This document shows, in pieces, positions 1-52,292 of a stretch of 52,292 nucleotides of DNA (positions are counted from its first letter, which is position 1; each line of letters starts with the position of its first letter). The position numbers and the translations under genes are program-made. The notes beneath the pieces were generated by a model that ran no database searches, was not told the origin of the DNA, and saw nothing but the letters and a program-made list of their open reading frames with translations. Source of the DNA: Treponema sp. GTDB taxonomy: Bacteria > Spirochaetota > Spirochaetia > Treponematales > Breznakiellaceae. Location: assembly GCA_009788065.1 (NCBI GenBank), contig WQSF01000009.1, positions 1 to 52,292 of the forward strand, in the 5' to 3' direction.

Positions 1-162
1 AATGAAAATTATTGCTCTGCTCGCTTCCTGACCGTTGACGCTGATATTGAACATGACGAAGGTGTTTTAGCGTTTTATCAGAAAAACGGTTTTATTCCAA
101 ACGCTGAATTGTATAATAAAAATAGAAAGACTATCAGTATGAGGAAGGATATTTTTCAATAA
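1..162 (+). CDS. GNAT-family acetyltransferase, C-terminal part
   Basis: An open frame enters from the left edge and stops with TAA at 160-162, giving the last 53 residues. They read ARFLTVDAD, then LAFYQKNGF, then a basic tail ending RKDIFQ. The FYQKNGF step is the usual beta-strand and helix turn at the end of GNAT N-acetyltransferases, including toxin-type ones. The acetyl-CoA-binding part lies outside the window, so substrate and toxin role cannot be judged. It lies outside the phage boundary and is taken as host sequence. Confidence 0.6.
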   Translation, partial: NENYCSARFLTVDADIEHDEGVLAFYQKNGFIPNAELYNKNRKTISMRKDIFQ

Positions 163-169
163 AAAGAAT

Positions 170-436
170 ATTTTCTTTAAACGCTTTGATAATCACAAAA
201 CTAGTTATTGTTCGATATGTAATGAATATAAAACATTATCTTTCAACCATATTCCGCCAAAAGCATGCGGTAATATTGATGTAAAAATTGAAGATTTCTT
301 TTATGGAAGCACAAAATTTTCACCTAGAGGATTAATGCTTAAAACTATCTGTCCTGAATGTAATTCATTTTTAAGCTATTTTAATAATAAAATAGACGAT
401 CACCACGAAGTAAAACAAAGAAAGGCTGTACTATAA
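170..436 (+). CDS. small zinc-finger/HNH-like protein, start uncertain
   Basis: A frame open from 143 to a TAA at 434-436 encodes a protein with YCSICNEY, HIPPKACG and CPECNS. The layout is CxxC, then a His-Ile-Pro-Pro box, then CxxC, as in small HNH-type zinc proteins. No ATG, GTG or TTG is available at the head of the frame; the start given here is an ATT. It may be translated from a rare start, be coupled to the GNAT gene just upstream, or be a 5'-degraded gene. Function unknown; host side of the prophage. Confidence 0.4.
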   Translation: MFFKRFDNHKTSYCSICNEYKTLSFNHIPPKACGNIDVKIEDFFYGSTKFSPRGLMLKTICPECNSFLSYFNNKIDDHHEVKQRKAVL

Positions 437-565
437 CAAACCCCAAAAGGAAAGGCAGCGAAGCGGCACAAGTTTATCTGCCACTTTAAAAAACGAGTAA
501 GTTACAACACCCTTTCATTGGGAAGTTGTTACGCTAAGTCTATACAGGATATAGACTTATACGAT

Positions 566-638
566 TGCCACCTCGGAGAATTGAACTCCAGACACGCAGA
601 TTTTCAGTCTGCTGCTCTACCAACTGAGCTAAGGTGGC
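566..638 (-). tRNA. tRNA-Phe (GAA)
   Basis: The minus strand folds as a complete 73-nt cloverleaf: acceptor GCCACCT/AGGTGGC, D arm GCTCAGTTGGTAGAGC, anticodon stem GCAGA/TCTGC around loop CTGAAAA with anticodon GAA, and T arm GGAG-TTCAATT-CTCC. Discriminator base is A and CCA is not encoded. It is intact and lies just outside the putative phage junction. Confidence 0.95.
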
Positions 639-668
639 TAATTGCAAACACCGCGAAAAGCCATTATA

Positions 669-697
669 AATATGCCAAAAAAGACAGAAATTGTCAA
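669..697 (-). promoter_or_regulatory. putative promoter of tRNA-Phe
   Basis: On the minus strand TTGACA (692-697) is followed after 17 bp by CATATT (669-674); a TATAAT also sits at 663-668. It lies between the tRNA-Ala remnant and tRNA-Phe, so tRNA-Phe could be expressed without read-through from the interrupted gene. Confidence 0.45.
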
Positions 698-699
698 TA

Positions 700-741
700 T
701 GGAGATATGGGGATTCGAACCCCAGGCCTGTTGATTGCGAA
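700..741 (-). pseudogene. 3' half of a tRNA-Ala gene; probable attL of the prophage
   Basis: The minus strand has loop TTCGCAA (735-741, would-be anticodon CGC), 3' anticodon strand TCAAC, variable AGGCC, T arm TGGGG-TTCGAAT-CCCCA, acceptor strand TATCTCC and discriminator A. The 5' anticodon strand is now GTGAG, which cannot pair with TCAAC (GTTGA would), and no 5' acceptor or D arm lies upstream. U70 in the 3' strand would allow the G3-U70 pair typical of tRNA-Ala. A break at the anticodon loop is a common crossover place for tyrosine integrases. The isotype is an inference from half a molecule. Confidence 0.6.
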
Positions 742-771
742 CTCACAGCCCCGCCCCCCGGCAATTCCATA

Positions 772-795
772 CAGGATATGTAATTACTTATCCTG
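772..795. repeat. near-perfect 24-bp palindrome near attL
   Basis: CAGGATA, then a centre containing GTAATTAC, then TATCCTG form a dyad with a single mismatched pair. It lies about 30 bp inside the phage from the tRNA remnant and 65 bp before the iterons. It could be an operator or a recombination-protein site. The half-sequence ATACAGGATAT also occurs at 541-552 on the host side. Confidence 0.5.
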
Positions 796-861
796 CCTAT
801 ATTTAGAGACATTTCCATTATTGCCGTTTTTTCCGTTTCGTGTCAATATAGGGTTAATAAC

Positions 862-892
862 TGCACGATTCTTGCACGATTTTTACACGATT
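862..892. repeat. three 9-bp iterons with 11-bp period
   Basis: TGCACGATT (862-870), TGCACGATT (873-881) and TACACGATT (884-892) are spaced exactly 11 bp, one helical turn, and end 9 bp before the ATG of the 250-residue gene. Such arrays suit cooperative binding by an autoregulator, or arm-type sites near an attachment site. The last copy lies next to the ribosome site GGAG. Confidence 0.6.
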
Positions 893-901
893 GGAGAACC
901 C

Positions 902-1654
902 ATGAAAACAATAAAAAATGAATATGACGGTCCACTACCGCCCGCGAAAAAACTAAAAGGCGATGCTTCCGTCAGTCTGGATTATGTCAATTCTGATAAT
1001 GCTGCCGAAATAAATGCCGGCATCCGCGATACCATAAAAGGCGTTCGGCTTTCTATCCTAGCCATTGGTATAGGATTAGCAAAACTAAAAGCCAAAGAAT
1101 TATTCCTTGATCTTAATTTTGATTCCATGAATGAGTACCTTGAAAATCTCTGCGAGGAAATGCAAATAGAAAGAAGCACCGCCCATAATTGGCTTTACAT
1201 CGGGGAAGCGTTCGTCAAATACCGCCGCGACCTTGAACGTGTCGAGTTTACCGAAGCAGACGGTCCTACAAAGCTGCCTTATGTGGGCAGGGCATTAGAA
1301 GTTCATGAGAAGCGGGAAGTTTTTAAGAATGTCAAAGATTTAAGTCTCCGAGCATTTAAGGAATATGCCGCGGGGAAGAAAGCCCCCGGGAAACCCTCAG
1401 TAATCAGGGTTGTAGGAAACAGTCTTTTTATCGGGAAGAAACAGGCTGTAACTTTCTCCGATGCTCTTGATCCTAAAACTTTGTCATACCTTACGAAAAT
1501 AAATGTTCAGGCAGGGGAGGCGCTCGAAGCAGGGGAAGTTTTATTCGTTACAAGATTATATGATTCTGAGGAGCTGAAACGCTTTGAACGCGGCGCCGAC
1601 AGATTAAAAAAAGAAATGCGGGTAGGTTATAAACCAAAGAAAAGGAAAAATTAA
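902..1654 (+). CDS. phage protein of unknown function, possibly DNA-binding
   Basis: 250 residues from the ATG at 902, preceded by GGAGAACCC; the longer upstream open frame only runs through the tRNA region and is not coding. The N-terminal half is helical (residues about 40-110) with a segment ERSTAHNWLYIGEAF that could be a helix-turn-helix. The C-terminus is very basic (KPKKRKN). It is the only clear plus-strand phage gene, convergent with the late operon and next to attL and three iterons. It may be a DNA-binding regulator, but the family is not recognised. Confidence 0.6.
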   Translation: MKTIKNEYDGPLPPAKKLKGDASVSLDYVNSDNAAEINAGIRDTIKGVRLSILAIGIGLAKLKAKELFLDLNFDSMNEYLENLCEEMQIERSTAHNWLYIGEAFVKYRRDLERVEFTEADGPTKLPYVGRALEVHEKREVFKNVKDLSLRAFKEYAAGKKAPGKPSVIRVVGNSLFIGKKQAVTFSDALDPKTLSYLTKINVQAGEALEAGEVLFVTRLYDSEELKRFERGADRLKKEMRVGYKPKKRKN

Positions 1655-1812
1655 ACACCGGCAGCGTCAAGCTCCGCGCCTAAATCATCCAGTTCTGATT
1701 CAATATCATCCAGTTCTATTTCCATTTCCGCAAGCTCATATTCTTCCGGGTAATGTTCACGCCCATAATTTAATACAGCATCAATTAATATTGAAAAATA
1801 AATAAATTCCAT
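1651..1812 (-). CDS. small acidic protein, hypothetical
   Basis: 53 residues from the ATG at 1812 to a TAA that overlaps the end of the convergent plus-strand gene. The second half is a repetitive acidic helix (EMEIELDDIESELDD), likely coiled coil. No good ribosome site is visible and the late-operon terminator lies upstream, so expression is uncertain. Confidence 0.35.
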   Translation of the reverse strand: MEFIYFSILIDAVLNYGREHYPEEYELAEMEIELDDIESELDDLGAELDAAGV

Positions 1813-1837
1813 GTTTTTATTATCGGTAACTCAGGGC

Positions 1838-1872
1838 AAAAAAAAAGCGCATGAACCGCGACAGTCATGCGC
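1838..1872 (-). terminator. Rho-independent terminator of the late operon
   Basis: On the minus strand an 8-bp perfect stem GCGCATGA/TCATGCGC with a 10-nt loop is followed by nine T residues. It stands 24 bp after the last lysis-side gene and ends the leftward late transcript. Confidence 0.85.
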
Positions 1873-1895
1873 TACAGGTTTTTATGCTGCTGTTT

Positions 1896-2231
1896 TCAAA
1901 GCCGTAGGAAATAATTTATTTCCTGACCAGTATCAATTTGTTTCCAGTCGGTTCTTAATATCACCCCCGCGGCCTGTTCCCATGAATTGACAGGATTTTC
2001 TATCGTTGCCGTTAATAGGGCTGTAAATCCGGCAGGCAGTAGAAATACTGCTTCCTGATAATCTGCCAGAACCGTAACCTGATATACCGGACAGCCAAAC
2101 GCTGCGCCGAAACAGGCTATTTTTTCCACATCAAGGGTTATTCCCCCGGGCGGATGCGCGGTGTCGTCAAGAGCCGAGACAAGCCCGACCATGGCGAACG
2201 CCATAAGTATCAGAAAAATTACTTTCTTCAT
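1896..2231 (-). CDS. small secreted protein, hypothetical
   Basis: 111 residues, with AGGAGG at good spacing before the ATG. Residues 1-20 (MKKVIFLILMAFAMVGLVSA) form a classical Sec signal peptide with an AxA-like end. The mature part is about 90 residues with two cysteines and no recognisable domain. It is the last gene of the lysis end of the phage; an envelope or lysogenic-conversion role is possible but not shown. Confidence 0.6.
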   Translation of the reverse strand: MKKVIFLILMAFAMVGLVSALDDTAHPPGGITLDVEKIACFGAAFGCPVYQVTVLADYQEAVFLLPAGFTALLTATIENPVNSWEQAAGVILRTDWKQIDTGQEINYFLRL

Positions 2232-2267
2232 GATACCCTCCTGTGATTTATTATTAACTGCGAACAG

Positions 2268-2729
2268 TTAATTTGCCATTACAACCATGTCAGCAACAGA
2301 TTTTTCAATGTTGCCTGTCTGATTTTGATCAAGAATATTGTCGTAATAATATTCGATAACAAGCAAAACACCGCGTAAGCTGTGAATGCTATCAGCCATT
2401 TCAACACTTTCTGGTATTTGACTTTCAACTCGCTGTAATCTGTCGATAAGCTCAAGAACGAATCTACGGTATTCTTCAAGTGCGTGTCTAAGAGCTGCTT
2501 GTCCGTCTCCGATTGCGTTAACTGATTCTGCAATCCTTCCGATGTCCGCAATAATCCACTGACTAAGTTCCGAAGCGAATTCAGCTCTGATTCTGTCGCG
2601 CTCATTGATGAGTCTACTTTCGACCAAAGATTCAATTCCATTTGCCGTAACTGACTTGCATCCTGTGATGTGAATAGCAAAACCGATAATACAAACAAGA
2701 AAAATAAAAATTTTACTTTTCGCATACAT
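2268..2729 (-). CDS. putative outer-membrane lipoprotein (o-spanin candidate)
   Basis: 153 residues from the ATG at 2729, five bases after AAGGAG; a GTG at 2735 is in frame. Residues 5-24 are hydrophobic and end in a lipobox, ITGC, so the mature protein should be lipid-anchored. The rest is charged and helical. Next to the endolysin gene, this fits the outer-membrane partner of a two-component spanin (Rz1-like), though it is longer than usual. Nearly its whole length is also open in the +1 frame (next entry). Confidence 0.55.
   Translation of the reverse strand: MYAKSKIFIFLVCIIGFAIHITGCKSVTANGIESLVESRLINERDRIRAEFASELSQWIIADIGRIAESVNAIGDGQAALRHALEEYRRFVLELIDRLQRVESQIPESVEMADSIHSLRGVLLVIEYYYDNILDQNQTGNIEKSVADMVVMAN
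2279..2725 (-). CDS. overprinted coiled-coil membrane protein (spanin-partner candidate)
   Basis: 148 residues, lying entirely within the lipoprotein gene in the +1 frame on the same strand. Its ATG is nine bases after the same AAGGAG. It has an N-terminal hydrophobic segment (residues 4-18), a helical coiled-coil middle (about 30-105) and a second membrane segment near the C-terminus (about 108-135). An N-terminal anchor plus coiled coil suits an inner-membrane spanin, but the C-terminal membrane helix is unusual. One of the two frames could be an accidental ORF; this one has no lipobox. Confidence 0.45.
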   Translation of the reverse strand: MRKVKFLFFLFVLSVLLFTSQDASQLRQMELNLWSKVDSSMSATESELNSLRNLVSGLLRTSEGLQNQLTQSETDKQLLDTHLKNTVDSFLSLSTDYSELKVKYQKVLKWLIAFTAYAVFCLLSNIITTIFLIKIRQATLKNLLLTWL

Positions 2730-2738
2730 ATACACTCC

Positions 2739-3347
2739 TTAAATAAACTTCCAGCCTGCTGCCGTCAGTAACATCCAGCGCGGATTTTTCGGATCTGATG
2801 TTTTATTTAACCAATAAAAACCGATTTGCGCTGTTCTGTCCGATTCCGCAATTGTCGAGCCGGCTGGCGGAACATTTCCGCTGACTTTGATTTCGACAGG
2901 TTTTTCACGCGGTACTAACCAGCCGAGTACATTTCCATACCCTGTTTCGCGCTTGACAAGTCCTTTGCTCGTTCCCTTATTCACATCACGCGCCGGATTA
3001 TCGAAACCATCCTGTTCCATAATGCCCAAGCGTATTTGCCCTGATTCATCTGATACCGCAATATGTCCGAAAGAATTATTCGGTGTAGTACCCCAAACAA
3101 CCTTCGCGCCGTCAGGCGGTATCATGCCTGGCTGATATGCAATTTTGAAATATGCCGCTTTTAATTTTGGCATATCATCATACTTCGTAAAGAAGTCAAC
3201 CGCGCCGCGGACACCTTCGATGTCGCTATAGCCGTCAACTTCGCTCATGTGCGAACGGGCAGCGTCTACACACTGCCCGCCGTAAGCCTTATCCACATCA
3301 ATAATGATGTGCAAATATTTATTTACCCACTGTTTGTGTGTGATCAT
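2739..3347 (-). CDS. CHAP-domain endolysin
   Basis: 202 residues, AAGGAG before the ATG. The N-terminal 145 residues look like a CHAP amidase/peptidase: catalytic Cys26 in YGGQCVDAA and His95 in SFGHIAVSD. The C-terminal 50 residues, after a Pro-rich joint, end in RWMLLTAAGWKFI and may be a small wall-binding module. It should cleave peptidoglycan at lysis. Membrane-protein genes lie just upstream (holin candidates) and the spanin-like pair just downstream. There is no signal peptide, so release would depend on a holin. Confidence 0.75.
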   Translation of the reverse strand: MITHKQWVNKYLHIIIDVDKAYGGQCVDAARSHMSEVDGYSDIEGVRGAVDFFTKYDDMPKLKAAYFKIAYQPGMIPPDGAKVVWGTTPNNSFGHIAVSDESGQIRLGIMEQDGFDNPARDVNKGTSKGLVKRETGYGNVLGWLVPREKPVEIKVSGNVPPAGSTIAESDRTAQIGFYWLNKTSDPKNPRWMLLTAAGWKFI

Positions 3348-3362
3348 TTGATACTCCTTAAA

Positions 3363-3671
3363 TTATTTATTTTTTAACGCGATTTCTATTTTCGCGTTTT
3401 CTATAGCTTTACCAATGGCTAGCGGCATCATAAATATTAAAGTTACACCTGCCGAAATCCATAATATCTGCCCTGTATATTCTTTCCCTACCAATGGAGT
3501 AAATAGAGCGATTGTTTGCAAAATCATGTATACAATCCATGCGATGAAAACATTTTGTGCTTTGGACATCCAGAACTTTCCCCAATCCCATTTGAATTTA
3601 TGCGTATGTTCAAAACCACAATTAGGACAAACGTGTTTTTCTAACGCGGCAGCGTTGTCGTGAGGAATCAT
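3363..3671 (-). CDS. two-helix membrane protein with zinc knuckle (holin candidate)
   Basis: 102 residues. Residues 15-23 hold CPNCGFEHTH, half of a zinc ribbon. Two membrane helices follow (about 41-60 and 68-87), with a charged C-terminus. Size, topology and a place directly before the endolysin fit a class II holin, but the zinc-like head is not typical of holins. It overlaps the preceding gene by four bases, so translation is probably coupled. Confidence 0.5.
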   Translation of the reverse strand: MIPHDNAAALEKHVCPNCGFEHTHKFKWDWGKFWMSKAQNVFIAWIVYMILQTIALFTPLVGKEYTGQILWISAGVTLIFMMPLAIGKAIENAKIEIALKNK

Positions 3672-4243
3672 ATATTCTCCGATTTATTCACAGCAGCTTC
3701 CGCATTTTTTTGAATCTTATCTTCAATCGCATCTATTTTCAGATGCGGCGCAAGCTTCATAGCCATTCTGTATTCAGGAACATTTTTAGATGCAAAATCT
3801 ATGACATCTTTTTTTAACTGATGATTATATCCTTCATAGATATATTTTAATCCAGCAACTAAGCGTTCTTCATCGTTCATATCTTCCATTGAAAAAATAA
3901 CTTTATAAAGGTCAATTTGCATATCATTTTGTTTTCCGATGATGACCTTATTTTCTTCACGAAGTTTTACTAATATTTCTTCATTGGATTTTACAATTTC
4001 TTTGTATTGCGATTTACTTTCTAATAACGTACTATGAAGTTCATCAAAACGTTTCCATATAGTTTTTATTACAGCCGCTGTTTGCTCATCAATCCCGCCT
4101 AAATCTAATTCTAAGCCTGCCGGCGTTTTCAAATGTTTCATGCGTGATACAACACTTTTAAATATTCCAGAAACAATTAAATAACCAACGCCTATTGCTA
4201 TTACAATTTCTACAAGGCGGATTTCCTGTAAACTAATTTCCAT
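3668..4243 (-). CDS. N-terminally anchored coiled-coil membrane protein
   Basis: 191 residues with one membrane helix (about 11-32) and then a long charged helical region (about 60-110) likely to be coiled coil. Located in the lysis block between a small helical protein and the holin candidate. It could be a holin, antiholin or lysis modulator. No family recognised. Confidence 0.5.
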   Translation of the reverse strand: MEISLQEIRLVEIVIAIGVGYLIVSGIFKSVVSRMKHLKTPAGLELDLGGIDEQTAAVIKTIWKRFDELHSTLLESKSQYKEIVKSNEEILVKLREENKVIIGKQNDMQIDLYKVIFSMEDMNDEERLVAGLKYIYEGYNHQLKKDVIDFASKNVPEYRMAMKLAPHLKIDAIEDKIQKNAEAAVNKSENI

Positions 4244-4424
4244 TATAATTATCCTTTATATAGAATTCGTCCCCAGTTAATTCAAAGAGGGTTTTGTCGA
4301 TGATGTCCTTCGCTTCAAAGATATTTTTTCTGTAGGTGTCAAGTTTGTTATACATACCGATAATGAGGCTGATGTCCTCTCTTACAGTACGAAGTTTTTC
4401 AATTAGTTCCTTTTGTTCTATCAC
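4233..4424 (-). CDS. small helical protein, hypothetical
   Basis: 63 residues, mostly one or two amphipathic helices (EKLRTVREDISLIIG, KDIIDKTLFEL). It overlaps the next gene by 11 bases, which suggests coupled translation within the lysis block. Function unknown. Confidence 0.5.
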   Translation of the reverse strand: MIEQKELIEKLRTVREDISLIIGMYNKLDTYRKNIFEAKDIIDKTLFELTGDEFYIKDNYNGN

Positions 4425-4445
4425 GCTTTCCCCTCTCTGCGTTAT

Positions 4446-4850
4446 TTATTCAGCAGTTCTTACGCCCAATTCCACAAGCCTTGTGCGGATTTCATTTATG
4501 CGGTTTCTGCAAAATTCGCGGCGCTCATGAAGAACAGGATCAGTCTGCGAAAGTACCTGCCCAAATTCCGATGCCTTGATGACTTTATAATCCTTCCCAT
4601 CCAATTCTCTCTGGAAAGTTATTTCTTCTTTTTCAAGACTTTCGATTTCTTCTCTGTTCGCTTTCGCTGTGGGTTCTTCGCCTAATTTGATTTTTCCGGT
4701 GCTGTCGATATATGCGGTGCTTCCGGCTGCTTCCCATTCCTCGATTGTTACCGTTTTATCAGCTTTTGAAATTCCATCGAGCTGCGCCATGGCAGCAAGA
4801 TCCGTGTGGTAAATAACTTTACCGTTTTTCTTTGCCAGATAAATGTTCAT
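4446..4850 (-). CDS. hypothetical late protein, first gene after the left promoter-terminator element
   Basis: 134 residues from the ATG at 4850, after AAAGGAG. The N-terminal part looks like a small beta fold (MNIYLAKKNGKVIYHTD), then an EEWEAAGSTAYIDSTGKI turn, and a helical charged C-terminal half (about 70-130). It is the first gene after the duplicated promoter-hairpin-terminator and so begins the lysis-side block. Family not recognised. Confidence 0.55.
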   Translation of the reverse strand: MNIYLAKKNGKVIYHTDLAAMAQLDGISKADKTVTIEEWEAAGSTAYIDSTGKIKLGEEPTAKANREEIESLEKEEITFQRELDGKDYKVIKASEFGQVLSQTDPVLHERREFCRNRINEIRTRLVELGVRTAE

Positions 4851-4879
4851 CAAATACTCCTTTCCCTTTTTTGGGCAAT

Positions 4880-4935
4880 AAAAAAAGCCCGCAGAGACAG
4901 GCAGAGAATAATTCTCAATCTGTCACTACGGGCTT
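4880..4935 (-). terminator. Rho-independent terminator (left copy)
   Basis: Long GC-rich stem starting GAAGCCCG and ending CGGGCTT, followed by T7 (4880-4886). It ends transcripts coming from the reverse transcriptase gene as well as the short RNA above. Confidence 0.8.
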
Positions 4936-4964
4936 CCGCGAATTCGGTAGGCCGAATAAATTAT
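4880..4964 (-). ncRNA. structured short RNA, left copy (promoter-proximal hairpins and terminator)
   Basis: The predicted transcript has hairpin ATTCGG-CCTA-CCGAAT (4942-4957). A long imperfect hairpin follows (4885-4935), built from AAGCCCG/CGGGCTT, GACAG/CTGTC and an apical GAGAA-TTA-TTCTC, then seven Ts. A second copy at 26789-26874 keeps all paired parts, and its few differences fall mostly in unpaired positions. It could be a terminated leader like lambda 6S/tR' or a small RNA. Confidence 0.6.
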
Positions 4965-4970
4965 ATTACG

Positions 4971-4999
4971 AGTTTACTACTTCATAAATATATAGTCAA
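4971..4999 (-). promoter_or_regulatory. sigma70-like promoter, left copy
   Basis: TTGACT (4994-4999), 17 bp spacer, TAAACT (4971-4976) on the minus strand, a few bases before the first hairpin. The stop codon of the reverse transcriptase gene (TGA) is embedded in the -35 box, just as the upstream gene's stop is in the right copy. Confidence 0.55.
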
Positions 5000-6141
5000 G
5001 TATTTTTTGGGTGTTCATGTATAAATAAATTATCATAAAAATTGTCCATGAATTTTACTTTTTTGTAGGCATGAAAACGCCTTGTAAAGTTACCGCGCCA
5101 TGACTGGAATGCTACCCTTATGTCCTGATAATCCATTCTGCCCTCAGTAACAAGGGATTTAAAACATTTAAGTTTCCGGCGCATTCTTTTCGCAGATTCT
5201 TTTGTCGGCTTTTTATATATCTTTCCGTTCGCCTGTAGAAAGTATTTTCCTTTTAGAAATAAAAGCCCATCGCTTAATGGGAATATCCGCGTTTTCCTTT
5301 CGTTGACTGTTATGCCCAAGGTTTCACATATCACTTTTATTTTTTCAAGGCATTCCTCAAGAAACTTTTTATCCTTATGAATAAGATACAGATCATCCAT
5401 ATAGCGGCCGTAATACTTAATCCTCATTTTCTCTTTTATTGCATGGTCAAGTTCATTGCAATGGAAAATCGCGAACACCTGCGAAACCTGACTGCCTAAT
5501 CCCAAAGAAACATTATCGCCGAATGGCTTTATAAATTGCCAAATAAGATCAATTATCCTTTCATCTTTTATATATTTTCTTACACGCTCCATTAAAATAT
5601 CATGCTTAATGCTGTCAAAATATTTCCTGAAATCTATTGTCAGCGCGTAACCTTCATTTGAATAATTATTTTGTCTGTAGTATTTTGCAAGATGAGTAAT
5701 AAGCCGTTTTATCGCAAAATGTATTCCTTTATTTTTAACCGATGCGCCGTTATCGTAAATAAGAGTACGGCAGAGTATAGGCACAAGTATCTGGTCGCAT
5801 AACGCTTTCTGTACAACACGTTCTGAAATATGAATAGATTTTATATGCCGTTTCTTTCCGCGCTCATTCAAATCAAATTCTACAAAACCGTGATGTATTT
5901 CCTTTCCGTTTTCAAGCCTCTCTATGGTATCGGAAATATTATTAAATAAACTCATTTCATAACGCTGGGTAGATTCTTTCCATGACACGCCTTTTCTACA
6001 TGAACGGAAAGCGGAATATAAAACATTTGGATCTGTCAGGATTGTAAAATCGTCAAGAGGCGTGATTATATCCTCGCGTTTTTTATCTCTCTTTTCTTTT
6101 CTTCTCTGATAACGCGCTGATTTTCTTTCGTTACTCGTCAT
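4996..6141 (-). CDS. DGR reverse transcriptase
   Basis: 381 residues, close to the usual DGR enzyme length. Ordered RT motifs: QKALCDQILVPIL (about 111-123), catalytic TIDFRKYFDSI (Asp170), LGSQVSQ (215-221) followed by NELDHAIK, and the active-site YMDD (247-250). The SQ form of motif 4 followed by N-LDH is characteristic of DGR enzymes rather than retrons or group II introns. The N-terminus is strongly basic. It should copy TR RNA into adenine-mutated cDNA for transfer to VR. Only a weak ribosome site (CAGGG) precedes the ATG. No intron or retron RNA structure was seen. Confidence 0.93.
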   Translation of the reverse strand: MTSNERKSARYQRRKEKRDKKREDIITPLDDFTILTDPNVLYSAFRSCRKGVSWKESTQRYEMSLFNNISDTIERLENGKEIHHGFVEFDLNERGKKRHIKSIHISERVVQKALCDQILVPILCRTLIYDNGASVKNKGIHFAIKRLITHLAKYYRQNNYSNEGYALTIDFRKYFDSIKHDILMERVRKYIKDERIIDLIWQFIKPFGDNVSLGLGSQVSQVFAIFHCNELDHAIKEKMRIKYYGRYMDDLYLIHKDKKFLEECLEKIKVICETLGITVNERKTRIFPLSDGLLFLKGKYFLQANGKIYKKPTKESAKRMRRKLKCFKSLVTEGRMDYQDIRVAFQSWRGNFTRRFHAYKKVKFMDNFYDNLFIHEHPKNT

Positions 6142-6161
6142 GCTGTTGCCCTGTATAACAT

Positions 6162-6201
6162 CCTCCGGGCGTTCGGGCTTAATAGCAATGAAGCCCGGAG
6201 G
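6162..6201 (-). other. hairpin between TR and RT, two exclusive folds
   Basis: CCTCCGGGC (6162-6170) and GCCCGGAGG (6193-6201) form a perfect 9-bp stem. The inner CGGGCTT (6174-6180) and AAGCCCG (6191-6197) form a competing 7-bp stem. It lies about 20 nt before the RT start codon on the sense strand, and GGAGG is buried in the outer stem. It could shape the TR RNA or tune RT translation. Confidence 0.55.
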
Positions 6202-6392
6202 CGTGCGCTTGTCATGTTACATAGTGCCAATAGGTATGAAACGGATGAAACGCACATCATTCCGCCATGCAAGAAGCGTTCACCTAGGCACATCAGGGTT
6301 ATTATTCTCCGCAAAGCGGAAGGATACAGTCTCCTTCTGTGGAGAGGCAAATCGGTTGTAAACAACCTACTGTTAATATGCCTCCACTGAAT

Positions 6393-6484
6393 CGGGGGCA
6401 ACACCGCCGACAGAACTCGCGTTGTTGTTGTTACTATTACCATTGTTGTTGACATTACAGAAGTTAGCAGAGGAGGAAGCCGAT
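6393..6484 (-). repeat. DGR template repeat (TR)
   Basis: 92 bp between the Avd-like gene and RT. It matches VR at 80 of 92 positions. The sense strand carries ten AAC/AAT codons in the phase of the target gene, the usual DGR design because mutated Asn codons rarely become stops. All 12 differences from VR fall on sense-strand adenines, out of 23 adenines. The last 28 or so bases before the 3' end are identical to VR, then the sequences part, consistent with an IMH-type boundary. The overlapping 122-codon open frame is not considered a gene. Confidence 0.93.
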
Positions 6485-6510
6485 AACAGACCGTACCCTT
6501 ATTCACGATT

Positions 6511-7092
6511 TTAATTTTCTCCCTTAATAATTTTCTTTGCCAGATCGTTAGTTGATTTTCGCCAGCCTTTCAGTAATTGAATTTCTTTTTCTATTTTCTG
6601 AACATAGGGAATTAGTTTTTTAACGTCTATAGTAAAGTTATCAAAACGAAGGGAAAACACATCTTTGAAATATTGTAATTCTTGAATGAGCTGATAACAA
6701 TTTGCAATCGCGGCTGTTTGGTATCTGCGCCTGTCTGCCAATTCATCAGACTGGACACGGCGCACATATTCAATCGGCATTTTTTGAACATCGGGAGTTT
6801 TCGGATCAACCATCGGCGAAGGGTATATCGAATTTCCGGCAGTAATATTCATCATCAGGTTTCGGCATAAATCCATTATGCGTGTCCTGAAATTATCTAT
6901 CATCCAGTCAGGTATTTCTCCGGGTAGAGCAACCTCTTCATCGGCAGGGATTTCTTTTGGCTGTTCGATTTGTTTTTTTGGTCTTATTCCGAAGTTTCTT
7001 AATAGGTAGGCTGTTAATTCCGCTCTCAATTCGCGGGCATTATTGTAAAATTCAAGCCGAGATATGCCTCGCTTCCTTTTTATAACAGACAA
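6511..7092 (-). CDS. Avd-like DGR accessory protein (four-helix type)
   Basis: 193 residues from a TTG at 7092 that follows GGGAGGGGGG; an earlier TTG at 7125 has no ribosome site. Predicted as mostly helices: residues about 8-30 (SRLEFYNNARELRAELTAYL), about 65-90, about 115-145, and 155-185 ending in LLKGWRKS. Position between the VR gene and TR matches avd in BPP-1, where the protein binds the RT as a helical bundle. The helical make-up and basic surface fit that role. It is longer than the canonical Avd of about 128 residues, with a Pro-rich joint near residues 40-60. The assignment rests on position and architecture. Confidence 0.6.
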   Translation of the reverse strand: MSVIKRKRGISRLEFYNNARELRAELTAYLLRNFGIRPKKQIEQPKEIPADEEVALPGEIPDWMIDNFRTRIMDLCRNLMMNITAGNSIYPSPMVDPKTPDVQKMPIEYVRRVQSDELADRRRYQTAAIANCYQLIQELQYFKDVFSLRFDNFTIDVKKLIPYVQKIEKEIQLLKGWRKSTNDLAKKIIKGEN

Positions 7093-7136
7093 TGCCCCCC
7101 TCCCGGCAAGACCCGCAAAATTCAAATTTTTTTCCG

Positions 7137-7233
7137 GTCGCTTACGCGACAGATAAAATTAAGGGTGGGCTGCAAAGCAGCCCACTGGAAGTATCATATC
7201 ACAGACAACTCTCACCCCACAAGGGGGTGAGAG
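7137..7233 (-). other. three consecutive hairpins after the VR gene
   Basis: Stems: CTCTCACCCC/GGGGTGAGAG (7209-7233, 10 bp, 5-nt loop), GTGGGCTGC/GCAGCCCAC (7165-7185, 9 bp, 3-nt loop) and GTCGC/GCGAC (7137-7150). None has a strong T run on the minus strand. In Bordetella DGR a DNA hairpin just past VR improves target recognition; here the nearest one lies about 70 bp past VR. They may also separate the target gene from the Avd-like gene. Confidence 0.6.
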
Positions 7234-7285
7234 AACAGGATGAGTGTGGCTACACTTTGCAATGCGCCCACATCTTGCTTTATTT

Positions 7286-8548
7286 TTACGCCACACAGAA
7301 AGCGGGGGCAACACCGCCGACAGAACTCGCGTAGTAGCTGCTACTATGACCATAGTTGCCGACACCACAGAAGTGAGCAGAGGAGGAAGCCGAGGGAGTA
7401 GAAAGCCAGCGCCAAGTTCTCGCGCCATTCCAATCCGCAACCCTGAAAATAGTGCTGTCTTGAAATAGCGGAAACTGCACGTTTGTCGTATACCCAACGC
7501 GCTGAGCAACAACAGGCGATGTAAGTGCTGCCATATAAACACCTTCATCGCCGTAATACGGAACGCCGAACATTTCAATTTCTGAGGGAATAAACACAGT
7601 GTAATTTCCCCATGCGTAATCGCTTTTTTTACTGTGCGCTTTTCTTATGGTATAAAGTACATCACCAAGTTTTTGTTTTAATGCTGTTGCGAAAATACCG
7701 CTTCCGTCACCTGTCGCACCTTCAAGCCAAACCCTTAATGCGCTTGCCTGATAACCGCCAGTATTATCATTTGTCGGATTCATCGGGCTTCTTGCAATAT
7801 TATGCCTAAATGAAAACAAGATATGATTTTTCGCATTAACTGTATCGCCAGCCCTTTTGTATGTGTTAAAACCTGCAATAACAATTCTGTTATTCTTGTA
7901 ATTTTCATTCCATGCCTGCGGAGCATCACCCCCAGTCGGTGCCGCGATTCCGCTTAAATCCAAACCGTCAATATAATCGCCGATCATAAGATCGCTGAAA
8001 TCAGGAATACCGCTGTTGTCAATTTGACCGCTGTTATTACATCTGCGCTGTAATTCAATCGACGCTTCCTGAATTGTGGTAACGCCAAGAATATCAAGTA
8101 AGTTTCTGCCGTAACCTTCGACTGATGCCGAATGAAGCATTGATAAATCAGGATTAACAATATCGGGACCGTCATTAACCCACTCGAAAACAGGGGGATC
8201 GCTGTCGGGTGTGTTATTCAAAACCCAAACATAACCGTCAAACAAATTCTTTACGCGGGTATTATTGAAAATCATCAACTGATCTGTAATACCAATTTCC
8301 GCTAACGCATAATTTGTCAACATCTGCTGTGTCGGTGTTAATGTACCGAAATCATGCGCCGACAGATAACCGCCTCTGCCTTTTAACATCGCTACTTGCC
8401 TATTAAGAAAAACAGTTCTGTTAGCAAGCTGCTGTAACGGAATATTATCTACTCCGAGATCGTTTCCTGTTGCGCCCTGCAAATAATCGTCAATCTCAAA
8501 TCGGCGAACGCCCTCTTCCCATACCGGGCTTTCTGGTATAAATGCCAT
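7286..8548 (-). CDS. DGR target: tail-associated variable protein with DUF6273-like C-terminus
   Basis: 420 residues, AAGGAG before the ATG. The N-terminal 150 residues look like a tail-fibre attachment region (FIPESPVW, LANRTVFLNRQVA). From about 185 (LMIGDYIDGLDLSG) to the end it resembles the DUF6273 fold, with NRIVIAGFNTY, a WRWLS box and the terminal SSVGGVAPAFCVA typical of that family. VR encodes the last 35 or so residues. The ten TR Asn codons correspond to residues 392, 395, 397-399, 401 and 403-406, now H, G, G, N, Y, H, S, S, Y, Y. It follows the baseplate and tail protein I genes, so it is probably a receptor-binding tip. Confidence 0.88.
   Translation of the reverse strand: MAFIPESPVWEEGVRRFEIDDYLQGATGNDLGVDNIPLQQLANRTVFLNRQVAMLKGRGGYLSAHDFGTLTPTQQMLTNYALAEIGITDQLMIFNNTRVKNLFDGYVWVLNNTPDSDPPVFEWVNDGPDIVNPDLSMLHSASVEGYGRNLLDILGVTTIQEASIELQRRCNNSGQIDNSGIPDFSDLMIGDYIDGLDLSGIAAPTGGDAPQAWNENYKNNRIVIAGFNTYKRAGDTVNAKNHILFSFRHNIARSPMNPTNDNTGGYQASALRVWLEGATGDGSGIFATALKQKLGDVLYTIRKAHSKKSDYAWGNYTVFIPSEIEMFGVPYYGDEGVYMAALTSPVVAQRVGYTTNVQFPLFQDSTIFRVADWNGARTWRWLSTPSASSSAHFCGVGNYGHSSSYYASSVGGVAPAFCVA
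7303..7394 (-). repeat. DGR variable repeat (VR)
   Basis: 92 bp at the 3' end of the target gene, 17 bp before the end of its stop codon. Compared with TR there are 12 changes on the sense strand: six A to G, three A to T, three A to C, and none at C, G or T. Several Asn codons are changed at two positions (AAT to GGT, AAC to GGC), a mark of repeated mutagenic retrohoming. Confidence 0.93.
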
Positions 8549-8558
8549 GTTTTACTCC

Positions 8559-9017
8559 TTATAAAATAATTGTCCAATTTCCCACAAGGCTGATGTCAGC
8601 TTCTTTGTGAATTGGATCGTTTCTTATTCTCCTTGCGAACAGCGTATCATCCGCCGTAAGCAAGCCAAATTCCATAATTGCCATTCCGTTGTTTTCCATA
8701 ACAGGCAGCTCCCAGTCAATTTGAACCTGTCCTGTTGCCGGGTAACTGAAACCCTTTACGTTCCTTATGAACGCATTTGTAATAGCGGTATCAGCAACAG
8801 TCGGTTCGTCTCCGTTTGTGCCAAATGCTATTCTGTTTACGCTGCGCCCCATTACGTTACCCGCAATAAGCCGCGCGACCTGATTACGCGCACCGTCAAC
8901 GATCAAGTTTTTATCGACGATCTCCTGAATGAGAACACCTTTCTTAAAAACTTTAATCGTGAGGATGCCTTTCAGAGCGTGTCCCTGTTCTTCTAAATCC
9001 TCAACAAACTTAATCAT
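8559..9017 (-). CDS. tail-tip protein, hypothetical
   Basis: 152 residues, CAGGAGG before the ATG. The sequence looks beta-rich (LTIKVFKKGVLIQEIV, VQIDWELPV, NWTIIL) with a central glycine-rich turn. It sits between tail protein I and the DGR target in a co-directional block, where small fibre connectors or baseplate additions are usual. No family recognised. Confidence 0.55.
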   Translation of the reverse strand: MIKFVEDLEEQGHALKGILTIKVFKKGVLIQEIVDKNLIVDGARNQVARLIAGNVMGRSVNRIAFGTNGDEPTVADTAITNAFIRNVKGFSYPATGQVQIDWELPVMENNGMAIMEFGLLTADDTLFARRIRNDPIHKEADISLVGNWTIIL

Positions 9018-9043
9018 GCTTTTCCTCCTGAAAATTTATCTGA

Positions 9044-10261
9044 TTATTCCAACGGAATTAAAATCATACTGTTTCGCTTAAAACTTCCGTTCATTCTTCT
9101 TGTACCGTCACGGAAGTAATGATGAATCATGCTGATAGAAAAACTATCAGCAACTTTTATATTTTCTGTTTCCTTTATATCGCCGGAAACATCAATTACA
9201 AACGGATCGACAATGCCATTTGATGAACGCGCTAAAATTCCGTTTCTCTTTTGGCTGCCGTCTCTTTTAATATTCCTGTTTATTGTTTCTAATGCGTTAT
9301 TTTCAACAGCCACATCGAGAAGATCGGTTATTGTCATTTTGTCAGTGTGGAATACATTAACCTGAATAACGCTGGGACTGTCTAATATTGAACTTTTAAG
9401 GCTGTTTCTTTTAATAGTTCCGTTTCTCTGTATCGAGCCTTTACGGTATATGATAGACTTCCATTCGTCTGTGTGGTCGTTACCAATACCCAACAGGAAA
9501 GTATCTTGTATTCCGGAACTTCTCTTAACAGGCTGGAAAACCGCGCCCGTTGCTAGAACTCTTTGCGTTCCGTTTCTTCTTTCAATTCCGTTTCGTTTAA
9601 CGTTACCATTGCGGAATAAATGAGTTAATTCCGTATCAAATACGGTTTTTCCGTTTCTCAGAACGCGCCCATTTCTTTTTACTTTCTGTGATAACGTGTC
9701 GGGTGTAGTGTGTAATGTACCGACCATTGTATTGCTTTCTTCCATTGGTAATTCGTCATGGAAAATAATTATAGATGTCATAATGTCCAAGAAACTGCGC
9801 GTATTCTTTACAGAGTTTATCGCCCTTGTAATTTTCGCAATTGTCGCGCTGTCAGGAAGGAAGTCACCGACCGTTACGCGGAAATGATGTGGCAATCCTT
9901 TGTATTCATACCATTCCTCAATTTTTGCCTCAGCAAATATCTCCGTTACTATTTCCTCAATTGTAGACGGCGTTCCTTTTCTCGTGTGCCAGTCAAGCGA
10001 TTTTTTAACCAGTTCTATTTTTACATTTAATGGTAAATCAGGCTGATAAAAGTCAACATGAAACTGCCAAGCAAGTAAATCTACCAGCGTTTCATTAACG
10101 ATTTTATCTAACATCAAATTGGGTATTATAGCCAAGTCGGGTATTTTATTTATTATGTCGTGTAACGTTTTATTAAACGCCTCAGCCATCATTTTGACAT
10201 TGTTGTCGTTTGCGATATTGGGAGGAAGTAAATTTAAAATAGAAACATTACTTAATTCCAT
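9044..10261 (-). CDS. P2 gpI-like tail protein with RNG-repeat extension
   Basis: 405 residues. The first 180 match tail protein I: LLPPNIA, LAWQFHVDFY and VKKSLDWHTRKGTPSTIEEI, linking baseplate to fibres. The C-terminal 220 residues are unusual, with at least ten short units of the form RNG or KRNG/RRNG separated by 4-8 residues, alternating with longer beta-like segments. The start overlaps the stop of gpJ (TAATG-type coupling). The repeat half may be a fibre-like extension that carries the downstream variable protein. Confidence 0.75.
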   Translation of the reverse strand: MELSNVSILNLLPPNIANDNNVKMMAEAFNKTLHDIINKIPDLAIIPNLMLDKIVNETLVDLLAWQFHVDFYQPDLPLNVKIELVKKSLDWHTRKGTPSTIEEIVTEIFAEAKIEEWYEYKGLPHHFRVTVGDFLPDSATIAKITRAINSVKNTRSFLDIMTSIIIFHDELPMEESNTMVGTLHTTPDTLSQKVKRNGRVLRNGKTVFDTELTHLFRNGNVKRNGIERRNGTQRVLATGAVFQPVKRSSGIQDTFLLGIGNDHTDEWKSIIYRKGSIQRNGTIKRNSLKSSILDSPSVIQVNVFHTDKMTITDLLDVAVENNALETINRNIKRDGSQKRNGILARSSNGIVDPFVIDVSGDIKETENIKVADSFSISMIHHYFRDGTRRMNGSFKRNSMILIPLE

Positions 10262-11502
10262 TATGCTTCCTCTAATCCTTGATAATTTACTGATTTGTTA
10301 CCGCCGAATTGCGCGGCTTCATATATTTTCAGCTCTGTATATACCGGCTCTGTTATAACAACACGTTTCACTCCGCAATTCATTACAAGTTTATGCAGAG
10401 TATCAGGGTTTATATCTAAACCAAGTCTGGATTTTTGCCACTCGATATATTGTTCTACCGCAGCGTCAACAGCATCAATAATTGAGGCTGCTTCTGTCGC
10501 TCTTTCTATTTCAATCCAGTATTGAAAATCAATATTAAACTCGACTGATTCAGGCATAACAACATGAACGTAATCTGTCAGCGGACGGCGCGTTTTCGGC
10601 GATAGTGTTTCCGATACCTGGCTTAATACTTCCTCAGAAGGTAACTCTCCATTTTTCATAAGCACCGTTACGTCAACATTTCCCGGTCCTGTTCCGCTTT
10701 CTCTGTAATAATTTCCCAATGCTTCATAGAATGCTGCCGCATCTGAAATACCCCATGGCTGTAAGAACGCCGCAAACTTTGTCATATCTAATTCTGGCAT
10801 CCACACCCTTGCATCAACTATGCCGGGATTTGCCGACCTTGCCCAAAACTCATAAGCGCCATCGGGACCAGCAACAGAAAAAGACTCCGGCAGTAACCGC
10901 AGTCTTTGTTTGTAAGTTTCCAGTTCTTCCTTTTCAGCACCGCCGTTCGTTACCGTAATGTTTTCTACCGAAACAACAAACGGCACAAGATCAACCATAT
11001 TTTTTATATCGCCTATTTTGATACCGTCACCGATTGCGCCGGAAGTTAAACTTTGCGCTTCAACATCGACATATAATTCGCCTGCGGGAATTTCTGACTG
11101 CTTTAATGTTGCAAAAAATATTTTATTATCTGATGTTGACCGATAACCTTTCGCAATTACAGTAGTCACATTTCGCGGAATTGCCAGCTTATACCTTAAT
11201 GTTGTAAGAGCGTAAGAAGCAGCCATGCGGTTGCCGCGCTCTCCATATAAATAACCGATGTGTTCTACAGTAGAATCATCTGCGAAATATAAAAGATTTC
11301 CCTTTCCAGTTTTGTCAATGTCATGATTTACCTGTGCAAGAATTGCCGCTTCGGTTAACTGTATCAGTTTTTCAGGAGCTGCCAGCGATAATCTGAAACC
11401 CGCTTCGCCGTTCGCTCTTTTTATTGTCTCGAACAATTCCTGTAATCTGTCGGCAATAACGCGCGCGTCATCTTGCGAAAATTGTAAAGTATCAAATCCC
11501 AT
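10261..11502 (-). CDS. baseplate J-like protein (P2 gpJ / Mu gp47 family)
   Basis: 413 residues. It has the conserved order ELYVDVEAQSLTSGAIGD..I (about 143-160), VTNGGAEKEELETYKQRL (about 184-201) and a C-terminal TDYVHV..PE..EFNIDFQYWIE region (about 304-327). It forms the baseplate wedge together with the gp25-like protein upstream and gpI downstream. Length is normal. Confidence 0.88.
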   Translation of the reverse strand: MGFDTLQFSQDDARVIADRLQELFETIKRANGEAGFRLSLAAPEKLIQLTEAAILAQVNHDIDKTGKGNLLYFADDSTVEHIGYLYGERGNRMAASYALTTLRYKLAIPRNVTTVIAKGYRSTSDNKIFFATLKQSEIPAGELYVDVEAQSLTSGAIGDGIKIGDIKNMVDLVPFVVSVENITVTNGGAEKEELETYKQRLRLLPESFSVAGPDGAYEFWARSANPGIVDARVWMPELDMTKFAAFLQPWGISDAAAFYEALGNYYRESGTGPGNVDVTVLMKNGELPSEEVLSQVSETLSPKTRRPLTDYVHVVMPESVEFNIDFQYWIEIERATEAASIIDAVDAAVEQYIEWQKSRLGLDINPDTLHKLVMNCGVKRVVITEPVYTELKIYEAAQFGGNKSVNYQGLEEA

Positions 11503-11503
11503 A

Positions 11504-11818
11504 TTATAACCTCACTTGTACGGTAACATTTGGCTTAAAACTTCCGCTTAACGGATCAGCACGCCAAGTTATTTGTTTGAGTATTGCCCGCGGCTCATAC
11601 TTCCTTAACTGCATAAATATTTCTTGCTCTGCCATTGCTTGTGCTTTGTGAATTGGACTATCTACAAAATTAAAAGAGATACCAAAATTACGATCCAGCG
11701 GTAATGTGCCTTTCGGTGTTGTAATTATCGTTCTTACGTTTTGCATAACTTCCTGTAAATCCTTTGCGCCGAAAACAATACCCGCAGGAAGTGTATCTGT
11801 TGTTGAAAATTCAGCCAT
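11504..11818 (-). CDS. gp25/gpW-like baseplate wedge protein
   Basis: 104 residues with the family pattern VRTIITTPKGTLPLDRNFGI (about 28-47) and the C-terminal PNVTVQVRL. The EPRAILKQI segment gives the conserved E-PR motif. The start overlaps the GpU-like stop (TGATG). Position V-W-J-I is as in P2, with a GpU-like gene inserted. Confidence 0.85.
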   Translation of the reverse strand: MAEFSTTDTLPAGIVFGAKDLQEVMQNVRTIITTPKGTLPLDRNFGISFNFVDSPIHKAQAMAEQEIFMQLRKYEPRAILKQITWRADPLSGSFKPNVTVQVRL

Positions 11819-12213
11819 CAGTTATACTCCTTAAAATTAACAGTCAATTCCATCCACAATACTTCGCCTGTTCCCGCGGCAAACTTTGAGGAAGCTCCAC
11901 TAATTGAATCGAGATACCAATTGTTTCCAGATAGAGGAAAGCCCCGCAGAATAACAGGAAAGTTTTGACCTGTGCGTACCATTTGCCTTAATAACTCATA
12001 TTCTGCTTCTGGATTTACACCTAACATCTTTGAAAGGATAATCCTCATTTCTGCCTCATCTTGACCGGGACCTAAAAACTCAGTAATCGGCGCGGTGTTC
12101 ACAACTTCGTGAACAGCCCACCGCCCGGAAACATCCTGAGTAAGTTCTGAAAATGTTAATGCGCCGATACCCGAAACATCGAAGACCAACGGTCCCCATG
12201 AACCTAAAAGCAT
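11818..12213 (-). CDS. P2 GpU-like tail protein
   Basis: 131 residues beginning MLLGSWGPLVFDV, with the family's E-LGPGQD-A-M...L. motif (EFLGPGQDEAEMRI, residues about 46-59) and a PVILRGFPLSG..WY segment. GpU proteins act in tail completion. In P2 the gene lies near D and X; here it lies between the spike and wedge genes. Confidence 0.8.
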   Translation of the reverse strand: MLLGSWGPLVFDVSGIGALTFSELTQDVSGRWAVHEVVNTAPITEFLGPGQDEAEMRIILSKMLGVNPEAEYELLRQMVRTGQNFPVILRGFPLSGNNWYLDSISGASSKFAAGTGEVLWMELTVNFKEYN

Positions 12214-12229
12214 TAAAATATTCCTCCTA

Positions 12230-12736
12230 TCATGCGATCACCATTTTGGTTGTCGCGCCTGTAAATGCGGCATGACTACCGGCTGACGGCGCAGGGTTTG
12301 GAAAACTTATTTTAAGGCTTGAAATAATTTGAGAACAGAAGTTTTCCATTGCCTTATCGGGATCATCTTCTTTTCCCTGCGTTGCTGTTATTACACCAGC
12401 GGGATTAAATGAAAGCGGAGCCAAAGTAAAACCAGCCGCAGGAGAAATTTTTATACTGCTTTTAATAAAAGCAGCAAGTGTTACAAGAAAGATTGCGAAT
12501 GAACCTGATACGCCTAACGTACCAGAACCAGAAAGGGAAGCCTTGAAAGAAGTCTGCGGATCACTTGCGCCTGATGTCGGATTAGTAGCTGACCAGCTAT
12601 AAGTAATTTCCATATTGTCAACGATATATTTAAGAATAGCATCGCCGAATTTCTTATTTGCGTTCGCTGCGCTATTGGCTTCTTTATTTATTTCAGAGAT
12701 AATCGCTTTTTTCATATCCGCTGCGTTCATACTCAT
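12230..12736 (-). CDS. baseplate-region protein, hypothetical
   Basis: 168 residues with GGGGACTTAGT before ATG. The N-terminal 50 residues are helical. The rest is Ser/Gly/Ala-rich (SGSGTLGVSGSFAIF) with a moderately hydrophobic stretch about 78-92 that may be a buried strand or a membrane-active segment. It lies between the spike and GpU genes. Function unknown. Confidence 0.5.
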   Translation of the reverse strand: MSMNAADMKKAIISEINKEANSAANANKKFGDAILKYIVDNMEITYSWSATNPTSGASDPQTSFKASLSGSGTLGVSGSFAIFLVTLAAFIKSSIKISPAAGFTLAPLSFNPAGVITATQGKEDDPDKAMENFCSQIISSLKISFPNPAPSAGSHAAFTGATTKMVIA

Positions 12737-12737
12737 A

Positions 12738-13409
12738 CTAAGTCCCCGCTACCTTATTACCGCCATGAGGCGCACCAGTGAAAAGGCAATTCGGTATAGC
12801 GCATAGCGGTCCCGTTGCTGGCGATACAGTGCCTTTCATTGAAAAATTACCGCCTGTTATTTCAACATCTGCTGAATCAATAATTACTTTCGGAGAATTT
12901 ATATTTGCCTCTTTTGTTGCCTCGATGTTTGCCGTTTCCACTGTGATATTCGCTTCTTTTTTGACTTCAACTGTTGCATTTTCTTCAACAGTTACCTCAG
13001 CGTTTTTTGTATTTATAATTGCCGTTTCGCTGACTTCTATATTTATGTTTTTACATTTTACAGAAGCATCTTGATCAACAATTAAATCTAATGTGCCATT
13101 GTCAGCATCAAATCTTATAACATTTTTTCCATCATCACTGACAAGCAATATTATATTCGGCGCACCGCCTTGAGGCATTTTATTTCCTGTGTAAACTTTG
13201 CCTGTTACATAACCCTCTGATTTACTATTCGACAGCCGAGATATTACAACATGATCCCCTTCTTTCGGTGTCCAAAAGCAATTCCAGCCTCCAATGGCTG
13301 GAAATAAAACCTGCATCTTTCCGCTTACATATCCGCCTAAATCATCCATTGCGACTCTTGCGGTTGCGCTGTTTACATCACGTTCTGATGTCTGTCCCTG
13401 TTGCATCAT
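12738..13409 (-). CDS. baseplate spike protein V-like with beta-helical stem
   Basis: 223 residues. An OB-like N-terminal part (residues about 20-85: GKMQVLFPAIGGWNCFW, KEGDHVVISR, GYVTGKVY) is followed by a stem of short alternating repeats (ATVEVKKEANITVETANIEAT, read in parts, about 130-185). The C-terminus CAIPNCLFTGAPHGG could form a metal-binding tip. This is the membrane-piercing spike of P2 gpV/Mu gp45 type. Confidence 0.82.
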   Translation of the reverse strand: MMQQGQTSERDVNSATARVAMDDLGGYVSGKMQVLFPAIGGWNCFWTPKEGDHVVISRLSNSKSEGYVTGKVYTGNKMPQGGAPNIILLVSDDGKNVIRFDADNGTLDLIVDQDASVKCKNINIEVSETAIINTKNAEVTVEENATVEVKKEANITVETANIEATKEANINSPKVIIDSADVEITGGNFSMKGTVSPATGPLCAIPNCLFTGAPHGGNKVAGT

Positions 13410-13410
13410 A

Positions 13411-14508
13411 TCAGTACCCTATAAGAACCTTGTGAGCTTTAACTGTTGTCGTATACCCGCCGCCTATTCCATGCGTGGCTTCATCGACACTGTATTTGCC
13501 ACTGTATACGCCGAAATTTGTTAGCTGAATATTTACACTACCAGCCATTTTTACGTTACCTACCAATCTCAAGGTACACGTCCATTCGTTTTTATTTTTC
13601 TCCCTTGCTATTGCTTTCGCTTTTCTCATAGCGTTATCTGTTCTGTCAGAGCGTATATTTTCAAAGTCATCAGCGGTATCATTGAATGCATTAAATCCTG
13701 TATCAAATGTTCCGCCCGAAGCATCAGATGATGTGTCGTTTCCTTCCCGGAAGTTATCATCGCGTAAATCTCCCGGTCTTGAATTAACCAATCCTGTCTG
13801 TCCAGTTTCAGGCGGTTTCTCTGGCGTAAATTCTGCCTGTACTAACTGCCCGCTTTTTGGATCTTTGTAACTTAATAAAACTTTGCATACTGTATCACCA
13901 GTATTCTGCGAAAATTGGTAACTTAAAATCCTTCCGCTTTTATTTGTTTCACTTCTGACTTCACTTCTGTCGAAAGTATCAATTACATCTTTCGCTTCAT
14001 AAGCTGATTCCTCAAATAAAACTAAAATTTCACTCGATACTTTTAACGATATGCCGTATTCTTTGCAAAGTTCATGCAGAAAAGCCATGTCGGATTTTTC
14101 TATTTGGTCTACACGATCAAGTTCAATTTCTCCCTCTACTTCATACATCAATTCAAGATTTGCACCGTCCGCAACATCTTGCGCTATTTTTTGAAGCGTT
14201 GTATCTTCCCATGCCCTTGTCTTTTCTTCTCTGCGCATACCTGTGGAAATCGGAGTAGATACTGCTTTAATTGAAACCATATCAGGCGGTCCCGAAAAAT
14301 CTACGGTATCAATTTCAAATTTCCCGCAGTCTAATTCGTCATATTCGCCGTCAGCATTCCAATTTTCAACACATATTTTAACGCTGAGAATTGCGCCGGA
14401 TACTGCGTTATTCACTATTTCCGTTCCTTCTTTTATTTCAGGAGCGGCAGGGGCAGGGGGAGGCGCTGTCGGTCTAGGATCTGCTGTGATGTCGCTAAAG
14501 TCTGACAT
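13411..14508 (-). CDS. gpD-like tail protein, C-terminal cistron
   Basis: 365 residues. After a Pro/Ala-rich head (residues 10-25), it matches the body of P2 late-control protein D: CVENWNADGEYDELDCGKFEID, SGPPDMVSIKAVS, KTRAWEDTTLQKIA, and the C-terminal HGIGGGYTT. GpD family members form the hub at the tail tip. The N-terminal part of the usual protein is absent and is encoded by the preceding cistron; the start overlaps that cistron's stop (TAATG). Confidence 0.85.
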   Translation of the reverse strand: MSDFSDITADPRPTAPPPAPAAPEIKEGTEIVNNAVSGAILSVKICVENWNADGEYDELDCGKFEIDTVDFSGPPDMVSIKAVSTPISTGMRREEKTRAWEDTTLQKIAQDVADGANLELMYEVEGEIELDRVDQIEKSDMAFLHELCKEYGISLKVSSEILVLFEESAYEAKDVIDTFDRSEVRSETNKSGRILSYQFSQNTGDTVCKVLLSYKDPKSGQLVQAEFTPEKPPETGQTGLVNSRPGDLRDDNFREGNDTSSDASGGTFDTGFNAFNDTADDFENIRSDRTDNAMRKAKAIAREKNKNEWTCTLRLVGNVKMAGSVNIQLTNFGVYSGKYSVDEATHGIGGGYTTTVKAHKVLIGY

Positions 14509-14948
14509 TATCTTATAATCCCCCTTTTAATATCTTGTATGAGTAACAGTTTGCCCTCGAAACCTCTATACTGTGGATTGCGTGATGTGAAATCGCGCCA
14601 TGTCGCTGTCGGTGTTACGCGCTGTAATGTTCTTCCCTGTTCGGGCGTTAAATCTGATTCATCAATAAGCCTCTGCAGATTTGCCGCGGTTGTACCGTTC
14701 TGTAATGCTTGTGCCATTTCTGTATAATCGTAAGGCGGTTCTGGAGGCTGAGGCGGAGCATAGGCGATTTTCGGATACCAGTCATTGTGCCAATGTCCTT
14801 CGCGATCATGACAGGTAATTGTTAATTCATCCGCGGAACCGCTTGCTTTATCGACATACTGTAATATTGTTACGGAGTTAGAGAGTGCTTCTGTTATATC
14901 CTGTCCAGCATATTCGATTTTTATATATGCACGTCTTGATCCAGCCAT
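14508..14948 (-). CDS. gpD-like tail protein, N-terminal cistron
   Basis: 146 residues from the ATG at 14948, after GCAGGTG and just past the gpX stop. Residues 1-62 (RRAYIKIEYAGQDI, then YVDKASGSADELTITCHDREGHW) match the N-terminus of gpD, which normally runs straight into the ENWN region. Here it continues into a Pro-rich joint (PPQPPEPPY) and an 80-residue helical addition, then stops. The two halves are probably made by coupled translation and associate. Confidence 0.8.
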   Translation of the reverse strand: MAGSRRAYIKIEYAGQDITEALSNSVTILQYVDKASGSADELTITCHDREGHWHNDWYPKIAYAPPQPPEPPYDYTEMAQALQNGTTAANLQRLIDESDLTPEQGRTLQRVTPTATWRDFTSRNPQYRGFEGKLLLIQDIKRGIIR

Positions 14949-14949
14949 A

Positions 14950-15162
14950 TTACACCTGCTTCCACGGCGGTAAGCTTGCCGATGATTGCACCCTTGTCTG
15001 CGGTCTATCGGGAACATTTATTATTTCCGATGTTTCAAACTTTACGATTTGTCTCAATTTCGGATTTGCTTCTAAAAGAACATGACCAAACCCTTCATCA
15101 CCGTATAATTTGAAACTGAGATAGTCCCAAACATCGCCTTGCGCTACCAATACTTGCCTCAT
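14950..15162 (-). CDS. tail protein X (LysM-like)
   Basis: 70 residues. VAQGDVWDYLSFKLYGD, LLEANP and IINVPDRP follow the LysM-like pattern of P2 gpX, a small tail-completion protein. It overlaps the tape measure stop by four bases (ATGA). Confidence 0.85.
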   Translation of the reverse strand: MRQVLVAQGDVWDYLSFKLYGDEGFGHVLLEANPKLRQIVKFETSEIINVPDRPQTRVQSSASLPPWKQV

Positions 15163-17852
15163 GCGAAACTTGCCCTGCGCTGATCACGCATTATGCTGTC
15201 GAGTGCGTCTCTCACTCTTGAAACAAAATCATCTGCGGCGATTTGCCCGGCTGCTTCTATTTGTGTAACTGCTTTTTCAGGAGAACCAGAGAAATTATTT
15301 GTCATATTGAAATCGACATTAAGAGTAATGCCGTTGTTATTTGAAACTTGACTTGCCGCAGCTTTCATAACAGGCGGTGTTTCTGATTTACCTGTGCTTT
15401 GGCTGTCCGCTGCGGCTTTTTTCATATAACCGCCTATCATGCCGGCTTCTTTCCAAATATCAAAACCGTTTTTACTGTTGTTTAACGGCACAACTGCTTC
15501 CGGTCCCTTTTCGCAAATCTCTGCAATATGCCGAGTAGTGAAAATACCGCCGTCAGCATGACCAAACAAACCGCCTACGAAGTTTTTAACTCCGCTTACT
15601 GCGCCTGATACAGCGTTTCCGACACCGCCGAGAAAATCTTTAACACCGCCGATAATATCACCGATGAATTTAAATTTTTCTGTAAAGAAATTAACGAAAG
15701 ATTGAACTTTCTCTTTTATGCTGTCGAATATTCCCTTAATAACATCGACAATTCCAAAAAACAGATTTTTTACAGCTCCAACAGGATCAGTAAATACATT
15801 CTTGAAAAAATCTGAGAATAAACCGATAACCGTTTTAATTGTGTAGAATACAGAACTGAAAAATGACTTAAATCCGTCAATTATAACTTTAACAAAGCCG
15901 ACAGCATTTTCCCAAACAACTTTGAAAAAATTGCCGACATTTCCGGCTATGTTTTTTATACCTTCACCCACATTGCCAAAGAAGTCGCCGACAGCAGACA
16001 GTTTTTCGCAGGCTGAATCTTTAAAATTGGCAAAACCGTTTTTCAATCCTTCAATTGCTCTGTTACCTAAATCTTTTATACCACTAAAATCACCTTTGGC
16101 AGCTTGTTTTATCGCACCGAACACATCACGACCGACACCTACAAGACCGGGAAACTTATCTTCAATCTTTGCTAATGCTTTCGCCCCGACATCTGTAATT
16201 TTTCCCCAAACGCCGTCAACTAAATTTCGGAAGCCCTCATGGTTTTTATAAAGTGCTGTTAATCCGCCAGCAACAGGGTTTACCATACCAATAGCAACGC
16301 TTTTCCAATTATCTTTAAGAAAACCGCCAGCTTTACTTGCGGCTCCTTTTATACCGTCCCATGCTTTGCCAGCAGTATCTTTAATACCACTCCATGCTTT
16401 AGTTGCACCATCTTTTATTTTATTAAAAACACCGCCGAAAAATTCACCTACACCGCTGACAATATTTTTTATACCTTCAAATACGCCAGCAATAAATTCT
16501 TTTATTTTCGTGAATATTTCTAATATAAAATCTTTAATTTTTCCGAATACTTCTTTGGCTTTTTCCCAAACCTTCCCCATTGCCTCTTTAATTGTGTCCC
16601 AATTTTTTACAACTAAAACAATTATTGCAATCAGGGCAGCGACAGCGGCGATAATAAGACCGATTGGATTTGCCGCCATAGCCGCGTTCAATGCCCACTG
16701 TGCGACAGTTAAACCTTTCCCTGCGGCTGCGGCTGCTGTCTGTGCCGCTTTATACGCAACTATTGCGCTCTTTGATATATTTACTGCGGCGTTGTATGCT
16801 GTTTGCGCATACGTTACCGCGGATATTACAACTTTAACACCCGATAGAATTGTCTTTAATGACAACAGCACACCGATTATAACAGCAAGATTTTTCCAAC
16901 CGCCTACAAAATCCTTGACCTTCGTTATATTATCCCAAACATTTGTTGCGACTTCTTTTATTTTTGCGATTACTTCCGGCAATCGTGCAATCATGTCACC
17001 TAACCATTGACCAAACTTCGCGCCTAATTCCTGTATAACAGGCATCTGTTCCTGTATCGCTCCGCGGAGTGTTGCGAAAGCCTGCGTTAACGGTCCTATT
17101 GCACCGCCTATAAATTGATTTTTCATTCCAGTCACTGAGGATTTTAAGCGGTTCATTTGATTTCCATATTCCTCAGCCGCTCTTGCCTGGCTTTCAGAAA
17201 AAATAATGCCAAGACTTTCAGCCTCAGCTCCTAATGCCTGTATGCCGGCGCTTCCTTTTTTCATTGCCGCTGCCATACGCGGTCCCGCTGTTTTTCCAAA
17301 AAGTACAATTGCCGCATTCGCTCTTGATGCGTCATCAGGCAGCGTTTGCATATAATCGGCGATTCTCTCGAACGCCTCTTCCGGGCGCATGGATGCCAGC
17401 TTCGATGCGCTAAGCCCTATATTTTCTAATTGTTTCTGTGCCGCTTCGTTTCCAGCAGCGCCTTGATTTATCGTGTTCGTCATTTTTTGAATTGCGCTGT
17501 CAAATTCTGCGGCTTCCAGTCCGCTGTCAGTCATGGCGTATTTTAATTTCTGATACCCTTCGATTGCCATGCCAAGGGAATCAGCAGTTTTCGCAATCTG
17601 ATCCCCGGCAGAGGCAAATGAATTCGCCATAGTAATAACACCCGCGCCCGCGGCAGCGACACCAGCGACAACGCCAAGGGCTAACTTTGATGCGTTAGTT
17701 GTAAATGCGCTGAAATCTTTGCTGAGTTGTTTACCGGCATTTTGAACATCTTTAATGTTCGTTTTTATAGAGGCAAGCGCAGCCTTCGCGCCTTTATCCT
17801 GTCCTGTTATTTCGAGAGCCAAGTCCCATACAGTTTTTTTTGCACCTGCCAT
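15159..17852 (-). CDS. tail tape measure protein
   Basis: 897 residues, the longest tail gene and in the expected place after the chaperone. N-terminal 240 residues are typical (GQDKGAKAALASIKTNIKDV, SLGMAIEGYQKLK, ASRANAAIVLFGKTAGPRM). Hydrophobic stretches at about 320-420 include AAVAALIAIIVLVVKN. A long repetitive region of amphipathic segments follows (IKDFILEIFTKIKEFIAGVF and similar). It sets tail length and may help DNA pass the inner membrane. The start is four bases beyond the frameshift product's stop. Confidence 0.93.
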   Translation of the reverse strand: MAGAKKTVWDLALEITGQDKGAKAALASIKTNIKDVQNAGKQLSKDFSAFTTNASKLALGVVAGVAAAGAGVITMANSFASAGDQIAKTADSLGMAIEGYQKLKYAMTDSGLEAAEFDSAIQKMTNTINQGAAGNEAAQKQLENIGLSASKLASMRPEEAFERIADYMQTLPDDASRANAAIVLFGKTAGPRMAAAMKKGSAGIQALGAEAESLGIIFSESQARAAEEYGNQMNRLKSSVTGMKNQFIGGAIGPLTQAFATLRGAIQEQMPVIQELGAKFGQWLGDMIARLPEVIAKIKEVATNVWDNITKVKDFVGGWKNLAVIIGVLLSLKTILSGVKVVISAVTYAQTAYNAAVNISKSAIVAYKAAQTAAAAAGKGLTVAQWALNAAMAANPIGLIIAAVAALIAIIVLVVKNWDTIKEAMGKVWEKAKEVFGKIKDFILEIFTKIKEFIAGVFEGIKNIVSGVGEFFGGVFNKIKDGATKAWSGIKDTAGKAWDGIKGAASKAGGFLKDNWKSVAIGMVNPVAGGLTALYKNHEGFRNLVDGVWGKITDVGAKALAKIEDKFPGLVGVGRDVFGAIKQAAKGDFSGIKDLGNRAIEGLKNGFANFKDSACEKLSAVGDFFGNVGEGIKNIAGNVGNFFKVVWENAVGFVKVIIDGFKSFFSSVFYTIKTVIGLFSDFFKNVFTDPVGAVKNLFFGIVDVIKGIFDSIKEKVQSFVNFFTEKFKFIGDIIGGVKDFLGGVGNAVSGAVSGVKNFVGGLFGHADGGIFTTRHIAEICEKGPEAVVPLNNSKNGFDIWKEAGMIGGYMKKAAADSQSTGKSETPPVMKAAASQVSNNNGITLNVDFNMTNNFSGSPEKAVTQIEAAGQIAADDFVSRVRDALDSIMRDQRRASFA

Positions 17853-17853
17853 T

Positions 17854-18446
17854 TTATTTCCCCGGTTTTGGTTTATTCGCTTCCTTCAAAACCTTTTCAA
17901 CATCATCGTTATATGCAAACAACTCCGATAACGGTATTTCAAACCAATACGGTATCGGAGTGTTAAGCACCATCGAAAGCCCTATAGCAATCCCCCTAAG
18001 ATACTTAGAGGGATTTTCAACATCAGTAAATATATTTACTTCGGTTCCGCTTTGGGTTTTTCCGCTTCCGGCTTTGCTGTCGCTGCCGGACTCGTAAAAT
18101 CCTTTTTTTCTTCGTCACCTTCTGTAAACTGGTTATAAAATTCTTGCGGGTTTCTGTGCATTATGAACGCTGACACGGTTTGCCAAATCGTTTCATAATC
18201 GCCGAACGGCATTTTTTCGATAAGTCTAAAAGGCTTTCCTGAAATAGCCGCGGCAAGGCGCGCGCAATATTCTGACGACGTAGGGCGGTTTATACCTGAA
18301 ATATTCCCGCCTCCAAAAGTTTCCCGTTCGCAAGTGTTAATCATCGCGCCGTTAACTTTCCCGAAATCTAAAACCAGTGAGGAAATTTCTTCACCTTCCC
18401 ATTTTGCGGGTGTAGATAATTTTACTGTTACAGTTCCTGTGAACAT
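17854..18446 (-). CDS. tail assembly chaperone, -1 frameshift product
   Basis: The chaperone gene can be extended by a -1 shift at 18102-18108. The new frame stays open through the zero-frame stop and adds about 82 residues: GFYESGSDSKAG..., then YLRGIAIGLSMVL, IPYWFEIPLSELFAYND and a C-terminal KPKPGK. It ends just before the tape measure ATG. No ATG with a ribosome site suits independent translation of this part. Equivalents are lambda gpGT and P2 gpE+E', needed with the tape measure for tail assembly. Confidence 0.75.
18036..18446 (-). CDS. tail assembly chaperone, zero-frame product
   Basis: 136 residues after TGGAGG. N-terminal TVKLSTPAKWEGEEISSLVLDFGKVNG (read in parts) is typical of P2 gpE / Mu gp41-like tail chaperones, with helical core YCARLAAAISG and a charged Lys/Pro/Glu-rich tail (KPEAEKPKAEPK). 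Located between tube and tape measure genes, the conserved place for this protein. Confidence 0.8.
   Translation of the reverse strand: MFTGTVTVKLSTPAKWEGEEISSLVLDFGKVNGAMINTCERETFGGGNISGINRPTSSEYCARLAAAISGKPFRLIEKMPFGDYETIWQTVSAFIMHRNPQEFYNQFTEGDEEKKDFTSPAATAKPEAEKPKAEPK
18102..18108 (-). other. A AAA AAG slippery heptamer for -1 frameshifting
   Basis: In the chaperone reading frame the codons GAA GAA AAA AAG give the heptamer A AAA AAG, the same as the efficient dnaX site of E. coli. It is exactly in register, and the -1 frame beyond it is open to 17854. Confidence 0.8.
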
Positions 18447-18461
18447 TTAATACCTCCAGAA

Positions 18462-18986
18462 TTAAACAAGCAGATTCTGTCTTGTTTCAGCCAGCATATC
18501 TATGCCGTTGACTTTGTATATGTACTTGAACGGATCCCATTCAAGAACTTCCTCGCCGTCCAGCCAGTGATGCACATAATAAACCTGCATTGTAAATCCA
18601 GCATCGCCAGCCGCTGCCTGTTCAACAGAACCGGGATTTGCCGCGCTTACGGGACCTTTAATAACCCAACGATCCGGCTTTTTTTCTTGCGAATGAGTGT
18701 CAGGATTTTGGACTACAATTTCATTGCGCAAATCAAGTGTCTTTGTTCCGCCCAATTCAAGAAACTTTTTAATTTCGCTGTAAATTTTCGGGCAGCTAAT
18801 TTCTGCTGTCATTGCGTTCATGACACCCGGAGCTGGTACATTGATTTCGCCAGCGAGTCCCGCGCCTTTGAACGCATCAGATGCCAATTCAAAGCTAGGC
18901 AATGTAACAGTAACAACTCCGTCAAGAGCGTTCTGCGTATCGCTGTTATACAATTTGAAAACATTGTTTTTTGTTGCTATACCCAT
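18462..18986 (-). CDS. tail tube protein (P2 FII-like)
   Basis: 174 residues with GGAGG before ATG. VTLPSFELASDAFKGAGLAGEI (in parts, about 27-50), LRNEIV and VYYVHHWLDGEEVLEWDPF (about 135-153) fit the contractile-phage tube family. It is directly downstream of the sheath gene, as in P2. Confidence 0.88.
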   Translation of the reverse strand: MGIATKNNVFKLYNSDTQNALDGVVTVTLPSFELASDAFKGAGLAGEINVPAPGVMNAMTAEISCPKIYSEIKKFLELGGTKTLDLRNEIVVQNPDTHSQEKKPDRWVIKGPVSAANPGSVEQAAAGDAGFTMQVYYVHHWLDGEEVLEWDPFKYIYKVNGIDMLAETRQNLLV

Positions 18987-18998
18987 ATTTTTTCCCTC

Positions 18999-20462
18999 CT
19001 ATCCGAATAACCTGTTAAGGTAATTGGGGTCATAGCTGAAATCAAACCAGAGTTCCTTCGCAGCGTTCGGCGGTGTAAGGAAAACGCGGAACAGCATTGT
19101 TCCACCCATAAGCGCCTGATTTGGATTATCTTCCCGCAAGAATTCAACACGACCGCCAATAACTGCCTGACGTGATACAAGAGTATTGATATACGCATTT
19201 CCTGTTAAAAGAACTGTGTCGATTAACAGCTTGCGGATCGGTTTATCAACATTTTGCCACATTGTCCTGTTGACCACATTCTGAGTGAATGAGAACATAC
19301 GACGAACACCGCGTTCAAAATCTTTTATGTCGGTATTGCCCGGGAATGCTGTTGTTTCAGTTCCCCATGCGCGCCAGCCGTCCATATTGATGAATGTTCC
19401 GATGCCGTTTTCGTTCAAATAATTTGCCTGAGTTATGGACATCATTGGGATTACATTTCCATCCTCATCACACAGATCGGTCATCGACAGATTTTTATTT
19501 GAAGCCTGTTCATAAGGCAGTCCGCCGTTTTTCGCGTCAACTTCGCCATACATACCTGCCAATCTTACAGAAGGCAAGAAAACCTGATCGCCAATTTTTA
19601 CGCACGGCCAATCCGCAAACATAAAAGGACTTACATAACTGTTGTCGTTTTTAAATTTGGGAATATTGCGGTAGTTTGAATATTGTCCTTTTGTCGGCAT
19701 ATCTACCAATGCGATACAAGAGAATTGACCTTCAAGATGTTCCGCTTTACCGCTAAGAACAGAGGCGACTTCGGGAATATGACTCCAGCCCGGTGTAAGC
19801 AAGAAGCTGGGTATTTTGCGCATAACCGCGAAAACTTCATCTACAAGTTCAATACCTGTTCTTTGGTTTGTCGTAGGATCAACGCCCCCGATAATGTCAT
19901 TTTTCGTTACATTGTCAACAGTCGCCTGTTTGTATGTTACGCTTAACTTTATCGTGCCGGGAGGAATTGCGCCTTCCGGTTTTATCACAATGAGAAGCTT
20001 ATCGCCGTCATAACGCAGACTGTAATCGTTATCCCTTATGTAATCAGGCTGTCCGACTGCCGCGCTGTGTACGATTACTGCGGAGATCATCGCCATAGGA
20101 TCGTCAATGGTCGCAATGCCATTTATTACAGCAAGTTCAGGTATAGCGACATCTTGCGCATCTTTAAGCGGGTTCCACACATTGATTAAAACCAACGGCG
20201 AAACAAGATGAATTCGGAATTGCGAATACATCATCATCGACAACGGGAATTTTTTCCAGTGTTGCGGGTCCATATAACCCATGTCCGCTACACCTTCGGG
20301 GAAATTGAATAATAATGTAGGATTGTTAACTGCAATCGCGGGATTTTCCAGTCTATGTACCGGAGCGACACCAATCGCGACAGGCAGCGCAGAATCTACA
20401 CTTGCAGGAACTTGCAAAGGTGTGGGTGATTCTGTGATCCGTACTCCATGAAAATATGCCAT
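18999..20462 (-). CDS. contractile tail sheath protein (P2 FI-like)
   Basis: 487 residues, GGAGGTG before ATG. Begins YFHGVRITESPTPLQ and has the C-terminal domain with DGWRAWGTETTAFPG, RGVRRMFSFTQNVV and a final WFDFSYD. These are the marks of P2-type sheath proteins, which fix this phage as a myovirus-type particle. Confidence 0.93.
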   Translation of the reverse strand: MAYFHGVRITESPTPLQVPASVDSALPVAIGVAPVHRLENPAIAVNNPTLLFNFPEGVADMGYMDPQHWKKFPLSMMMYSQFRIHLVSPLVLINVWNPLKDAQDVAIPELAVINGIATIDDPMAMISAVIVHSAAVGQPDYIRDNDYSLRYDGDKLLIVIKPEGAIPPGTIKLSVTYKQATVDNVTKNDIIGGVDPTTNQRTGIELVDEVFAVMRKIPSFLLTPGWSHIPEVASVLSGKAEHLEGQFSCIALVDMPTKGQYSNYRNIPKFKNDNSYVSPFMFADWPCVKIGDQVFLPSVRLAGMYGEVDAKNGGLPYEQASNKNLSMTDLCDEDGNVIPMMSITQANYLNENGIGTFINMDGWRAWGTETTAFPGNTDIKDFERGVRRMFSFTQNVVNRTMWQNVDKPIRKLLIDTVLLTGNAYINTLVSRQAVIGGRVEFLREDNPNQALMGGTMLFRVFLTPPNAAKELWFDFSYDPNYLNRLFG

Positions 20463-20480
20463 TATAGCACCTCCATAAAA

Positions 20481-21020
20481 TTAGTTTTGATTTTCTATCC
20501 CATGAAGAACCTTATCTTCAATGGGAAATTCCAAGGCCGGAGGGCAACCCGTCCAGACCGTTTCAATAAATGCGTGATAATAAGGCGGTTCGTTTTTACC
20601 TAACGGAGACCATTTAATAGGCGTATCAAGCTGATAACCATTGCAAATTGTGTTTGATAATAAATCTTGTAAAGTGCGCCATAGCATCGCCATCGGTATG
20701 CGCCAGCCTTGATTGTCAGTGTCTTTACTATGTCCGCCAAAATGTATTTGAATTGTTATATTTGAACCGTTAGACACTTCGGAAAAATCGGAAATAATGC
20801 CGGAAGTGCAAGCAACTTGAACTATAGGATAGTCTTTTGATTTATCCCTCTCAGGTGATGATGTAAGCGATACAGGTAAGAGCTGCGCGTAAACAGTGGG
20901 TGTACGATATTCATTTTCATTACGCTCATCAGGATACCAGAATGAAGGAGTTAATAATTTTTCAATTCGTTTGCAAAGGGCATCTATAAGTCCCTGCGGC
21001 GAACGGTCAATCAGTTCCAT
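20481..21020 (-). CDS. tail completion/terminator candidate
   Basis: 179 residues. N-terminal helix SPQGLIDALCKRIEKLL, then VQVACTSGIISDFSEVSNGSNITIQIHFGG and a C-terminal VWTGCPPALEF. Its place between the lambda-like head-tail joining gene and the sheath is where tail-terminator proteins are encoded. Family only guessed. Confidence 0.55.
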   Translation of the reverse strand: MELIDRSPQGLIDALCKRIEKLLTPSFWYPDERNENEYRTPTVYAQLLPVSLTSSPERDKSKDYPIVQVACTSGIISDFSEVSNGSNITIQIHFGGHSKDTDNQGWRIPMAMLWRTLQDLLSNTICNGYQLDTPIKWSPLGKNEPPYYHAFIETVWTGCPPALEFPIEDKVLHGIENQN

Positions 21021-21334
21021 TATGTTTGACTCCTTCCGATCCTAATAGCAAACACACCCTCATTGCTGACGGTGTGTCTGACGTACCAAGCTTCATCATT
21101 TTTCGTTATCTGATCGCCGGGCTGCGGAGGGCGGTACATATCTTTTTCTTTTATGAAAATGAATTGTTCGCCCTCTACTAATCCCATTGCAAATAACTCC
21201 GGCATTTTAAGAAGCGCATCGTTGTCGAGTATAATAGGGACAGGCTTGCCGTCAATATCAACTGTTTCTGCAAATTCCTCTGTGTTAAAAAATACATTGT
21301 CAATATCATTAGCAAGCGCTTCCCTAAAATCCAT
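21020..21334 (-). CDS. head-tail attachment protein (lambda gpFII-like)
   Basis: 104 residues beginning MDFREALANDIDNVFFN, with EFAETVDIDGKPVPIILD (about 20-37) and a beta-rich end (PQPGDQITKNDEAWYVRHT). This matches the small beta-barrel connector proteins of the lambda FII type that join head and tail. It is preceded by a related small head gene with TAATG coupling. Confidence 0.7.
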   Translation of the reverse strand: MDFREALANDIDNVFFNTEEFAETVDIDGKPVPIILDNDALLKMPELFAMGLVEGEQFIFIKEKDMYRPPQPGDQITKNDEAWYVRHTVSNEGVFAIRIGRSQT

Positions 21335-21714
21335 TACTTCGCTTTCGCCTCTTCGATCATCTGCTGAATTTCTTCAACAGGCATTTCATCTGTAATTAAA
21401 TCGGCAATTTCAAGCGCGGCCGCTTCTACCATCAGTTCTTCCCTTGTGGGAGTAACATCTGTTGCGGGTGTAGTATTTGTTTTGTCATCGTCCTTTTTCG
21501 GATTGTTTTTCCCGCCTTTGGCTTTCGCTTTAACGGCTTTCGCTGTTTCTGTACCTTCGCCGTCCTCGTCATCGACTTCGCCGACAGGAGTAAGCCAGTT
21601 CTGAGCAAGCCCCTGTTTGATTTCTTTTTCAGACAAGTCCTCGATGAAAGTGCCTTTTTTATACTGCTTTCCGTTGCGCATAACAACACAACGCGTCATA
21701 TATTTCGCTGCCAT
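21334..21714 (-). CDS. small head-completion protein, hypothetical
   Basis: 126 residues from the ATG at 21714 (AGGAGG, 6-base gap). An upstream in-frame start lies inside the capsid gene and is not used. Residues 1-50 form a small beta domain (CVVMRNGKQYKKGTFIEDLSE). Then comes an acidic/Lys-rich joint with GKNNPKKDDD and a C-terminal helix ADLITDEMPVEEIQQMIEE. Position between major capsid and attachment genes suggests a head-completion role. Confidence 0.55.
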   Translation of the reverse strand: MAAKYMTRCVVMRNGKQYKKGTFIEDLSEKEIKQGLAQNWLTPVGEVDDEDGEGTETAKAVKAKAKGGKNNPKKDDDKTNTTPATDVTPTREELMVEAAALEIADLITDEMPVEEIQQMIEEAKAK

Positions 21715-21725
21715 TGATTGCCTCC

Positions 21726-22796
21726 TTACATGACAGTGGCTACAAGCCATGAATTTGTATTTGCGGGAATCGGCACGGCTCTTGATGTAACCAATATTTC
21801 ACTGGTTGCCGCTCTGTCATCGTGCCATTCTTCTCTGATGAACTCGCCAGAAACTGATCTGAATTGACCGTTCTCCATATAATCAATCGATCCGTAAACA
21901 AAGCGATTGCGCCTTGCTTCGGGTGTCGTGAGTATTAACGAACCTTCGGGCAAATGCCTTTTCATCGTTTTGGTTTCGATGTCGTAATACTCGCTTTCCT
22001 GTGTGTAGAATTTCAAGAATGGATCACGCGCCTGTCCCATGTAAGCGGGTGCGCCATACTCAATTTCTTCAAGAGGATCAATCGAACCTTTTTCAATCCT
22101 GAGATTGTTAAGCTGGGCAATCCACTTTTCATTTGCTTCAAAGAAGCGCCAGATTTCCGGTGACATGATTGCTTCTGTCGGTCTGAATCCCAGACGTTTC
22201 AATGCGCTTATCCATGTGCGAAGGAATGTGAAAGGATCAGCGGCGAATGCTGCCTGATCAGAACCAAGCAGAACTATTCTGTTCGGAAGATTGTAGTCAA
22301 TTTCCCGATCAACGCCGTAACCTTTAACCTGCACAACACCTTCGGTTATAAATTTGGCAGTAACAAGCTCGCGCATATCTGCGACAGCTTCCACGCATTC
22401 GACATCATCCTCAAACCGCAGGCGCGCAGCTCTTTCTTCTAATGTTTTAAACATTGAAGCCGGCATTGAACCGTGCGGCTCGCCGGGCAAGCGGTTTTTC
22501 ATGTCTTTAAGACCGAGAACTTTTCTATGCTGATAGCGCGGGGTTTCGATCTTTGCTGTTTTAAATGTGCCGCGTTCTGTTGCGGGAACGGTTAAACCGT
22601 CACCGACAAAATGCGCCAAGGGACTTGCTTTTGTAAAATAATCCCATTCGACTTCCGCGGAAGGAAGATGCTCGCTAACACCGCCCATAAAATATGAACT
22701 GAAAAAACGTGATTTCGGAAGAATCGTTTCGATAGGTGCGATTTGCGTTCTCTGCGCTCCGTTACTGGTAGTTGTATTTGTACCCTGTGTTCCCAT
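21726..22796 (-). CDS. major capsid protein (lambda gpE-like)
   Basis: 356 residues, AAGGAGG before ATG. Conserved gpE segments: VEWDYFTKASPLAHFV (about 49-64), APAYMGQARDPFL, PEGSLILTTPEARRNRFVYGSID (in parts, about 277-300) and a C-terminal LVTSRAVPIPANTNSW. Located between the decoration and head-completion genes as in lambda. Confidence 0.9.
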   Translation of the reverse strand: MGTQGTNTTTSNGAQRTQIAPIETILPKSRFFSSYFMGGVSEHLPSAEVEWDYFTKASPLAHFVGDGLTVPATERGTFKTAKIETPRYQHRKVLGLKDMKNRLPGEPHGSMPASMFKTLEERAARLRFEDDVECVEAVADMRELVTAKFITEGVVQVKGYGVDREIDYNLPNRIVLLGSDQAAFAADPFTFLRTWISALKRLGFRPTEAIMSPEIWRFFEANEKWIAQLNNLRIEKGSIDPLEEIEYGAPAYMGQARDPFLKFYTQESEYYDIETKTMKRHLPEGSLILTTPEARRNRFVYGSIDYMENGQFRSVSGEFIREEWHDDRAATSEILVTSRAVPIPANTNSWLVATVM

Positions 22797-22807
22797 TTCG
22801 CTCCTCC

Positions 22808-23221
22808 TTATTTACCCAACGGGAATGTTTCTGCATCAGGGTATCCATAGCTAGGTTCAATATGAATCTGCCTACCCCAAGCGGTTTGAATAGCAGCCGG
22901 ATCAAGTGCTGATCCAAGCGCTTCCTCGATTTTGTTCTGGTTGAATTCGCCAGTAAGCCCCATGGTCGCGTTTTCCGCTTCCTCTGTTTCTGACAGATCA
23001 ATGTCGAATAACAGAATACCGACAATAACATTGCCGGGTTGCCATACGGTGTAATTCTTTCCGTCAGAACTGTACAGCGGACTGCCGCGCTTAATAATTC
23101 CAGTAGTGCCGCTTGCGCTAACATCAACAGGCCGTGTTTTGCGGAAAATCAGTGTTCCGTTATAAAGATCATCTGTTTCCGATTGCGCTATAAGCGGATT
23201 AAATAAATTACGCTTTGACAT
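22808..23221 (-). CDS. head decoration protein (lambda gpD-like)
   Basis: 137 residues from the ATG at 23221, after GAGGGGG; the longer frame upstream overlaps the protease gene. GIIKRGSPLYSSDGKNYT (about 43-60) and NVIVGILLFDIDLSE match the family that caps the trimer positions of lambda-type heads. It overlaps the end of the protease gene by 14 bases. Confidence 0.82.
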   Translation of the reverse strand: MSKRNLFNPLIAQSETDDLYNGTLIFRKTRPVDVSASGTTGIIKRGSPLYSSDGKNYTVWQPGNVIVGILLFDIDLSETEEAENATMGLTGEFNQNKIEEALGSALDPAAIQTAWGRQIHIEPSYGYPDAETFPLGK

Positions 23222-24914
23222 CTTGTTTTCCCCCTCTACCTTTGTTATATTCAGCGGCAAATCTTTCATAAGCCGCATCTCCTACACTCTGAGGCGCTGC
23301 GGCATGGTTCGGTTTTCTCATTGTGTTAACTCCGCTTGCCTGCACGTCTCTTGCTATTGCCGCGGCAAACTTCGCGGTTCCGATGTTCGCCACTCCACCC
23401 TTGCCCTGCGCCATTGCGCGTATGACATTACGGCTCATGGTTTCGGCTGATGTTCCTGATTTTTTCGCCGCTGTTATCATTGCTGATAATGCCGGCGCTG
23501 CCTGCGCCATTTCGTCTAACGCTGACTGACGATTGCGTTCTGCCATAACACCTGCTTTGTAAGCGTTCTGTTCTTTCGCAGATGCACCGACAGGAACAGA
23601 GTTTGGATCTGCCGCTTCTTTCGGCTCGATGAATTGCGTATTGCAACCCGTACAAGTCAGCAGATAACCTTCCGCGCCTGTCGCTTCATCGACACCTGTC
23701 TCTGCGGTTTCAGTGTCGTAATCGACCTGCGCTCCGCAATTCGGGCAAGCAGCCTGCGCCGCTTCCGCAGCAGGTTCGGTCTGCTGTTCTGCGGGTTTCT
23801 GTGCCGGCTGTTGATTACCGCCAATGGGTACTGACGGGCTTGCTGTCGTTCCGCTTTCGCCGTCAGCATTGACATCTGTGTCCCAGACATAATCTTCGCC
23901 ACAATGAGGACAGCAAATTGAAAACAGTGCAGTTTTTATATTGCCAGGCATTCGCCTTGCCAATACTGTCTGCGTTGTATCTCCCTGCGCGTCACCGTTC
24001 TGCTGATCGGTTCCTGATTCTACCTGCTGTGCGCCGCCTGCAAATACTTCCCCTGTATTGGGATTAAGATTTACAGCGCCAGAGCAGCTCGGGCATACCG
24101 TTTCGACAAATGTAATTTCTGCTTTTGGCTTTACATTTGTTTTTTTGGCAGCCGGTTTTCCATTTTTCTTTTTGAAAGGATTTGGAAAAGCCATAAGATT
24201 ACCTCCACTCGAATTTATTATTCCGGCAGTTTTCTCTGCTGCCTTGTCATAACCAGAAAAATCTATTTTATATCCGCGATAATTAAATACTCCTGGGCTG
24301 ATACAAGCTGCCATCTGTGATGGAATTTTGTTTATAGGTGTATATGCGTCACATAATCCGAAAGCAATAGCTTCATCCGCTGTAAGCCATGTGCCTTTTT
24401 TATTTTTACCATCAAGAAGCGCAATAATTTCTTCGCAAGTTTTTCCGCTTTTGTTCATAAAAGGAACGACATATGCTTCTTTGAGTTTCTCAAATTCTTC
24501 CACAAGATCACGCGCTTCATGCTCATTGATCATGCCCGGATCAGACAGCATATTGTGGTAATAAATCATATCTGACTTTCTCATGTATACTTTGTCGCCA
24601 GAGCAAGCGATAATCGCCGCGGCTGATGCGGCAACACCTTCGATGTATATAGATACAGTTTCAGGCCGGCTGTAAAGTATGTTATAAATTGCTAATCCTG
24701 CAAACATATCACCGCCATAAGAAAAAATATGACATTCTATTTCGCTGATATTTCCGAGCTTATTCAAATCATCTACAAGTCCTTTGGGTGTAACTTCATC
24801 ACCCCAAAATTCCATAGGTGCAATTTCACCATAAATATCTAAGCGACCTATAGATGTTCCGTTTTCCGCACGAATATTTTTTATCGTGTAAAACTTTTTT
24901 ACTGCCTTTGCCAT
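23208..24914 (-). CDS. ClpP-like prohead protease fused to zinc ribbons and a scaffold-like tail
   Basis: 568 residues. Residues 20-200 form a ClpP/S49-type protease: FSYGGDMFAGLAIYN, nucleophile Ser97 in EGVAASAAA, and His120 in IYYHNML. Residues about 265-440 carry several CxxC pairs (CPSCSG, CCPHCGEDY, CPNCGAQ, CTGCNT) separated by Gln/Ala-rich stretches, an addition not normal in lambda gpC. The last 100 residues (ERNRQSALDEMAQAAP to YERFAAEYNKGRGG) resemble a helical scaffold such as Nu3. It would mature the prohead. Confidence 0.82.
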   Translation of the reverse strand: MAKAVKKFYTIKNIRAENGTSIGRLDIYGEIAPMEFWGDEVTPKGLVDDLNKLGNISEIECHIFSYGGDMFAGLAIYNILYSRPETVSIYIEGVAASAAAIIACSGDKVYMRKSDMIYYHNMLSDPGMINEHEARDLVEEFEKLKEAYVVPFMNKSGKTCEEIIALLDGKNKKGTWLTADEAIAFGLCDAYTPINKIPSQMAACISPGVFNYRGYKIDFSGYDKAAEKTAGIINSSGGNLMAFPNPFKKKNGKPAAKKTNVKPKAEITFVETVCPSCSGAVNLNPNTGEVFAGGAQQVESGTDQQNGDAQGDTTQTVLARRMPGNIKTALFSICCPHCGEDYVWDTDVNADGESGTTASPSVPIGGNQQPAQKPAEQQTEPAAEAAQAACPNCGAQVDYDTETAETGVDEATGAEGYLLTCTGCNTQFIEPKEAADPNSVPVGASAKEQNAYKAGVMAERNRQSALDEMAQAAPALSAMITAAKKSGTSAETMSRNVIRAMAQGKGGVANIGTAKFAAAIARDVQASGVNTMRKPNHAAAPQSVGDAAYERFAAEYNKGRGGKQDVKA

Positions 24915-26531
24915 TTAAACTGTTCCCCCTGTACTTTGATTTGTCGTTTCCGCGCCGGCAATCGCTCCGGCTGTACTTGTCATTGATTGTGCTGCCGCTA
25001 CTGGTAAGCCGGCATCTTTCGCAGCGGCGATCTCTCTTCCTCTTTCCTGAATATTCTCGTAATAATTTCCGCCAGTAAGTTCGCTTGTGGCTTCGCTCGC
25101 TGTCGCAAATCCTAAAGATACAAGTTTTTCGTAATTCCCCGCGCTCTTTCCTAAATCTATTTGAGGCATACCCGGACCATTCCATTTCGCTCTTGTGTAT
25201 GCGTTTCGCATAATGGTATTGTCAAAATATCCCGGCGCATCAATCCATCCGCGAATAACACATTCATCCATGAACGTCTGCCAGATAGGATGACAAAAAT
25301 CACCAACCAAACCAGCGCGTACTACTTTGAAATTACTGCGGGCGTTATTCATGGCTGCCTGACTTGCGCTGAAAGAACTTTTGTAACTCTGTAATAACAA
25401 TTCGTAAGGTACGCCTACTGCGGGACCTAACATTTCCAGATTTGCTTTTATAAAAGGTTCAAATGATGTTGTCGGTCGTGTTGCCTGAATCGCTTTTGGT
25501 TCTTCCCCCGGGCGTGCATACTGTACTATTCCATTTCCGAGAGCAAGCAAGCTGTCGTCATCATCTGTTACGCGCCGACCTTCATCACCTGTCATCGCTT
25601 CCATTTCGCCAGCCATGCCTTCGGGATTTTCAGAAGTAATTACTAAAGTGAACATCGCCTGTATCTGCGCGGCGATTGCCTCAGCTTTAATATAACGGTC
25701 AAGCGTTAATGCTAATTCGACAATAGGAGCAACCAGCGGAATACCGCGGCGCTGCCCCGGGCGTTCCGATTCCATGATATGTAAAACATTCGGCAGTCCT
25801 GTTTCTTCGCCGTAAGCGGGAATAAACATCCAGCGCGGATATACATTACCGTTATGTCTGTATGTGCGCGTTTTTCTTTTCGCAAGCGGATGTCCAGTAT
25901 AGAACCAATAACCTAAAACATTTCCCCAAGGCGACACTTCCACACCGCCGAAAATATCATTGTCCTCATGTCCCTTGCGATCATAATTGTCAGGATCAGC
26001 GCAACAATCCGCTTCGATAATTTGTATATTAAGAGCGAACATGGAATTACGCCTTTCAATGCGCGGCATAGTTACAAATACATCGCCTGATTCTTGCTGT
26101 GAACGAAATGCAAGTCTTGTAAGTTCATAAAAATTATCTCTGTGCCTTACATCACATGATTTAGATTCTGCGAACGCTTCCCACAATCGAATAACATTTG
26201 CTTTGAATTTTTTTACAGCTTCTAAATCCATTCCCAAGAATTCAGCATCGGGTGTCGGCTCAGGGCGTAAACCATCGCCTACAACATTGGTTGCCAAAGT
26301 TCTATACAAACCTTTAATAACTGGCGCATCCATTGTTAACTGTCTTGAGCGCTGTCGGATAATGGGAAGGTTAGCGACAATATCATCATCGGGAGATCCG
26401 CCTTGCCAATCCCAGCCTTTATAAACAGGTTTTGTCAATGAAGCAGCGGAGTGTGAATAACCAGATGCAAGGTGTCTGTTATTTATCCTTGAGATTGGTT
26501 TACCGTATTGATCAAGAATTACTGTATTCAC
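24915..26531 (-). CDS. portal protein (lambda gpB-like)
   Basis: 538 residues from a GTG after AGGGGAAGGT. Typical segments: MDAPVIKGLYRTLATNVVGDGL (in parts, about 68-90), FRSQQESGDVFV, WMFIPAYGEETGLPNVLH and PYELLLQSYKSSFSASQAAM (about 396-415). It forms the dodecameric DNA gate. Length is normal for the family. Confidence 0.92.
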   Translation of the reverse strand: MNTVILDQYGKPISRINNRHLASGYSHSAASLTKPVYKGWDWQGGSPDDDIVANLPIIRQRSRQLTMDAPVIKGLYRTLATNVVGDGLRPEPTPDAEFLGMDLEAVKKFKANVIRLWEAFAESKSCDVRHRDNFYELTRLAFRSQQESGDVFVTMPRIERRNSMFALNIQIIEADCCADPDNYDRKGHEDNDIFGGVEVSPWGNVLGYWFYTGHPLAKRKTRTYRHNGNVYPRWMFIPAYGEETGLPNVLHIMESERPGQRRGIPLVAPIVELALTLDRYIKAEAIAAQIQAMFTLVITSENPEGMAGEMEAMTGDEGRRVTDDDDSLLALGNGIVQYARPGEEPKAIQATRPTTSFEPFIKANLEMLGPAVGVPYELLLQSYKSSFSASQAAMNNARSNFKVVRAGLVGDFCHPIWQTFMDECVIRGWIDAPGYFDNTIMRNAYTRAKWNGPGMPQIDLGKSAGNYEKLVSLGFATASEATSELTGGNYYENIQERGREIAAAKDAGLPVAAAQSMTSTAGAIAGAETTNQSTGGTV

Positions 26532-26539
26532 ACCTTCCC

Positions 26540-26761
26540 CTAAATTGGTACTACTCGTCTAAATCTTCCGCTGCCCCCGGAAAGAGCGGCGATTAAATCC
26601 TCGAGTTTATCTTTACGCTTATACAGCGTTTCCAAATTTGCTCTTGTTAAACTGCGACTGCCCATTGTGTAAGATTGCGCACCGCCGAGAATTGTATTTA
26701 TTGCCTTATTGATCTGTTCGAGTTCGGCTTTGGCACTATTTAACCTATCCTTTCTGGACAT
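26540..26761 (-). CDS. gpW-like head-tail joining protein
   Basis: 73 residues from the ATG at 26761 after GGAGAGGGGA. A helical N-terminal half (LNSAKAELEQINKAI) and the SYTMGSRSLTRANLETLYKR motif (about 33-52) are typical of gpW, which plugs the portal. It is the first gene after the right copy of the promoter-terminator element. Confidence 0.8.
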   Translation of the reverse strand: MSRKDRLNSAKAELEQINKAINTILGGAQSYTMGSRSLTRANLETLYKRKDKLEDLIAALSGGSGRFRRVVPI

Positions 26762-26788
26762 TCCCCTCTCCATGTTTTTCGGACAAAT

Positions 26789-26844
26789 AAAAAAAGCCCG
26801 CAGAGACAGGCAGAGAATAATTCTCTAACTGTCGCTACGGGCTT
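26789..26844 (-). terminator. Rho-independent terminator (right copy)
   Basis: Long GC-rich hairpin followed by T7 (26789-26795). It would stop transcription between the terminase block and the gpW-portal block unless antitermination or another promoter is used. Confidence 0.8.
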
Positions 26845-26874
26845 CCGCATGTTCGGTAGGCCGAATATATTGTT
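26789..26874 (-). ncRNA. structured short RNA, right copy
   Basis: Hairpin TTCGG-CCTA-CCGAA (26852-26865), then the long hairpin 26794-26844 (AAGCCCG/CGGGCTT, GACAG/CTGTC, apical AGAGAA-TTA-TTCTCT), then seven Ts. Very similar to 4880-4964 in sequence and layout. Here it stands before the head and tail genes. Confidence 0.6.
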
Positions 26875-26880
26875 ATTCTG

Positions 26881-26911
26881 ATTATATTATAATTTTACCC
26901 ATTAATGTCAA
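26881..26911 (-). promoter_or_regulatory. sigma70-like promoter, right copy
   Basis: TTGACA (26906-26911) and TATAAT (26881-26886) with a 19-bp spacer; a second TATAAT lies at 26886-26891. The TGA stop of the upstream small gene is inside the -35 box, as in the left copy. Confidence 0.55.
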
Positions 26912-27099
26912 GCCTTTTTTCTGACTTTTACTTTTTTCGGGATTCTTTTAACTTCGGGTATTCGCACACGCCTTATCCTATGCTGTACGTTAAGCTCAAA
27001 GCTGTCTGATGTTGCCGAAATATTTATAGTTACACTGCCGAATTCTACACCCCTTGCCGCTATTCTGATTTCTTCCAATTCCTCATCAGATAATTCCAT
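26908..27099 (-). CDS. small basic protein, hypothetical
   Basis: 63 residues from the ATG at 27099 after GGGAGG. Acidic N-terminal helix (MELSDEELEEIRIA), central beta segment, and a strongly basic C-terminus (KRIPKKVKVRKK). Located between terminase and gpW. Unknown function. Confidence 0.55.
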   Translation of the reverse strand: MELSDEELEEIRIAARGVEFGSVTINISATSDSFELNVQHRIRRVRIPEVKRIPKKVKVRKKA

Positions 27100-27117
27100 G
27101 CATCCTCCCAAATGCGC

Positions 27118-29061
27118 CTATAAGTTTACGCCCTGTTCCCGGGCGCGTTTGTTTTTGCTTGTTTTAGTTTTACTCGTTCCCTCTCTAATTACAATGTTCT
27201 CAAGTTTACCGTTCGATACTGCCGGCGATGTAATAAGCCAAGGCTCAGTCTTATGTATTCTCATCAGCATTATATCATCTTTCGCAGACATTATCCTTAA
27301 CGCTGCCCTTGCGTATACGCGGCAGTCAAAACTTTCGTTCCGTTTCCCTTTTATCAAATGCCATTCGTAATGTGTATAACCTTTTTTCTTATCTCTCACC
27401 AGTATTCTTTTTTCTGCTGTCAACATATCAAAGTATATAGCATCATACCCATTTATTGAAATGTCATCTTTGTCTTTTGGAAAGTGGCAGTATCCGTTTC
27501 CGGGCTCTATTACTTTTAACCATGTCATGATTTCTGTTTTAATGCTGTCAACACCGAGAATAAATAAACCTTTTTCTTTCGCGCTCTTCGCTGGTCGTGT
27601 CAGCGGAATCTTACTACCGCCTTGACCTTTAATCGGATATACACCGCGCGACTGCCTTGCCCTGCAATAATTATATGCCTGTGTTGTCGAATGTCCGCCA
27701 GTATCGACAGCAACACGGCTTATTTTTATACGCTTTCCATTTCCATACGACCATGTGCGCACAAGTAAATCATCAATGCGATTCCACGGCTCTGCCAATC
27801 TTGTATCGCCGAATATTTCTCCGTATTCTATACCCCATGATTCGTAACCGACACCCCAGCCGATAATCTCATAAGCGAATCTATTATCCTGCACATCTAA
27901 ACCCATTGTTAGAACGCACACGCCGTCAGGTAACTGCGCATTATAAACTTCGCGCCGACCTTCAAACGCATGGGATTCTATAACCTCACCGCGTTCTTGC
28001 CATGTTTCTGCAAGGCACGAATTAACAAATGTTATAAGTAGAGTATAATCGCCTCTCTTTGCCGCGTTATTCGCTTCGATGAATTCATCTCTAATATCTT
28101 CCCATGTTCTAGTCCGGTGATCAAATACATTTACATGATAGCCCGCGACTTTGCTTTCAGGATTTTGCGCAATATATTTCCCGCCCCCTTCCAGCCATTC
28201 TTCTTTTGTAAATGCTTTAAGACAATGCGGACAAATCATTTTTAATGTTTCAAAGTCAAGTTTGGTTTGCCATACTCTTTTATTATAATCAGGGTTTTCT
28301 TCCCCTCTTAAACCGAATTGGCTCCATTTACTACATGAAGGGCATTTGTGCGAATATCTTTTATTCTGTGACTTGTCTAATAAATCCTGTATTCTACTTG
28401 CGCCCTCGATTGTCGGTGTCGATGTGTATACGCTTAACCAATTCGGAAAGTTTGTTTGCATTTTCTTTGCAATAGAAATAACATCGCCCTGCCGCGATAA
28501 GTCTTTCGGGTATTGATCTATTTCGTCAAAATAAATTACTGGTATCGGCATTGATATAATTCCAGCCGTACTATTCGCTCCCGTCAGGATTAAGAACCAG
28601 CCGTTACCTTCTTTGTATAATATTTTATTTGATGAATCCCGCGACTTGTCATCTGGTACTAATTGTTTTAAGCACGGCGTATCTCTAAACATATTTGATA
28701 CGCGCGTCTGACTAAATTTTTCTGCTAAGTCTCCTGTTGGTTGCACAACAATAATTGGTCTGGGACTTACATCAATTAGAAATCCCAAGTAATTTAAAAA
28801 CACTGTTGACTTACCCATTTGCCGCGCCGCTAAAAAAACAATCTCGTGAATATCAGGGTTTGTCATATCATCCATGATTTCCACAAGATAAGGAGTTTGT
28901 TCATTTTCCCAAGGTCCCGGTGATGATGATTCCTCTAATGATAAAACTCTTTTCTGTTCTGCCCATTCCCATACTTTTATATCAGGCGGCGGCTTCATCA
29001 ATTGAAATAGAGTAGAGAGGAGCTGATAAGTATTTTTCAATTCATCAATCCTGTTCAGCAT
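27118..29061 (-). CDS. terL: terminase large subunit (lambda gpA-like)
   Basis: 647 residues if started at the ATG at 29061 (GAGG, 9-base gap); an ATG three codons earlier is possible. ATPase: Walker A ARQMGKST (about 79-86) and Walker B VIYFDEID (about 175-182). Nuclease region with RVAVDTGGHSTTQAYNYCR, and a zinc-like CPSC...CPHC pair in the middle. It packages DNA into the prohead with the small subunit, whose gene overlaps its start. Confidence 0.93.
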   Translation of the reverse strand: MLNRIDELKNTYQLLSTLFQLMKPPPDIKVWEWAEQKRVLSLEESSSPGPWENEQTPYLVEIMDDMTNPDIHEIVFLAARQMGKSTVFLNYLGFLIDVSPRPIIVVQPTGDLAEKFSQTRVSNMFRDTPCLKQLVPDDKSRDSSNKILYKEGNGWFLILTGANSTAGIISMPIPVIYFDEIDQYPKDLSRQGDVISIAKKMQTNFPNWLSVYTSTPTIEGASRIQDLLDKSQNKRYSHKCPSCSKWSQFGLRGEENPDYNKRVWQTKLDFETLKMICPHCLKAFTKEEWLEGGGKYIAQNPESKVAGYHVNVFDHRTRTWEDIRDEFIEANNAAKRGDYTLLITFVNSCLAETWQERGEVIESHAFEGRREVYNAQLPDGVCVLTMGLDVQDNRFAYEIIGWGVGYESWGIEYGEIFGDTRLAEPWNRIDDLLVRTWSYGNGKRIKISRVAVDTGGHSTTQAYNYCRARQSRGVYPIKGQGGSKIPLTRPAKSAKEKGLFILGVDSIKTEIMTWLKVIEPGNGYCHFPKDKDDISINGYDAIYFDMLTAEKRILVRDKKKGYTHYEWHLIKGKRNESFDCRVYARAALRIMSAKDDIMLMRIHKTEPWLITSPAVSNGKLENIVIREGTSKTKTSKNKRAREQGVNL

Positions 29062-29713
29062 CTTCCTCATCCTCTGTTATTAACTGCGATACATAACTTG
29101 CTTCTGTTTTCATAAAAGTATCAAAATCAAATGTTGTAATTTCATGCAGTATCTTATCTTTCCTAATCCTAATCTTCTCTGCAATCTTTACAGCATCCGA
29201 CATATTAACCAATGACGGCGCAATGCCCAATGGCAATGAATCAAAACCTGAGCGCGTTCTGCTGAACATTGCCCCTATTATTCTTTGTATATCTTCTGTG
29301 TGATGTAACTCTCCGCGTATTCTTTGAACTTTAATTTCTTCCAAAGTTCTTTTTGCTGTAATCTGTCTGAGCTTTTCATCGTTCAATTCTCTTGAACCGC
29401 TGGATTTATTATTTACTAAATCCCTGTAATGCGCGAAAAGTTTTGCAAGGCAATTCGCAAAATTATAAAGGCTTTCCTTTCCCTTGCTTACTACTTCCGG
29501 CTCAATTATTCCCTGCTGTTGATGATGTCTCAGCATCCTAATTCCCACGCCTGTACGCTTTGACAATTCGGCAATCGTCACAAGATTTCCAGAAAGTTTT
29601 GGCGCTGCGCATTCAGTTTTCGCAGGTTCTTTTTTAACAGGGGATTTTTTCGCAGGAGATTTTTTTTGTGTGGTTTTTTTTGTGGTTTTCTGCGGTTCTT
29701 TCTTTATTCCCAT
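29045..29713 (-). CDS. terS: terminase small subunit (Nu1-like)
   Basis: 222 residues. After a Lys/Pro/Thr-rich, histone-tail-like N-terminus (residues 4-35), a winged-helix/MerR-like DNA-binding segment follows (VTIAELSKRTGVGIRMLRHHQQQGII, in parts, about 46-71). Then there is a helical oligomerisation region. It should recognise the packaging site. Only a weak ribosome site precedes it. Confidence 0.8.
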   Translation of the reverse strand: MGIKKEPQKTTKKTTQKKSPAKKSPVKKEPAKTECAAPKLSGNLVTIAELSKRTGVGIRMLRHHQQQGIIEPEVVSKGKESLYNFANCLAKLFAHYRDLVNNKSSGSRELNDEKLRQITAKRTLEEIKVQRIRGELHHTEDIQRIIGAMFSRTRSGFDSLPLGIAPSLVNMSDAVKIAEKIRIRKDKILHEITTFDFDTFMKTEASYVSQLITEDEEDAEQD

Positions 29714-29993
29714 GTAATTCCACTACCTGTGCAACAGCCCAAATTTTATTTCATGGCTAGAAATGCTTTGGGGTCAAAAGCCACCCACACTATTTCACGC
29801 CTGAAAGTACCTACGAATTTTTTCGCTGCGATAGAATTATTTATTTGAGTATATACAGATATAACGCATATATGCAAGAAAAGAAATCAGCAGTCAGTAT
29901 CCTTAAGGGCAGTTACCGCCGCAGAGATAAACTCCCGGTATTGTTGCACCATGTCTCTACTTTCCTGACTGCCAGTAGGGTTTCATAATATCA
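29714..29993 (-). other. intergenic region before terS with candidate promoter
   Basis: Minus-strand TTGCAT (29872-29877), 18-bp spacer and TATACT (29848-29853) could drive terS; a palindrome GCATATATGC (29866-29875) overlaps the -35 box. A 21-codon ORF (29887-29952) has a poor ribosome site and is not called. A hairpin AGGGTTT/AAACCCT (29977-30002) follows the IbrB-like gene but lacks a T run. A packaging (cos) site could also lie here; none was recognised. Confidence 0.4.
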
Positions 29994-30515
29994 TCAAACC
30001 CTGCGCATGTAAAGTTCTTTGGAATAACCGTCAGAACGTGAAGCCATGAGCTGTAGGAACTGTTCCTTCGATATATCAGAGAGGCGGAAAATCTCTTCTG
30101 GTCTCATACCCAATTCCTTACCAATCTCTTTTATGGTTTTTCCCTGTTCGAGTAGTCTTTTTACGATGTTTTTCATCGGCTCTAAAAGATGCGTTCCTCT
30201 TGCTCTGTTGTGGGTTACAGTTCCGTAAATATCGCCTGATTGGTTTTCATGCCTTACTATTACGATAGGGACTTTATTTTTCAACATCTTTTTTAAGGGT
30301 TCTTCCCCCGCAACAGTCCAGCGATGAAAGCCGTCAATAATTGTGAAGTCTGGTCTTACTACTATTGGCAATGTCCAGCCGTTCGATAAAATAGAGCGCG
30401 TTAATAAATCCAAGTTTTCCCTTGAAACCTTATTCGGGTTATAATCATTCGGTTTTAATTTGTCTCTATCTACCCATTGGAGCGTTGAAAGCGGTGCTGT
30501 TATTTTATTTTCCAT
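29994..30515 (-). CDS. ParB-like protein, IbrB-like
   Basis: 173 residues, GAGGAAAA before ATG. ParB/sulfiredoxin-like core: LKPNDYNPNKVS (about 20-31), IIDGFHRWTVAG (about 59-70) and THNRARGTH (about 100-108). A C-terminal helix-turn-helix-like part follows (TIKEIGKELGMRPEEIFRL). It overlaps the PAPS-reductase-like gene by 11 bases, the same pairing as E. coli IbrA/IbrB. Whether it acts as nuclease, ATPase/CTPase or regulator is unknown. Confidence 0.75.
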   Translation of the reverse strand: MENKITAPLSTLQWVDRDKLKPNDYNPNKVSRENLDLLTRSILSNGWTLPIVVRPDFTIIDGFHRWTVAGEEPLKKMLKNKVPIVIVRHENQSGDIYGTVTHNRARGTHLLEPMKNIVKRLLEQGKTIKEIGKELGMRPEEIFRLSDISKEQFLQLMASRSDGYSKELYMRRV

Positions 30516-31647
30516 GCTTTTTTCCTCTTGTGGTATTATTGTTTTCCTGCGAATAGTGCATATTTATTGTCGATATAATAGCCCGTAAGGTTCTTTGTTT
30601 TGGATCTCCCCCTACAAGACAATCGTAAACCGTTTTATACACCCTTTCCTGAATAATCGGTCCGTATTTAATTAGCATTTGAATTATCCGCTGTGCGTTC
30701 GTTAATCCGCCTTTTGTTTGGAAGTTTTTTATCGGATCGCTTAATAATTTGTATACGGCAGCCTTGTAGTCTTTTTTATCCTCAAGTTCCCTGCGCTTTT
30801 TAGAAGAATGGCGGAACATTTCGCTGTCCCAATATAATGCCGCAAGATACGCGTTCGGTTCTCTTTTGATTATTCTGTCCATAAGCGCCGGGTAATATTC
30901 GTTCATCTTTACAAGGGATTTTGCGGTGTCCACTGAAAAGAATTGAGACACGCGCAGATTTTTCAATGAGCTTCCCGATTGGTATAAAAAAAGGTATATA
31001 TCCGGGATTGTTATTTGTTTTTCGTGCAAATACCGCCATACATCAGTATCTTTCCAATCGTAAATTGCCCAAACCATATTTCCGCGCGCTAATCCTGTAT
31101 TCGCCGAGAATGAATATGCCATGTATTTTGAGCGTTGTAACGATTCAGCCATGCGAACGCCAGTGATGCATATTCCGTCTGAATTATGCTTCATTAAGAA
31201 ATCCTGATACGTGTTTGTCCTGTCCTTCATGCAGGGGTGTTTTGTTATTGCGAACGGCGGGGGCTTCCTTACCCATGTTTCTTTTCTCGTGCTGTCCCAG
31301 CAAATGAAGTTTTCATCCTGTTCGAGTAAATTGAAACATGAAAAATGCCTGACTTCCAAACAGAACCAGTTGAATTGCGCTCCCATTAACAATACCTTTT
31401 TTCGCCAGCGCATTACTGAATCTTCTATGCAATCGAATATCGCTTCCTCGTCAATGAACTCGACAATCATTTGTTTTGGATCTATTTTCCCTTCTTGCGC
31501 AAGGCTTAATGTCAAATCCAAGAGGCATAACGAATCTTTTCCGCCCGAAAATGAAACATAAACTTTCTTTCCGTTTGAAAATGCGTTTAATATTCTTTTC
31601 CGGGCAGCTTCTAAAACAGTTCTTGAACCTTCGCGCTTTACAACCAT
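30505..31647 (-). CDS. PAPS-reductase-family protein (DUF3440, IbrA-like)
   Basis: 380 residues. PP-loop SFSGGKDS at 32-39, as in PAPS reductases, DndC and tRNA thiolation enzymes. Further segments are FIDEEAIFD, HPCMKDRTNT and ICITGVRMAES, with a C-terminal DUF3440-like region. IbrA proteins act with IbrB in gene activation in E. coli; related PP-loop enzymes modify DNA or RNA with sulfur. The substrate here is unknown. It overlaps both neighbours, so it is one operon. Confidence 0.78.
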   Translation of the reverse strand: MVVKREGSRTVLEAARKRILNAFSNGKKVYVSFSGGKDSLCLLDLTLSLAQEGKIDPKQMIVEFIDEEAIFDCIEDSVMRWRKKVLLMGAQFNWFCLEVRHFSCFNLLEQDENFICWDSTRKETWVRKPPPFAITKHPCMKDRTNTYQDFLMKHNSDGICITGVRMAESLQRSKYMAYSFSANTGLARGNMVWAIYDWKDTDVWRYLHEKQITIPDIYLFLYQSGSSLKNLRVSQFFSVDTAKSLVKMNEYYPALMDRIIKREPNAYLAALYWDSEMFRHSSKKRRELEDKKDYKAAVYKLLSDPIKNFQTKGGLTNAQRIIQMLIKYGPIIQERVYKTVYDCLVGGDPKQRTLRAIISTINMHYSQENNNTTRGKKHGK

Positions 31648-32234
31648 ATTTCAGCACCGCATTTCGGGCAGGTGTAAGGGGCTTTCCCCTCGAATGTTTC
31701 ATTATCCGTTACAGGAAGATCCACGCCGTCTGTTTCATTCTCCGATGTTTCGGCGTTTACATCGACATGAGAATCAATTTCCGCGATGTTATTATCTGAG
31801 GCTTTCCCGTAATCATCTAATGCTGCCGATATTTGGTCTGACGCGGCATTTATTGATTTCAAAACGTCATCATCAAATCCGGGTATATCGAAATCGCCGT
31901 CAAGTTCCCCGATGATTTCCTGAATGTTATTTAAGTTGTCAATTCCCAAGCCTGCCGTTTTGTTGTCAGCCATCATCAGCTTTTTCTTTTCGTTTTCCGA
32001 TAAATCATAAAGAATAAATGCGTATGCTTTCTTCATTCCTTCCGCGCGCATCGCCTCTACTAATCCGTTTCCAGCTAAAACAAGATTGTTTTCGTCAATG
32101 ACGATGTTTTTATACTGCCCCCATTTCTTTAAGGAGCGGCGCATTTCCATGATTTGCTTTTCAGGATGTATTCTTGTGTTTTTCTCTGGCGTTTTTAATA
32201 CCGCGATTGATACTTCTTTTTTCTCTTTACGCAT
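31638..32234 (-). CDS. ParB-like protein with C-terminal zinc knuckle
   Basis: 198 residues, AGGAG before ATG. The ParB-N core (VLKTPEKNTRIHPEKQI, VLAGNGLVEAMR, MMADNKTAGLG) covers residues 7-105. Then comes an acidic, Asp/Asn-rich linker, and the last residues read YTCPKCGAEIWL, half a zinc ribbon. It is the second ParB-like protein of the cassette and may contact DNA or the IbrA-like enzyme. Confidence 0.72.
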   Translation of the reverse strand: MRKEKKEVSIAVLKTPEKNTRIHPEKQIMEMRRSLKKWGQYKNIVIDENNLVLAGNGLVEAMRAEGMKKAYAFILYDLSENEKKKLMMADNKTAGLGIDNLNNIQEIIGELDGDFDIPGFDDDVLKSINAASDQISAALDDYGKASDNNIAEIDSHVDVNAETSENETDGVDLPVTDNETFEGKAPYTCPKCGAEIWL

Positions 32235-33318
32235 CTGCAGCTCCTTTTTTCTTTCGCTTAGAAATTAAATGCCATGCGATTGCGAAAAGAATTGCGCCGA
32301 TAACGATGTATATTCGGATAGAAGCCATTAAAGTCCACACGCCGAGAACGCCCATCGGAATTAAAAGCTGCCATAATCCTACAAGGGTGATGTTCACGAA
32401 AAGCCCGAGTTTGCGCCCGAACGTAATGTAAATGCTGTATAGGAATGACGATACTGTCGATGTCGCGATTATAAAAATCAGGAACGCTTTAATTATGTTT
32501 AATACAGGATTGAAGTTTGTCCAGGCAAGAAGAAATGTAAATGTCAAATACGCGCCGAATAATAAACCGCCGATTATGAATGCTCTGCGGATATTTATTT
32601 TCTTTGCGCCCATGTCGTTATTGTCATTGTAGTCTAAGATTTTGAAGAAATACGGATAGAGGAACGGTCCGGGTATGAGTAGGATGCACAAGCGCAGTCC
32701 GTTTTTTATACTGGCAGGCTCCATTCCAAATGATAAAACATTCATGTTGCCTTGCGAATGAATAATCGCGCCGATTGTCAGCAGTAAGGCGACACCGTAT
32801 ACAACAGCCCAGCTCGCGTTATCAGTAAAGATGCTTCGTATCATTCCGTTTTTAAACAACAGGAATATGAAGAACGCTGCTGTTAAATAGGCAAGCGCAA
32901 GCCCGAATGTTCCGGTCATCGGCGTGTCTTTGAATATCATGTGTATGCCGTTTAAGTTCAGCCACACTTGAAACACGCACATTAAACCGACAACGTATTG
33001 CATAGGTTTGCTTCTGAAAACCTCGCGTACTTTTGGAATCATCGGCGCGAATATTCCGAACACTATACATGCCATAGTGTTCCCGAAAGCCCATATCAGA
33101 AACGGAATGATTCCGAAGTTCTGCGCCATTTGAATACCGACCATTAATGATCCTACTCCCGCCCATGTCGCGGCGATAGACATGGAGTAGTACCAAGAAG
33201 GTCTGTCTTTGAAATGGTTTTTCAGGCGTGTGATTACAGCAGGTTCATTAAATTTTCTCTGCTGTCCGTTTGCGGCAGCGGGGTTCTCCCCGTGCCTGTT
33301 TGTGAGATTAGTGTTCAT
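32227..33318 (-). CDS. polytopic membrane protein, transporter-like
   Basis: 363 residues from the ATG at 33318 after GGGAG. About ten membrane helices from residue 47 on; the first contains ATWAGVGSLMVGIQMAQNFG, resembling the unwound-helix glycine pattern of LeuT-fold transporters. The C-terminus is basic (SKRKKKG). It is the first gene after a near-consensus promoter and overlaps the ParB-like gene. A transporter in a tail phage is unusual; it may move a substrate for the sulfur-type enzyme or act at the envelope. No family confirmed. Confidence 0.65.
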   Translation of the reverse strand: MNTNLTNRHGENPAAANGQQRKFNEPAVITRLKNHFKDRPSWYYSMSIAATWAGVGSLMVGIQMAQNFGIIPFLIWAFGNTMACIVFGIFAPMIPKVREVFRSKPMQYVVGLMCVFQVWLNLNGIHMIFKDTPMTGTFGLALAYLTAAFFIFLLFKNGMIRSIFTDNASWAVVYGVALLLTIGAIIHSQGNMNVLSFGMEPASIKNGLRLCILLIPGPFLYPYFFKILDYNDNNDMGAKKINIRRAFIIGGLLFGAYLTFTFLLAWTNFNPVLNIIKAFLIFIIATSTVSSFLYSIYITFGRKLGLFVNITLVGLWQLLIPMGVLGVWTLMASIRIYIVIGAILFAIAWHLISKRKKKGAADA

Positions 33319-33339
33319 AAAAGTCTCCCTCAATTTGGG

Positions 33340-33368
33340 AGTATAAAGACGTGAATATTATTTGTCAA
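33340..33368 (-). promoter_or_regulatory. near-consensus sigma70 promoter of the ParB/PAPS cassette
   Basis: TTGACA (33363-33368), 17-bp spacer, TATACT (33340-33345) on the minus strand. A dyad CTCCC...GGGAG (33325-33341) spans the expected start point and could be an operator. It is the best promoter in the window and would let the four-gene cassette be expressed in the prophage state. Confidence 0.75.
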
Positions 33369-33404
33369 ATAAAATCTATTTTCCGTAGTTTCCGATGTGA
33401 TTGT

Positions 33405-33800
33405 TTATATTCCGTTATGTGCTTTTTTGTCCGACCGATCGGACAAACTTTTTAATATTTCATCAAATTTCCTACTGTACAGTTCTCTCTTACAGTATAT
33501 TTCGCTTTGTAACATTGTACTTATCAATCTGTAAATAGTTTCTTGCCGTTCCTTCTTTGAATATTTTGCCCATGATTTATTTTTATAAGTTCCCAAATCT
33601 CTTTTTATCAGCTTCTTAAATTGCGGAAAGTTCTTTGCGTTGTAACTGTGTGCGCCGCTCGCCCAATATTCTTGAAGCAAAGAATGAAACAATCTGTTTT
33701 GTTTTTCTGTAGGCGTTTCGTATTCTAAAACTTCATACTGAAAGCCTGTTTTTAATTTATCCCCTTTGAATGTTCCGGGACCGGTACAGATTATCAGCAA
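33405..33800 (-). CDS. phage protein, weakly NinB-like
   Basis: 131 residues from a TTG after GGGGG (6-base gap). YETPTEKQNRLFHSLLQEYW (about 27-46) resembles the TEKQN-LFHAL segment of NinB/recombination-type phage proteins. The rest is basic and helical. The resemblance is short, so function stays open. It overlaps the previous gene's stop. Confidence 0.5.
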   Translation of the reverse strand: MLIICTGPGTFKGDKLKTGFQYEVLEYETPTEKQNRLFHSLLQEYWASGAHSYNAKNFPQFKKLIKRDLGTYKNKSWAKYSKKERQETIYRLISTMLQSEIYCKRELYSRKFDEILKSLSDRSDKKAHNGI

Positions 33801-34225
33801 TTTATACCCCCAAATAATTCAAGCTGAGAGACTTTCGGCTTGTGTTTTCCGTAATACATATCAAACACTTCGTCATAACATAATCTTCCTGTGATCATGT
33901 TCCTTCCGTCATTTCCAGCAGCCAAAATATTCAATGCGTTATTTATTATTTTATGAATGTTTGTCTCTTCGCTGTGGTATTTCGTAAGCGATAAAAGAAA
34001 ATCAAACTTCCGCGTCAATTCCATATCTGTCCAATCGTATGTAAAATTATTTTTATTCGGTTTATCTTTTTTAATGTCGCTTACTTCGTAATACCAATAG
34101 TCATAATTATCAGCGGTAAGTTTCTTATATCGCATAAATCCGGTGTCATGTAATAACACGCCTACCGATTTGTGAACAGCATTGAATTTCCCTGCTGATA
34201 TATGAATGATGTCCTGTACCGTCAT
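33794..34225 (-). CDS. hypothetical phage protein
   Basis: 143 residues, rich in aromatic and charged residues (YDYWYYEVSDIKKDKPNKNNF), no membrane segment or recognised domain. The start overlaps the stop of a 55-residue gene (ATGA). Confidence 0.5.
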   Translation of the reverse strand: MTVQDIIHISAGKFNAVHKSVGVLLHDTGFMRYKKLTADNYDYWYYEVSDIKKDKPNKNNFTYDWTDMELTRKFDFLLSLTKYHSEETNIHKIINNALNILAAGNDGRNMITGRLCYDEVFDMYYGKHKPKVSQLELFGGINC

Positions 34226-34389
34226 TGTTCTTGTTTAAGCCAAAGTAATATTTCATCGTTATATGACAAGCCCTCTCTTTCTGGTAAAGGAATAGGCATT
34301 TTTCCTATCGTTCTTCTGTAGTTTAGCTCAATCAGAAACTCGTGCATTTCTTCAATGCTCATTTGCTTAATCCTTTCATAATTTGACAT
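34222..34389 (-). CDS. small hypothetical protein
   Basis: 55 residues from an ATG 8 bases after GGAG to a TGA overlapping the next ATG. Composition YERIKQMSIEEMHEFLIELNY, then PLPEREGL and LLWLKQEQ. Good ribosome site and coupling at both ends support a real gene. Unknown function. Confidence 0.6.
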   Translation of the reverse strand: MSNYERIKQMSIEEMHEFLIELNYRRTIGKMPIPLPEREGLSYNDEILLWLKQEQ

Positions 34390-34879
34390 ATTTTTTCTCC
34401 TCGATGTTTGTTAATACATCAATACCGCCAAACTCTTTACTTTCAATTTGATAAAAATGCCAGCCCTGTTTTTCTCCTATCTGTTTCATTCTTGCGCTAG
34501 GTGTCGGTATCTGAAAATCAAATCCACATTCCTGTATTCTCTGCATAAGTTTACAAAACTCTCCTTTCTTATTTGAAATCATCATGCTAATTACGATTAT
34601 GTTTTTTACTCGCCATAAATAAGAAGCAGGATTAAACGCATCAGATGTGAAGCCGAGTATTTTAGCAGCAGTCGTATCAATTTTGATAATCCCTTCCGGT
34701 ATATCTCTGCTACATTCAACAATTTTAAGTTCATTATCCTGATTTCTGAAATAAAAACACTTTGTATGACATACATAAGAACCAACCATATTCGGCATAA
34801 GACTATTGTCAAATGGACACGGCGTTATACATCTGCGTAATCCCAATGAACTCATCACATCTTCATAAAATACTCTCAT
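34376..34879 (-). CDS. cysteine-containing hypothetical protein
   Basis: 167 residues from the ATG at 34879 after GAGGAG. Four cysteines in RRCITPCPF and YVCHTKCFYF may bind metal. The C-terminal half has a beta/helix pattern. A longer upstream frame overlaps the preceding gene and is not favoured. Unknown. Confidence 0.5.
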   Translation of the reverse strand: MRVFYEDVMSSLGLRRCITPCPFDNSLMPNMVGSYVCHTKCFYFRNQDNELKIVECSRDIPEGIIKIDTTAAKILGFTSDAFNPASYLWRVKNIIVISMMISNKKGEFCKLMQRIQECGFDFQIPTPSARMKQIGEKQGWHFYQIESKEFGGIDVLTNIEEKKYVKL

Positions 34880-34880
34880 C

Positions 34881-35399
34881 TTATTTCTCCTCTGGAGGCA
34901 ATAACTTTGTTCCGCAATTCGGGCAGTAATTCGGAAAATCATCATCAGAGAATTCTTCTCTGTCCCAATTTCCGGGCGGTTCTTCATTACACTTAGGGCA
35001 AGTAATGTAATAACCCATCGTTTCTGATCCGTTTCCTTGCCATCTTTTGGTTACTGTTGTCGGACATGGATTAGTGTATTTATCATTACATGATAATTTT
35101 TCAGCATCCCAATACTCGCAATTATCACATTCATGTTTCTCTATAACACCAAAATCACGGATATATTTTTCATTCAGCGCATTTACAACCCAGTCGATTA
35201 TTTCATTATAGATTTTCGCTCCGTCATTATCCCAAAATAACCAGCATAGATTATCCCTGACGATGTTAAATAACCTAACAGGAACTTTCCTGTTTCCTCT
35301 GTGCTTATGTGATTTTTTCATACAAACATCAACGCCGTCCGTTTTTCCTCTTGATCTTACAAAAGGCGGTTTTAATAATTCTTTAATTGTTTCATTCAT
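34881..35399 (-). CDS. zinc-ribbon protein, hypothetical
   Basis: 172 residues from the ATG at 35399 after GGGGG. Two metal-like clusters: CDNCEYWDAEKLSC...C (about 107-130) and a C-terminal rubredoxin-like CPKC...CPNCG pair (about 142-167). The pattern suggests a small nucleic-acid-associated zinc protein. It is one of several such genes in this early block. Confidence 0.55.
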   Translation of the reverse strand: MNETIKELLKPPFVRSRGKTDGVDVCMKKSHKHRGNRKVPVRLFNIVRDNLCWLFWDNDGAKIYNEIIDWVVNALNEKYIRDFGVIEKHECDNCEYWDAEKLSCNDKYTNPCPTTVTKRWQGNGSETMGYYITCPKCNEEPPGNWDREEFSDDDFPNYCPNCGTKLLPPEEK

Positions 35400-35401
35400 A
35401 T

Positions 35402-35551
35402 TCATCCCCCGAAAATAAAAATAAGTAAAATACAAAATAAGGAAGCGCCGAACATACACGCAATGATTTTTATAAATCCGTTGTCGTTTCTGATCACTTC
35501 GTTTATTTTGTAAATCAGATCCATCCTAATTTTCTTTTTAATCTTCCTCAT
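35402..35551 (-). CDS. small membrane protein, hypothetical
   Basis: 49 residues from the ATG at 35551 after GAGGGGG. Basic N-terminus (RKIKKKIR), then one membrane helix at the C-terminus (about 29-48). It overlaps the end of the preceding 44-residue gene. Unknown function. Confidence 0.5.
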   Translation of the reverse strand: MRKIKKKIRMDLIYKINEVIRNDNGFIKIIACMFGASLFCILLIFIFGG

Positions 35552-35672
35552 AATCTTCCCCCTCCTCAAAGTTTTGTTCGCAATCTTCGCCGTATTCATC
35601 CCAACACGGGCTGCCGTCAAGCCGGCAAACATAATTGCCGTCCATTATAAATTCCGCGTAGGGACACAACAT
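35538..35672 (-). CDS. small acidic cysteine protein
   Basis: 44 residues from an ATG after GGAGG. Cysteines in MLCPYAEF, VCRLDGSPC and EDCEQ, then a strongly acidic tail EEGEDYEED. Real by ribosome site and tight packing between neighbours. Function unknown. Confidence 0.55.
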   Translation of the reverse strand: MLCPYAEFIMDGNYVCRLDGSPCWDEYGEDCEQNFEEGEDYEED

Positions 35673-36233
35673 TTAATTTTCCTCCTCGATATAAAAAGTC
35701 GCTTTCTTTTTTGAGTTTTCAGTCAACGGTATATATTTGCTTATAGCAATGTGATCATCAGGCAATATGTTAAGTCGCCTTACTGTTGAAATAATCATAT
35801 TTATTTCGCTTTCATAATCTCGTTTCTGTATTATTGGATATTTTATAACCTTTACTTTTTTATTTTGTGTAACTTCTAACAATCCCCATTTCTCTGGAAC
35901 CTTGTCTTTTGGAATAATACCTTCAGGAGCAAGATACCATCTCTGCGATCCTATACCTTCGGTTAATACTTCATGTCTAAAAGGCTTTTTTTGATCTGCA
36001 TAAAAATCTGATCTTGATACTTTACATTCGATTAGAATTGATCTACTTCTACAATTACTGTTAAATCCTAAAATATCAGGCTGTTCACCGTATTTTGTAT
36101 TTGCATACAATTCTGTTAAAACAACAGAACATGGAGAATGACCATATTCCTTTGAACCATTACAAAATGATTTCAATAACCAGTTTCTGCCAATATTTAT
36201 AAGGTCATCATGAGTTAATTTCTCAATGTCCAT
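35673..36233 (-). CDS. PD-(D/E)XK nuclease-like protein
   Basis: 186 residues from the ATG at 36233, which overlaps the previous stop (TAATG). Nuclease-like motifs: Glu41, PDILGF (Asp53) and ILIECKVSRSDF (Glu69, Lys71). Then comes RWYLAPEGII and KWGLLEV, seen in phage MmcB/Vsr-like proteins. A DNA nuclease or a structural relative is likely; target unknown. Confidence 0.6.
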   Translation of the reverse strand: MDIEKLTHDDLINIGRNWLLKSFCNGSKEYGHSPCSVVLTELYANTKYGEQPDILGFNSNCRSRSILIECKVSRSDFYADQKKPFRHEVLTEGIGSQRWYLAPEGIIPKDKVPEKWGLLEVTQNKKVKVIKYPIIQKRDYESEINMIISTVRRLNILPDDHIAISKYIPLTENSKKKATFYIEEEN

Positions 36234-36634
36234 TATCTTAAACCTTCGGTCATCCATTTTTCGCAGACCTTATTGAATTCTTCATCATCTTCCAGATAAT
36301 AATTTTTCACATCATCATCGCGCATGGCGCGGCAAAATGTTTTTTCATTATCGGTTACGTCATCAGCTTCTACCAATTCATCATCTTTATGATGATAGAA
36401 CCTGCAATTATTACAGCAGCGCGGCACGTCAAAGGTGTTTTTCTGTTCCCATTCAACTCTTGTAACTTCTTTGTTTTTCAATTTGGCTTCCTCCATTTGT
36501 TTATTTAACAATTCATCACACTGTTTCTTATATTCGATACTGTTATTACGACCGCAAACAGCGCATCTTTCTTTGGTATTAACCGCAGTACACCACGGAC
36601 ATTTGTAAGTTATTATTTGATTTTCAGTTTTCAT
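36233..36634 (-). CDS. zinc-finger hypothetical protein
   Basis: 133 residues. First cluster YKCPWCTAVNTKERCAVCG (about 9-27). Second group RCCNNCRFYHHKDD...FC...VC with acidic spacing, typical of small phage zinc proteins. The start overlaps the regulator gene stop. Confidence 0.55.
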   Translation of the reverse strand: MKTENQIITYKCPWCTAVNTKERCAVCGRNNSIEYKKQCDELLNKQMEEAKLKNKEVTRVEWEQKNTFDVPRCCNNCRFYHHKDDELVEADDVTDNEKTFCRAMRDDDVKNYYLEDDEEFNKVCEKWMTEGLR

Positions 36635-36843
36635 AATTTTGAATCTTCCCCTGTAACTAAATATTCACAAGTAGTATTTAAAACCATTGCGACCGCGACA
36701 GCGTTGTCTACCCTAGGCGTTTTCCCATCTTTCATCCATGACAATATTGTCCATGTAGATACGCCTGATTTTTTTGCAAGTTTATCTATCGTCAATTCTT
36801 GCCTGCTTATTTCTGCATATAATCTTTCTGCAAATGGTTTCAT
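36631..36843 (-). CDS. Cro/CI-type HTH regulator
   Basis: 70 residues: helix-turn-helix QELTIDKLAKKSGVSTWTILSWMKDGKTPR (in parts, about 15-44). It has only the DNA-binding domain, so it is Cro-like rather than a full repressor. It overlaps neighbours on both sides within the early operon, away from any divergent promoter, so it is probably an accessory regulator. Confidence 0.75.
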   Translation of the reverse strand: MKPFAERLYAEISRQELTIDKLAKKSGVSTWTILSWMKDGKTPRVDNAVAVAMVLNTTCEYLVTGEDSKL

Positions 36844-37646
36844 TTATTCCCCCATGGATATTCTTGTATAAGCGGTTCTCCCCAAATTTTCTGTAAGTTA
36901 TTTTTCATAAAGACTGGTATTGATATTTTGTGACATTGAAACACTATCTTTTCTATCCATTCTCTTTTGGGTATTATCTTTTCTTTGCGGTTGCCTGTTT
37001 CTGCACCGATAATAACCCAGCGTAATGGTTCAAATTGGGGGTAGTCATAACTATTACACTCCCAACTGTCTTGTAATGGTTCTATACTTAAAAAAGTATT
37101 AAAACGGTTTGTCCATAAAGCAGGCATTTTTCTGTTTGAAACAGATGATCCAAACCAAAAATTATCCGGCATTGTATATTTCCATTTTTCTATAATTTCT
37201 TTATATTTTTTGGGGTTCTTTGTAAGAAATAAATATCTGTGTTGAGGCGCTTTTTCACATACTTTTAAAACTTTTTTAATCCATTCATCAGGAACCCAAT
37301 CCCCAAACAAATCCGCCATAGAGCATACAAATATATTCTGAGGTTTTTTTTCTTGTGCCGGTTCTTTTAAGCGGTAACGGTGTAATGTGGGTTCAAATCC
37401 GAACGGATAAGGAGCTTCACGATACCATCCTATTTTTGTTTTTGCTAATTGCGGTTCATCTAATACATAAGGCGGTAGAAAAGCATCATCTTTATATTTG
37501 TCAATGAACATTGCATTCCTTTTTCCGTAACCACCGCCAGCGAATCGTTGCGCGTGTTTTTTCGCGTAACAATAAGGACAGCCAAACTTACAACCAGTGA
37601 CAGGATTCCATGTTCTATCAGCCCAATCAATTTTTGTTTTGTTCAT
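36840..37646 (-). CDS. DUF5131 phage protein (gp37/gp68 family), radical-SAM-like
   Basis: 268 residues. WNPVTGCKFGCPYCYAKKHAQRF holds a CxxxCxxC cluster (Cys19, 23, 26) of radical-SAM type, followed by IFVCSMADLFGDWVPDEW and WVIIGAETG, typical of this common phage family. The substrate is unknown. Overlaps both neighbours. Confidence 0.8.
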   Translation of the reverse strand: MNKTKIDWADRTWNPVTGCKFGCPYCYAKKHAQRFAGGGYGKRNAMFIDKYKDDAFLPPYVLDEPQLAKTKIGWYREAPYPFGFEPTLHRYRLKEPAQEKKPQNIFVCSMADLFGDWVPDEWIKKVLKVCEKAPQHRYLFLTKNPKKYKEIIEKWKYTMPDNFWFGSSVSNRKMPALWTNRFNTFLSIEPLQDSWECNSYDYPQFEPLRWVIIGAETGNRKEKIIPKREWIEKIVFQCHKISIPVFMKNNLQKIWGEPLIQEYPWGNK

Positions 37647-37854
37647 TTTGTACCTTCTTTGGCCATGCTTTGATATAATTCTTTACTTCGATTCCACATT
37701 CATCGCACAGTTCAAAATCATATTCACGATCAGTAAAACCAAATATAGTTTTGAACGCCATCCGTATCCTATATGGTTTTGTTGCTAACCATAAAGTATT
37801 TACATTAAGTTTTTTACCGCACTTATCACATACGTTATAACCGACTCTTGCCAT
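37627..37854 (-). CDS. zinc-ribbon small protein
   Basis: 75 residues with AGGAG before ATG. CDKCGKKL and CDECG flank a basic middle, a four-Cys zinc ribbon. Overlaps the DUF5131 start. Unknown. Confidence 0.55.
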   Translation of the reverse strand: MARVGYNVCDKCGKKLNVNTLWLATKPYRIRMAFKTIFGFTDREYDFELCDECGIEVKNYIKAWPKKVQNEQNKN

Positions 37855-37864
37855 AATATTACTC

Positions 37865-38098
37865 CTATACTACCCGCGCTATATAATGTTTCCGCCGAGT
37901 GTTTAATCTTTTCGTCTGACTGCCTATCCAAGTATCAACGTACCCAGCATAGAAGCCCTTATCTTTTCGCATAACATCAAAATGCACATAAAAACCAATT
38001 CCCAGATGTCCGATGCGGTTATGATATATACAATCGCAAATATCATGTTTCAAATACCGCGGAAGCTGAAACTTCGGTTTAAGAAAATTTACTTTCAT
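37865..38098 (-). CDS. small basic protein, hypothetical
   Basis: 77 residues overlapping the methyltransferase stop (ATGA). Basic, aromatic (FLKPKFQLPRYLKHDICDC; C-terminal RRKHYIARVV), with possible Cys/His metal ligands. Unknown. Confidence 0.45.
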   Translation of the reverse strand: MKVNFLKPKFQLPRYLKHDICDCIYHNRIGHLGIGFYVHFDVMRKDKGFYAGYVDTWIGSQTKRLNTRRKHYIARVV

Positions 38099-39654
38099 GC
38101 GCTTAATACCGCCTTTGTTAATGCTTTCGCAGTATTGACAGGAACAGCGTTGCCGATTTGTTTTGTTTGTTCGGTTGTGTTACCTGTAATTTTGTAACTT
38201 TCTGGAAACCCTTGCGCCTTTTTTAATTCATCATTTTTCAACATTCTGAATCTAATGTCCAAATACATACCGGGCTGTACAAGGCAATGCTCCGCTTTGG
38301 TTACAATAGTCGTTAATGGTTCATCTATTGATTTTGCTCTGTCCTTCGCCGAGTTTTGCCCGATATTGAAAACGAAAGGCGACAACAACCCGAATCTGTC
38401 TCTTGTTTCAATTGTTTTAATCGGTTTATCTGTCGGCTCTGCCTTTCCTGTTCCGTGATAGTCAACTAACAGCGGTTCAATTATCGCACCAGCTCCGCGG
38501 GAAGTTACTGTATTCAGAGGATCATCTAACGAACGCGCTTTGTTTCCCCGGAAGTAACCTTCATTCGGTAAAATAAAAGGCTCTACTACCGCATAACGAT
38601 TTGATGTGTCCTGTGTCGGCAGCGGCTCTTCAATCGAATTGTTCCTGTTATTTGAATCAGTACCGCCGTGATAACATGATATAAACGGCTGAATTAAATT
38701 TATTCTTCCCTGCGCTAATATGGCATGAGTAGGCATATTTATAGGGCGCGGTTTTGCTCCTGTTTGATGTCCCATTATTAAAGGAACAGGCTCGATAAGC
38801 GCGTGATGTCCGCCTCCGCTTAATATCGCAGATAAAGGTTCATCTATGCTTTTAACTGTACTTGTACCATGAAGAATTGCTAAAAATGGTTTTGCATATT
38901 CTCCCCAATATTTTTCAATGCCGGAAGCTATACGTTTTAATGTTGCCTCAGCAAGTGGCTTACTGCGATCAAAGATTGACCTTCCCGCGATATTCCAGTC
39001 GATAATATCCCTGGCTGGTATCCATGGTTTTATGAATTCATTGCCTGCGCCATTCATGTGTGTAATTTCAGGCCATACAATTAACTTCTTTCCCTTAACA
39101 GCCTGAATAAATAATCTGCGGCGTGTAGTGGGATCTCCGTAATCAGCGCAATTGAGTATTTGCCAATCAACTGTATAATTCAATGCTTCCATTGCTGAAA
39201 TAAAAGCGCGGAAATACTGACCTTTAAATTTCTTTATTGGTTTCCCTTCCTGATTTAACGGTCCCCATGTTATAAACTCTTTCACGTTCTCGATGATGAC
39301 GCGCTCTACATTTATTTTTGTCAGCCAGTCTATTATCACCCATGCTGATGCGCGGCTCTGTTCGCTTCGCGGTCTACCGCCGCGGGCGTTACTGTGATGT
39401 GTGCATTCAGGCGATGCCCATAAAAGATCAAGTTTTCCCTTACGGATTATTTTTGTAGGATCAATATGTTCTACCGATTCGCATAAATGATTTGCTCCGG
39501 GGTGATTAGCGGCATGGGTTTCTATCGCACGTTCCCAATGGTTTATCGCAAATAAATTGACATTCATATCTTTCTCAAATGCTGCCTGCATAATCCCTGT
39601 GCTTTCCCCGCCAGCACCGCAGAACATATCAACTATGTTGTATTTTTTCTTCAT
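38095..39654 (-). CDS. C5 cytosine DNA methyltransferase
   Basis: 519 residues. SAM motif VDMFCGAGGESTG (8-20), catalytic Cys84 in WASPECTHHS (the usual Pro-Cys reads Glu-Cys), and ENV at 122-124. A target-recognition region has at least five repeats of about 40-45 residues with a core such as SIDEPLSAIL, SIEEPLPTQ, SLDDPLNTV, TDKPIKTI and SIDEPLTTI. The C-terminal GNAVPVNTAKAL is motif X. It probably protects phage DNA from restriction. Confidence 0.9.
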   Translation of the reverse strand: MKKKYNIVDMFCGAGGESTGIMQAAFEKDMNVNLFAINHWERAIETHAANHPGANHLCESVEHIDPTKIIRKGKLDLLWASPECTHHSNARGGRPRSEQSRASAWVIIDWLTKINVERVIIENVKEFITWGPLNQEGKPIKKFKGQYFRAFISAMEALNYTVDWQILNCADYGDPTTRRRLFIQAVKGKKLIVWPEITHMNGAGNEFIKPWIPARDIIDWNIAGRSIFDRSKPLAEATLKRIASGIEKYWGEYAKPFLAILHGTSTVKSIDEPLSAILSGGGHHALIEPVPLIMGHQTGAKPRPINMPTHAILAQGRINLIQPFISCYHGGTDSNNRNNSIEEPLPTQDTSNRYAVVEPFILPNEGYFRGNKARSLDDPLNTVTSRGAGAIIEPLLVDYHGTGKAEPTDKPIKTIETRDRFGLLSPFVFNIGQNSAKDRAKSIDEPLTTIVTKAEHCLVQPGMYLDIRFRMLKNDELKKAQGFPESYKITGNTTEQTKQIGNAVPVNTAKALTKAVLSA

Positions 39655-40487
39655 TTTTTCTGCCTCATTTCTCTTTTCTTGTATCTGTAATCAGGTTCAT
39701 TGAAAAGCATTATTTCGCCGTTCTCTACAATGCGACTTAAAACATCATTCCCCATAAGATTTTGAAAACAATCAGGGCATCCTTTCTCTTTATTCGGACA
39801 CGAATCTTTTAAGTGTGCGTTTGTGATAAGTACCGTAGGCATTAGATTTTCGTATCGCTTATTTACGATGTATGACAAGAAGTTTGTTTCCCATTCGCCG
39901 ACCTTGTGTCTGCCGATTTCATTTATTATCAATACTGGTATTGTGCAAAGTCTGCGGTACAGCTCAGGCTCTCCAGTTTTCCCGGAATAACATTCTTTCA
40001 GCATCAATTCAATTTCAAATACAGAATAAATATTCCCTCCTGTTTTTTTCAGAATAGAAGTTGCCAAGTGATTTTTTCCATTTCCGTTCTTGCCTATCAT
40101 AAGCAACATTCGCCCCTGCGGGTCGTTAGCGAACGCTAAACAAACATCTTTGAACCTTTTTAATGTAGGAGTATAAGCATCGAATGTTTCAAATGATTCA
40201 TTCCAGAACTTTTTACCGATATTCATTTCTGTCAAGTATTCTTCATACTCGCGGCGCTTTTCTTCCTCTCTGGATTTTCTCAGTGTTTCTTCTCGCTTTG
40301 CATCCTCTTCCTCTTTTTCCTCTTCCGCTATTCGCATACACTCAGGGCAATTCGCATCAAATTCTCTCCCAAATAAAACTGTCGGTATTGCTCTGTATAC
40401 GCCATGCTCTTCGCAGGTATATTCTTTTTCTTCCTGTATCGGGTGTCCTATTATTTCGCCTACCGTTTTCGCTTTTATTTCCGACAT
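39651..40487 (-). CDS. DnaC-like helicase loader ATPase
   Basis: 278 residues, AAGGAG before ATG. The N-terminal zinc knuckle CEEHGVY...CPEC lies at 25-50. A highly charged linker follows. The AAA+ domain has Walker A GKNGNGKNH (132-140, with the Asn seen in DnaC) and Walker B VLIINEIG. The gene after the DnaD-like protein fits a replication initiation pair. Confidence 0.85.
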   Translation of the reverse strand: MSEIKAKTVGEIIGHPIQEEKEYTCEEHGVYRAIPTVLFGREFDANCPECMRIAEEEKEEEDAKREETLRKSREEEKRREYEEYLTEMNIGKKFWNESFETFDAYTPTLKRFKDVCLAFANDPQGRMLLMIGKNGNGKNHLATSILKKTGGNIYSVFEIELMLKECYSGKTGEPELYRRLCTIPVLIINEIGRHKVGEWETNFLSYIVNKRYENLMPTVLITNAHLKDSCPNKEKGCPDCFQNLMGNDVLSRIVENGEIMLFNEPDYRYKKREMRQKK

Positions 40488-40499
40488 ATAAACTCCTTA

Positions 40500-41372
40500 T
40501 TAAAATACTGTTGTCAAATCAGACAGCGATTCTTTCCCTGTCAATTTCGGCGGTGCTTTTCTTGCGTTAATTAAGCGATTTAACACCGAAGCGGATAACA
40601 TGATGCTTAATGAATAAGCAGCGTTCATAACGAAATCATCATCCATGCCGTTGTCGATTGCCTGAATAATCTGTTCCGCGCTGAGTTTATCAAGATGTGT
40701 TTTAAGAAGCGCCCTTGTTTGATTCCAGCTCACAACAGGATCAGCCGTTTGTACTTTGCGCTGATTGTAGAGAACATCCCAATTCATAAGATATTTTTTT
40801 TCTACACGCTCCATATCGTTCAATGGTTCACGTTCCCGAAGCGGCTTTCTTTTTTGTTTGGGTGTTTCTGTTTCGCTTTCAGATTTACTTTTCTTTGCTT
40901 TACTTTTCTTTTCTTTACTTTGCGGATTTGTGTCTGCATTATCAGGATTTTTGTCATCAGAAACAGGGTTTATGTTTCCGCTTTCATACATGGCTGTTAT
41001 CGCCTCGATTGTTAATATATCATTGCTCCGCCTTTTGTATGCTTCTTTTAATGATTCGAGAAACGCCTTACTTGCCAGCACCTTATGATTTTCCCATAAC
41101 GCTTTGTCAAGTTTCCCTGTTTTAATCATTGTTTCAATTATTTCAATACCCCTGTTCTCATCACTCATTCCTATTTCTGCAAAAAAATTAAGCCTGTCAT
41201 CTTCCTCTTTTATACAGTAATAGTGATCAGGTGTGAGGGCTAAAAACCGCAACAGGTTTGTAAAGAAACCGATCCCTTCAAGCCCGAATTTACTTTCAAG
41301 GATATTTAATGTTCTTCCTCGCTTTGCGAAAAATGGAAAATAGTCCACATCATGCCTCTCTGGTCTGCCCAC
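40500..41372 (-). CDS. DUF4373/DnaD-like replication protein
   Basis: 290 residues from a GTG after GGGGG. Residues 1-105 (DYFPFFAKRGRTLNILESKFGLEGIGFF, in parts) are the DUF4373 winged helix found at the head of phage DnaD-type initiators. A Lys/Ser/Glu linker (about 145-175) joins a C-terminal helical domain (MNWDVLYNQRKVQTA, LDKLSAEQIIQAID). It probably binds the origin and recruits the loader. Confidence 0.78.
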   Translation of the reverse strand: MGRPERHDVDYFPFFAKRGRTLNILESKFGLEGIGFFTNLLRFLALTPDHYYCIKEEDDRLNFFAEIGMSDENRGIEIIETMIKTGKLDKALWENHKVLASKAFLESLKEAYKRRSNDILTIEAITAMYESGNINPVSDDKNPDNADTNPQSKEKKSKAKKSKSESETETPKQKRKPLREREPLNDMERVEKKYLMNWDVLYNQRKVQTADPVVSWNQTRALLKTHLDKLSAEQIIQAIDNGMDDDFVMNAAYSLSIMLSASVLNRLINARKAPPKLTGKESLSDLTTVF

Positions 41373-41727
41373 TGTTTCCCCCTTCCTGTTTTAAAAGAAA
41401 CGACAGCTTGCCCAGCCTCGCCATTTCCTGCAAAACAGATTCAAGTAGTTCAATATTCCCCATGAGCATACGCAACCGCGCCGATTTGTTATTCGCTTCC
41501 GCGCGGTTTACTTTTTCCGAATACGCATCAAGCAGGAACTTCGGGAGATATTTTAGCTCGTCAAAATAAGGCAGCCCCCGGGCATAATCCTCAGTAGAAA
41601 GGCGAATTTTGACTTCGTAATAACGGGCTGTGGAGCGTGTCTTTTTTTCAATTTGGGTAGAATTACCTTTTTTGATTTTACGCTTTGCTCCGCTACCTAC
41701 AGGTAGGTTTTTTGGTAAATTTTTCAA
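41350..41727 (-). CDS. basic hypothetical protein
   Basis: 125 residues from a TTG after AGGGGGG. Lys/Arg-rich head (GAKRKIKKGN), then helical DELKYLPKFLLDAYSEKVNRAEANNK. Overlaps the start of the DnaD-like gene. Perhaps a replication accessory; not recognised. Confidence 0.5.
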   Translation of the reverse strand: MKNLPKNLPVGSGAKRKIKKGNSTQIEKKTRSTARYYEVKIRLSTEDYARGLPYFDELKYLPKFLLDAYSEKVNRAEANNKSARLRMLMGNIELLESVLQEMARLGKLSFLLKQEGGNSGQTREA

Positions 41728-41748
41728 GGGTTTGCCCCCCTGTTTTTT

Positions 41749-42138
41749 CTACAAATTTGCATTTTTCCCCTCCCGACCTTGCCTGAACTCCCTGCCGGCA
41801 TTGCTTAAAATCATTTCGTATTCATCAGCAGGGAGAATTATTCTTGCTTGATTCATAAAACAATCGCCGATGTTTCTTTCAAATTTTTTCAAGTGGCTGT
41901 TTATATACGGAATAATTTTGTTGTACAGCGACATAACAAATTTTCTGCGCTTTAACCAGTCTTTTGATTCGGTTTCTTTGTTATCTGCAATGATGTCTGA
42001 AATGTTTGTTATTTTATTTGTTATTCTCGCTTTCAATGTTGCCAATTCTTCCGCGTTCATTTTCTGAAAATCATCATCGGTATATGTCTTATCATCAAAG
42101 ATAAATTGTTCTTTGCCGATTACATCAGTCAGTTTCAT
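41749..42138 (-). CDS. hypothetical protein
   Basis: 129 residues, AAGGGG before ATG. Helical throughout (MNAEELATLKARITNKITNISDIIADNK in parts; WLKRRKFVMSLYNKII). Sits between the ParB-side zinc protein and replication genes. Unknown. Confidence 0.5.
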   Translation of the reverse strand: MKLTDVIGKEQFIFDDKTYTDDDFQKMNAEELATLKARITNKITNISDIIADNKETESKDWLKRRKFVMSLYNKIIPYINSHLKKFERNIGDCFMNQARIILPADEYEMILSNAGREFRQGREGKNANL

Positions 42139-42292
42139 TTTTATTCCCCTTCTGTTCTGGTTTTGGCATGATAACCTTCGGGCATTTTTTAACCGCTACA
42201 ATGGCGGGACAGCCAGCCCAGTCACACCAAGCCGGCTCTCCGTCATCGGTCAGGTAATCTTTACATTTGATTTCCTGACAAGTTTTATTCAT
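42125..42292 (-). CDS. small cysteine-rich zinc protein
   Basis: 55 residues from the ATG at 42292, overlapping the end of the ParB-like gene. Cysteines at KTCQEIKCKDY, AWCDWAGC and KKCPK suggest one or two metal sites. Unknown. Confidence 0.5.
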   Translation of the reverse strand: MNKTCQEIKCKDYLTDDGEPAWCDWAGCPAIVAVKKCPKVIMPKPEQKGNKNETD

Positions 42293-43967
42293 CCCCATGA
42301 TCCTCATCACTGAAATCATCCGCGATGTCAGTATCATCTTCGCTGTCGTTTTCGTCTAACGTTTCGGATGTTTCGCTTTCAGGTGTTGCTTGAATTACTT
42401 TTGATACAATCACATCAAGAGTTGTTTTATAAAGTTCTGTGTAGAACTCCCGCGACATCTGCATAAACTTCCAGAACATGGAGGCTTCCGCTCTTTGCCA
42501 TTCATCTTCGCTGTCATTCAAGTCAGGCATTTCGTTTGTTTGCAGGTTAGTTGCTAGTATAAACTTGAACACTTTTTCAACAGTGGGACCGACATGAATA
42601 TCAGTGGGTTTCACATTTTCGCCGAATGCGGCAGTAAAGTATTCCTGATAATCGGGATCAATTTCTTGATAATTCCCATTGTCATCATCGCCGGATATTT
42701 CATTTAAAAAGAATAAATGAAAGAATGATGAATCATTGGGGCTTTCTTCATTCGGTTCTTCTTTAAGCCGTTCGATAATCAGGCTGTTAAGAATCGAAGA
42801 TTTTACTTCATTCCGCAATGACCATGAACTGTGATATTTTTTCTTTAATTGTTCGGCAATGTATTTTCTGTCCTCTTCATTTATACCGGAAATATGATCA
42901 AGCATGAAATCTTTAATTGGATCTTCCGATCTTGACTGGTAACTGGAAGTATAAGAAGCCTGCCGTTCCTGTTTCTCGAACGTAACACGTTCTACTTTGA
43001 TTTTGTCGGCTCCGCTGTTCATGCACCAATCCAAAGACACAAGCCATGCCGTTTTTGATTTTCCTTTTTTGGTTGTTACCTTCCAATTGTGTGCGTTATT
43101 CGGAAGCAGGGTGTATTCGATTTCCCCGATTGTTAATGTTTTTTCTTTTTTCGACAGGAACTCCGGCAGTCCTCTGTTGAGGATTATATTATTTTCCGTT
43201 TCGCCTGTTTGTTCTGCGATCATTTTTCCGATTAAGGCTTGCCATTTTTTCGCGTAACATTCGCCGTTGAAACAAATATCCTCAAGACTGCTGAATTCAC
43301 CATCGAAAAGCCCGGGAGTTGTGTTGTATGTTCTTTCCTTACACTTCGCGCATTTTTTATCCGCAATGTGTTTTATCGTATGCTTCTGGACAGAGCGCAT
43401 GAAGTTTCCGATTTCCCATTTATCGACAGTTTTATCGCTGTATTTTTTAAGGAACTTTTCCTGATCCTCTACAGGCAAACTCGCAATCAGCGCAGCGGCT
43501 GAAATATTAAGTTTCCCATCCCGGAACATTGTCTTTATTCCGTCAATGAGACTTGTAAGCCTGATGCGCTGTAATATTCCTTTTGTACTTCGGGAGTAAT
43601 ACTTTGCGATTTCCTCGATGTCCATTCCCTGATCCTGTCTGCGCTTAAACGCTTCCGCTTCATCAAGGGGGTGCATATCTTCGCGGTTCACGTTTTCGGC
43701 AAGAGCGATGTATTCATCGTTCGTGTTTTCATCATGCACATGAACAGGAACAGATTTCCAGCCCAAAGATTGAACTGCCGCGAATCTGCGTCGTCCGGCA
43801 ATTACTTTGTAATAACCTTTTTTATCAGCACATTCTTTAACCGACAGCGGGTGTATAAGACCATGTTCGCTGATACTTTGGGCAAGAGTTTCGATATTTC
43901 CTTCGCCTCCGTATTTGCGGTCTATGCTTGATATTATTTTCCCAATCGGGACTTTAATTGTTTCCAT
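42285..43967 (-). CDS. large ParB-like protein
   Basis: 560 residues, GGAGG before ATG. Residues 1-190: VPIGKIISSIDRKYGG, YKVIAGRRRFAAVQSLGW, ALAENVNREDMHPLDEAEAFKRR (in parts) and an HTH (MDIEEIAKYYSRSTKGILQRI), all ParB-type. Then four cysteines (CAKCKERTYN...CFNGECY, about 210-240) and an acidic C-terminus. As in many phages, it may act in replication or transcription rather than partition. Confidence 0.82.
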   Translation of the reverse strand: METIKVPIGKIISSIDRKYGGEGNIETLAQSISEHGLIHPLSVKECADKKGYYKVIAGRRRFAAVQSLGWKSVPVHVHDENTNDEYIALAENVNREDMHPLDEAEAFKRRQDQGMDIEEIAKYYSRSTKGILQRIRLTSLIDGIKTMFRDGKLNISAAALIASLPVEDQEKFLKKYSDKTVDKWEIGNFMRSVQKHTIKHIADKKCAKCKERTYNTTPGLFDGEFSSLEDICFNGECYAKKWQALIGKMIAEQTGETENNIILNRGLPEFLSKKEKTLTIGEIEYTLLPNNAHNWKVTTKKGKSKTAWLVSLDWCMNSGADKIKVERVTFEKQERQASYTSSYQSRSEDPIKDFMLDHISGINEEDRKYIAEQLKKKYHSSWSLRNEVKSSILNSLIIERLKEEPNEESPNDSSFFHLFFLNEISGDDDNGNYQEIDPDYQEYFTAAFGENVKPTDIHVGPTVEKVFKFILATNLQTNEMPDLNDSEDEWQRAEASMFWKFMQMSREFYTELYKTTLDVIVSKVIQATPESETSETLDENDSEDDTDIADDFSDEDHGDE

Positions 43968-44090
43968 TTACTTTTTCCTCCATTCTTGTCTGCTACAATT
44001 TGTGCAGTGGCGGATAACACCGCCAATTAATGCTTTGATTGGCTTTCCGTATTTATGACAGCCTAGCCAGCATAATAATTTTCTGAGCAT
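43968..44090 (-). CDS. tiny zinc-knuckle protein
   Basis: 40 residues from the ATG at 44090 to a TAA touching the ParB ATG. MLRKLLCWLGCHKYGKP and a later CTNC give two Cys pairs and a basic tail; this type of small Cys protein is common in phage early regions. Ribosome site is a modest AGGGAA. Confidence 0.6.
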   Translation of the reverse strand: MLRKLLCWLGCHKYGKPIKALIGGVIRHCTNCSRQEWRKK

Positions 44091-44099
44091 AACTATTCC

Positions 44100-44513
44100 C
44101 TACAACGGAATTTCATCTGAGAACCCGTCATCATTTGTTGTGAATGATTCCTGTTCGGACTTATTTCCGTTATCTGAATTGGTATTGCCCCCGCCGAATA
44201 ATTGGACATATTGAACTGTTACTACAGTTTTGGATCTGTTCTGTCCGTCCTCTGCTGTCCAGCGTTCCTGTGACAATTTTCCGATAACGCCGATTTGCTT
44301 TCCTTTCTTGAGGTACATCTGGAGAGATTCCGCAAGCTGTCCCCATATAACAAAATCAAAGAAATCCGCGCTATCTTTCCAGTGATCGCCATCCTTACGT
44401 TTCTCATTTACAGCTAACGTAAATTTGGAAACCGCCTTTCCGTTTGTTGTGAATTTGAGACTGGCATCGCGTGTTAAGCGACCGACCACTGTTACATGAT
44501 TTAAGTCTGCCAT
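44100..44513 (-). CDS. ssb: single-stranded DNA-binding protein
   Basis: 137 residues, TTAGGAG before ATG. OB-fold pattern NHVTVVGRLTRDASLKFT, FDFVIWGQLAESLQMYLKKGKQIGVIGKL (in parts) and the acidic DDGFSDEIPL tip for partner binding. It pairs with the Sak4-like ATPase upstream, whose C-terminal region carries a similar DDGFEDDIPDE string. Confidence 0.93.
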   Translation of the reverse strand: MADLNHVTVVGRLTRDASLKFTTNGKAVSKFTLAVNEKRKDGDHWKDSADFFDFVIWGQLAESLQMYLKKGKQIGVIGKLSQERWTAEDGQNRSKTVVTVQYVQLFGGGNTNSDNGNKSEQESFTTNDDGFSDEIPL

Positions 44514-44522
44514 TATGCTCTC

Positions 44523-45668
44523 CTAATAAATATCAAGCTCGCCATCGGCAGGCTTTGAACCCTTTTTACCGGGCTTTTTAGGCGGTGTTTCATCGGGAAT
44601 ATCATCCTCGAAACCATCATCATTCGCGGCTTTGGCAAGTTCTGTTTTGACCTCTGCGTTTTCGACAGCCTCAGACGTTACTTCCTCAGCGATATTTGTG
44701 GGAGCTTCCAGTTTTTTATGAAAAGCAATTTTCAGATCATCCAGAACCTTCTCGACATACGCTAATTTTTCTTCGGGCGTTTTCAGTTTCGATAAATCGG
44801 TTTTAACTTTCACCCTGATGTCGTTCTGTTCCTTTTCTGTGAAGATAGAAATTCCCATTTCATCTTTGCTTTGAAGAATATTCCCAATTTCTTTCATCGT
44901 GTCGTTGTAAACTTCTTGCTGTGTTCTTTCGGGCGCGGGTGCTGGCGCTTTCGGCGGTGCTATTTCGCCCTCATTAAGCCAGGCAATAAGCTGTTTGCCA
45001 AAATCCTTCCCGGGCTTTTCGATGTACTTGTCTTGATACTTTCCTGTGCGATCCTTTGAAAAGAAACCGACATGATTTTTGTCCATTGTCATCGCCATTG
45101 TGAATTCATACTCGAAGCCCTGCCGTTGAACCGCCGCTGTTCCTACTTTGCTGATTGTTGTTTTTCCTTTGTCATCTTTGTCTACTGAATACTCAGTCTT
45201 TGAACGGCAGGTAACAATGACATGACCGGGGAATGTCAGCATCGCTTCTATCAATTTCTTTTGAAGCGGAGTTCCCTCAGACCATGCGCTGAAAGTATTG
45301 CCTCTGTATTTCGTTTGCGCTATGCGCTCGACACGTTCTACAAGAGCATCCCAAGCGTGTGATGTGCTGTCAATAATGACAACTTTATAGCCGGCTTCCG
45401 CGGCCGCATTCAGCGCGCCTATGTAGTCCTCGATTTGAAAACTCATAAGATCAAGCGTGTCGAAATTAAACCTGTCGGCATACAAAGAAGCAGAGCCGTG
45501 TTCTGAATCTATTAGCGCAATTTTGCACGATACATTATCCAGTTTGCTCAATGCCTCAGCGATGCCCGCGGCGGTTGCAAGGGCGGTGTATGTTTTACCG
45601 CTCCCCGATATACCGTCAATGGCAAGCCGTAACCATTGCTTTGTTTTTACTGCTTTGGTAAATACCAT
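44523..45668 (-). CDS. Sak4/RecA-like single-strand annealing ATPase
   Basis: 381 residues from the ATG at 45668 (GGAGAG, 4-base gap); a farther in-frame ATG at 45758 after CAGGGG would add 30 residues. Walker A GISGSGKT near 19-26, Walker B VVIIDSTS near 96-103, and a long acidic/Lys C-terminal tail. Together with SSB and the RecB-like nuclease it forms a phage recombination module. Confidence 0.82.
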   Translation of the reverse strand: MVFTKAVKTKQWLRLAIDGISGSGKTYTALATAAGIAEALSKLDNVSCKIALIDSEHGSASLYADRFNFDTLDLMSFQIEDYIGALNAAAEAGYKVVIIDSTSHAWDALVERVERIAQTKYRGNTFSAWSEGTPLQKKLIEAMLTFPGHVIVTCRSKTEYSVDKDDKGKTTISKVGTAAVQRQGFEYEFTMAMTMDKNHVGFFSKDRTGKYQDKYIEKPGKDFGKQLIAWLNEGEIAPPKAPAPAPERTQQEVYNDTMKEIGNILQSKDEMGISIFTEKEQNDIRVKVKTDLSKLKTPEEKLAYVEKVLDDLKIAFHKKLEAPTNIAEEVTSEAVENAEVKTELAKAANDDGFEDDIPDETPPKKPGKKGSKPADGELDIY

Positions 45669-45776
45669 TTTACTCTCCATTAAAAAATTTATTTGGTTCT
45701 TCCAAAATTGTGGTACATCAGGGATTCTGGTTAGATTAAAAATTTGATCATCATTCATACCAGAACCCCTGACAAA

Positions 45777-46661
45777 CTATGCCGCGGCTTCATCCTCAGC
45801 CGTTGCGACATTCTCGCGGTAGTAGTTGCAAAATTCGCAACAACTGCAATAATCCTGACAGCGGACAGATTCGCCGGGACGGGTTTCGATGTAATGACCT
45901 TTGCCCAAATCCTTGACCATTTGTTCCGCATCTTCCAATGAATCTTTAACGCCCCCGGTCAATGCCGATTTTCTGCCTTCTTTCTTGACAGCGTATTTTG
46001 TCGGCTTATCCCAGCGTTCTTTCGGTGTGCATGGCGTTATTTCATCATCAGATTTTTCACGATTCGCTTTGTAATCCGCGATTTTATCCTTGATGAACTT
46101 TTCAATCCGTTCGAGGCGTTCCTGCGTAACATCAAATTCATAGACGTACATGGGCTGTTGAGGGTAAAATGGATCACGCTTGGCATCCCGCTTAGAATGG
46201 TCTTTAATAAGGCTGACGAACCGGCAAGTTTTCACCTTAAATCCGTTTTTAATCAGGAGCCAAGCGTACATCATGCCCTGCAGCTCCCAATCTCCGAAGT
46301 CCCGGAACTTGATCTTGTATACAGAATTAGTTTTGTAATCGGTGATGATTTCATCTTTCATGTTGTAAAGATCAATGCGCCCGGTAACTGTAATGCCGTC
46401 TATCTCATAAGAGACAAACTCCTCAGCGAATTCATGTTCACCCTCATGCTCAAGGGCTTTGTGCGCGACAGTTCCAATGATTGCCCAGAAGCGGTTTGCG
46501 ACATCATCTTCCAGATTATCCCAATGGCGATCTGTCAAAAGGATTTGCTTTGTTCCGTTAAGAAGTGTTGTCGCTGATAACCGCCCGGGATCATTGTGGC
46601 GCCGAATGCTGACTGCCTTAACCAATGCTTCAGGCAGATTCATTTTGTTTGTAATTACCAT
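45777..46661 (-). CDS. RecB/Cas4-like PD-(D/E)XK exonuclease
   Basis: 294 residues. Nuclease motif GRIDLYNMKDEIITDYKTN gives Asp97 and Asp108-Tyr-Lys110, with QGMMYAWLL as the following helix. The C-terminal CQDYCSCCEFCNYY is a Cys cluster that may hold an iron-sulfur centre. It would make single-strand ends for the annealing ATPase. Confidence 0.82.
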   Translation of the reverse strand: MVITNKMNLPEALVKAVSIRRHNDPGRLSATTLLNGTKQILLTDRHWDNLEDDVANRFWAIIGTVAHKALEHEGEHEFAEEFVSYEIDGITVTGRIDLYNMKDEIITDYKTNSVYKIKFRDFGDWELQGMMYAWLLIKNGFKVKTCRFVSLIKDHSKRDAKRDPFYPQQPMYVYEFDVTQERLERIEKFIKDKIADYKANREKSDDEITPCTPKERWDKPTKYAVKKEGRKSALTGGVKDSLEDAEQMVKDLGKGHYIETRPGESVRCQDYCSCCEFCNYYRENVATAEDEAAA

Positions 46662-46664
46662 AGT

Positions 46665-47123
46665 TTAATCCGCCGTAGTAGGAATGATTTCCGAAAATGC
46701 TTTGGCAAAATCGTTAATAAAATACTGCTTCTTTAATTTCAGATCCGACAGAACGAGTTCCTGTTTTTGAATCTCCCTGTCAAACCGCGTAACAATATCT
46801 GCCTGAGAGATCAACCCTTCATACTTTGAATAGGGCGCAATCTGGACATCTTCATTGATGCCACTGCCGATTGTTACGGTCTTGAAATTAACCCCGGAAT
46901 ATGACTGGTCAATTTCCAAGATTTCAATAACAGGGCTTTTCTCAAAATTACAGAACCCTACGATTACACCTGCCCTAATTTCAGCACCGTTGTACGATGT
47001 TTTTGGGTGTAGTACCCTGACAGGATCACCGACCTTATAATGGTCGATAACTTTGGCTGTGCGGAGATCGACTTCCAGTTTTACACCGTTAATCTCCACA
47101 ATTCTTTTGTTTTCATCACTCAT
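46665..47123 (-). CDS. hypothetical protein of the recombination block
   Basis: 152 residues, GAGGAG before ATG. A beta-rich N-terminal 95 residues (KVGDPVRVLHP, GVIVGFCNFEKSPVIEILEI) looks like a small barrel. A helical end follows (about 105-145). Unknown. Confidence 0.5.
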   Translation of the reverse strand: MSDENKRIVEINGVKLEVDLRTAKVIDHYKVGDPVRVLHPKTSYNGAEIRAGVIVGFCNFEKSPVIEILEIDQSYSGVNFKTVTIGSGINEDVQIAPYSKYEGLISQADIVTRFDREIQKQELVLSDLKLKKQYFINDFAKAFSEIIPTTAD

Positions 47124-47139
47124 AATGAAACTCCTCTTT

Positions 47140-48915
47140 CTATGCTATATTTGAACCGCAACGCGGTTTTTTCACTGGTTTATGTTCAAGCATTTTCACA
47201 TCACTGTTACCGATTAGAACCAATCCGCTATTCCATAATCTTGTGGCTTCATCTTTTGGAATATCAAATTCTTCTACAACGTCATCGGGATCGGACATCC
47301 ATTTACGGATTTTCGCAACCTCGATGTTAAACTTCATGAGTAATCTTTTATTTATTTTCAAATGCGCGTTTTTATTTCCTGTGTAGTAACGCATTGTGAA
47401 CGCTAATTCGCCGTCAACTGTGTGGAATTTTTGTTCTGTCTGATGTTCCTCATAATCTGGCGTATCACAAGGATCAATCGGAAAGCCAAGGTTTGAACAG
47501 ATAATTATGAAGTCATCAACTATTGTGTAGCGTGTTCCGTAACTTCTATAGCCATATGTGCTGACAACAATTCTATAATCCAAACCAAGTTTCCAACGTG
47601 CCGGAAGCTCTTTATATTTATAATCGCTCTGCGTATGTCGCCATGTGCCTTTAGTCCAGTGCCGATTTGATTTATATTCTGTAATAAAATCCTTATCAGT
47701 AAGCGCATCGAATACTTCCCCGATTTGATCAAGTATGCCGATGTTACAGTTGTTTATAATCCAGATAATAATTGAGTAAATATTATCTGCGTTAAAATCA
47801 AGCGTTTTAAATTCTTTTATGTTATTAAAAATATTCTCTCTCGTTTTCCGTATCATTCTGTCTTTAACAGGTTCAAGTTTTTCAAATGCCGCGCGCCAGT
47901 ATTTTGATCTTAATCTTTTAAATGTCTTACGGATAATTTCGAGCATTGACTTTTTATCTTGCCCGAGTAATTTTATTATTTCCGCATCAAGTTTTCCGAT
48001 TGCGATAAAAGCATCGCCGAGCGTTTTCTTTTCAATTTCATAATCTGAAATCAATTGTTCTATTGGCGTTTGTTTTAAGGCGACAGCAGTTATTTCTTCT
48101 TCATTCCATTCACTTTCAGGGGTTTCCTTAAAATCCGCAATGTTTTCGCGGACAAATCGAGCAAATGCATCTTCAATTTTATTTTGATAATGATATGTTT
48201 CTTTCCAGCTTTTCCCATTGCGAGTAGTACCGCTTTCTGTTTGGTTTCGCCATTCCGCATTTATTCTTACAAGATTTACTGTACCGCGGGCTTCCCGATC
48301 CGCTTCTGAAAAATTAAAATCACCTATAATTTTATATTCGTATCTGTCTTTTAATTCCTTATGTATCAGCTTGCTGTCAATCCAGCGTTTCGGCATAACC
48401 AGATATAATATGTTGAAACTACCTTCATAAAGTATTTTGCAAGCCCAGTGTTCAAATTGAGAGAATGGAGGATTGCTGTATATAAGCGCATAATGCTGAT
48501 CAATTAGAGTAACATCCCAAAAGTTTCTGCCGATAATAAAAACGCCGCGGCGAATTAAATCATCGGCTTGCGCTCTTGCAATTTCTATTCCATATTTTTT
48601 ACACAACCTACCGCCCTGATCTTCGTTGAGACAATCAAGAACACGCCCATCGCCAGCACCGACATCGAGGAATGAATCTATAGAAAGTGTAGTTATCTCT
48701 TTATATTTTTTCTTTTTTTCATCCCATTCATCACGAGAAGTATCTATTCTAATTCCGCTGTCTCTATCTTCTCTGTAACTTAAATTATGTGACCTGAGAT
48801 AATCCCAGATGTCTTTTTTCATTGCTTCCATGATTTCCGCTGTCGTAGGATACCACTCATAATCCTCATTGCCGGAACGCAGTAACTGTAATTTCTGTGC
48901 TGTTGCTGATGCCAT
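47140..48915 (-). CDS. adenine-type DNA methyltransferase with DUF4942 domain
   Basis: 591 residues from the ATG at 48915 (GAGG, 7-base gap). SAM motif LDVGAGDGRVLDCL and catalytic SNPPFSQFEHW mark a gamma-class amino-methyltransferase. The middle is helical with VRENIADF and DKKSMLEIIRK. The C-terminal third (FNNIKEFKTLDFNADNIYSII, DYRIVVSTYGYRSYGT) fits DUF4942. With the C5 enzyme it gives the phage two DNA methylation types. Confidence 0.82.
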   Translation of the reverse strand: MASATAQKLQLLRSGNEDYEWYPTTAEIMEAMKKDIWDYLRSHNLSYREDRDSGIRIDTSRDEWDEKKKKYKEITTLSIDSFLDVGAGDGRVLDCLNEDQGGRLCKKYGIEIARAQADDLIRRGVFIIGRNFWDVTLIDQHYALIYSNPPFSQFEHWACKILYEGSFNILYLVMPKRWIDSKLIHKELKDRYEYKIIGDFNFSEADREARGTVNLVRINAEWRNQTESGTTRNGKSWKETYHYQNKIEDAFARFVRENIADFKETPESEWNEEEITAVALKQTPIEQLISDYEIEKKTLGDAFIAIGKLDAEIIKLLGQDKKSMLEIIRKTFKRLRSKYWRAAFEKLEPVKDRMIRKTRENIFNNIKEFKTLDFNADNIYSIIIWIINNCNIGILDQIGEVFDALTDKDFITEYKSNRHWTKGTWRHTQSDYKYKELPARWKLGLDYRIVVSTYGYRSYGTRYTIVDDFIIICSNLGFPIDPCDTPDYEEHQTEQKFHTVDGELAFTMRYYTGNKNAHLKINKRLLMKFNIEVAKIRKWMSDPDDVVEEFDIPKDEATRLWNSGLVLIGNSDVKMLEHKPVKKPRCGSNIA

Positions 48916-48940
48916 TTTCATACCTCATACAAATAGGAAT

Positions 48941-48966
48941 ACCCGCCCTAGACTTCTAAGGCGGGT
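48941..48966 (+). terminator. hairpin with T run on the plus strand
   Basis: ACCCGCC/GGCGGGT with an inner TAG/CTA extension around ACTT, followed on the plus strand by TTTTT. No plus-strand gene precedes it, so it would block antisense read-through, or act as a plain hairpin between two minus-strand genes. Confidence 0.5.
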
Positions 48967-48978
48967 TTTTAATTTAAA

Positions 48979-49263
48979 TTACTTCGCAGGCGCGGTTGTT
49001 GCTCTGGTTATTTTGGTAAACTGTAACTGTTCGCTTTTCACTTTTCCGAAATTACAGAAAATCGCTTTGAATGTATTAAGTTCTGTTACAGAACACGCAG
49101 TGTTCTCATACATCACTTCAACACGATCCACGTAAGTGCTGACGATGAAATTTTCCTTCGGGAAAACATCTTTGAGAGCTTTCTTTACAAGCCGTGCTGT
49201 ACGATCACTGTTGAATTCCTTTGCTTTCTTTTCTTTCTTCTCAGTCTTTGTTGCTGTTGCCAT
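48979..49263 (-). CDS. small basic hypothetical protein
   Basis: 94 residues from the ATG at 49263 after AAGGAG. Lys-rich head (TEKKEKKAKEF), then a ferredoxin-like alternating pattern (KKALKDVFPKENFIVSTYVDRVEVMYE in parts). Preceded by a region of four hairpins. Unknown function. Confidence 0.55.
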   Translation of the reverse strand: MATATKTEKKEKKAKEFNSDRTARLVKKALKDVFPKENFIVSTYVDRVEVMYENTACSVTELNTFKAIFCNFGKVKSEQLQFTKITRATTAPAK

Positions 49264-49298
49264 GATAAAATCTCCTTCTACATGGTTTGGTATTTCCT

Positions 49299-49361
49299 GC
49301 GCTATGCGCGGGGGCTTTCGCCGACACCCCAAAGGGTGTTTCGGGGAGTTGCCAGCTCCCC
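49299..49361. other. cluster of four small hairpins in an intergenic gap
   Basis: GCGC/GCGC (49299-49309), GGC/GCC (49313-49322), ACACCC/GGGTGT (49324-49339) and GGGGAG/CTCCCC (49343-49361) lie side by side between the DUF932 gene and the 94-residue gene. No T run follows. The packed symmetry suggests a structured RNA leader or a protein-binding site. Confidence 0.5.
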
Positions 49362-49374
49362 ATCGTCAGGGCGA

Positions 49375-50448
49375 TTATGCGGCATTGAGTTTATGCCATT
49401 CGTTACGCGTCATGCTCAGCATCCGCCATGCTGTCATTTCCAGTTCTGTTGAACGGTCGTAACTGTGGACATCCTGCGCGTGCCTTGTAACAGCGTTTGC
49501 CAATCCGTAAAGAGACAAATCATTCCCGCGGATAAGATGTTCAAGAACGCCCCTGCCTTCGCTTTCGTACAAGTCATAATTCTTTGATGCCAATTCCACT
49601 ACTGCGGGAATATCGCTGTGCGTGATTTTCGCTTCGGTTGCGATTTTCATTTGAGATACGATGCGTTCAAACTGGACTGAATCGGCGGTCGCGCGTACAA
49701 TATCCTGTAACTTCATGATGAACGCCTTATCTTCCTGAATAATTGTTTCGTTCCTGTAAATCTCGTACCCTTCATCACCTTCGTTTGTTCTTCCGCTGTG
49801 ATATTTTTTCTTGCCGGAATCTGCGGCGATCATTCCGTTCTTGCAAACAAGGCGGTATACAAGAGGCATTACGGTTACAGAACCCTGTCCGGTTTCGCTA
49901 TTGGTAATTAAAATTCCGCTTTGAACCACATCACCTTTCGCTACTTCGGTTGTGATACGGTCATTGACTACTTTCAGATACATTCGCCTTTCCGTAAGCT
50001 CGCAGGATTCAACCTTTGCACCTTCCATTTTGGCAATCATGGGAAGAACAGCCTGCGCGATTTCATAATTGTCAATTCTGCGGTAACGGTCAGAGAGGAA
50101 CGCCCGCGCTGTTCCGTCAAGTGTTCTGACCATGCGCGGTTGCGGTTTATGCTGAAACCATGTGTTTACGTTTTCCGCTAACAGATGCGGTTGTTCTTCC
50201 ATCATGCGGTCGTAATATCTGGCAGGGATTCCGAGTTTATCGCCGATTTGATCATGAGCAACGCCATTGATTTCAAAATCGGGCTTGCCTGCGATTGCAA
50301 GTATCGGAACGTGTTTTTCTTTTTCGCCGTCCACAACAGATGTTATGCGCATTTCCATTTGACTTGTATTTGCGATATAGTCACGCTTGACTTCGTTCTG
50401 GCGTTCGATTTCGATTGCCAATTCCTGTAATGATTTTCCAGTTTTCAT
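49375..50448 (-). CDS. DUF932 phage/plasmid-like protein
   Basis: 357 residues, AGGAG before ATG. Family segments: IPARYYDRMMEEQPHLLAENVNTWF (in parts, about 74-98), TLDGTARAFLSDRYRRIDN (about 108-126) and RLVCKNGMIA. It is a common early phage and plasmid protein of unknown activity, often near ssDNA annealing genes. Confidence 0.82.
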   Translation of the reverse strand: MKTGKSLQELAIEIERQNEVKRDYIANTSQMEMRITSVVDGEKEKHVPILAIAGKPDFEINGVAHDQIGDKLGIPARYYDRMMEEQPHLLAENVNTWFQHKPQPRMVRTLDGTARAFLSDRYRRIDNYEIAQAVLPMIAKMEGAKVESCELTERRMYLKVVNDRITTEVAKGDVVQSGILITNSETGQGSVTVMPLVYRLVCKNGMIAADSGKKKYHSGRTNEGDEGYEIYRNETIIQEDKAFIMKLQDIVRATADSVQFERIVSQMKIATEAKITHSDIPAVVELASKNYDLYESEGRGVLEHLIRGNDLSLYGLANAVTRHAQDVHSYDRSTELEMTAWRMLSMTRNEWHKLNAA

Positions 50449-50462
50449 TTAAATCTCCTTAC

Positions 50463-50813
50463 TTATTTATTCGCCCTTGCGACAAAGGCGTTTTTCACAT
50501 AACTTACTCCTGACTCATTCCAGTCGTTACCAGAACCGACACGAGAACCGCCGAAACAACCATGCGGTTTTTTACCGCAGATATATGAAGCGACATGATC
50601 TGTCGCTTTCGCTCCGTTATAAAATAGATAAATGGTTACACCGTCCTCGACAGTGCTTTCCATTGTTACGCTGTCCCATTGCGTAAGAACGAATGCGCAG
50701 AAATTGGGAAAATCAATTTCCACTGTTTTCTCAAACACTGCGCCGGCTTTCGGATCTTCTGTGTCCTTCGCAAAGTAGAGAACAGAATCAATAATCTTTT
50801 TTGTTTCGCTCAT
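50463..50813 (-). CDS. hypothetical early protein
   Basis: 116 residues, GGGAGG before ATG. A beta-rich centre (TVEDGVTIYLFYNG) and Gly-rich CFGGSRVGSGNDW near the C-terminus. Unknown. Confidence 0.5.
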   Translation of the reverse strand: MSETKKIIDSVLYFAKDTEDPKAGAVFEKTVEIDFPNFCAFVLTQWDSVTMESTVEDGVTIYLFYNGAKATDHVASYICGKKPHGCFGGSRVGSGNDWNESGVSYVKNAFVARANK

Positions 50814-51067
50814 GCTTTCCTCCCGAATGTGTGATGAGTTTCTAATCCTTTATGCTCTTTGGTATTTGTAGATTCATTCGCTAAATGCCAGAGTAAGGCG
50901 TTCGCTTCATAACCGCATTTCTCATTTCCATTTCTCGCCATTGCGATTAACTTCGGTAGGCTTTCGATAGCCTCATCAAATTCTTGCTGAGTGCTATGTC
51001 CAAATTTCCCGATAATTTTTTCTACACCGTCAGCGTTTGTATAGTTGATTACACTTCTTTTTTCCAT
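50810..51067 (-). CDS. hypothetical early protein
   Basis: 85 residues, coupled to both neighbours (TAATG at the start, ATGA-like overlap at the end). Helical middle FDEAIESLPKLIAMARNGNEKCG. Unknown. Confidence 0.5.
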   Translation of the reverse strand: MEKRSVINYTNADGVEKIIGKFGHSTQQEFDEAIESLPKLIAMARNGNEKCGYEANALLWHLANESTNTKEHKGLETHHTFGRKA

Positions 51068-51264
51068 TACAGCACCGCCTTTTTACTTATTTCATTCATG
51101 CTGAGATTTCGCATAATGGTCACAACAGCATCCCAAAAGCCCCAATCATATTCCGCATTGAGTAAACCGACAGGCGTTTCATCATTTCTTACAAACTGAT
51201 GATGTCGGCTCTTCGCATCATTTCTTTTTTTCAAAACCTCTTCAAAAGAATAGTTATCACTCAT
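51067..51264 (-). CDS. small hypothetical early protein
   Basis: 65 residues, GGGAG before ATG. FEEVLKKRNDAKSRHHQFV and GFWDAVVTIMRNL are helical. Start and stop overlap the neighbours, which suggests coupled translation. Unknown. Confidence 0.5.
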   Translation of the reverse strand: MSDNYSFEEVLKKRNDAKSRHHQFVRNDETPVGLLNAEYDWGFWDAVVTIMRNLSMNEISKKAVL

Positions 51265-51659
51265 ATTTTTCTCCCGTTTATATCTATAGAGATTTTTTTT
51301 CCATTCTTTACATAATCAAGCCAGGCATCTTTCGGGTATCTGCCATTGCGGACACGTTCTCTTAAAAGAGCCGCGGCATGATATTCAGAAACAGCATTCA
51401 GATAACCGATTTCCGCTTCACCTTCGCCATCCTCATCTACAAACCAAATGACGATGTTAAACTTTATTAAGTCAGAGGAATCATTTTTGTTTTGGATTTC
51501 TTTTAACCATGATTCAAGAACATTTATTTCCTCTTTGGTTTGAGCGTATTCTTTTTCATAACCGGCTTTCGGTCTACTGCTTAAATAATCTGCTGAATAA
51601 CAGTAGAGGTTATGCTTTGCCATTTCCAAACTTTTCTGTAAAATATTTTCTCTTGTCAT
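51261..51659 (-). CDS. hypothetical early protein
   Basis: 132 residues, GAGGGGG before ATG. A helical first third (NILQKSLEMAKHNLYCYSADYL), then a beta segment FNIVIWFVDEDGEGEAEIGY with an acidic turn. Unknown. Confidence 0.5.
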   Translation of the reverse strand: MTRENILQKSLEMAKHNLYCYSADYLSSRPKAGYEKEYAQTKEEINVLESWLKEIQNKNDSSDLIKFNIVIWFVDEDGEGEAEIGYLNAVSEYHAAALLRERVRNGRYPKDAWLDYVKNGKKISIDINGRKI

Positions 51660-51662
51660 TTT

Positions 51663-52292
51663 TTATTCCCCCTCTCCCGGCAAACAATCAATGTCAACTA
51701 ACTGCACATAGCGGAGATATGTATAACCTTCTGTTCTACAGAGAAGAACACAATCAGAATTATTTGATTTGACAAAAAACTTTGTGATGTTTTTTTCTTT
51801 GAGAAGTTTTATAAAATGATATTCGGGACCAGATATGTTATTCAGAATGTCCTTGAATAATTCATCGCTTACGATTACAGAACCGCCAGCGTAAAATGTA
51901 TCTTCGCAATCGCAAGGATCAATAGTGTCGTTTTTTTCTAATTTATCAGCCTTGCGAATCCATCCGAAATCTTCATCATCTTCGTCGCTACAATCAATTT
52001 CCATCGGCTTATCAAATTCTGTTATGCTCATTTCAGGTGTTGTATAAAACGATTTCGGGGTATTAAGAAATTTTTTGATTGCAGGGAAGAATTCTTTATT
52101 GACACCCCAGCCGTTACTAATCCAGAAATATTTTGTATCGTTCGGAAGTGTCGTTTCCTTGAAACTGAAAAGCGTCATGCCGTATTCGCTTTCTACAGCA
52201 AGAACTTTGTTTCCATTATCGCCATCGGCGATACCGTGCTTAGGGTTTCCTTTGGCTTCAAGCCATTCCGCTAAACTCTGATAATCTCTCAT
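51663..52292 (-). CDS. hypothetical early protein at the right edge
   Basis: 209 residues if started at the ATG on the last three bases of the window; the true start could lie beyond. ESEYGMTLFSFKETTLP, a very acidic middle (DCSDEDDEDFGW) and a helix KLLKEKNITKFF. Unknown. Confidence 0.5.
   Translation of the reverse strand: MRDYQSLAEWLEAKGNPKHGIADGDNGNKVLAVESEYGMTLFSFKETTLPNDTKYFWISNGWGVNKEFFPAIKKFLNTPKSFYTTPEMSITEFDKPMEIDCSDEDDEDFGWIRKADKLEKNDTIDPCDCEDTFYAGGSVIVSDELFKDILNNISGPEYHFIKLLKEKNITKFFVKSNNSDCVLLCRTEGYTYLRYVQLVDIDCLPGEGE

Follow-up and report, generated by a model that had tools for sequence, protein, structure and literature searches.

Diversity-generating retroelements (DGRs) are a well-known kind of system, and two described examples are closest to the locus analysed here. 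The DGR of Bordetella phage BPP-1 (NC_005357) is arranged as mtd-avd-TR-brt on one strand, with a template repeat (TR) of 134 nt, a variable repeat (VR), an Avd protein of 128 aa by the record coordinates, and a target, Mtd, that the record names as a tail protein and receptor-binding protein. The gap between its TR and its reverse transcriptase (RT) is occupied by a structured RNA, Phage_DGR (Rfam RF03022). Roseburia phage Shimadzu (LR596903), which is linked to Roseburia by name while the host field of its record is empty, carries genes for baseplate J, tail protein P2_I, tail fibre, Avd (411 nt by the record coordinates) and RT in succession. Seventeen of the 18 differences between its TR and VR are at A, and the RNA in its TR-RT gap is RT-2. 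According to PMC11792537, Shimadzu diversifies two proteins.

The window, meaning the whole 52,292-nt stretch of a Treponema sp. contig (WQSF01000009.1) that was analysed, contains a locus that, judging from its sequence, is almost certainly a genuine and apparently functioning DGR of the BPP-1 type. All components were found on the minus strand within 4996..8548, where a preliminary description had placed them, in the order target, Avd-like ORF, TR and RT; as that description had also proposed, this is the order of the annotated BPP-1 record. Both BPP-1 and the window have a structured RNA in the TR-RT gap. However, the RNA of the window is RT-2 and not Phage_DGR, its TR is shorter (94 nt), its Avd-like protein is longer (204 aa), its target is a DUF6273 protein, and the BPP-1 RT is distant from its RT (56 bits). 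Shimadzu is the best match in the phage collection, with an RT 47% identical to that of the window, the same gene order and the same gap RNA, and its Avd is the shorter of the two. Neither the target nor the Avd-like protein has a tblastn match in that collection at E 1e-5, and no near DNA match to window positions 1-24000 was found.

The TR (6390..6483, minus strand) contains 23 adenines and has the 3' end CCCGATT, and the VR (7300..7393, minus strand), also 94 nt, forms codons 386-417 of the 420-codon target, at the 3' end of the protein gene. The two repeats are unlike at 12 positions out of 94, each of which is an adenine in the TR, and the probability that 12 differences would all fall on A by chance is 2.8e-9. 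The 12 differences and their restriction to adenines stand as first described; the repeat length, given earlier as 92, is 94 nt. In the VR frame, every one of the 23 TR adenines falls on codon position 1 or 2. One of the differences lies at repeat position 92, where CCCGATT of the TR is CCCGCTT in the VR. This motif position is readable in 33 of the 71 repeat pairs compared below (window included), and the VR base is C in 31 of them and T in 2. Because the VR C is near-fixed across the readable loci, the difference at position 92 is more likely a mark of the TR/VR boundary than a product of mutagenesis, so that 11 of the 12 differences would count as mutagenesis. No further repeat copies that could represent extra VRs were found in the genome bin (2.14 Mb, 70% complete). 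Downstream of the VR, a hairpin with a 10-bp stem and the 5-nt loop CTTGT (7209..7233, minus strand) is accompanied by a second hairpin of 9 bp with a 3-nt loop (7165..7185, minus strand). A stem of at least 7 bp within 100 nt 3' of the VR occurs in 51 of 57 distinct loci and is missing in 6. Such a stem turns up in 19 of 601 control windows and in 10 of 285 shuffled sequences. The hairpin was also considered as a genome-wide repeat, and this was rejected, with one copy in the bin at up to 3 mismatches.

Comparison among relatives extends the adenine pattern. From 101 loci, 71 distinct TR/VR pairs were obtained (window included): 5 loci were excluded by hand (L025, a false pair, and L010, L007, L024 and L041), 19 had no usable pair, and 6 repeated a pair already counted. 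A total of 1000 of the 1055 differences are at A, which makes up 27% of TR letters, in a tally that retains some ascertainment bias because an adenine-favouring score was used to find the pairs before a neutral score was applied to re-extend them. The other 55 differences lie off A, and the lowest share at A in any single pair is 0.63. The TR adenines in the targets fall on codon positions 1, 2 and 3 in 1131, 1034 and 67 cases, respectively; this count and the comparison of near-identical loci were made on an earlier 74-pair list, obtained with the adenine-favouring score and including the false pair L025 and duplicates. In the latter comparison, the VRs of L049 and L051 (99.5% identical) differ at 17 A and no non-A positions, those of L032 and L033 (97.0% identical) differ at 23 A and no non-A positions, and those of some other near-identical pairs are identical. 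The nearest relative of the window is L004, whose RT is 92% identical. The VRs of the window and L004 carry different bases at 11 of the 22 TR adenines that the two loci share and at 0 of the 58 other shared positions (Fisher p 6.7e-8), a variation confined to TR adenines. The two TRs are unlike at 10 positions; the window VR agrees with its own TR at all 10 of these and the L004 VR with its own at 9, which makes 19 of 20 cases. All variation observed for the window VR is between loci and not within one phage population.

These results bear on whether the locus could be an inactive, decaying remnant, in which the components are present and mutagenesis has been lost. In favour of a remnant, the VR variation observed is between loci, and relative L025 shows that decay happens in this group, having apparently undergone a VR x TR deletion and lost avd. 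Against a remnant, the open frames of the window are intact, and dN/dS is 0.069 for the RT (compared with L004) and 0.081 for Avd, values that place both genes under purifying selection. Moreover, where the TRs agree, the VR differs from that of the nearest relative only at adenines, and it tracks its own TR, so that a remnant is improbable. The DGR looks functional because of its RT clade, the adenine-confined VR changes, the VR following its own TR and the purifying selection, in support of the "working-looking mutagenic system" of the preliminary description. Neither of the two outcomes that would have spoken against that description, an RT placed outside the DGR clade and VR variation off the TR adenines, was found. 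At the level of sequence, the parts of the element, the A-confined differences, the joint change of TR and VR, the purifying selection and the covarying RNA are all in evidence.

The ORF in the Avd position (6511..7125, minus strand) is supported as such by a match to phrog_3206, "Avd protein of DGR", at a modest E of 4e-5, with 23 of 29 aligned family members matching. Its predicted structure has four helices. Compared with 2rld, named as S23 ribosomal protein family, the model gives a probability of 0.96-0.99 at an E of 0.68-1.8, so that by fold alone the resemblance lacks significance, and none of its PDB matches has an E of 0.001 or below. The target (7286..8548, minus strand; 420 aa) resembles phage tail-fibre proteins at its N-terminus, where residues 1-53 match phrog_4209 tail fiber (E 1.1e-5), and carries the DUF6273 domain (PF19789, E 4.2e-7) at its C-terminus; its best E among BFVD phage proteins is 2.7e-17. 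A C-type lectin fold was not recovered for it: the structure model is of low confidence, with a pLDDT of 66 and values under 50 along most of the VR, and it gave no PDB match with an E of 0.001 or less. Genes for baseplate J and tail protein I lie upstream, placing the cassette right after the baseplate genes as first proposed, and by this gene content the tail-tip setting is borne out. The designation as a prophage stays putative: no match to the integrase/recombinase families PF00589 or PF00239 was found on the contig, which may be incomplete: its right end lies at the first codon of an ORF, and genes may thus be missing. A tRNA-Phe is located at the left end of the contig.

Of the results on this DGR, the assignment of the gap RNA to RT-2 is of the greatest interest. 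RT-2 RNA (Rfam RF03077; 6130..6384, minus strand) fills the TR-RT gap and matches over the full model length (window 6384-6130) with 84.3 bits, compared with a gathering score of 40. Among the 53 other loci of the clade that were scanned, 51 have an RT-2 match and two, L088 and L090, lack one; all 14 RT loci without a detected repeat pair still have it. Between the avd stop and the TR, a 5' arm (6488..6500, minus strand) pairs with a 3' arm (6320..6332, minus strand), which is situated at the end of AGAAGGAG (6331-6338) and beyond, giving a covarying 11-bp helix that closes over the TR. The Rfam model begins after the TR and shows as unpaired the strand that in the window forms this helix. When the helix test was applied to BPP-1, 29 of 500 shuffles were as good. 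It is very likely that RT-2 makes up the conserved 3' half, or scaffold, of the template RNA of DGRs in a large gut-phage DGR clade, and that the full RNA adds the 5' arm upstream of the TR and the helix over the whole TR, absent from the Rfam model, which would hold the template in a loop. The family name refers only to a reverse transcriptase, and a 2017 NAR paper reportedly described the RT motifs. In the literature searched, there was no statement that RT-2 is a DGR RNA; in PMC11701678, RF03077 is named in a table only, and PMC12875486 contains none of the RNA terms sought.

Alternatively, the gap could be coding, as a 122-aa ORF (6506-6138) is open in both the window and L004. This ORF was rejected as a gene on its dN/dS ratio of 0.745 (dN 0.094, dS 0.126), found together with a nucleotide identity of 90%, the highest among seven regions compared. 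The RT-2 match likewise opposes it, as do the RNAalifold pairs of the gap, 28 of 34 of which have at least one two-sided change in 32 sequences. A coding gap is highly improbable, and the structured RNA is retained.

The RT (4996..6141, minus strand; 381 aa) contains both LGSQVSQ and YMDD, in line with the SQ motif and YMDD reported for it earlier. In the tree it groups with the RTs of BPP-1, Shimadzu, VP58.5 and Toutatis, apart from the seven group II intron RTs sampled, which lie beyond a branch with 99/95 support, and the single retron included is on a long branch. BPP-1 is annotated as a DGR and Shimadzu has an annotated Avd; the VP58.5 and Toutatis RTs are presumably also DGR RTs. The best NCBIfam match of the RT is the group II RT model TIGR04416, at 81 bits and below the cut-off of 300, and group II RTs are among its PDB matches, of which the best is 8ub7, titled only "Reverse transcriptase" and taken by us to be the BPP-1 DGR RT. 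A group II intron or retron RT beside a chance tandem duplication of the tail gene end has a practically negligible probability, being rejected on the TIGR04416 score, on the tree placement (with one long-branch retron) and on GTPQG, which all seven group II RTs have where the window RT has LGSQVSQ, and being opposed as well by TR/VR differences confined to A.

For the DGR, we infer the enzymology, the transcription, the receptor binding and the roles of hairpin and helix as follows. In the folded TR-bearing transcript, the 11-bp helix would close a loop containing the TR, and the RT-2 scaffold would anchor it. The RT and Avd would then copy the TR into cDNA, placing random bases opposite template adenines. 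This cDNA would replace the VR of the target, guided by the GC-rich, IMH-like 3' end common to TR and VR and by the hairpin downstream of the VR. The outcome would be variants in the C-terminal domain of a tail-tip protein, most probably one that attaches to the surface of the host cell.

With this locus, the known DGRs gain one from a Treponema-type host, and its structured template RNA is well supported. The TR-closing helix is a specific and testable structural prediction, and RT-2 could serve to detect DGRs of the clade where a contig is without TR or VR. If the reading of the RNA is true, a catalogued RNA family gains a function, that of presenting the template to the RT in this clade.

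All parts of a diversity-generating retroelement (DGR) listed in the preliminary description were found, all on the minus strand: the target gene (8548-7286) with its variable repeat (VR, 7393-7300), an Avd-like ORF (7125-6511), the template repeat (TR, 6483-6390) and the reverse transcriptase (RT, 6141-4996). TR and VR form a 94-nt pair with 12 differing positions, each opposite one of the 23 adenines of the TR (hypergeometric chance 2.8e-9); the preliminary description had put them at 12 of 92. The last difference, TR CCCGATT to VR CCCGCTT, must be set apart: it resembles the boundary difference between IMH and IMH* in the Bordetella phage BPP-1 rather than a product of mutagenesis, and thus 11 informative differences remain. 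In the 33 loci with a readable motif (the window included, out of 71 pairs in all), the VR base opposite this adenine hardly varies, with C in 31 loci and T in the other 2. Across the 71 distinct TR/VR pairs, 1000 of 1055 differences are located at adenines, which became G (478), T (318) or C (204) in the VR; every difference is at an adenine in 37 pairs, and the smallest adenine share in any pair is 0.63. Read in the VR frame, the window TR yields the asparagine-rich stretch SANFCNVNNNGNSNNNN, with 23 of 23 adenines at codon position 1 or 2. Over the available targets, TR adenines number 1131, 1034 and 67 at codon positions 1, 2 and 3.

RT relatives were collected from IMG/VR (4 loci in one search, 80 of 220 kept in another) and from genome contigs (none in one search, 19 in another), with further ones from the genus and order; one IMG/VR locus, L005, is the window's own contig. 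The closest relative is L004 (IMGVR 3300002552_000008; RT 92%, Avd 88%, target 78%). In a tree of 48 rows, including seven group II RTs and just a single, very long-branched retron, the window RT groups with L004 and next with the relatives L006 and L042, within a 26-row group (100/100) also holding the Roseburia phage Shimadzu. A 99/95 branch places BPP-1, VP58.5, Toutatis and eleven more RTs of the Treponema order on the window side, with the seven group II RTs beyond; the window RT falls on the DGR side of the tree. The RTs of VP58.5 and Toutatis we take to be DGR RTs, a label assigned here and absent from their records. A locus in a genome of the genus of the window's bin (L009 in G027) is contained in L026 of Treponema sp. 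isolate Cd354_bin93, indicating a host near Treponema; isolate codes of this type denote termite-gut MAGs. Two RT relatives, L035 (included in the tree) and L033, come from MAGs labelled Lachnospiraceae and Clostridia, labels which suggest inter-phylum transfer or binning error.

The TRs of the window and L004 are identical at 80 of 90 aligned positions (22 A, 58 non-A). Their VRs differ at 11 of these 22 adenines and at none of the 58 other positions (Fisher p 6.7e-8), so that, against this relative, VR variation is confined to TR adenines. Where the TRs differ (10 positions), the window VR tracks its own TR at 10 and the L004 VR its own at 9. This pattern is the one predicted from repeated copying of TR into VR. 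Among locus pairs of at least 80% identity, every pair shows 0 or 1 VR difference at shared non-A positions: differences at A and non-A positions number 17 and 0 in L049/L051 (99.5% identical), 13 and 0 in L077/L080, 12 and 1 in L107/L108, and 23 and 0 in L032/L033. The VRs of 8 locus pairs at 99.9-100% identity are identical. Between the window and L004, dN/dS is 0.069 for RT, 0.081 for Avd and 0.238 for the target. With all parts present, VR change confined to adenines and low dN/dS in RT and Avd, the portrayal of a complete, working-looking mutagenic system stands; judged from sequence, the element is a complete and very probably functioning DGR.

The gap between TR and RT carries an RT-2 RNA (Rfam RF03077; 6384-6130, minus strand; 84.3 bits, cut-off 40). 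Outside the window, RT-2 was matched in 12/12, 7/9, 14/14 and 18/18 loci in four scans, or 51 of 53 (the 53 being 52 of 101 RT loci plus Shimadzu, some near-duplicates), with no match in L088 and L090. In 17 loci measured, the start of RT-2 follows the end of the TR by -1 to 46 nt (in 11 of these loci by 2-5 nt; the 46 nt belong to L028, whose repeat was detected in two pieces), and RT-2 ends close to the RT start. Under strict filters, RT-2 occurs in 6 of 146 genomes of the order, the window's among them, and a clade RT adjoins it in all 6; three (L025, L028, L034) were already counted among the scanned loci. TR/VR pairs with all-adenine differences exist in five (18, 12 in the window, 6, 13 and 10), the sixth being the L025 locus. 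There, the target gene leads directly into one repeat, a hybrid of VR and TR with GATT at its end, followed by RT-2 and RT without an intervening avd (3339-4634 and 4236-4606), apparently a deletion derivative produced by VR x TR recombination. By contrast, the gap of BPP-1 carries RF03022 (Phage_DGR), and those of Toutatis and VP58.5 match neither family. Folded as a single sequence, the full-length RNA from the window has only a mild advantage over shuffles (z -1.75). Another relative, L024, has two tandem RT-2 copies (164-895) that share 71% identity, with a TR-like block ahead of each. The first of these is rich in adenines, and the second differs at 20/28 of its adenines and 18/78 other positions (the initial bases of the comparison look non-homologous), as if a template had been overwritten in its turn. 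Ribozyme matches were seen downstream of the RT, about 4-6 kb from its start, in L067 (twister-P5 and type II hammerhead; 10849-10902 and 11384-11448) and L073 (type II hammerhead; 11770-11834).

RNAalifold on 17 sequences that included the TR and its upstream flank (L025 lacking the 5' arm) predicted an additional 11-bp helix, which joins the stretch immediately 5' of the TR to the spacer at and after AGAAGGAG, with arms at 6500-6488 and 6332-6320 (minus strand) in the window. Two-sided changes occur in 8 of 11 pairs (3/500 shuffles had as many), and covariation scores 0.479, compared with 0.204 for shuffles (0/500 as high) and no more than 0.151 for slid versions, in a test on the alignment that predicted the helix and hence biased in its favour. 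Further pair types are not outstanding (132/500 shuffles as high). Among 57 dissimilar loci, drawn from 77 that have the motif, the mean pairing energy is -19.7 kcal/mol for matched arms and -12.2 for mismatched arms (a mean as observed arose in 0/10000 permutations); an arm's own partner ranks first for only 14/57, and the location of the 5' arm is variable. The Rfam RT-2 model leaves unpaired the strand that forms this helix in the window, and in BPP-1 29/500 shuffles were as good in a similar test.

Downstream of the VR, a 10-bp hairpin with loop CTTGT (7233-7209, minus strand) is followed by a 9-bp hairpin. Stems of at least 7 bp within 100 nt past the VR were found in 51/57 distinct loci, against 19/601 target-gene windows and 10/285 shuffles. 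Homing in BPP-1 requires a hairpin of this VR-side kind. L006 and L042 have an additional hairpin directly after the VR, whose arms in the window (7290-7297 and about 7243-7250) are seemingly some 40 nt apart.

The ORF at the Avd position has a match to phrog_3206 ('Avd protein of DGR', E 4e-5), and 23 of 29 aligned members of that family match the ORF. Of the 78 loci that have an A-type pair, 52 carry Avd-like ORFs according to phmmer. The predicted model of the window ORF consists of four long helices (pLDDT 76.7). Foldseek against PDB returned 2rld, by name of the S23 ribosomal protein family (probability 0.96-0.99, E 0.68-1.8), and 2gsc (0.87-0.99, E 0.52-0.91), with nothing reaching E 0.001. 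The target has a tail-fibre-like N-terminal start and a C-terminal DUF6273 domain; in BFVD it matches phage proteins, some called receptor binding, tail-collar or DUF6273. Its model (pLDDT 66, residues 384-409 below 50) did not reveal a C-type lectin fold, and comparison with the PDB brought no hit with an E-value up to 0.001.

Judged by neighbouring genes (sheath, baseplate J, tape measure, tail protein I, major head protein, portal and terminase), the phage is contractile-tailed, and baseplate J and tail protein I agree with the tail-tip setting proposed. Integrase searches (PF00589, PF00239) gave zero matches on the contig. Its right end coincides exactly with the start codon position of an ORF. 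A direct repeat of at least 30 nt joining both ends was not found, and the prophage of the preliminary description is a putative one. A tRNA-Phe at the left end (566-638), possibly an attachment site or a phage tRNA, has an 86% similar counterpart on bin contig C3, and C14 holds a shorter similar stretch. An 86-nt terminator-like repeat (4877-4962 and 26786-26871; 92% identical; no third copy found in the bin) has one copy directly after the RT gene.

The window DGR adds to an already known kind of system. The survey by Roux et al. 2021 (PMC8144416) covered genomes and metagenomes of IMG, and for this reason the locus may already be in that catalogue. The assignment of RT-2 to DGRs and the TR-closing helix, stated nowhere in the literature searched, whose scope excluded key papers, are the aspects that merit pursuit.
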